Source: a virus
DNA length: 20,423 bases
Virus record (IMG/VR): IMGVR_UViG_3300010148_000166
Span: 1-20,423 of that record
Direction: 5' to 3' (one strand)
The notes under the pieces are model-generated. The model did not search any database, was not told the origin of the DNA, and saw only the letters and a program-made list of their open reading frames with translations. Below are positions 1 to 20,423 of this stretch, piece after piece. The position numbers were made by a program, and so were the translations under genes. Each line of letters starts with the position of its first letter. Position 1 is the stretch's first letter.

Positions 1-347
1 ACAGATGTATCCCAAGCTGCCTTCAGCTTTGCAATCGTGTCTGCATCTGTGATTGCTTTTGCCGCTGGTGCATCACGCAGTGCCTTCTTCTTAGCTACAG
101 AAGCAGTCTTGGCATCCGCATCGTCTGCCTCAAGTGCCTTCATGTATACTACGTCCTCTGCATCAAGCAACGGTTTACGCACTGCACGAATCTTGTCCTT
201 AAAGATCTCCTTGGCCTTTGCCAGATCCTCACTAATGACGCTCCCGCTTAAAGACCATGCACCGCGAAAGTGACGGTCAGAAGGAACGGTGGCCTTGGAA
301 GCATCGATCTGGTTCCCGTCCTTGTCTACGATGTATGTTGTCGGCAT
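1..347 (-). CDS. Tail-fibre assembly-like protein (3' partial)
   Basis: An ATG at 347 with AGAGGA seven bases upstream opens a frame that runs off the left edge (115 codons visible). The product begins MPTTYIVDKDGNQIDASKAT, then VPSDRHFRGAWSLSGSVISE, and continues with a helical segment AKAKEIFKDKIRAVRKPLLD, VVYMKALEADDADAKTASVA, KKKALRDAPAAKAITDADTI and AKLKAAWDTS. The DRxFRGAW start, the AKxIxxDxIRAxRKP helix and the KKKALRDAPA segment are common to small phage proteins beside fibre genes, often taken as tail or fibre assembly factors. The C-terminus lies outside the window. Confidence 0.78.
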   Translation of the reverse strand, partial: MPTTYIVDKDGNQIDASKATVPSDRHFRGAWSLSGSVISEDLAKAKEIFKDKIRAVRKPLLDAEDVVYMKALEADDADAKTASVAKKKALRDAPAAKAITDADTIAKLKAAWDTS

Positions 348-358
348 TTTATGTTCCT

Positions 359-820
359 CTAAGCTGCCAGTTCATCAGAGATACGCCAGGCGTTTCTCCA
401 CTCGCGTGTCCTCGGAAGCTGTTGCTTCCGACAGATCACCATCTTCGGGCGATTGCCCTCGTCCCACGACTGCCATACAGACTGTGGTACGTCCTTCTGG
501 ATGAGGTACTCGATAGCCTCTTCTTCGGTCATCGGCCCCATCGGTTCTGTGTCATGCAGCAAGTAGCCGCGTGTGTGTTTCTTGAAGTCGGGCTGTGCCT
601 CGTCCTTCTCTAACTCCCAGTATACCCAAACCGGCGGCAATATCCCACCCTGCAAAGCACAAGCCATCCAATTGGGATCAGGCACCATTATCCTAGCGCA
701 TTCGTCTACCTTGTCTTCGTAGACAACGCGATAGTCTGACTGCACACCATCAAGGTTTTCCTTTGCCCAGCAGAGCCGTTCCCATAGATGTGTGCCTTGA
801 AACTCTGGGGTCACTGTCAT
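359..820 (-). CDS. Conserved phage protein, probable tail-fibre assembly or tail component
   Basis: Product of 153 residues starting at 820, where the ATG overlaps the previous TGA (ATGA). A longer frame to 859 would run further into that gene. TVTPEFQGTHLWERLCWAKE, QSDYRVVYEDKVDECARIMV and PDPNWMACALQGGILPPVWV form the N-terminal half. PMTEEEAIEYLIQKDVPQSV and RPKMVICRKQQLPRTREWRN form the C-terminal half, which ends AWRISDELAA. I recognise this combination from marine phages next to fibre genes. The terminal RxWRNAW motif resembles DRHFRGAW near the start of the next product. It is soluble, and an assembly-factor role is an inference from position. Confidence 0.76.
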   Translation of the reverse strand: MTVTPEFQGTHLWERLCWAKENLDGVQSDYRVVYEDKVDECARIMVPDPNWMACALQGGILPPVWVYWELEKDEAQPDFKKHTRGYLLHDTEPMGPMTEEEAIEYLIQKDVPQSVWQSWDEGNRPKMVICRKQQLPRTREWRNAWRISDELAA

Positions 821-1200
821 GCGAGGTCTCCGTGTACCGATGTTCCAACCTCGACGCAATCATCACGAGAATTGTCATTACACAGCACTGTTACTTGTCG
901 ATGAGATGACGTTGAGGCTGTACCGCTATTAGTACATATCCTGCCAAAATTGCCATTAAAGCCGTCCTTTGCACCACCGCTATAAGCGTAGTCATCATTT
1001 GCCATATTGTTTGTTAAAACCACAGAATGTTCGCCTACCTCATGGTCTGTGATCGAACTGGAGTTTAAGCTATCACGGATAGTTGTATCAGAGTTGTAAT
1101 TTGTCCACGCCTTTGCACTACCACCCACAACATATTCTGTAGACACAGAACCTTCAGTCGAGTGCGTCAGGGTATCCGCTTTGATTATACCGAATGCCAT
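817..1200 (-). CDS. Fibre-associated protein, paralogue B
   Basis: Product of 127 residues. Its ATG shares a base with the stop of the S74 fibre gene, and its own stop overlaps the next start as ATGA. The N-terminus MAFGIIKADTLTHSTEGSVS is followed by AKAWTNYN, then RDSLNSSSITDHEVGEHSVV, LTNNMANDDYAYSGGAKDG, and the end DDCVEVGTSVHGDLA. These motifs parallel the 146-residue product at 2015-2455 in order and spacing, so the two are likely diverged duplicates. It is probably part of, or displayed on, the fibre complex. Function is otherwise unknown. Confidence 0.76.
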   Translation of the reverse strand: MAFGIIKADTLTHSTEGSVSTEYVVGGSAKAWTNYNSDTTIRDSLNSSSITDHEVGEHSVVLTNNMANDDYAYSGGAKDGFNGNFGRICTNSGTASTSSHRQVTVLCNDNSRDDCVEVGTSVHGDLA

Positions 1201-2018
1201 TACTCACCTGCCTCCAGTGCTGCGACTTTTGTCTCGAGTGCTTCAATCTTTGCGATGGCTTCTTGCAGTGCGCCGGTAAGCAGCGGAACCAGCTTAGATT
1301 GGTCAATCCCCTGCATGACAGCTTTGCCGTCTTCGTCCACTTTATCCTTAGTGCCGCTGATTGCTTCTGGCACGACGGTCTGCGCTTCATGCGCAAGGAA
1401 ACCGTCAACGGTTCTGTCTGGGTCAATAATGAAGTTGAACCGTTTGGGTGACAGCGCCTTCACACGAGTGATTGCGCCGGTCATGTCGGCTACGTTTTCT
1501 TTGAGTCGATAGTCGGAGGATGTACCGTAATTAACCGCGCTATTACTATAATCAATGCCGCCCACATTGGAGCCGTTGTGGAAAAAATAATGTCCAGCAA
1601 AGTCGCCGCTAGCCGTTTTGTGTTGGTCAACCCGTGCTACATTAGCATCTGCGCCAGTGTTTAACTCTAAACCAGGGTCGTTTGAAGTAAGTGAGGTTTT
1701 GCCTATTAGCACGGCTCCGCTGCTGGATTCGATGCGCATACGTTCTGTGTTGTTTGTAGCAAAGGTCAGATTGTGTGAATTGGGTGTGCCAATGACTGCT
1801 TCGCTAACACTTCCCGGCGCAGCCATATGAAGTTGACGTGATGTAACACCACTGTCTTTTAGGAGGATGCCAGAACCTGTTGCATTACTATTGAAAGTAT
1901 CTGTGCCGGTCATAGTAGCAGAGCCAGTTACAGCAACACGGCCCGTGCCATCAGGGTCAAGAGTAATATCGTTGTTACTCGCAAGGCTGGAGATTTTGTT
2001 TGTTTTTACCTCACTCAT
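1200..2018 (-). CDS. Tail fibre with C-terminal peptidase S74 intramolecular chaperone
   Basis: Product of 272 residues, started at 2018 because GGAG lies about eight bases upstream and the ATG overlaps the previous stop as ATGA. A longer frame to 2042 lacks support. The shaft has TNNTERMRIESSSGAVLIGK, a standard fibre repeat phrase. From about residue 165 the S74 chaperone begins: SSDYRLKENVADM with Ser168 and Lys173, five apart as in the catalytic Ser-Lys dyad of endosialidase-type chaperones. Then come LSPKRFNFIIDPDRTVDGFL, AHEAQTVVPEAI and a terminal helix (LVPLLTGALQEAIAKIEALE) that would trimerise. The chaperone should fold the trimeric fibre and then cut itself off before Ser168. The stop overlaps the next start (TAATG). 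Confidence 0.92.
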   Translation of the reverse strand: MSEVKTNKISSLASNNDITLDPDGTGRVAVTGSATMTGTDTFNSNATGSGILLKDSGVTSRQLHMAAPGSVSEAVIGTPNSHNLTFATNNTERMRIESSSGAVLIGKTSLTSNDPGLELNTGADANVARVDQHKTASGDFAGHYFFHNGSNVGGIDYSNSAVNYGTSSDYRLKENVADMTGAITRVKALSPKRFNFIIDPDRTVDGFLAHEAQTVVPEAISGTKDKVDEDGKAVMQGIDQSKLVPLLTGALQEAIAKIEALETKVAALEAGE

Positions 2019-2455
2019 AAGAGATCTCCAATAGTCATACAATAACTTGCACTTACATCGACATTATCGCCTTGTGCATTAGCGTCTGAATTTTTTCCCG
2101 TGAAAAAATCAACTTGTCCTGTAGTTGGTGCAGTCATCGTTGAATCGCTTACAAGATGTCCTATGTTTGCATTTACTCCACACCTAGTGTCGCCAGCAAG
2201 TCTAGTCTCTCCGCCATCAGTAGCATTCATGCAAGATGCAAAATGGCATCTGTCCGTCACCGAACTAAAATTGTTTGTAAATTTAGTGGTGAAATCGCCT
2301 GCTCCGTGGTCCTGTAGAGTGGTTTGATTTAACGAGCCATCTACTATACCATCCACTGCGTCATAGTTGACCCAGTGTTTCGCAGCCTCTTGCTTCGTCA
2401 GCGTAGCCGCACCACCGCTGGTGCTTTGGATAGTATCTGCCTTTAGTGTACTCAT
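2015..2455 (-). CDS. Fibre-associated protein, paralogue A
   Basis: Product of 146 residues, coupled to both neighbours by ATGA overlaps. N-terminal LKADTIQSTSGGAATLTKQE followed by AAKHWVNYD is the KADT-type opening of many phage fibre proteins. The body has DGSLNQTTLQDHGAGDFTTK, FTNNFSSVTDRCHFASCMN and a Cys-containing stretch. The end is DNVDVSASYCMTIGDLL. The 127-residue product at 817-1200 shares the same order of motifs (KADT, AKxWxNY, DSLN, TDHxxG, TNN, final GDL). The two genes flank the S74 fibre gene. A role in the fibre complex is inferred; no enzymatic motif is present. Confidence 0.78.
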   Translation of the reverse strand: MSTLKADTIQSTSGGAATLTKQEAAKHWVNYDAVDGIVDGSLNQTTLQDHGAGDFTTKFTNNFSSVTDRCHFASCMNATDGGETRLAGDTRCGVNANIGHLVSDSTMTAPTTGQVDFFTGKNSDANAQGDNVDVSASYCMTIGDLL

Positions 2456-2907
2456 AGCGTCACCAATGTCCCGCCGCTTTCAACGGTCAGGGTCACGCCA
2501 CTGGCTACAGTGAACGGACCTGTCACGTTTGCGTTCTCAGTTGCAAGGATGGTTATGTTACTTGTGAGGCTCTGTGCGTTAGTGCGAAACAAACCACCGC
2601 CCTTGAAGTTGCCCTTGTTGGCCGCTGGCGGCGTCACAGAACCTCGAGTCAGTCCTAAGAAGTTAATAAAGATATTGTTTGTTCCAGAAGAAGGTGCGTT
2701 CCCTGATCCAAACTCAAGCGTAGTGGAGTTTGTTAGTGTGTAGGCGTTAGAGTCCTGAACTACGCCATCCACAGAAACCAAGATGTCCTGAACGTCCGAG
2801 ACCGCGTTGTCCAACGTGAACGAAGTTGTGGAACCGTTGCCGCTCTCCCGCTGAACTACAGGGATGTTCTCAAAATGTGTGGCCGGTCTATTTCCAGTGT
2901 ATGGCAC
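2452..2907 (-). CDS. Tail-fibre-region protein with GTG start
   Basis: Product of 151 residues. The start is a GTG at 2907 with AAGGAG six bases upstream; no ATG lies in a better position. The N-terminus PYTGNRPATHFENIPVVQRE is followed by a domain common in phage fibre proteins: GSTTSFTLDNAVSDVQDILV, SVDGVVQDSNAYTLTNSTTL, NNIFINFLGLTRGSVTPPAA. The C-terminus (NVTGPFTVASGVTLTVESGG) repeats a short beta motif typical of fibre shafts. The stop overlaps the next start as ATGA. It is probably a fibre or fibre-adapter subunit. Confidence 0.8.
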   Translation of the reverse strand: MPYTGNRPATHFENIPVVQRESGNGSTTSFTLDNAVSDVQDILVSVDGVVQDSNAYTLTNSTTLEFGSGNAPSSGTNNIFINFLGLTRGSVTPPAANKGNFKGGGLFRTNAQSLTSNITILATENANVTGPFTVASGVTLTVESGGTLVTL

Positions 2908-2918
2908 AATGCGCTCCT

Positions 2919-3245
2919 TTAACTACTGATCGCATCCACTGCGGAAACCCATACATCCACAGAGTCCGCTGCACTTGACTGAACCTTCAAAGCATCTCCT
3001 GATTGCAGGACGATTTTAGCACCACCATCCAAAACCTGTAGAGCTGATGCCGCCGGTATCGGAGCATCTTTGACCAGGTAATGATCGTTTGAACTCACCG
3101 TTAAAAACACGCTTACCGTAATCTGAGAAGTGGTGGTATTAGCTAGATTGATTCCAACCAAAGTATCGTTTGAATTTGACGTATGTATCGCAACTGCTGA
3201 TGTGCCCACATTTCTTGCAATATACCGTGTAAAGTCCTGTGCCAT
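2919..3245 (-). CDS. Small conserved structural protein (MAQDFTRYIARNVG family)
   Basis: Product of 108 residues with GGAGAAGG upstream, 9 bases after the previous stop. AQDFTRYIARNVGTSAVAIH, VGINLANTTTSQITVSVFLT, HYLVKDAPIPAASALQVLDG, AKIVLQSGDALKVQSSAADS and VDVWVSAVDAI together suggest a single beta-sandwich domain. I recognise it as a small protein widespread in marine podo- and myoviruses beside fibre genes. The partner is not known. There are no signal, membrane or catalytic features. Confidence 0.8.
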   Translation of the reverse strand: MAQDFTRYIARNVGTSAVAIHTSNSNDTLVGINLANTTTSQITVSVFLTVSSNDHYLVKDAPIPAASALQVLDGGAKIVLQSGDALKVQSSAADSVDVWVSAVDAISS

Positions 3246-3254
3246 TACCTTCTC

Positions 3255-3941
3255 CTAAAGTGCTATCGCCATTGCAATAGCAAATCCCGCTGTCGCTCCT
3301 GTTGATCCGCTTGACGCTGATGTCACCCTTCCATCAGCCGCCACAGTTATACTTGAGTTTGTATAGCTACCAGCCGAGACCCCTGAATTTGCGATATCCG
3401 TTGCGATTGACACGTTGCCTAAGTTTGTCATTGCAGTAGCACTGGCGGTCACATCCCCAGTTAGCGTAATCGTTGGACTCTTTTCTACGGTGACGCCACT
3501 CTCAATAGTGCCGCTAGACAACGTCAGACTAGAAAAAGCGTCTACCGCCGCTCCAGATCCATCCGTGTAGATGACCTTTGTTTCACCGTTAGGAATTGAC
3601 GGGTTGGTACCGGAACTGACGATTTCAATCGTCTGACTACCAGAGGTAGCGTTCTCAATAAACCAGATTTTAGAAACTGTGCTTGGAGCAAGCGTAACTG
3701 TCCGTGTGGCTGTCAGGCTTACGCCAGAGGTAATCTTCAAGTACATCGCACGGACACCGTCCGTTGCACCGTCCGCCATTGTAATCGTGCTGTTAGCATC
3801 ACTGGCTATTGCTTCTGTGCCAAAACCAAAGGCATCCGCAATAAGCTCAAGATTTGCGTTCGTCGTCTGGCCCCAGGTGCCTGACTGTTCGCCGTCAGCA
3901 ATCTCTTCAAGACGAAGATTATTTACATATGTACTCGCCAT
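3255..3941 (-). CDS. Tail-fibre-like structural protein (MASTYVNNLRLEEI family)
   Basis: Product of 228 residues with GAGG upstream, 7 bases after the previous stop. ASTYVNNLRLEEIADGEQSG followed by TWGQTTNANLELIADAF is an N-terminal signature I know from marine phage fibre-region proteins. A beta domain follows: VRAMYLKITSG, RTVTLAPSTVSKIWFIENAT, SQTIEIVSSGTNPSIPNGET, KVIYTDGSGAAVDAF. The C-terminal part has GNVSIATDIANSGVSAGSYT and SSITVAADGRVTSASSG, phrases typical of phage tail fibres. It ends in a small-residue hydrophobic stretch (AGFAIAMAIAL). It is likely a virion appendage or baseplate-adjacent protein; the precise site is unknown. Confidence 0.82.
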   Translation of the reverse strand: MASTYVNNLRLEEIADGEQSGTWGQTTNANLELIADAFGFGTEAIASDANSTITMADGATDGVRAMYLKITSGVSLTATRTVTLAPSTVSKIWFIENATSGSQTIEIVSSGTNPSIPNGETKVIYTDGSGAAVDAFSSLTLSSGTIESGVTVEKSPTITLTGDVTASATAMTNLGNVSIATDIANSGVSAGSYTNSSITVAADGRVTSASSGSTGATAGFAIAMAIAL

Positions 3942-3948
3942 TCATGCC

Positions 3949-6543
3949 TCACGCTGCTATGTCTTCCCAGTTGTCGCTAACCCCTGTGGTGATAGTGCTC
4001 CAAGATGGTGACTGACTTGGCGACACAGCACTCCAAGATGGTGACTGACTCGGAACAATCTGACTCCATACCAAGACAGACCCAACTTGGCCTGTTCCGA
4101 CTATACCAGTAGCTGGCACATTTGCCAATCCCGTGACAGTTACCGAACCTAATCCACTTTGGATGGCGTCTGAAGTAACCTGAACGTTTGCTGATGCAAG
4201 TGCAACAGCGGTTCCCTGCGATGCCGTCAGGCCAATGCCTGTAACGTCTATATTGTTGTTGGTAACTAGAGAAACTTCTCCAACAGATCCAGTGGCCTCT
4301 ATTCCTGTGGCAGGGATGTTGGCCTCGCCAACAACGGTAACTGAGTCAATCTCGCCAGTGGCCTCTGATCCCGTAACAACCACAGTTACGCCAATAACAG
4401 CTTCAGCGGTTCCTACCTGACCTGTAGCCTCTTCCCCTGTAACAGAAACGATAGCTTGAGCATCTACCGTCACAGAATCAATTTCGCCGGTTGCCTCTAG
4501 ACCGGTAACATCTATGTTGTTGTTGGTTACGGGGGTAACCGAACCGACCTCAGAGGTAGCCTCCAAACCAGTCTGAGGGACATTAGCATCCGCTGTAACA
4601 GTTTCATCACCAACTTCGCCTGTGGCTTCAGAACCAGTGACCGCTACATTCGCCGCCGCCACAACAGTTTCATCACCAACGGCAGAAGTAGCTTCTAGGC
4701 CGGTAACAGCAATATTGTTATTGCTTACAGGGACAACCGAACCAACCCCGCCGGTTGCCTCCTCGCCGGTCTGTACTAGGATCTGTTGAGTGGTAACGGT
4801 TTCGTTACCAACTTCGCCTGTAGCCTCTGATCCACTGACAGCGATCACAGCGGCAGCGTCTACGGTGACAGAGCCGACGCCAGAGCTGGCCTCTAGTCCG
4901 GTCTCAGGAACAACCGCACCAGCGTCTACGGTGACAGAGCCGACTCCACCCGTTCCTTCCACACCGGTGACGGCGACATTGAAGATTACTCTTACAGTAA
5001 CCGAGCCAACTTCACCGGTGCCTTCGGATCCGGTAACAGACAAGTTCTGTGCGGTGCTTAGAGTAACAGTGCCTACAGCGGAGGTAGCTTCGGATCCAGT
5101 AACGGAAACAACCGCAGCGGCAGAAGTCTGACCGCCAAAGTTACGAACACCAAAAAGATTGGATTCTCTGTCACTACTGTCGTCTTCTACTACAGCGCCG
5201 ACAGGCACCTCTGAAACAAAGCGCATACCAGCGGTGAGCGCGTAACTCTTTTTGTTTGGAGTAAGATTGCTATCCGTAGTCGTGCTTGAGATAAGCTGGA
5301 ACTTGGTCGGAAAGTCTGATCCAGTGTTGCTTGTCGCAAGCTGTATGGTGTCTACGAGTGTGCCGCTACTGTTGTAGACCTCAATGTTGCGGTCATTTGT
5401 ACCCGGCGCACCGATGAAGTTAACAAATTCAGCCGCCTCTATCAGCCTAAACTCGTGAGCAAAACAGCCCTCCGGTATAAAGCTGGTTTTTTCACCGCCG
5501 TCACTGTCCGCAATGCTAAATGCCGCAGAGGCTTTAGCCGTTTGATACCTATTACTTGGCCCAGTAAAGTCTGTGCCCCCTGCAAAATTAGTGTTGGTTG
5601 TGCTTATCGTGGAACTGTTACTGGTCCCATCACTAGCAAATCTTGTGAAGGTTTGTGCCGTCCCGCCGTATCCATCCACCAAAATCGCTGCTGCACTGCC
5701 AGATGCAAAGCCATAAAGGAAGTCGGTGCTTGCAGGGAACGCTGATCTGCTATCGCCAGACAAGCTAGTAGAGCGTGTCTTAAAGACAATAATCGGCAAG
5801 TCTGAAAATACGGTGTATTCAGGGTCAGAAGTATCGTCAGCGTAGGATTGCGTTGTGGTCGCGGTGCTACCGACACTCAAGGTTGTGGTTGATACACCGT
5901 CCTTGAATATCTCTACCGATGCCGTGCCATACAGGGCGCGCATCTGTAATACAAAACCCGTCCTTGTATTGCGGAAGCCAAACGAAGTGCCTGCCCAAGA
6001 GGTCGGCACACCAACAGTTTGGTTGTCCCCACTTTGAAGCGTAATCGGCTTGTTGGCCGATATGATCTTGTTTTCATAATCTGACGCGGAGACTGTAAGT
6101 GTGCCACCTGCCGAACTTATTGTGCCAAGAGATGACCCGTCAGCCGAGACTGTGGTGCTAGCCTCAAAGGCCATAACAGTTATGTTGGGATCATCGGTGT
6201 CTGTAGGTACGAAGTATTCGGCGTTGAGGGCGCCGCCTAGCTCTGGGTTGCCTTGAGCCGCAAATCCAACAACGGAAACTCCTGCATTCGCAACAACCGT
6301 TACGCTACCAACCGAACCAGTAGCTTCTAGACCGGTCTCAGAAACATTGGCAACGCCGGTTACGGTTACAGAACCTACGCCTGATGTGGCCTCTAAGCCA
6401 GTTTCTGGGACGTTAGCTTCTGCATCAACCGTTACGCTACCATTACTTGCGGTAGCCGAAACTCCAGACGCAACAACAGGTAAGGGGGAGTTCCACGCCC
6501 CTTCGGACCATGAACCCCGACCCCAACCTGTTATGTTAGCCAT
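3949..6543 (-). CDS. Large repeat-containing structural protein, probable tail fibre
   Basis: Product of 864 residues with AGGAG six bases before the ATG. The N-terminus, ITGWGRGSWSEGAWNSPLPV, is a Trp/Gly motif typical of this marine phage family. Residues 26-91 are three 22-residue repeats and 92-98 a broken fourth. Residues 99-481 are a non-repeat beta-rich insert (for example MRALYGTASVEIFKDGVSTT, FIPEGCFAHEFRLIEAAEFV). Residues 482-833 are 16 further repeats of exactly 22 residues, consensus TG.EATG.VG.VTV.A.ANV.V. The end carries two SPSQSPSW units and DNWEDIAA. Probably a long fibre or spike-like surface protein, with the insert as a candidate binding domain; this is inference. No enzymatic motif is seen. 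Confidence 0.85.
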   Translation of the reverse strand: MANITGWGRGSWSEGAWNSPLPVVASGVSATASNGSVTVDAEANVPETGLEATSGVGSVTVTGVANVSETGLEATGSVGSVTVVANAGVSVVGFAAQGNPELGGALNAEYFVPTDTDDPNITVMAFEASTTVSADGSSLGTISSAGGTLTVSASDYENKIISANKPITLQSGDNQTVGVPTSWAGTSFGFRNTRTGFVLQMRALYGTASVEIFKDGVSTTTLSVGSTATTTQSYADDTSDPEYTVFSDLPIIVFKTRSTSLSGDSRSAFPASTDFLYGFASGSAAAILVDGYGGTAQTFTRFASDGTSNSSTISTTNTNFAGGTDFTGPSNRYQTAKASAAFSIADSDGGEKTSFIPEGCFAHEFRLIEAAEFVNFIGAPGTNDRNIEVYNSSGTLVDTIQLATSNTGSDFPTKFQLISSTTTDSNLTPNKKSYALTAGMRFVSEVPVGAVVEDDSSDRESNLFGVRNFGGQTSAAAVVSVTGSEATSAVGTVTLSTAQNLSVTGSEGTGEVGSVTVRVIFNVAVTGVEGTGGVGSVTVDAGAVVPETGLEASSGVGSVTVDAAAVIAVSGSEATGEVGNETVTTQQILVQTGEEATGGVGSVVPVSNNNIAVTGLEATSAVGDETVVAAANVAVTGSEATGEVGDETVTADANVPQTGLEATSEVGSVTPVTNNNIDVTGLEATGEIDSVTVDAQAIVSVTGEEATGQVGTAEAVIGVTVVVTGSEATGEIDSVTVVGEANIPATGIEATGSVGEVSLVTNNNIDVTGIGLTASQGTAVALASANVQVTSDAIQSGLGSVTVTGLANVPATGIVGTGQVGSVLVWSQIVPSQSPSWSAVSPSQSPSWSTITTGVSDNWEDIAA
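3998..4050 (-). repeat. Short direct repeat coding SPSQSPSW
   Basis: A 20-base identical segment at 3998-4017 and 4031-4050, spaced 33 bases apart (11 codons), encodes the two SPSQSPSW units near the C-terminus of the 864-residue protein. Confidence 0.85.
4045..5100 (-). repeat. 16 tandem 66-base repeats (22-residue units)
   Basis: Sixteen consecutive units of exactly 22 codons, residues 482-833 of the 864-residue protein. Invariant or nearly so: Thr-Gly at 1-2, Ala-Thr at 5-6, Gly at 10, Val-Thr-Val near 12-14. Units 6, 9 and 13 share an Asn-Asn-Asn-Ile segment at positions 17-20, and other pairs share GDETV or EIDSVTV. This suggests block duplications on top of the single-unit array. Confidence 0.92.
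6250..6468 (-). repeat. N-terminal block of the same 66-base repeats
   Basis: Three full 22-codon units plus a degenerate seven-residue beginning of a fourth (VGFAAQG), residues 26-98 of the 864-residue protein. They match the C-terminal array (TGLEATSGVGSVTV) but are separated from it by 383 non-repeat residues. Confidence 0.88.
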
Positions 6544-6559
6544 AGGAGACTCCTACAGC

Positions 6560-7009
6560 TTACGCAATACGGATGATTGCGTTACTTGCGTCAGCCGTTG
6601 GGAACTGAATCGTAAAATCACCTGCCGTGGAGGTCTTGTCTCCACCAAAAGCAAGGATGATTACTGCATCAGATGTGCCCGATCCGCCACCACTGGTGGT
6701 GTTGTAGATCATCGCACCGTTTGCAGTGACAGTAGCCGTGCTAAATGTCAGGTTTGAAAAAGAGGTAATAGCTGTGGTGCCACCACCTGGGATACTCGGC
6801 GTGACGTTAGTCAACGTACCGCCACCTGCGCTATAACCAGTGCCAGACGCCTCATTTGAGGTAGAGTAGTCTGTTGTTGCTGCACCAAGAGATGCAGAAC
6901 TAGTAAACAGAGCAAGTTTGAACGTATGACCGCTCGAGTTGGTAAAGTCGTGCTTACCTTGAAGCAGTTCCTGCTTGAAGGATGTGCACATCGCTTGTGA
7001 AATAGCCAT
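6560..7009 (-). CDS. Conserved virion structural protein (MAISQAMCTSFKQELL family)
   Basis: Product of 149 residues, ATG immediately after the previous TAA, with AAGGAGG inside the upstream gene. N-terminal AISQAMCTSFKQELLQGKHD is followed by TFKLALFTSSASLGAATTDY and by EASGTGYSAGGGTLTNVTPS. The end is GDFTIQFPTADASNAIIRI. It is beta-rich with many Thr, Ser and Gly and no charged clusters. I know this family as a common structural protein in marine and other phages, and it is regularly placed beside the repeat-bearing fibre gene that follows. Its exact location in the particle is not known to me. Confidence 0.82.
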   Translation of the reverse strand: MAISQAMCTSFKQELLQGKHDFTNSSGHTFKLALFTSSASLGAATTDYSTSNEASGTGYSAGGGTLTNVTPSIPGGGTTAITSFSNLTFSTATVTANGAMIYNTTSGGGSGTSDAVIILAFGGDKTSTAGDFTIQFPTADASNAIIRIA

Positions 7010-7303
7010 TTAAAGCCTCCTTATTGCTTCAGCTAACTGCGGATGACCTGCATCCCTCAACGCATTATACACGGTTGTTCTATCACTACGAATAGCCTCC
7101 CGCATATAAAAAGCCACAACGGTTTCCATGTGCTTTTGAAACGCTCTGGCTTGATCTCGGATACCTGGATGAGCGGCATCCGAAACTGAAATTAATTGTT
7201 TTACACACCGTTCAGCAACTTCTTCAGGGGTCCAACCACGGTATTCCGTAGTATGAACCGATACGACTGGAGTTTCTGGAACGTCTACATCTAGTTTAAA
7301 CAT
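7010..7303 (-). CDS. Small conserved protein near the adaptor gene
   Basis: Product of 97 residues with a short N-terminal arm (MFKLDVDVPETPVVSVHTTE), then a helical domain: YRGWTPEEVAERCVKQLISV, RDQARAFQKHMETVVAFYMR, EAIRSDRTTVYNALRDAGHP, QLAEAIRRL. I recognise the RGxTPEE / SDRTTVYNALRDAGH combination from marine phages and some cyanophages, but no function is established. The start is coupled (TGATG) to the adaptor gene. Its last codons contain the AAGGAGG ribosome-binding site of the next gene. It is probably a small structural or assembly protein. Confidence 0.8.
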   Translation of the reverse strand: MFKLDVDVPETPVVSVHTTEYRGWTPEEVAERCVKQLISVSDAAHPGIRDQARAFQKHMETVVAFYMREAIRSDRTTVYNALRDAGHPQLAEAIRRL

Positions 7304-7947
7304 CAGGTTTTCTCTCTAATTATCAGACCTTCTCGGTAGGCATCCGTTGTTTCTAGAGCCTCACCGAAGTTTTTCAAACGAATTAACGCCTGTTGAAACT
7401 GCTGGTTGTAGTTTTGAAGAACATCAGCTTCCCCCTTCATAAAGGTATAAGCCTCTATCAGGGAGCCATACAACAGTGTCATAGGGGCGTTTGTACTTAA
7501 CCAAGTGCTTCCGCTACCTGATTGAGCAGTCAAGCTGGCAGGACGATAGGTATAATGCAGCTCCGCTGTGAACGCCGCATTGGGAGTAGGCGACAGCATG
7601 AAATTGTTGATGTCAAAGAAAGCGTAATACTTCGGAACACCTGTAGCACCAGTGGGGTTGTACTCCTGCAAATAGTTCACGTCCTTGTACAGCAGGAACT
7701 CTTTGCTACCACCGTTTGTAATAGACAACGAATACGGCGCTAAAAAATCACTCGGACAAGTAAGAAACTGATTCGAGGATGTAGTCGTGCCCGTCTGATT
7801 CTTGCGGAAGAAAGTCAACGCCACACTCTTCAAGATGCGCTCTTCAGCTTCAACAATGAAAGTGTCTAGGTTGTTTACAAACGTAGTCTCTTGATTCTCA
7901 CTATAATCTTGAATCGTTTGTTTTAACTCGTTGAATGTAAATGCCAT
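7303..7947 (-). CDS. Tail adaptor protein, SU10-type
   Basis: Product of 214 residues. The N-terminal helices (FTFNELKQTIQDYSENQETT, FIVEAEERILKSVALTFFRK) match adaptors of the phage SU10 type that link portal to tail in podoviruses. A beta-rich middle follows (FLTCPSDFLAPYSLSITNGG, KEFLLYKDVNYLQEY, VPKYYAFFDINNFMLSPTPN, TAELHYTYRPASLTA). The C-terminal helices are LLYGSLIEAYTFMKGEADVL and YNQQFQQALIRLKNFGEALE. It shares a helix-beta-helix layout with the product at 8247-8912, so the two may form successive connector rings. The start directly follows the preceding TAA. The stop overlaps the next ATG (TGATG). Confidence 0.82.
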   Translation of the reverse strand: MAFTFNELKQTIQDYSENQETTFVNNLDTFIVEAEERILKSVALTFFRKNQTGTTTSSNQFLTCPSDFLAPYSLSITNGGSKEFLLYKDVNYLQEYNPTGATGVPKYYAFFDINNFMLSPTPNAAFTAELHYTYRPASLTAQSGSGSTWLSTNAPMTLLYGSLIEAYTFMKGEADVLQNYNQQFQQALIRLKNFGEALETTDAYREGLIIREKT

Positions 7948-8247
7948 TTAAACCACCACCGTGACGAATCCTACGCCGCCAATCATTTGCGCCTTATCCA
8001 CTGGTGGAAAGACGTTATTGCCAACCGGAACGAATACATGGCCCTTTCCTGTATCAGGTCTAGGGTCGCGGAGAGCTTGTGGATCAACGACTCTACGTCT
8101 CGGATCAAGCTGCGGATGTTTCTCCTCAAATTCATCAGAACCTACCTTCAAGCCATTCCATTCTACCCGCATGTCACGAAGACGGTACCGAAACCCAGAT
8201 CGATCTGAGATTCCGTATGCATCTTTGCCTGAAGCATAATTACCCAT
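7948..8247 (-). CDS. Conserved structural-module protein (MGNYASGKDAYGISDRSG family)
   Basis: Product of 99 residues. The N-terminal half, MGNYASGKDAYGISDRSGFR followed by YRLRDMRVEWNGLKVG, is a pattern I recognise from many marine phages, always between two adaptor-like genes. The middle (KHPQLDPRRRVVDPQALRDP) is basic and Pro-rich. The end (GNNVFPPVDKAQMIGGVGFV) is hydrophobic and ends TVVV. There are no membrane features. Function unknown; a small connector or virion component is inferred from its constant position. The start is coupled to the previous stop by TAATG, and the next gene begins immediately after its TAA. Confidence 0.8.
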   Translation of the reverse strand: MGNYASGKDAYGISDRSGFRYRLRDMRVEWNGLKVGSDEFEEKHPQLDPRRRVVDPQALRDPRPDTGKGHVFVPVGNNVFPPVDKAQMIGGVGFVTVVV

Positions 8248-8912
8248 TATACCCTCAAATACTGGATATCAGGCTGTAGCTTCAAGGATACTCGATCTTC
8301 GTCTTCATCAGCGGCTCGTTGAAACTCCTCTTCATAAACATTCTTCAAAAGCTGAACACGCTCTGGCGCCTTCTTCAGGGCGATGTAATACGCCATGCCG
8401 GCAGCTGCACAGGGTAAGAACCGGAAGGGCAACTCAACATTGTTCGTCAGCGCGTCCGCATCTTCTATCCGCCGGAGATAGTAGTATACGATCTGATCCG
8501 TGCTATTTTCCGGTGTCGGCCAAAGTGTGATCTGTGGCGTGATCTGCCGATTAAAGAAGAACTGAGAAGGGCGACCTTGTGTCGTTTTGTTAGGGATCGA
8601 CAGGTAATCGCCACGACTCAGTCGAGTCAAATCAAAGTCTGTATTACTGCGCCGCAGAACAACTTCAAGAAGATCTACAACATCTGCACCTAGAGTTTCA
8701 GTCGCTTGATTGTTTGTAAGCGTTATCGTTGCTTGCCTGACCGTCCAGAGGTTTACCCCTCTGTTCGCCCAATCTGCAAACATCAGATTCATAGAACGTC
8801 GCGCTGTTCGCGCATCATAACCAGTGCGAACCTCTAGTCCACAACGCTCATACGCCTCTTCTATGATGTCAGAAACATCAAGATCGAAATCTCTAGAGTT
8901 AGATGTCGCCAT
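8247..8912 (-). CDS. Head-tail connector / tail adaptor-like protein
   Basis: Product of 221 residues. A helical N-terminal bundle (DIIEEAYERCGLEVRTGYDA, ARRSMNLMFADWANRGVNLW) is followed by a beta region (QATITLTNNQATETL, VVDLLEVVLRRSNTDFDLTR, PQITLWPTPEN, QIVYYYLRRIEDA). A C-terminal helical part closes it (LPCAAAGMAYYIALKKAPER, LLKNVYEEEFQRAADEDEDR). This helix-beta-helix arrangement is that of adaptor proteins bound below the portal (P22 gp4 or T7 gp11 types). Marine phages often have exactly this protein followed by the next two genes. It is coupled to both neighbours by TAATG. Assignment to a precise adaptor family needs a profile search. Confidence 0.78.
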   Translation of the reverse strand: MATSNSRDFDLDVSDIIEEAYERCGLEVRTGYDARTARRSMNLMFADWANRGVNLWTVRQATITLTNNQATETLGADVVDLLEVVLRRSNTDFDLTRLSRGDYLSIPNKTTQGRPSQFFFNRQITPQITLWPTPENSTDQIVYYYLRRIEDADALTNNVELPFRFLPCAAAGMAYYIALKKAPERVQLLKNVYEEEFQRAADEDEDRVSLKLQPDIQYLRV

Positions 8913-9082
8913 TACCTAGACCTAACTTTGCCGCCCTTCTTCATCTTACGCATCTTCTTAACGGCACCGCCACCGCGCATCTTACGCATCTTCTTAACAG
9001 CGCCACCGCCGCGCATCTTCTTAACACTGCCGCCGCCCTTCATGCCGCGTCTTTTCTTCATTCTTTTCATTGCACCTGCCAT
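8912..9082 (-). CDS. 56-residue Gly/Lys/Met repeat micro-protein
   Basis: A 56-codon gene with AGGAG six bases before its ATG. It overlaps the previous gene by 16 bases and joins the next as TAATG. Product starts MAGAMKRMKKRRGMK and continues with near-repeats GGGSVKKMR, GGGAVKKMRKMR, GGGAVKKMRKMKK and GGKVRSR. It has 24 Lys/Arg, 13 Gly, 9 Met and no acidic residue. GGGxVKKMR proteins of this kind are scattered through marine phage structural modules; no function is known to me. A flexible polycation binding DNA or capsid interior is a reasonable inference. The opposite strand has longer open frames here, but these are artefacts of the simple repeat. Confidence 0.8.
   Translation of the reverse strand: MAGAMKRMKKRRGMKGGGSVKKMRGGGAVKKMRKMRGGGAVKKMRKMKKGGKVRSR
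8924..9037 (-). repeat. Degenerate tandem repeat coding GGGxVKKMR units
   Basis: Three copies of a Gly-Gly-Gly-x-Val-Lys-Lys-Met-Arg unit of 9 to 13 codons plus a shortened fourth. The DNA copies share near-identical GTTAAGAAGATGCG blocks. Unit lengths differ by insertion of an extra Lys-Met pair, suggesting slippage. Confidence 0.85.
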
Positions 9083-9618
9083 TTTAGTCTCCTGTAATAC
9101 TCTTGACGTTGGTGATATGAAGAAGCGCCCCCATAATACTCTTCACAAGTATCATAATAACCCTTCTCTCTGAGCTGATCCGAAGCCTCTTGCAATTTAC
9201 TCAAACGCTGTAAGAAGATCATGGCATAAGGCTCCTCATCAGTCATCTCTATCTCGTCATCCAACAAATCATTGTCGTCTGACTCTGGGTGAAAACCCAT
9301 TAAAAACATGTCTTTCGTATTGAAAACACCATTTGATAAATCTTCATTCAGGCTGTCTAGTATTTCATAAAACTCTTCTATATCTTCATAACAATTATCA
9401 ACAAGAATAACTACGTCTTTAGAATCGTCCCAATCATCTATCGCTAAATACAGAACATCCCAGTCCGCTGTATCCTTGAATACAAAATCTACTTTATTTT
9501 CTCTCCAAGCTTTTTTAGCAAAGGGACAGGCAGGCAAACCGTTATAGTTGTCACTTGTTTTTTCCAAGACGGAAGATGACCAGCGCCGTATCTCCTTAAC
9601 TATCTCTTCGCGGTTCAT
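9067..9618 (-). CDS. Acidic conserved hypothetical protein with CPFAKKAW motif
   Basis: Product of 183 residues. N-terminal MNREEIVKEIRRWSSSVLEK is followed by GLPACPFAKKAWRENKVDFV (about residues 27-46). A soluble alpha/beta-like region comes next (DWDVLYLAIDDWDDSKDVVI), then an acidic loop (PESDDNDLLDDEIEMTDEEP), then a Tyr-rich C-terminus (EYYGGASSYHQRQEYYRRLK). The CPFAKKAW segment recalls a hypothetical family in marine phages and cyanobacteria, and more distantly the CPFA motif of DUF1415; I cannot name a reaction. It is notably acidic among basic neighbours and AT-rich: positions 9301-9480 hold 59 G+C of 180, against 99 of 180 in a portal segment (19021-19200). It may be a later insertion. 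Confidence 0.75.
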   Translation of the reverse strand: MNREEIVKEIRRWSSSVLEKTSDNYNGLPACPFAKKAWRENKVDFVFKDTADWDVLYLAIDDWDDSKDVVILVDNCYEDIEEFYEILDSLNEDLSNGVFNTKDMFLMGFHPESDDNDLLDDEIEMTDEEPYAMIFLQRLSKLQEASDQLREKGYYDTCEEYYGGASSYHQRQEYYRRLKWQVQ

Positions 9619-9899
9619 TTTTTTGTCTTTCTTCTGCGAACAGATTTTACACGCCTAGGCCTACCAGCAGGCTGGCCCAGCCGCTTCTTTTGCGAAATAC
9701 GAGACTTCTTCTCTTTGGCAGATAACTCCTTCGTTGTTTTGGGCGTCTTTGAAGAAACCCGCTTTGATGGGCGACAATAAGGGACACCACGTTTTTCTCC
9801 TTTTTGGCGCCCACATTTTTTCCCCGTGCGGACATCCTTCCAATCTTCTTTGAACCAACGCTTTAACGCGAGTCCAGATTTTGTCTTCCTAACCGCCAT
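9615..9899 (-). CDS. Very basic small protein with KRWFKEDWKDVRTGKKCGR motif
   Basis: Product of 94 residues, coupled to the previous gene by TGATG and to the next by ATGA. The N-terminal third has LALKRWFKEDWKDVRTGKKC followed by GRQKGEKRGVPYCRPSKRV. This W-W-GKxCGR-YCRPS pattern occurs in small proteins of marine phages and aquatic giant viruses. The two cysteines (KKCGR and PYCRP) might pair or bind metal. The remaining 50 residues are a low-complexity Lys/Arg/Ser/Thr tail. In total 37 of 94 residues are basic. Function unknown; DNA association inside the virion is a plausible inference. Confidence 0.82.
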   Translation of the reverse strand: MAVRKTKSGLALKRWFKEDWKDVRTGKKCGRQKGEKRGVPYCRPSKRVSSKTPKTTKELSAKEKKSRISQKKRLGQPAGRPRRVKSVRRRKTKK

Positions 9900-10033
9900 C
9901 AGGATTGCTCCACAGCACCCTTGGTGCGCTTACGTTTTTTTGGCAAAACGACTCCGCAGCCTCTCGCTACTGCGGTTCCTTTGATCTTCTTGCCTCGAAA
10001 CTTGCGTTTCGGTCTTGTCTCTGGAACTCTCAT
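9899..10033 (-). CDS. 44-residue basic micro-protein with RGCG motif
   Basis: A gene of 44 codons that fits exactly between its neighbours: its ATG shares a base with the previous TAA (TAATG) and its TGA shares a base with the next ATG (TGATG). Product: MRVPETRPKRKFRGKKIK, then GTAVARGCGVVLPKKRKRTK, then GAVEQS. About 16 residues are Lys or Arg and two are acidic. The ARGCGVV motif and basic tail match a small protein type common in marine phages and resemble the end of the 117-residue product at 15254-15607. A longer frame over the same DNA (9930-10205) is rejected because it overlaps the conserved upstream gene and breaks the coupled junctions. Confidence 0.82.
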   Translation of the reverse strand: MRVPETRPKRKFRGKKIKGTAVARGCGVVLPKKRKRTKGAVEQS

Positions 10034-10266
10034 TAGAAGGTCTTAGCCTTGCGTTTAGAAGAGCCAGTCTTTCTTTTAGACTTCTTACTCTTTCCTCCAG
10101 TTCCATAGTTTTTGGCTCCCACCTTTCGGCATTTAGCAATCGCGCCCGAAGCATACGCCGATGGAAAAACCTTATATCTTGCTTTAACCTTTCGGTAACA
10201 TGCATCTTTTGGCACTTTAACCCCCTTAGTCGTTTGCTTGGCGATAGAGCTGCGCGAGATCGTCAT
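10033..10266 (-). CDS. Small basic protein with PSAYASGAIAKCRKVGAKNYG motif region
   Basis: Product of 77 residues, overlapping the upstream gene by 41 bases. The ATG at 10266 has GGAG seven bases before it. Residues 23-55 hold CYRKVKARYKVFPSAYASGA followed by IAKCRKVGAKNYG. This motif recurs in marine phages and large DNA viruses of aquatic habitats. The last 20 residues are a Lys/Ser/Arg tail (SKKSKRKTGSSKRKAK) resembling histone-like tails. About 24 of 77 residues are basic and one is acidic. Function is unknown; nucleic-acid binding or structural packing with DNA is inferred. The stop overlaps the next micro-gene as TAATG. Confidence 0.82.
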   Translation of the reverse strand: MTISRSSIAKQTTKGVKVPKDACYRKVKARYKVFPSAYASGAIAKCRKVGAKNYGTGGKSKKSKRKTGSSKRKAKTF

Positions 10267-10444
10267 TGCCCTTCTCCGCTAAAAACGCCTGCCACATGGG
10301 TTTGATCATCTCATAATTTGAGGCGACCTTCTCTTTCACAACAGCGGTATCCGTCTTGAGTTCAACGATAGAAATACCTATCCAACCCAAGAACGCCAAA
10401 GTTGCACCGCTAATGATTGTGCTTAGATTCTTCAACACCGCCAC
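10226..10444 (-). CDS. Small single-membrane-segment protein
   Basis: Product of about 72 residues, start uncertain. The frame is open up to a TTG at 10462; GTG codons at 10444 and 10438 and a TTG at 10435 are also possible. I chose 10444 because AAGGA lies close upstream and the gene then overlaps the previous one only slightly. The N-terminus has a hydrophobic segment (TIISGATLAFLGWIGISIVE), followed by a helical, mildly charged domain (TAVVKEKVASNYEMIKPMWQ) and an acidic tail. One membrane crossing with a C-terminal coiled-coil-like domain recalls class III holins or Rz-like anchors, but no diagnostic motif supports either. Confidence 0.68.
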   Translation of the reverse strand: MAVLKNLSTIISGATLAFLGWIGISIVELKTDTAVVKEKVASNYEMIKPMWQAFLAEKGNDDLAQLYRQAND

Positions 10445-10716
10445 CTTTTCCTTGCCTGACAAATACGCTTCTTAGGCGTTTTGCGGCAATTGATGTTATG
10501 CATTTTCATCTGCCCCTTTGAACGGGAGCAATAAGAACTGCGGCGTTTCGCACGAGACTTGCTCGGCTTTTTCTCCGTTACAGCCGTTTGGAGCTTGCTG
10601 CCTGGATTCTTACGACGGTACGCCGCGACTCCAGCTTTAGTCATTCCCGCCCCAGACTTGGTGGAGCGGAAATTCTTTTTGTTGCGCTTGGGCATCTTTG
10701 TGGCCTTACGAGCCAT
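10432..10716 (-). CDS. Very basic small protein (MTKAGVAAYRRKNPGSKL family)
   Basis: Product of 94 residues from the ATG at 10716, which overlaps the previous stop as TAATG. An in-frame ATG at 10695 with AAGG eight bases upstream is an alternative start. About 33 of 94 residues are Lys or Arg, with a single Glu. The core GMTKAGVAAYRRKNPGSKLQ, then CSRSKGQMK, and the C-terminus RKTPKKRICQARKRWRC, is a pattern I recognise as a small protein of unknown function widespread in marine phages. Four cysteines sit in the C-terminal half (YCSR, NCRK, ICQA, RWRC), which might bind metal. High basicity suggests nucleic-acid binding, possibly DNA packaged in the head; this is inference. Confidence 0.8.
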   Translation of the reverse strand: MARKATKMPKRNKKNFRSTKSGAGMTKAGVAAYRRKNPGSKLQTAVTEKKPSKSRAKRRSSYCSRSKGQMKMHNINCRKTPKKRICQARKRWRC

Positions 10717-10988
10717 TAGCCAAAGAAACCTGTGATTGAATCTATATTGGTAAGTGTCACATGACACTCATCATTAAAGATCATCCCATGATCAGGTATG
10801 GAGATCTGATTGTCATCCGAGGTGTGAAACACCATAGATAACAAAGTAGCTCCACCACTGCCGTTTTTAAACACCACCGCTGGAGAACCACTAGAAGCTG
10901 TCTTTACATAGAAAGCCTTTAGACGAGTTCTGCCGCCTTGCAATGTTCCAGTCGCCGTGGCCGTTTTAGTAAAAATAGAAGCAGCCAT
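10716..10988 (-). CDS. Small conserved beta-rich phage protein
   Basis: Product of 90 residues, 12 bases after the previous stop, with AGGAGGG just before the ATG. The sequence alternates hydrophobic strands: ASIFTKTATATGTLQ, RLKAFYVKTAS, AVVFKNGSGGATLLSMVFHT, QISIPDHGMIFNDECHVTLT. This suggests a single small beta-sandwich. I know it as a frequent small neighbour in marine phage structural modules, but its function is undescribed to me. Its TAA stop overlaps the next ATG (TAATG), so the two are probably translationally coupled. Confidence 0.75.
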   Translation of the reverse strand: MAASIFTKTATATGTLQGGRTRLKAFYVKTASSGSPAVVFKNGSGGATLLSMVFHTSDDNQISIPDHGMIFNDECHVTLTNIDSITGFFG

Positions 10989-11000
10989 TCCGCCCTCCTA

Positions 11001-11462
11001 TTAGCCAAGGTTATTGTTTTGAGCATACAAAATAGTAACGCGAACTTCACCAGCAGTAGTTGAAGCAGAGGCCGTTACAGTCAAACGAATGTCTGCTGTT
11101 CCTGTGTCTTCCCATGCTAAAGCACCACCAGATTGAGTGGTCGGATACTTGCGGCCTGCGCTTGTTCCAATAGCAAAAGTGTTAACTAAGGTTGCTGCAC
11201 CGCCAACGGTATCTCCAACACTCAGGTTAGTTGCATCACTTGACGCGGTAATAACGTCAATCACGCAGTCAATGATCTGAGAGTTTGCAGGAATAACAAC
11301 GTCAGTAACAGAAGCAGTTAAAGCGCCCCCAGAAAGATCTGCTGCAAATGTCTGAGACATAACAACTTGACCGACGTTGGAAATGTTTGAGCCTAGGGTC
11401 GTGCCTGTTGTGTTCTTGATGGTTCCGGCTTTAATAGGACCAGAGAAAGTAGAAGTAGCCAT
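11001..11462 (-). CDS. Small beta-rich structural protein following the capsid gene
   Basis: Product of 153 residues, ATG preceded by AGGAG. It is the first gene after the capsid terminator. The N-terminus ATSTFSGPIKAGTIKNTTGT and the segment NVGQVVMSQTFAAD belong to a protein type I recognise from marine phage structural modules. The remainder is rich in Thr, Ala, Val and Gly, with alternating hydrophobic strands (SQIIDCVIDVITA; ADIRLTVTASASTTAGEVRV) and ends VTILYAQNNNLG. There is no membrane segment. Decoration protein or head fibre is the best guess, by position and beta composition. The low charge and simple composition mean a fibre-like role cannot be excluded. Confidence 0.75.
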   Translation of the reverse strand: MATSTFSGPIKAGTIKNTTGTTLGSNISNVGQVVMSQTFAADLSGGALTASVTDVVIPANSQIIDCVIDVITASSDATNLSVGDTVGGAATLVNTFAIGTSAGRKYPTTQSGGALAWEDTGTADIRLTVTASASTTAGEVRVTILYAQNNNLG

Positions 11463-11487
11463 TTAAATCTCCTGTCGTGGCTAGAGT

Positions 11488-11506
11488 CAGATCTATTCTA
11501 GATCTG
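11488..11506. promoter_or_regulatory. Perfect 8-base inverted repeat between terminator and next gene
   Basis: CAGATCTA and TAGATCTG flank a 3-base spacer. A 3-base loop with 8 pairs could fold in RNA, but the DNA dyad also has the form of an operator-like site. It lies 24 bases past the terminator U-tract and about 26 bases before the next start codon. A TAGAAT sequence inside it resembles a -10 box, but I find no convincing -35, so a promoter is only possible. Confidence 0.4.
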
Positions 11507-11529
11507 TCAGGGTACGAACAGGATACACG

Positions 11530-11561
11530 AAAAAAGACGGAGCCGCAAATTCTACGGCTCC
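11530..11561 (-). terminator. Intrinsic (rho-independent) terminator
   Basis: On the minus strand GGAGCCGTA and TGCGGCTCC form a 9-base-pair stem (one G-U) with loop GAATT. A U-rich tract GTCTTTTTT follows. It lies about 90 bases downstream of the capsid stop and about 70 bases upstream of the next gene. It should end or reduce capsid-module transcription. Confidence 0.85.
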
Positions 11562-11591
11562 AAGTTTAGGGAGGAAACTACTGTAACAGAA

Positions 11592-11627
11592 GAAAGGGCG
11601 ACTTGATTGCCATAAAGCCGCCCTTTC
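11592..11627 (-). terminator. Hairpin after the major capsid gene
   Basis: On the minus strand a 13-base-pair stem (GAAAGGGCGGCTT paired with AAGTCGCCCTTTC, one G-U) closes a 10-base loop. It begins 23 bases past the capsid stop and is followed by TTCTGTT rather than a clean U-run. It may act as a weak terminator or as a 3' end-protecting hairpin for the capsid messenger. Confidence 0.65.
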
Positions 11628-11650
11628 GCCTAGCTGGAGGACTAGGATTC

Positions 11651-12562
11651 TTAGGCGCCCGGCGAACCGAACACACAACGCGGATCAGAGAAACCGAAGC
11701 TGTAACGCTCACGAGCCTTGAAACGCATGTTGCCGGTGTCGAAGTCTGCTTCCATCTGAGTGGAAAGCGGTAGACGCTCAAAGTGTACAAAGCCACGAGG
11801 CGCATCGGTAAGGATGAAGAACGCATCCGTGTCCGTAAGGAAGTCGTTGACGTGGTAACCGTCAGGCAACATCCCCATGGAACGAAGTGCATTTACATCG
11901 TTATCCGCAGTACCCACACGCAGGTTAGAAACCATCAGACGCTCTGCAACGAACTGAAGCTGACGAGGTATGATCAGCTTCATGCCGCGAAGGGCGACTT
12001 TCAGGCCACGCTCATCAACGAAACCAGCGATGCTGATCAGAGCGTCCTCAAGTGAGGTCTCGTTCAGATCTGCGGCTGTGCCTGGCTCGTTAGCAAACGT
12101 GCTACCGTTTGTAAGCGGGTGTGATGCGTCACAAAGTGCAACACCGTCACCGCCGGCAGACGCACCAGCCGTAAACGCATTATTGAGAATGCTAGCTGCT
12201 TTGACCTGCTTCGTGTGTGCCATTGAACGAGCAAGAGCACGAGTGTAGCGAGAGGAGAGACGATCATAGAGATTGTCTTCCACAGCTTCTTCCGTGATCG
12301 AAAATGCCAGTGCAATGGTTTCGTGGTTGTACCGAGCTGTGAATGCTTCGTTGGCATCATCAAAAGTGATGGCGGAACCTTCCGACTTAGTCGGAGCGGC
12401 GCCAAAGCCACTCAACATCACTTCCTCCTCAAATGCTCGATCTGAGGACTCGGTAGTGTAGATTTCTGCGTGCTGGTTCTCGTACCTGTCGTACTCCATT
12501 CCAAATAGAGCATTGAGGCCTGGTTCCAGTTCTTTCGCTAGTTGTGCGCGAGAAATAGCCAT
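11651..12562 (-). CDS. Major capsid protein, HK97-like fold
   Basis: Main shell protein, 303 residues. GGAGG lies seven bases before the ATG, and the gene is followed by a hairpin and an intrinsic terminator, as expected for the most abundantly made virion protein. The N-terminus (AISRAQLAKELEPGLNALFG, then EYDRYENQHAEIY) and FEEEVMLSGFGAAPTKSEG are hallmarks of a capsid family common in marine phages. Middle segments fit the HK97 fold, with a spine helix and axial domain: SITEEAVEDNLYDRLSSRYT, ALARSMAHTKQVKAASILNN, LKVALRGMKLIIPRQLQFVA. The C-terminus is FKARERYSFGFSDPRCVFGS. There is no long cleavable N-terminal delta domain, which fits the separate scaffold gene upstream. Confidence 0.93.
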   Translation of the reverse strand: MAISRAQLAKELEPGLNALFGMEYDRYENQHAEIYTTESSDRAFEEEVMLSGFGAAPTKSEGSAITFDDANEAFTARYNHETIALAFSITEEAVEDNLYDRLSSRYTRALARSMAHTKQVKAASILNNAFTAGASAGGDGVALCDASHPLTNGSTFANEPGTAADLNETSLEDALISIAGFVDERGLKVALRGMKLIIPRQLQFVAERLMVSNLRVGTADNDVNALRSMGMLPDGYHVNDFLTDTDAFFILTDAPRGFVHFERLPLSTQMEADFDTGNMRFKARERYSFGFSDPRCVFGSPGA

Positions 12563-12574
12563 TGATCAGCCTCC

Positions 12575-13219
12575 TTATACGCCCGTCGTAGAAACAGTAC
12601 CCTGTGCAATGCTACCGTTAGGAGCATTGAAGTGGTTGTTTATACGAACGATTAATGGGATGCCAGCAGCACTAAAGTCTGAGTTTTCTGGGTCATCAAG
12701 AATACCCATAATACGCAGAGCGTCTGAGGCTGTGACGCCGACAGTATTCAGATCCGCAGTCGCAGAGGAAATACCTGTTGTGGTAGAGCCGCTGTTACCG
12801 TTTGCAAGCTGAATGTTTGAAAACACCTCTGTACGAAGTTCTGCTTCAGTATCGTTAGAACCTTGTACGTTAGACGTTGCAATCGTAAACAGCATTGCTG
12901 GATCGTCATACAAAAAGGCTTTGACGGGGTAATTCGCATCCGCGCCAGAACCAGGCCAGAAGTTAGAGAAAATTGTTTCTCCAGTGGTTGAACTGACATA
13001 TTCGCATCCGTTGAACACACCCACGATTGAAACCGTACCACCAGCGGCGGCTTGCAGGTCATCAATCACTCCAGCGGCAAGCGGTATTACAGGCATGCCT
13101 TGGAAGATTGGGTTGGAGTTGTTAGATGCAATGCGATACTCAGTTGTACCCATGGAGGCTGGGGCGGACCCTAGCATGCCGTATGGTTTTAGACCAAAGG
13201 CTCCATTTGCATTTGCCAT
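12575..13219 (-). CDS. Structural protein preceding the major capsid protein (putative decoration or minor capsid)
   Basis: Product of 214 residues with a strong AAGGAG eight bases before its ATG. The N-terminus MANANGAFGLKPYGMLGSAP and the following TEYRIASNNSNPIFQGMPVI are typical of a small beta-rich virion protein often paired with the capsid gene in marine phages. Further beta-type stretches include TVSIVGVFNGCEYVS and YPVKAFLYDDPAMLFTIATS. There is no signal peptide or membrane segment. It is separated from the capsid gene by 12 bases that hold GGAGG. A role as decoration or capsid-stabilising protein is inferred from context; it could also be a second coat-like protein. The ribosome-binding site lies in the loop of a short dyad (13219-13237). 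Confidence 0.78.
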   Translation of the reverse strand: MANANGAFGLKPYGMLGSAPASMGTTEYRIASNNSNPIFQGMPVIPLAAGVIDDLQAAAGGTVSIVGVFNGCEYVSSTTGETIFSNFWPGSGADANYPVKAFLYDDPAMLFTIATSNVQGSNDTEAELRTEVFSNIQLANGNSGSTTTGISSATADLNTVGVTASDALRIMGILDDPENSDFSAAGIPLIVRINNHFNAPNGSIAQGTVSTTGV

Positions 13220-13237
13220 GAGAATAACTCCTTCTCA
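13219..13237 (-). promoter_or_regulatory. Dyad with ribosome-binding site in its loop
   Basis: On the minus strand TGAGAA and TTCTCA form six pairs around the loop GGAGTTA, which contains the core Shine-Dalgarno sequence of the 214-residue structural gene. The second arm ends in the A of the ATG. It may expose or modulate the ribosome-binding site; the stem is weak (two G-C pairs) and could be chance. Confidence 0.3.
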
Positions 13238-13702
13238 CTATGAATCAGAGTCGCCTTTGCGACCTCCGAAGGTTACACGACTTTGCCTATCATTAGTAAT
13301 AGGCATCGAAGGATGCTGCTCCTTCATTAAGTCCTGATCCACAGCAGTGATTTGTTCGCGTGTCCGATCACGGTAATATTCGGTTCTTTCCTGCGCTGTC
13401 TCTTCAGGTATACGGGCTAACATCAACCCACCGTTACCAATTACACCGGCATGTGTGCCTTCATCAAGAACCGCATAATCACGGCCAGGATACTCGTCAG
13501 CTCTGACTGGTTCCCATCCCTCACGAAGTTTCGCGTGGACGTTCATCTTGTCGTCGTCGCCTCTGAGTGCTGTCCTGATCCAACGATGGCGATACCCATC
13601 GGGCGGTGTCGGTGCATCTAGTCGGCTGGGCGGTGCCCATGGTTTTCTGCGCGTTTGCTTTTCGCGTGTTTCTGTAGACCGTGGTTGTCTTGTATCACTC
13701 AT
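13238..13702 (-). CDS. Conserved head-module protein of unknown function
   Basis: Product of 154 residues, beginning 3 bases after the scaffold stop, with AAGGA overlapping that stop. The N-terminal 30 residues are basic and disordered-looking (TRQPRSTETREKQTRRKPWA). A conserved-looking core follows: PDGYRHRWIRTALRGDDD, REGWEPVRADEYPG and GVIGNGGLMLARIPEETA. A charged C-terminal helix (EYYRDRTREQITAVDQDLMK) and a basic tail (QSRVTFGGRKG) end it. I know this as a protein that sits between scaffold and capsid genes in many marine phages. A minor capsid or assembly role is inferred only from context. Confidence 0.8.
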   Translation of the reverse strand: MSDTRQPRSTETREKQTRRKPWAPPSRLDAPTPPDGYRHRWIRTALRGDDDKMNVHAKLREGWEPVRADEYPGRDYAVLDEGTHAGVIGNGGLMLARIPEETAQERTEYYRDRTREQITAVDQDLMKEQHPSMPITNDRQSRVTFGGRKGDSDS

Positions 13703-13705
13703 AAC

Positions 13706-14581
13706 TTAGTCCTTTACATACTTAGCGTATTCTTCCAAAGGAACTCCAAGTTTTTTAGCCATTGCTATCTGTGATGGTGACAACTTGACAGTCCTGCGCC
13801 CCTGCTTGTTGCTGCGGGATGCGGAAGTAGAAGCCGAGGCGACCCTTGTACTTCCCCCGTTCTGTTTGGCCCCCAACTCGTTTGGAAAACGAGATTTAAG
13901 ACGAGAGTCCAATTCATTGTAGTAGTCATCGCCAGATGGGTCAAACCCTTCTTCGTTGACTAAGTTATTATGAATTACAAACGCGGCCTGTGTCATGATC
14001 TCGTCATCACCAAACCATTCGTTTGTTTCTGCCCACTTCTGTGCTCGTGGGTCTGGCTGTGCCTGTTGTGCCTGTTGTGGCTGTGTCTCCTGCGGAACCT
14101 CAACAGGTTGTGCCTGTTGCTCTTGGCGCTGTTTAGCAAGTCTATAGCGTTCTTGCTCAATGGCGATATGCGACAGCGCCTGTTGAGAATTGAACAAGGC
14201 ATCCGCGTCACCGCGCTCATGAGCGTCCGTATACGCACGCTTGGCTTGTTCTAGCTGAGAATCCAAACGAGTGCCGTACTCACTAAGGTAGCCTTGATCA
14301 AGGTTACTGAGTTTGGTCTTGAGTTGTTCATTCTCTTGCTTCAAGACATCCGCAAGTCGCGCAGCTTCTTCCTTGTCGCGCTCGGCATAGCGGTACTTCT
14401 CAGTCAGCTTCTTGATGCGCTTCTGAACACCCTTACTGTAATTGTCTAATTCATCCTCGGACGCTTCGGCAGGCTCTTCAGTTTGAACCTCAACACGCTC
14501 TTCTTCAGCGTTAACCGTCTTCTTATCGTCCTCAAGCGTTACTTCAACGCTCTCTTCTTCAATTGCTTGAGCCTCTGCCAT
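13706..14581 (-). CDS. Probable capsid scaffolding protein
   Basis: Product of 291 residues, starting at 14581 because AAGGAG lies six bases upstream. An upstream in-frame ATG at 14599 overlaps the co-chaperonin stop and has a weaker site. Residues 1-45 are strongly acidic. Residues 50-160 are a charged coiled coil (VQKRIKKLTEKYRYAERDKE onward). Residues 150-180 are Gln/Pro-rich. Residues 183-235 form a compact segment with NEWFGDDEIMTQAAF and DDYYNELDSRL. The last 30 residues are basic (RRTVKLSPSQIAMAKKLG), resembling the capsid-binding C-termini of scaffolds. Composition, coiled coil and location just upstream of the capsid genes support scaffold. No protease motif is evident, so its fate after assembly is unknown. 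Confidence 0.75.
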   Translation of the reverse strand: MAEAQAIEEESVEVTLEDDKKTVNAEEERVEVQTEEPAEASEDELDNYSKGVQKRIKKLTEKYRYAERDKEEAARLADVLKQENEQLKTKLSNLDQGYLSEYGTRLDSQLEQAKRAYTDAHERGDADALFNSQQALSHIAIEQERYRLAKQRQEQQAQPVEVPQETQPQQAQQAQPDPRAQKWAETNEWFGDDEIMTQAAFVIHNNLVNEEGFDPSGDDYYNELDSRLKSRFPNELGAKQNGGSTRVASASTSASRSNKQGRRTVKLSPSQIAMAKKLGVPLEEYAKYVKD

Positions 14582-14591
14582 CTCCGTCTCC

Positions 14592-15059
14592 TTAGACATG
14601 CTTCACATCATCGGGTTCAAGAAGGGTAGCAATCACTTCGTCATCATTTATGACGCGAACCTCTCCACCTTCGATCTTGAACCTAGACCCTGCATAACGA
14701 CCAATGCACACCCACTGACCTTCCTGACACCATGGCTCTGGGTTATCGCCAAACTTGTTGGGATCTTGGTAAGCCAACGGCCCTAGCTTCAGCACATAAG
14801 CTACTACCGTAGCTAGTGCCTCACGCTCACGGGCTTGATCAGGAATAAGAATGCCACCATCGGTCTTTGCCTTGCCTTGATACGGCATAACAAGAAGTCG
14901 CCAACCCGTAGGTTGCGGCAAGCGTTCTTTCAGGGATTTGTCGATGAGACCGGGGTCTAAGACTCGCTGGTCTGCCTCTACATAAGCAGAATCTGCGGTA
15001 ACGGGATCTTTTGCTTTTGATCTGGCAACATGATCAGGAACGTATAATGTCTTCGCCAT
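14592..15059 (-). CDS. GroES-type (Cpn10) co-chaperonin
   Basis: Viral lid for the GroEL chaperonin, expected to help fold the capsid protein as T4 gp31 does. The product is 155 residues: about 49 residues of extra N-terminus, then a Cpn10 fold at about 50-148. PTGWRLLVMP aligns with the opening strand of GroES (RPLHDRVIVK). The mobile loop is residues 62-80, GKAKTDGGILIPDQAREREA, with the hydrophobic tripeptide Ile70-Leu71-Ile72 matching the Ile-Val-Leu that docks on GroEL. WVCIGRYAGSRFKIEGGEV and DDEVIATL match the C-terminal strands around DIVIFNDGYG and SDILAIV. No groEL is seen, so the partner would be the host's. Position immediately before the scaffold and capsid genes supports a head-assembly role. 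The N-terminal extension is unusual for bacterial GroES. Confidence 0.88.
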   Translation of the reverse strand: MAKTLYVPDHVARSKAKDPVTADSAYVEADQRVLDPGLIDKSLKERLPQPTGWRLLVMPYQGKAKTDGGILIPDQAREREALATVVAYVLKLGPLAYQDPNKFGDNPEPWCQEGQWVCIGRYAGSRFKIEGGEVRVINDDEVIATLLEPDDVKHV

Positions 15060-15246
15060 CGTCTAAGTTTCTCTCCAGCAGGGTTTTAATTTCTTCCTTG
15101 GCGTAGACAAGTCCCTGTACTTCTCCCACCAACCGCTGGTACTGCTCAAAGTTCTGAACACCACCAGATGTTAACATGTCAGCGATTTGCTCCTCTCGCT
15201 GACTCAACAAGCTATAAACATATTTTGCGAAGTCTGCAACATCCAT
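15034..15246 (-). CDS. Small helical conserved phage protein
   Basis: Product of 70 residues, predicted almost wholly helical and acidic (MDVADFAKYVYSLLSQREEQ, then VQGLVYAKEEIKTLLERNLD). The start at 15246 follows the previous stop after 7 bases and has no clear Shine-Dalgarno sequence, so translational coupling is likely. Its 3' end overlaps the co-chaperonin gene by 26 bases. I do not recognise a function. Size and position fit a small head-assembly accessory protein, but nothing in the sequence proves this. Confidence 0.72.
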   Translation of the reverse strand: MDVADFAKYVYSLLSQREEQIADMLTSGGVQNFEQYQRLVGEVQGLVYAKEEIKTLLERNLDDGEDIIRS

Positions 15247-15253
15247 CGGACAA

Positions 15254-15607
15254 TTAATATGTACCGCTAAAGTTTTTGCCTGTTACCGCCGCACCACAAC
15301 CACGAGCCATATCATCTGCTTTTACGCTCATTCCCTTACGAAATGTCTTAACAGACTTGTCCAGACGCTTGGTGTCTCGCTCTTTGAACAGATCAGATTT
15401 TGCAATTTCTGCGGCGTCGTCATCACCAAACTCTGCTAGTTCTTGTAACTCAATGATCCTCGGCTCTGTAGAAGTAACCTCGCCGCCCTCATTGAACTTA
15501 ACTATGCCGCCATCGGCTTTACGAAGCTCTTCAAAGTCCTCACCGGTGATCTTATCGCGAGGCTCTGCTACACGGGCAATCTTCATCTGCTTTTTTGTCA
15601 GTGGCAT
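15254..15607 (-). CDS. Small conserved protein with RGCG C-terminal motif
   Basis: Product of 117 residues, 9 bases after the holin-like gene, with GGAGGG in the gap as ribosome-binding site. The N-terminus is basic (MPLTKKQMKIARVAEP). It is followed by DGGIVKFNEGGEV, a Gly-Gly turn pattern, then an acidic and helical middle (ELAEFGDDDAAEIAKSD). It ends ADDMARGCGAAVTGKNFSGT-Y. The ARGCG(A/V) motif followed by a short polar or basic tail recurs in small proteins of marine phages and appears again in the 44-residue product at 9899-10033. Function unknown; a minor virion component is a reasonable guess because of its place between the portal and capsid genes. Confidence 0.78.
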   Translation of the reverse strand: MPLTKKQMKIARVAEPRDKITGEDFEELRKADGGIVKFNEGGEVTSTEPRIIELQELAEFGDDDAAEIAKSDLFKERDTKRLDKSVKTFRKGMSVKADDMARGCGAAVTGKNFSGTY

Positions 15608-15616
15608 GGCGCCCTC

Positions 15617-16003
15617 CTACTTCTTTCCAAAGAACTTCGTTGCTGATCTAACGCCAAAGCTGGCCGCTACAATCACACCCAGTGTATACTGATACCAGTC
15701 CGGCATCACCTCCAAAGCTGCAAAACCCTCTGCAACAATGGTTCTGCCCCACTCACCAGCAAAGGCCAGTATTAGCGGAATCGAGAACAAGATCGTTAGC
15801 CACTCGTCCTTCCAAGACGATTGACTGCCCTTCGCCATCAGCTTTTCCCAATCAGCCGTTGACGTAGCAGCAGATACCATCACCTTGGCTTCAGCTTCCG
15901 CCTTTGCCTTGGCAACCGCAGATTTGCCGCGTTGCTCTTCCGTTTTAGAGTCCATCCATGACCCAATTAGGCCGGATACAGGACCAATAAGTGCTTGTAA
16001 CAT
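15617..16003 (-). CDS. Holin-like protein, GTA three-membrane-segment type
   Basis: Product of 128 residues, probably a membrane protein that permeabilises the inner membrane for lysis. The ATG at 16003 is used: it overlaps the previous TGA and has AAAGG upstream. A TTG one codon earlier is less likely. Residues 1-18 are weakly hydrophobic (LQALIGPVSGLIGSW). Residues 20-45 are a Lys/Ala/Glu helix. SSWKDEWLTILFSIPLILAF (about 65-85) and YTLGVIVAASFGVRSATKFF (about 105-124) are hydrophobic, with a basic tail GKK. The WKDEWLT signature and layout fit the family described as holin of three membrane segments for gene-transfer-agent release. No endolysin lies beside it, so the lysis role is inferred from family resemblance. 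Confidence 0.75.
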   Translation of the reverse strand: MLQALIGPVSGLIGSWMDSKTEEQRGKSAVAKAKAEAEAKVMVSAATSTADWEKLMAKGSQSSWKDEWLTILFSIPLILAFAGEWGRTIVAEGFAALEVMPDWYQYTLGVIVAASFGVRSATKFFGKK

Positions 16004-16230
16004 CAATACACCTTTACCTGATCTGAGTTGACCTGTCTAGGAATACAGTACGCCGTAACTCGATCCTTGGGATCTAGCAGGTCTGAATGTCTATAATTTC
16101 CATACCTTTTGGAGACTTGATTCGCAAAATAGTTACATTCAGTGATTGAATAGAAATACATGTTTCCACTCTCTAGCTTGCGGAACTCTCCTGTGCCCAA
16201 GTATACCAGCAACAAAAAAGCGTCTATCAT
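16003..16230 (-). CDS. Small conserved phage protein with hydrophobic N-terminus
   Basis: Product of 75 residues. Its ATG overlaps the preceding stop as ATGA, and its own TGA shares a base with the next start (TGATG). The N-terminus MIDAFLLLVYLGTGEF is a short hydrophobic stretch that could be a signal anchor. The rest is polar, with two cysteines (ECNYFA and AYCIPRQ), suggesting a small exported domain that might carry a disulphide. I know this as a recurring small protein beside holin-like genes in marine phages but cannot assign a function. A spanin-like or virion role is conceivable; there is no lipobox. Confidence 0.75.
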   Translation of the reverse strand: MIDAFLLLVYLGTGEFRKLESGNMYFYSITECNYFANQVSKRYGNYRHSDLLDPKDRVTAYCIPRQVNSDQVKVY

Positions 16231-16544
16231 TTACGGCTCATCCACGCTGTGGTGCCCATATACGCTCCAACGACACCGGCGCCGCTAATATAAAATAGAT
16301 TGCTTATTTCACTAAGCGCCTCAATACGTTCAACAGATACCCATGGCGTAAACATGGCGGCAGTAAACACCCCCATGCCAATCAAAGTGTATCTCGCCAT
16401 CCGCAGTTGAGCTAAACTTTTTCTCAAGTCGCGCTCTGTCTCTCGTATTTCCTTGGCGTGTTCTAATTCTTCGTCAGTAATTTCACCATCGCCGTCCAGA
16501 TCATACTCGGCATACTCGGTGTCCTTCTGAAACTTCTTAACCAT
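16227..16544 (-). CDS. EF-hand protein with two membrane segments
   Basis: Product of 105 residues, with a start at 16544 chosen because AAGGA lies about seven bases upstream. A longer in-frame reading to 16595 would overlap the previous gene by 59 bases. The chosen ATG overlaps the upstream stop by 8 bases. Residues 15-26 (DLDGDGEITDEE) form a complete canonical EF-hand loop, with Asp at loop positions 1, 3 and 5, Gly at 6, Ile at 8 and Glu at 12. A charged helix follows (residues 28-50). Two hydrophobic segments follow, near 51-70 (YTLIGMGVFTAAMF) and 80-101 (ISNLFYISGAGVVGAYMG). Calcium binding at a membrane is the natural inference; the cellular role is unknown. A lone EF-hand loop does not by itself prove calcium binding. 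Confidence 0.82.
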   Translation of the reverse strand: MVKKFQKDTEYAEYDLDGDGEITDEELEHAKEIRETERDLRKSLAQLRMARYTLIGMGVFTAAMFTPWVSVERIEALSEISNLFYISGAGVVGAYMGTTAWMSRK

Positions 16545-17016
16545 TCTCTTTCCTTTTGACATACAGCCATGCAAGAAAGACAAGGAACGCCCCAACCGAT
16601 GTCACCAAAAGTATTATGCAGATTACTTCAACGAACTTCCGGCGCCGTTCACGTTGCCTGTATAGGGTTTCCTGTCGTTGCTTTCGGATCCGGCCTTCCA
16701 TGCGAATCAGCTCTTCCCAGTGAGACCTGCCCATTGTAAGTCCGATCCAGTTTTGCAACTCCAGACGTTGTTGCTGCGCCTTCTTTTTTGCCGCAAAAAC
16801 CTCGATAGCCTCTTGTTCGACACTCTTTCCGCTGAATAGCTTCTTGAATATAGGAGGGTTCTTGGCCTCTTTTTCGGCCTGGTCTAGGTCAGATAATGCA
16901 CCCATCCAACGCGAAAGGTCGGATGCCATCGACTCGATGTCCCGTCCTATCGCAAAACCTTTTTTAATGGCTCCAAATGCCGCCGAAGCGGTGGCCATCG
17001 CAGTTACTGGATCCAA
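16537..17016 (-). CDS. Conserved phage protein with C-terminal membrane anchor
   Basis: Product of 159 residues and unknown function. It starts at a TTG (17016) directly after the portal stop, with AAGGGA overlapping that stop. The next ATG (16998) has no ribosome-binding site, and the MDPVTA N-terminus looks like the native one for this family of marine phage proteins, so I keep TTG. Residues 1-50 are a small-residue and amphipathic region (ATASAAFGAIKKGF, then IGRDIESMASDLSRWMGA). Residues 60-128 are a charged helical stretch ending in a run of arginines (RERRRK). A single membrane segment (VICIILLVTSVGAFLVFLAW) lies at about 130-150, with a short basic tail. It opens a run of four membrane-associated products. 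A role in lysis, membrane attachment or virion assembly is possible but not shown. Confidence 0.8.
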   Translation of the reverse strand: MDPVTAMATASAAFGAIKKGFAIGRDIESMASDLSRWMGALSDLDQAEKEAKNPPIFKKLFSGKSVEQEAIEVFAAKKKAQQQRLELQNWIGLTMGRSHWEELIRMEGRIRKQRQETLYRQRERRRKFVEVICIILLVTSVGAFLVFLAWLYVKRKENG

Positions 17017-19494
17017 TTATCCCTTACGCATCGCCAACTCACGCTGGGTCTGGATGCGTTCCCTGTTCACATCTGCCCTATCTTCCGCGATCTCCTCTTG
17101 GAGTTCGATTCGCGCTGCGTCAGTCATGGCTCTCTGCTGGAGCTTCTGGCGTTCCAAATCAAGTTCTGCCGAGTCCTGCGCCGCTCTGCGCTGGGACTCG
17201 TTAGCCTTGATAGCAAGCTCTTGCTGCCGGATTGCTACAAGAGGATCTTGTTGCCCTTCCGGCGGTGCAAGCATCTGAATGATTTCTTGGGTGAACTGTG
17301 CTTCTAGTTTTGCAACTTCGGCTTCAACCATGTCCTCACTCATCGCAGATGCTGCTTGCATTTGTTGTTGCGCCATCATGGGGTCTACTGCCCCCATCTG
17401 AGCGGCCAATGCCATTTGCTGCGCCTGCGCCTGCTGTTCTTGGACTTGAGCCATCACAGTCAAACGTGCCTTCATGGACACATGATCCTGAAGGTGCCCC
17501 ATGAATATAGCATAAATGTTAGGCGATGTAGAGACCAACGGCAACTTCATGAACATGATGTGTGCCATAATATGAGCGTCATGGTCCTGCTGTTGGAAGG
17601 CTGTCAGGAGTTCGCCCTGCATTCCCTTGGCATTCTCAATGCTGGGACTCGTAGGCTGCGGTTCCTTCTTGGCCGGCAGAATCTCATCAATGTTCTGCAC
17701 TTCTAGCGCCTGATACATACGCTTGTATGCTTCATGGAGATTGTGGATCTGCGGATTCGACTGCGCCAACTGTAGCTGTGTCTGCGCTAGCGTTACCCGT
17801 TGTGACATCGAGAAGATGTTGGGATCCGATACTGGAACCACATCTACGCGACCATCAAAGTCCTGTGCTTTGATCTCTGAAGGTGCTCCGGCTACCTCAT
17901 AAGGATACACAGGAGGGAGATTTTCTGCGAAGATTCTAGCGAGGAGCCGGAACTCTGTCTTCTGAGCATAATGCAGGCGCTTGTGAATGGCCGACATGAC
18001 CTTCATACCGCGCTCAAGCAATGCCACAGTTGTACCTACGGGCATGTCTCCACTTTGAGCGCCGTCACCAATCTGCTGATCGGCGATAGACACAAAGCGA
18101 CGACCACCCTCAATCAAAGAGGCCAGCAACTGCGCTAGCGTGCCTGACGGCTCTTTGAATGGAAGCGGAATGATAGAGTTGCGGATGTCGCCACCAGGCG
18201 CATCAATGTCTCTGAACTCACCAGGACTTAGCGGTTCGTCATCGTTACGGATGCGAATGCCCCGCGCCTTGAATCCAGACGGCAAGTTTGCCAGTGTGCC
18301 GGAATCAATCAACTGACGAAGGATGCTGGTCGTAGCGCGACCCAGCCCACCAATCATGTGGATCAAGCCGAAGCCATAGAAACCCAGACCGGGCAGGAAT
18401 TTGTAGTGTACGAAATACTGACGCTTACGCTTCAGCGAATCTTCTTGATCATAGTTACGAGTGATCGACAGAATCTCACCTGACCCGTGGTCAATCGTAA
18501 CGACATACGGCAGCTTGATCTCGGTGGGCTGACCATCGGGACCAACGTCTTCAAAACCCTCTAGATCCAGATCGACATGCATCTCCAAAACGGTGTGAAT
18601 GTCGTCCGTATACCCTTTGCTAATACCCTCAAGTTCATCAACCTTGTCGCGAACCGGATCGTCTACATTGTCATCTATCGACACCTCTACGTCCTTGTAG
18701 ATGCCTGCAACCTGCATCTTGCGAAGCTGGTTGCCATCCATACGCAGAACGTGCGTTACACGAGGTGCAGTGTTCAGATCGGTGGCGGAGTACGACACAA
18801 CCAGATCTTCCGAAGGCACAAATGCCGATACCGCACGAGCCTTGGTGGGATCAAAGTAAACCTTCTTGAAGGTAGAACCGGACAGCGGCAGATAGAACAG
18901 CATCTGATCCGTGTCAGGATCAAACTCCTCCATGACCTCAGTAACCTGATAGTTCATGAAGTTCTTCACGCGGCTGGCCTGCGCTTCTTTCTCCATGGTC
19001 TTGGAGCCAAGAACCTGCGTCTTCACAGGACCGCCGGCAGGCAGAAGTTCCTTATATGCTTGCGCTTGGAACTGCGTGACGGATTCGGCAATCAAAGGGT
19101 GTGTTACGCCAGATGCGCCCTCAAACGGCTGAGTGCGCTCCTGATACTTGATACCAAGAAGATCCAGACCCTTGGTATACGCCTGTTCCCAATCCTCGCG
19201 AGACTCCATGTCTTCTTCGTACAAACCACGAAGTTCGCTGGATATCTCACCCAAAACATCGTCATCAATGATCTCGGCGAGATTCGCCATGTGATCATAT
19301 TGCTCAGTCTCTACCTCAAGACCGTCAGGCACACCGCCCATGAGAGCCTGCACAATTGCGCTACCGTCAGGCTGCTGAACAACCTCGGCGCCTCCAGCAA
19401 AGTCTGGAGCCTGCGGGATCTCTACGTCCATACCCTGCGGCGCTTCAATGCCAGAGTCTGTCAAGCTGCCCATCGGGCGTGGAGGTAGTGCCAT
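17017..19494 (-). CDS. Portal protein, P22-like, large
   Basis: Dodecameric portal at the capsid vertex through which DNA is packaged and ejected. The product is 825 residues. The ATG at 19494 shares its A with the terminase TAA stop and has GGGAG eight bases upstream. A longer reading from 19524 would run 30 bases into terL and lacks such a site. The N-terminal core has GLYEEDMESREDWEQAY and a segment ending in PFEGASGVTHPLI, followed by a long alpha/beta core typical of P22-type portals. From about residue 680 to the end the protein is rich in Gln, Ala and Met, then becomes a charged coiled coil (ELDLERQKLQQR, EEIAEDRADVNRER), consistent with a barrel or helical C-terminus. Family placement rests on position directly after terL, length and sequence character. 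The exact Pfam portal clan would need a profile search. Confidence 0.92.
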   Translation of the reverse strand: MALPPRPMGSLTDSGIEAPQGMDVEIPQAPDFAGGAEVVQQPDGSAIVQALMGGVPDGLEVETEQYDHMANLAEIIDDDVLGEISSELRGLYEEDMESREDWEQAYTKGLDLLGIKYQERTQPFEGASGVTHPLIAESVTQFQAQAYKELLPAGGPVKTQVLGSKTMEKEAQASRVKNFMNYQVTEVMEEFDPDTDQMLFYLPLSGSTFKKVYFDPTKARAVSAFVPSEDLVVSYSATDLNTAPRVTHVLRMDGNQLRKMQVAGIYKDVEVSIDDNVDDPVRDKVDELEGISKGYTDDIHTVLEMHVDLDLEGFEDVGPDGQPTEIKLPYVVTIDHGSGEILSITRNYDQEDSLKRKRQYFVHYKFLPGLGFYGFGLIHMIGGLGRATTSILRQLIDSGTLANLPSGFKARGIRIRNDDEPLSPGEFRDIDAPGGDIRNSIIPLPFKEPSGTLAQLLASLIEGGRRFVSIADQQIGDGAQSGDMPVGTTVALLERGMKVMSAIHKRLHYAQKTEFRLLARIFAENLPPVYPYEVAGAPSEIKAQDFDGRVDVVPVSDPNIFSMSQRVTLAQTQLQLAQSNPQIHNLHEAYKRMYQALEVQNIDEILPAKKEPQPTSPSIENAKGMQGELLTAFQQQDHDAHIMAHIMFMKLPLVSTSPNIYAIFMGHLQDHVSMKARLTVMAQVQEQQAQAQQMALAAQMGAVDPMMAQQQMQAASAMSEDMVEAEVAKLEAQFTQEIIQMLAPPEGQQDPLVAIRQQELAIKANESQRRAAQDSAELDLERQKLQQRAMTDAARIELQEEIAEDRADVNRERIQTQRELAMRKG

Positions 19495-20423
19495 TAATAA
19501 TACTCCCGTTTCCTCGGATACCAATCAGAGTTATCGTTCTCGCCCTCAAGCTCGATGAACCCACCCTGCCGGAAACGAATCAAAGCCATCGTCATGCTAT
19601 CGACAAAATCGTCATGCTCCCCATGTGGGAACGCAAGACACTCTTCAATAACTTCCTCCGAGAACTTCTGTTCCGGTGCCCACACCATCCCCGCCTCAAA
19701 CAGCGGAGCCACCGTGTGCATACGGGTGATCTTATCACGGCCTTTGCTTGGTGTATAGTTCATGACCGGAATGCCGGCAGCACGTAGCTCGTCCGTCAGT
19801 GGCTGGCCCGACGCCTTCGCTTCAATAATGACCATATCAGGTTCCCAATACTCGTACTCTTCTCCTGCCACCTCTTTAAGTTCAGGGAAGTTCCAACGAC
19901 CACGACGAGCATCCATAAGAATGATATTATCGGCACCGGTATCTTCATTTGCAAAAACTCCCCATGTCGTAATCGCCGAGAAGTCAGCCGTCTCTTTCTT
20001 GCTGAAAGCCGTGTCATACGCCTGAATGATGTACTTCACAGGCGGAATCTTCTCCTTCTCCCACATCTGCCACCACTCTTTCTTGACGATGGCGCCCTCT
20101 TCGGCTGTCGGATTCTGCTGCCACTGTGCGTTCCACTTGGCTACAGGCAAAGATGCCTTGACCTTGACCAGGTCATCCTTGTTCCAGAACTCCGGCCAGA
20201 GCGGTTTGTCGGACGGAAGTATGGCTGGGAACTCCACAACCTCCCATTCGTCCGCCATCTGGTCAGAACCCTGCATCTTGAGCACCTGACCGGTCAAATC
20301 CTTCTGGCCCCAGCGCGTCATGACGATGATTATCGCCCCACCAGGCTGTAAACGCTGTCTTGGACCGGATGTGTACCAGTCAAAGGCGTGATCGAAGGCC
20401 GTGCTGGACAATGCGTCCTGCTC
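19494..20423 (-). CDS. terL: Terminase large subunit, C-terminal part (5' partial)
   Basis: ATP-driven DNA packaging motor and headful nuclease that docks on the portal. The frame stays open to the right edge (visible residues begin EQDALSS), so the N-terminal Walker A/B region lies outside the window. The visible part holds the end of the ATPase domain, with a coupling-type stretch IIIVMTRW. The RNase H-like nuclease follows, with acidic residues in AYDTAF (about visible residue 137), IIEAKASGQ (about 201) and HDDFVDS (about 271-275). These match the usual Asp/Glu/Asp metal-binding pattern of phage large terminases. The stop overlaps the portal start as TAATG, the usual terL-portal order. 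A TTG codon at 20411 could be misread as a start, but the coding sequence continues upstream of it. Confidence 0.95.
   Translation of the reverse strand, partial: EQDALSSTAFDHAFDWYTSGPRQRLQPGGAIIIVMTRWGQKDLTGQVLKMQGSDQMADEWEVVEFPAILPSDKPLWPEFWNKDDLVKVKASLPVAKWNAQWQQNPTAEEGAIVKKEWWQMWEKEKIPPVKYIIQAYDTAFSKKETADFSAITTWGVFANEDTGADNIILMDARRGRWNFPELKEVAGEEYEYWEPDMVIIEAKASGQPLTDELRAAGIPVMNYTPSKGRDKITRMHTVAPLFEAGMVWAPEQKFSEEVIEECLAFPHGEHDDFVDSMTMALIRFRQGGFIELEGENDNSDWYPRKREYY

Follow-up and report, generated by a model that had tools for sequence, protein, structure and literature searches.

A 22-residue repeat protein of an HTVC023P-like phage with an exchangeable, remotely IgGFc_binding-like module

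Introduction

The fibre shafts of adenoviruses and reoviruses are triple beta-spirals built of short beta repeats. The repeat array described here resembles them in its short repeats with a conserved glycine and alternating hydrophobic residues and in its variable repeat number, but differs from them in a unit length of 22 instead of about 15 residues and in the presence of large domains between the repeats. Among phages, the sharing of domains between otherwise unrelated structural proteins and the mosaicism of receptor-binding proteins are well established (Smug et al. 2023, PMC10684548). In comparison with these mosaics, the acceptor in the present case is a 22-residue repeat array that can be extended, whose junctions are of one fixed type and can be occupied by several different modules. 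A phage tail fibre composed of 22-residue repeats was not found by literature search.

The closest described proteins are gp68 of Pelagibacter phage HTVC023P, gp68 of HTVC027P and WJZ48131.1 of DSL-LC04, which are annotated as hypothetical. They share 22-residue units and a Trp-rich C terminus with the protein analysed here, and those of HTVC027P and DSL-LC04 additionally have its Trp-rich GWG motifs, but with 226-376 aa and no module they differ from it in size and composition. Here, a stretch of viral DNA of 20,423 nt (IMG/VR record IMGVR_UViG_3300010148_000166; referred to as the window) was analysed, for which a first-pass annotation had described an exact 22-residue repeat array split by a non-repeat domain.

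Materials and methods

Relatives were collected by a scan of viral sequences, in which 508 were obtained and 80 retained. A second scan used a pattern of the N-terminal anchor, which is unbiased toward the module, and yielded 61 distinct complete proteins. Repeat periodicity was controlled with 300 shuffles, the maximum being taken across all offsets. For the PF17517 (IgGFc_binding) profile, 25 Bacteroidota members were collected and aligned.

Results and discussion

The capsid protein of the phage is 72% identical to that of HTVC023P and DNA related to the window also occurs on a 58-kb contig; on these grounds the phage is HTVC023P-like, and the gene order, too, places it with the HTVC023P type. 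The repeat gene is located between the phrog_644 gene and a gene for a short protein with a tail-fibre N-domain (Table 1). The same arrangement is present in the isolate HTVC027P (gp67/68/69), where the repeat protein is encoded directly upstream of the short tail gene as it is in HTVC023P, in which the putative tail gene gp69 follows immediately after gp68. The phrog_644 gene was present in 12 of 12 records tested, and in HTVC027P and DSL-LC04 it adjoins the repeat gene. The tail-fibre N-domain protein matches proteins of CRP-901/902, HTVC023P/027P and Planktothrix phages with tail, tail-fibre or tail-spike annotations. The repeat gene of the window thus lies among tail genes and beside a tail-fibre gene. 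For the whole 864-aa protein, no Pfam or PHROG family was found at E<=1e-3, and hence no curated tail-fibre family among the PHROGs. Since the repeat protein is missing in Roseobacter phage CRP-901, in which its two neighbour genes are adjacent, the repeat gene is accessory at best.

Table 1. Features of the repeat gene and its neighbours in the window.
Feature	Residues	Position	Strand	Evidence
Upstream structural-region gene, phrog_644		6560..7009	-	PHROG match
Whole gene, repeat scaffold with inserted module	864 aa	3949..6543	-	ORF
N-terminal anchor, MANITGWGRGSWSEGAWNSPLP	1-22	6478..6543	-	MANITGWGR..W..W invariant in 28 insert-free relatives
Units 1-3, 22 aa each	23-88	6280..6477	-	offset-22 self-identity and unit profile
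Interrupted half unit (VSVVGFAAQG)	89-98	6250..6279	-	equivalent '(V)xxTGxxARG' before the module in nearly all carriers
Inserted module, all-beta, IgGFc_binding-like	99-478	5110..6249	-	AlphaFold2, 49 viral loci, profile match to PF17517 members
Units 4-19, 16 units of exactly 22 aa	479-830	4054..5109	-	offset-22 self-identity and unit profile
Trp-rich C-terminal tail (..SQSPSWSAVSPSQSPSWSTITTGVSDNWEDIAA)	831-864	3952..4053	-	conserved in insert-free relatives and isolates
Downstream short tail-fibre N-domain protein, phrog_31104		3255..3941	-	PHROG match

The protein starts with MANITGWGRG.W...W, which is conserved in relatives, and its anchor was predicted with low pLDDT. The unit consensus is N-V-x-V-T-G-x-E/A-A-T-G-x-V-G-S-V-T-V-x-A-x-A. 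Self-identity at offset 22 was 0.55 in the N part and 0.43 in the C part (shuffle maxima 0.37 and 0.20), and the periodicity of residues 99-481 was not above that of the shuffles. The spacing of the conserved glycine by the unit profile was 22, 22, 412 and then 15 times 22, corresponding to three units, the insert and 16 units, so that the exact array split by a non-repeat domain was borne out by self-identity and glycine spacing alike. With regard to the earlier statement that the insert breaks a unit after seven residues, the break within a unit was retained; the number depends on the start chosen for the unit, and if the unit is read as N-V-x-V-T-G-x-x-A-T-G, about 11 residues precede the break (between ...GVSVVGFAAQG and NPELGG). 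The confidently folded core spans about residues 106-470 and the exchanged DNA about positions 6267-5132 (residues 93-471), so at the C side the exchanged and folded module ends slightly before residue 481.

Among the relatives, L001 and L002 were identical, and L003 and L004 were 94% identical with unchanged layout. Three extra units were found in L005-L007, which are otherwise in register with the window; in L005 they sit between window units 5 and 6 as 66-bp tandem copies. The insert was absent from L029, which has 25 consecutive exact units and flanking DNA 91-94% identical to the window, and from the truncated L044; in both, the units at the insert site are 66-bp tandem copies. Insert and copy number are therefore not always the same in related phages, the case that would have refuted the first-pass annotation: the repeat number varies (L005-L007) and the insert can be absent (L029, L044). 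The proposal that a domain was inserted into a pre-existing repeat array agrees with the insert-free state of L029, L044 and most distant relatives.

Among the 61 proteins of the anchor scan, 55 were without a module (156-320 aa, 4-12 units) and six had modules, the window's own module being present in only one of them, on a contig identical to the window. The unit length of 22 is dominant in the family and not absolute, accounting for 562 of about 670 spacings by the unit profile and for 341 of 456 in the anchor-scan sample; spacings of 16, 20, 23 and 24 were also seen. The structural constraint on unit length postulated in the first-pass annotation was supported. Four insert-free MANITGWGR proteins (L119, L120, L121 and L122) are encoded on phage contigs in MAGs of Sphingobacteriales, Gammaproteobacteria, Maricaulis and Rhodobacteraceae; these contigs are possibly mis-binned, or they hint at the host range, and owing to the possible mis-binning they were left out of the host evidence.

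The module was detected in 49 viral loci by module-only scans, and no match was obtained in cellular genomes or among annotated phages. In nearly all loci, a half unit ending with TGxxARG or a variant of it (e.g., VTGVEARG, VVGNEARG, VTGVSARG) is followed by the module, after which the array resumes, and the carriers differ in the number of preceding units and in the N-terminal anchor (MANITGWGRG, MFGHSPFSF, GWGRAGWG, MAATLNQANYGTG). The DNA similarity of L008, L014, L022, L032 and L088 to the window comprises the module only (75-87% over ~1.1 kb), and that of L010 lies almost only in the module. The module is thus a fragment common to otherwise unrelated proteins, as expected of a domain mosaic. 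Between the window and its near-sister L005, synonymous divergence was 0.71 in the module, 0.13 in the N units and 0.35 in the array, and the module was closer to that of the otherwise unalignable L010 (0.54) than to that of L005. Because of the module-only DNA matches and because the module's divergence from L005 exceeds that from L010, the module is regarded as a horizontally exchanged cassette in a repeat scaffold. It sits in other genes as well, since the module-bearing gene is located several kb from the phrog_644 gene in L022, L032, L088 and L096. Selection on module and array is purifying, dN/dS being 0.15-0.18 for the array and about 0.1 for the module; the value for the module ruled out that this domain is wholly variable and under positive selection.

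Two further observations concern the tail regions of the carrier phages. DNA of L009, L011, L012 and L089 is 82-94% identical to positions 1-840 and 2380-2640 of the window at the far end of the tail region, and this segment adjoins or lies within S74-chaperone fibre genes; as these phages share the module and little else, it appears to be a second exchanged tail segment. The anchor motif GWGxGxWGxxxW / YGxGxYG recurs in unrelated tail proteins of carrier phages (L017 11616-13670, L024 12971-14815, L094 5274-7082, L118 and L150) and is also found between the units in HTVC027P gp68 and in DSL-LC04. It is possibly a shared assembly motif.

AlphaFold2 with 36 sequences gave a confident all-beta model for module residues ~106-470, most of this core having a pLDDT of about 79-94. 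Sequence searches with the window protein, the module or its profile did not reveal a Pfam, PHROGs or PDB family, the insert alone and the insert-free L029 had no credible PHROG match, and since no Foldseek match to the PDB was below 1e-3, no fold was assigned. Among predicted viral structures there was one standout match, FirrV-1-C4 of Feldmannia irregularis virus a (Q6XLX4; E=1.1e-15, probability 1.00, 403 aligned columns), a brown-alga virus protein with 15% identity to the module. IgGFc_binding was considered because the module has 'IsAdKPI'-type motifs. Profile-profile comparison with the PF17517 members resulted in a score of 46.9 (probability 83) over 50 columns and in a second alignment of 126 columns with a score of 40.6, the C-terminal half being unaligned; shuffled and reversed controls scored <=19. 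Single sequences of four other carriers scored 28-40 against the PF17517 profile, and the best of 80 unrelated phage ORFs reached 23.4. The bacterial members share the motif 'rViAsedsTtVxvNG...ItAdKPIxV' with the module, which is unlike them in that the coverage is partial and that it resides in phage proteins, inside a repeat scaffold. Because the Pfam IgGFc_binding model itself does not reach the module (0 of 26 module sequences at E<=1, all below the Pfam gathering cut-off; nothing at E<=0.01 in a six-frame search of the window), a remote relationship to PF17517, not membership, is likely. To our knowledge, IgGFc_binding has so far been known from cellular organisms, and the relationship would link a marine phage module to it. 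Self-profile alignment for an internal duplication of the module was not significant, although 'SD-x-PI' motifs recur.

Relatives of the scaffold have either no domain or one of several different domains between the repeats. In other phages, the same scaffold contains segments that are LamG-like (Laminin_G_3 E=0.0017) or CBM_4_9-like (E=1.7e-4), both short of the curated cut-off and the second only just, as well as a segment of 124 residues that matches PHROG tail fibres (phrog_30742 E=4e-35; phrog_677 E=5e-11). In the last of these, a C-x2-H-x4-M motif and a His upstream of it recall type 1 copper sites. This module of ~124 residues, with SGHP..(Y/F)Y(Q/Y)CTNHxxMG, occurs in L018 (5998-9000), L020, L195, L200, L203 and L214; with its possible type 1 copper (cupredoxin-like) ligand set, it would be a metal-binding domain on a marine phage tail.

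Taken together, we consider it reasonably probable that the protein is an accessory tail or virion-surface fibre in an HTVC023P-type phage, and that its swappable domain probably binds glycans or the host. Receptor or glycan binding by the module is plausible in view of its resemblance to IgGFc_binding, the lectin/CBM-like sister modules and the neighbourhood of tail genes. For virion location, stalk geometry, binding and recombination route, we infer the following. The conserved N terminus (GWGRG..W) and the likewise conserved Trp-rich C-terminal tail would probably anchor or assemble the fibre, and the beta-rich 22-residue units would form a modular stalk, the length of which changes in steps of one 66-bp unit. 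Plugged between units, the beta module of ~370 residues, putatively a distant IgGFc_binding relative, would most likely bind a glycan or protein of the host surface or the extracellular space and thereby tune adsorption. Recombination in or beside the array may swap, add and remove modules, with the repeated DNA providing the homology.

An ordered beta shaft is suggested by the strict unit length and the residue pattern. AlphaFold2 predicted two strands per unit in the insert-free L033 (28 sequences, pLDDT 70-80), for which Foldseek against the PDB gave only non-significant matches and no shaft. Alternatively, the array could be a flexible, largely unfolded spacer that owes its strict length only to duplication by unequal crossing-over; the 66-bp units that were duplicated recently in L005, L029 and L044 and a pLDDT below 50 for the units flanking the module in a fragment of the window protein would fit this, as would the bias of AlphaFold2, which over-predicts beta-solenoids for repeat sequences (PMC11795689). 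However, Tandem Repeats Finder reported nothing in the array of the window, the units being too diverged in DNA, and yet all of them have 22 residues; strict length is therefore not just a matter of recent copying, and an artefact of recent DNA duplication was ruled out for this array. As the dominance of 22-residue spacings across the family, the alternating V/T/G beta pattern and the dN/dS of the array also argue against it, an unfolded spacer is regarded as quite improbable.

As to function, the protein might instead be a secreted or decoration protein, e.g., a capsid-bound fibre, with which virions attach to particles or to gels resembling mucus and not to one specific receptor of the host. 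The modules (IgGFc-like, LamG, CBM) would then be general carbohydrate stickers, in keeping with the types of module present in the scaffold and with both the whole gene and the module being optional, but the repeat gene adjoins tail-fibre genes in several genomes and one module family is common to PHROG tail fibres, which makes such a role rather unlikely. That the module is an enzyme, a depolymerase or carbohydrate esterase, and not a binder appears very unlikely: its long all-beta fold would be compatible with this and CE2_N profile matches were obtained in 11 of 26 members, but with a best E of 0.05 these are not significant, and the structural comparison with the PDB did not provide support either.

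With regard to the preferred reading of an accessory fibre with a swappable domain, the general idea of fibre mosaics was already known; new are the scaffold family, the fixed type of junction, the variety of modules and the presence of an IgGFc-like domain. This is a case of a repeat array as acceptor for several interchangeable domains, and the fibre looks like a host-grabbing tool with rapidly exchangeable parts. Going further, it is possible rather than probable that the 22-residue array is a dedicated pegboard, in which 66-bp repeats serve as recombination landing sites for trading IgGFc-like, LamG, CBM and cupredoxin-like domains between otherwise unrelated marine phage tail proteins, including the first phage-borne IgGFc-type domain. 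If true, the cassettes would allow the virion to switch rapidly between the surfaces to which it adheres. Natural controls already exist in near-identical phages that either have or lack the module, or that differ in unit number.

Two minor observations were made outside the repeat gene. The window contains a small basic ORF (MAGAMKRMKKRRGMKGGGSVKKMRGGGAVKKMR...) with 27/36-bp tandem repeats at positions 8912-9082 on the (-) strand, and other Lys/Arg-rich small ORFs are present up to position 10266. On the contig of L033 (G163), the capsid match at positions 17696-18600 is in pieces with in-frame stops, reflecting an assembly error or a real disruption.
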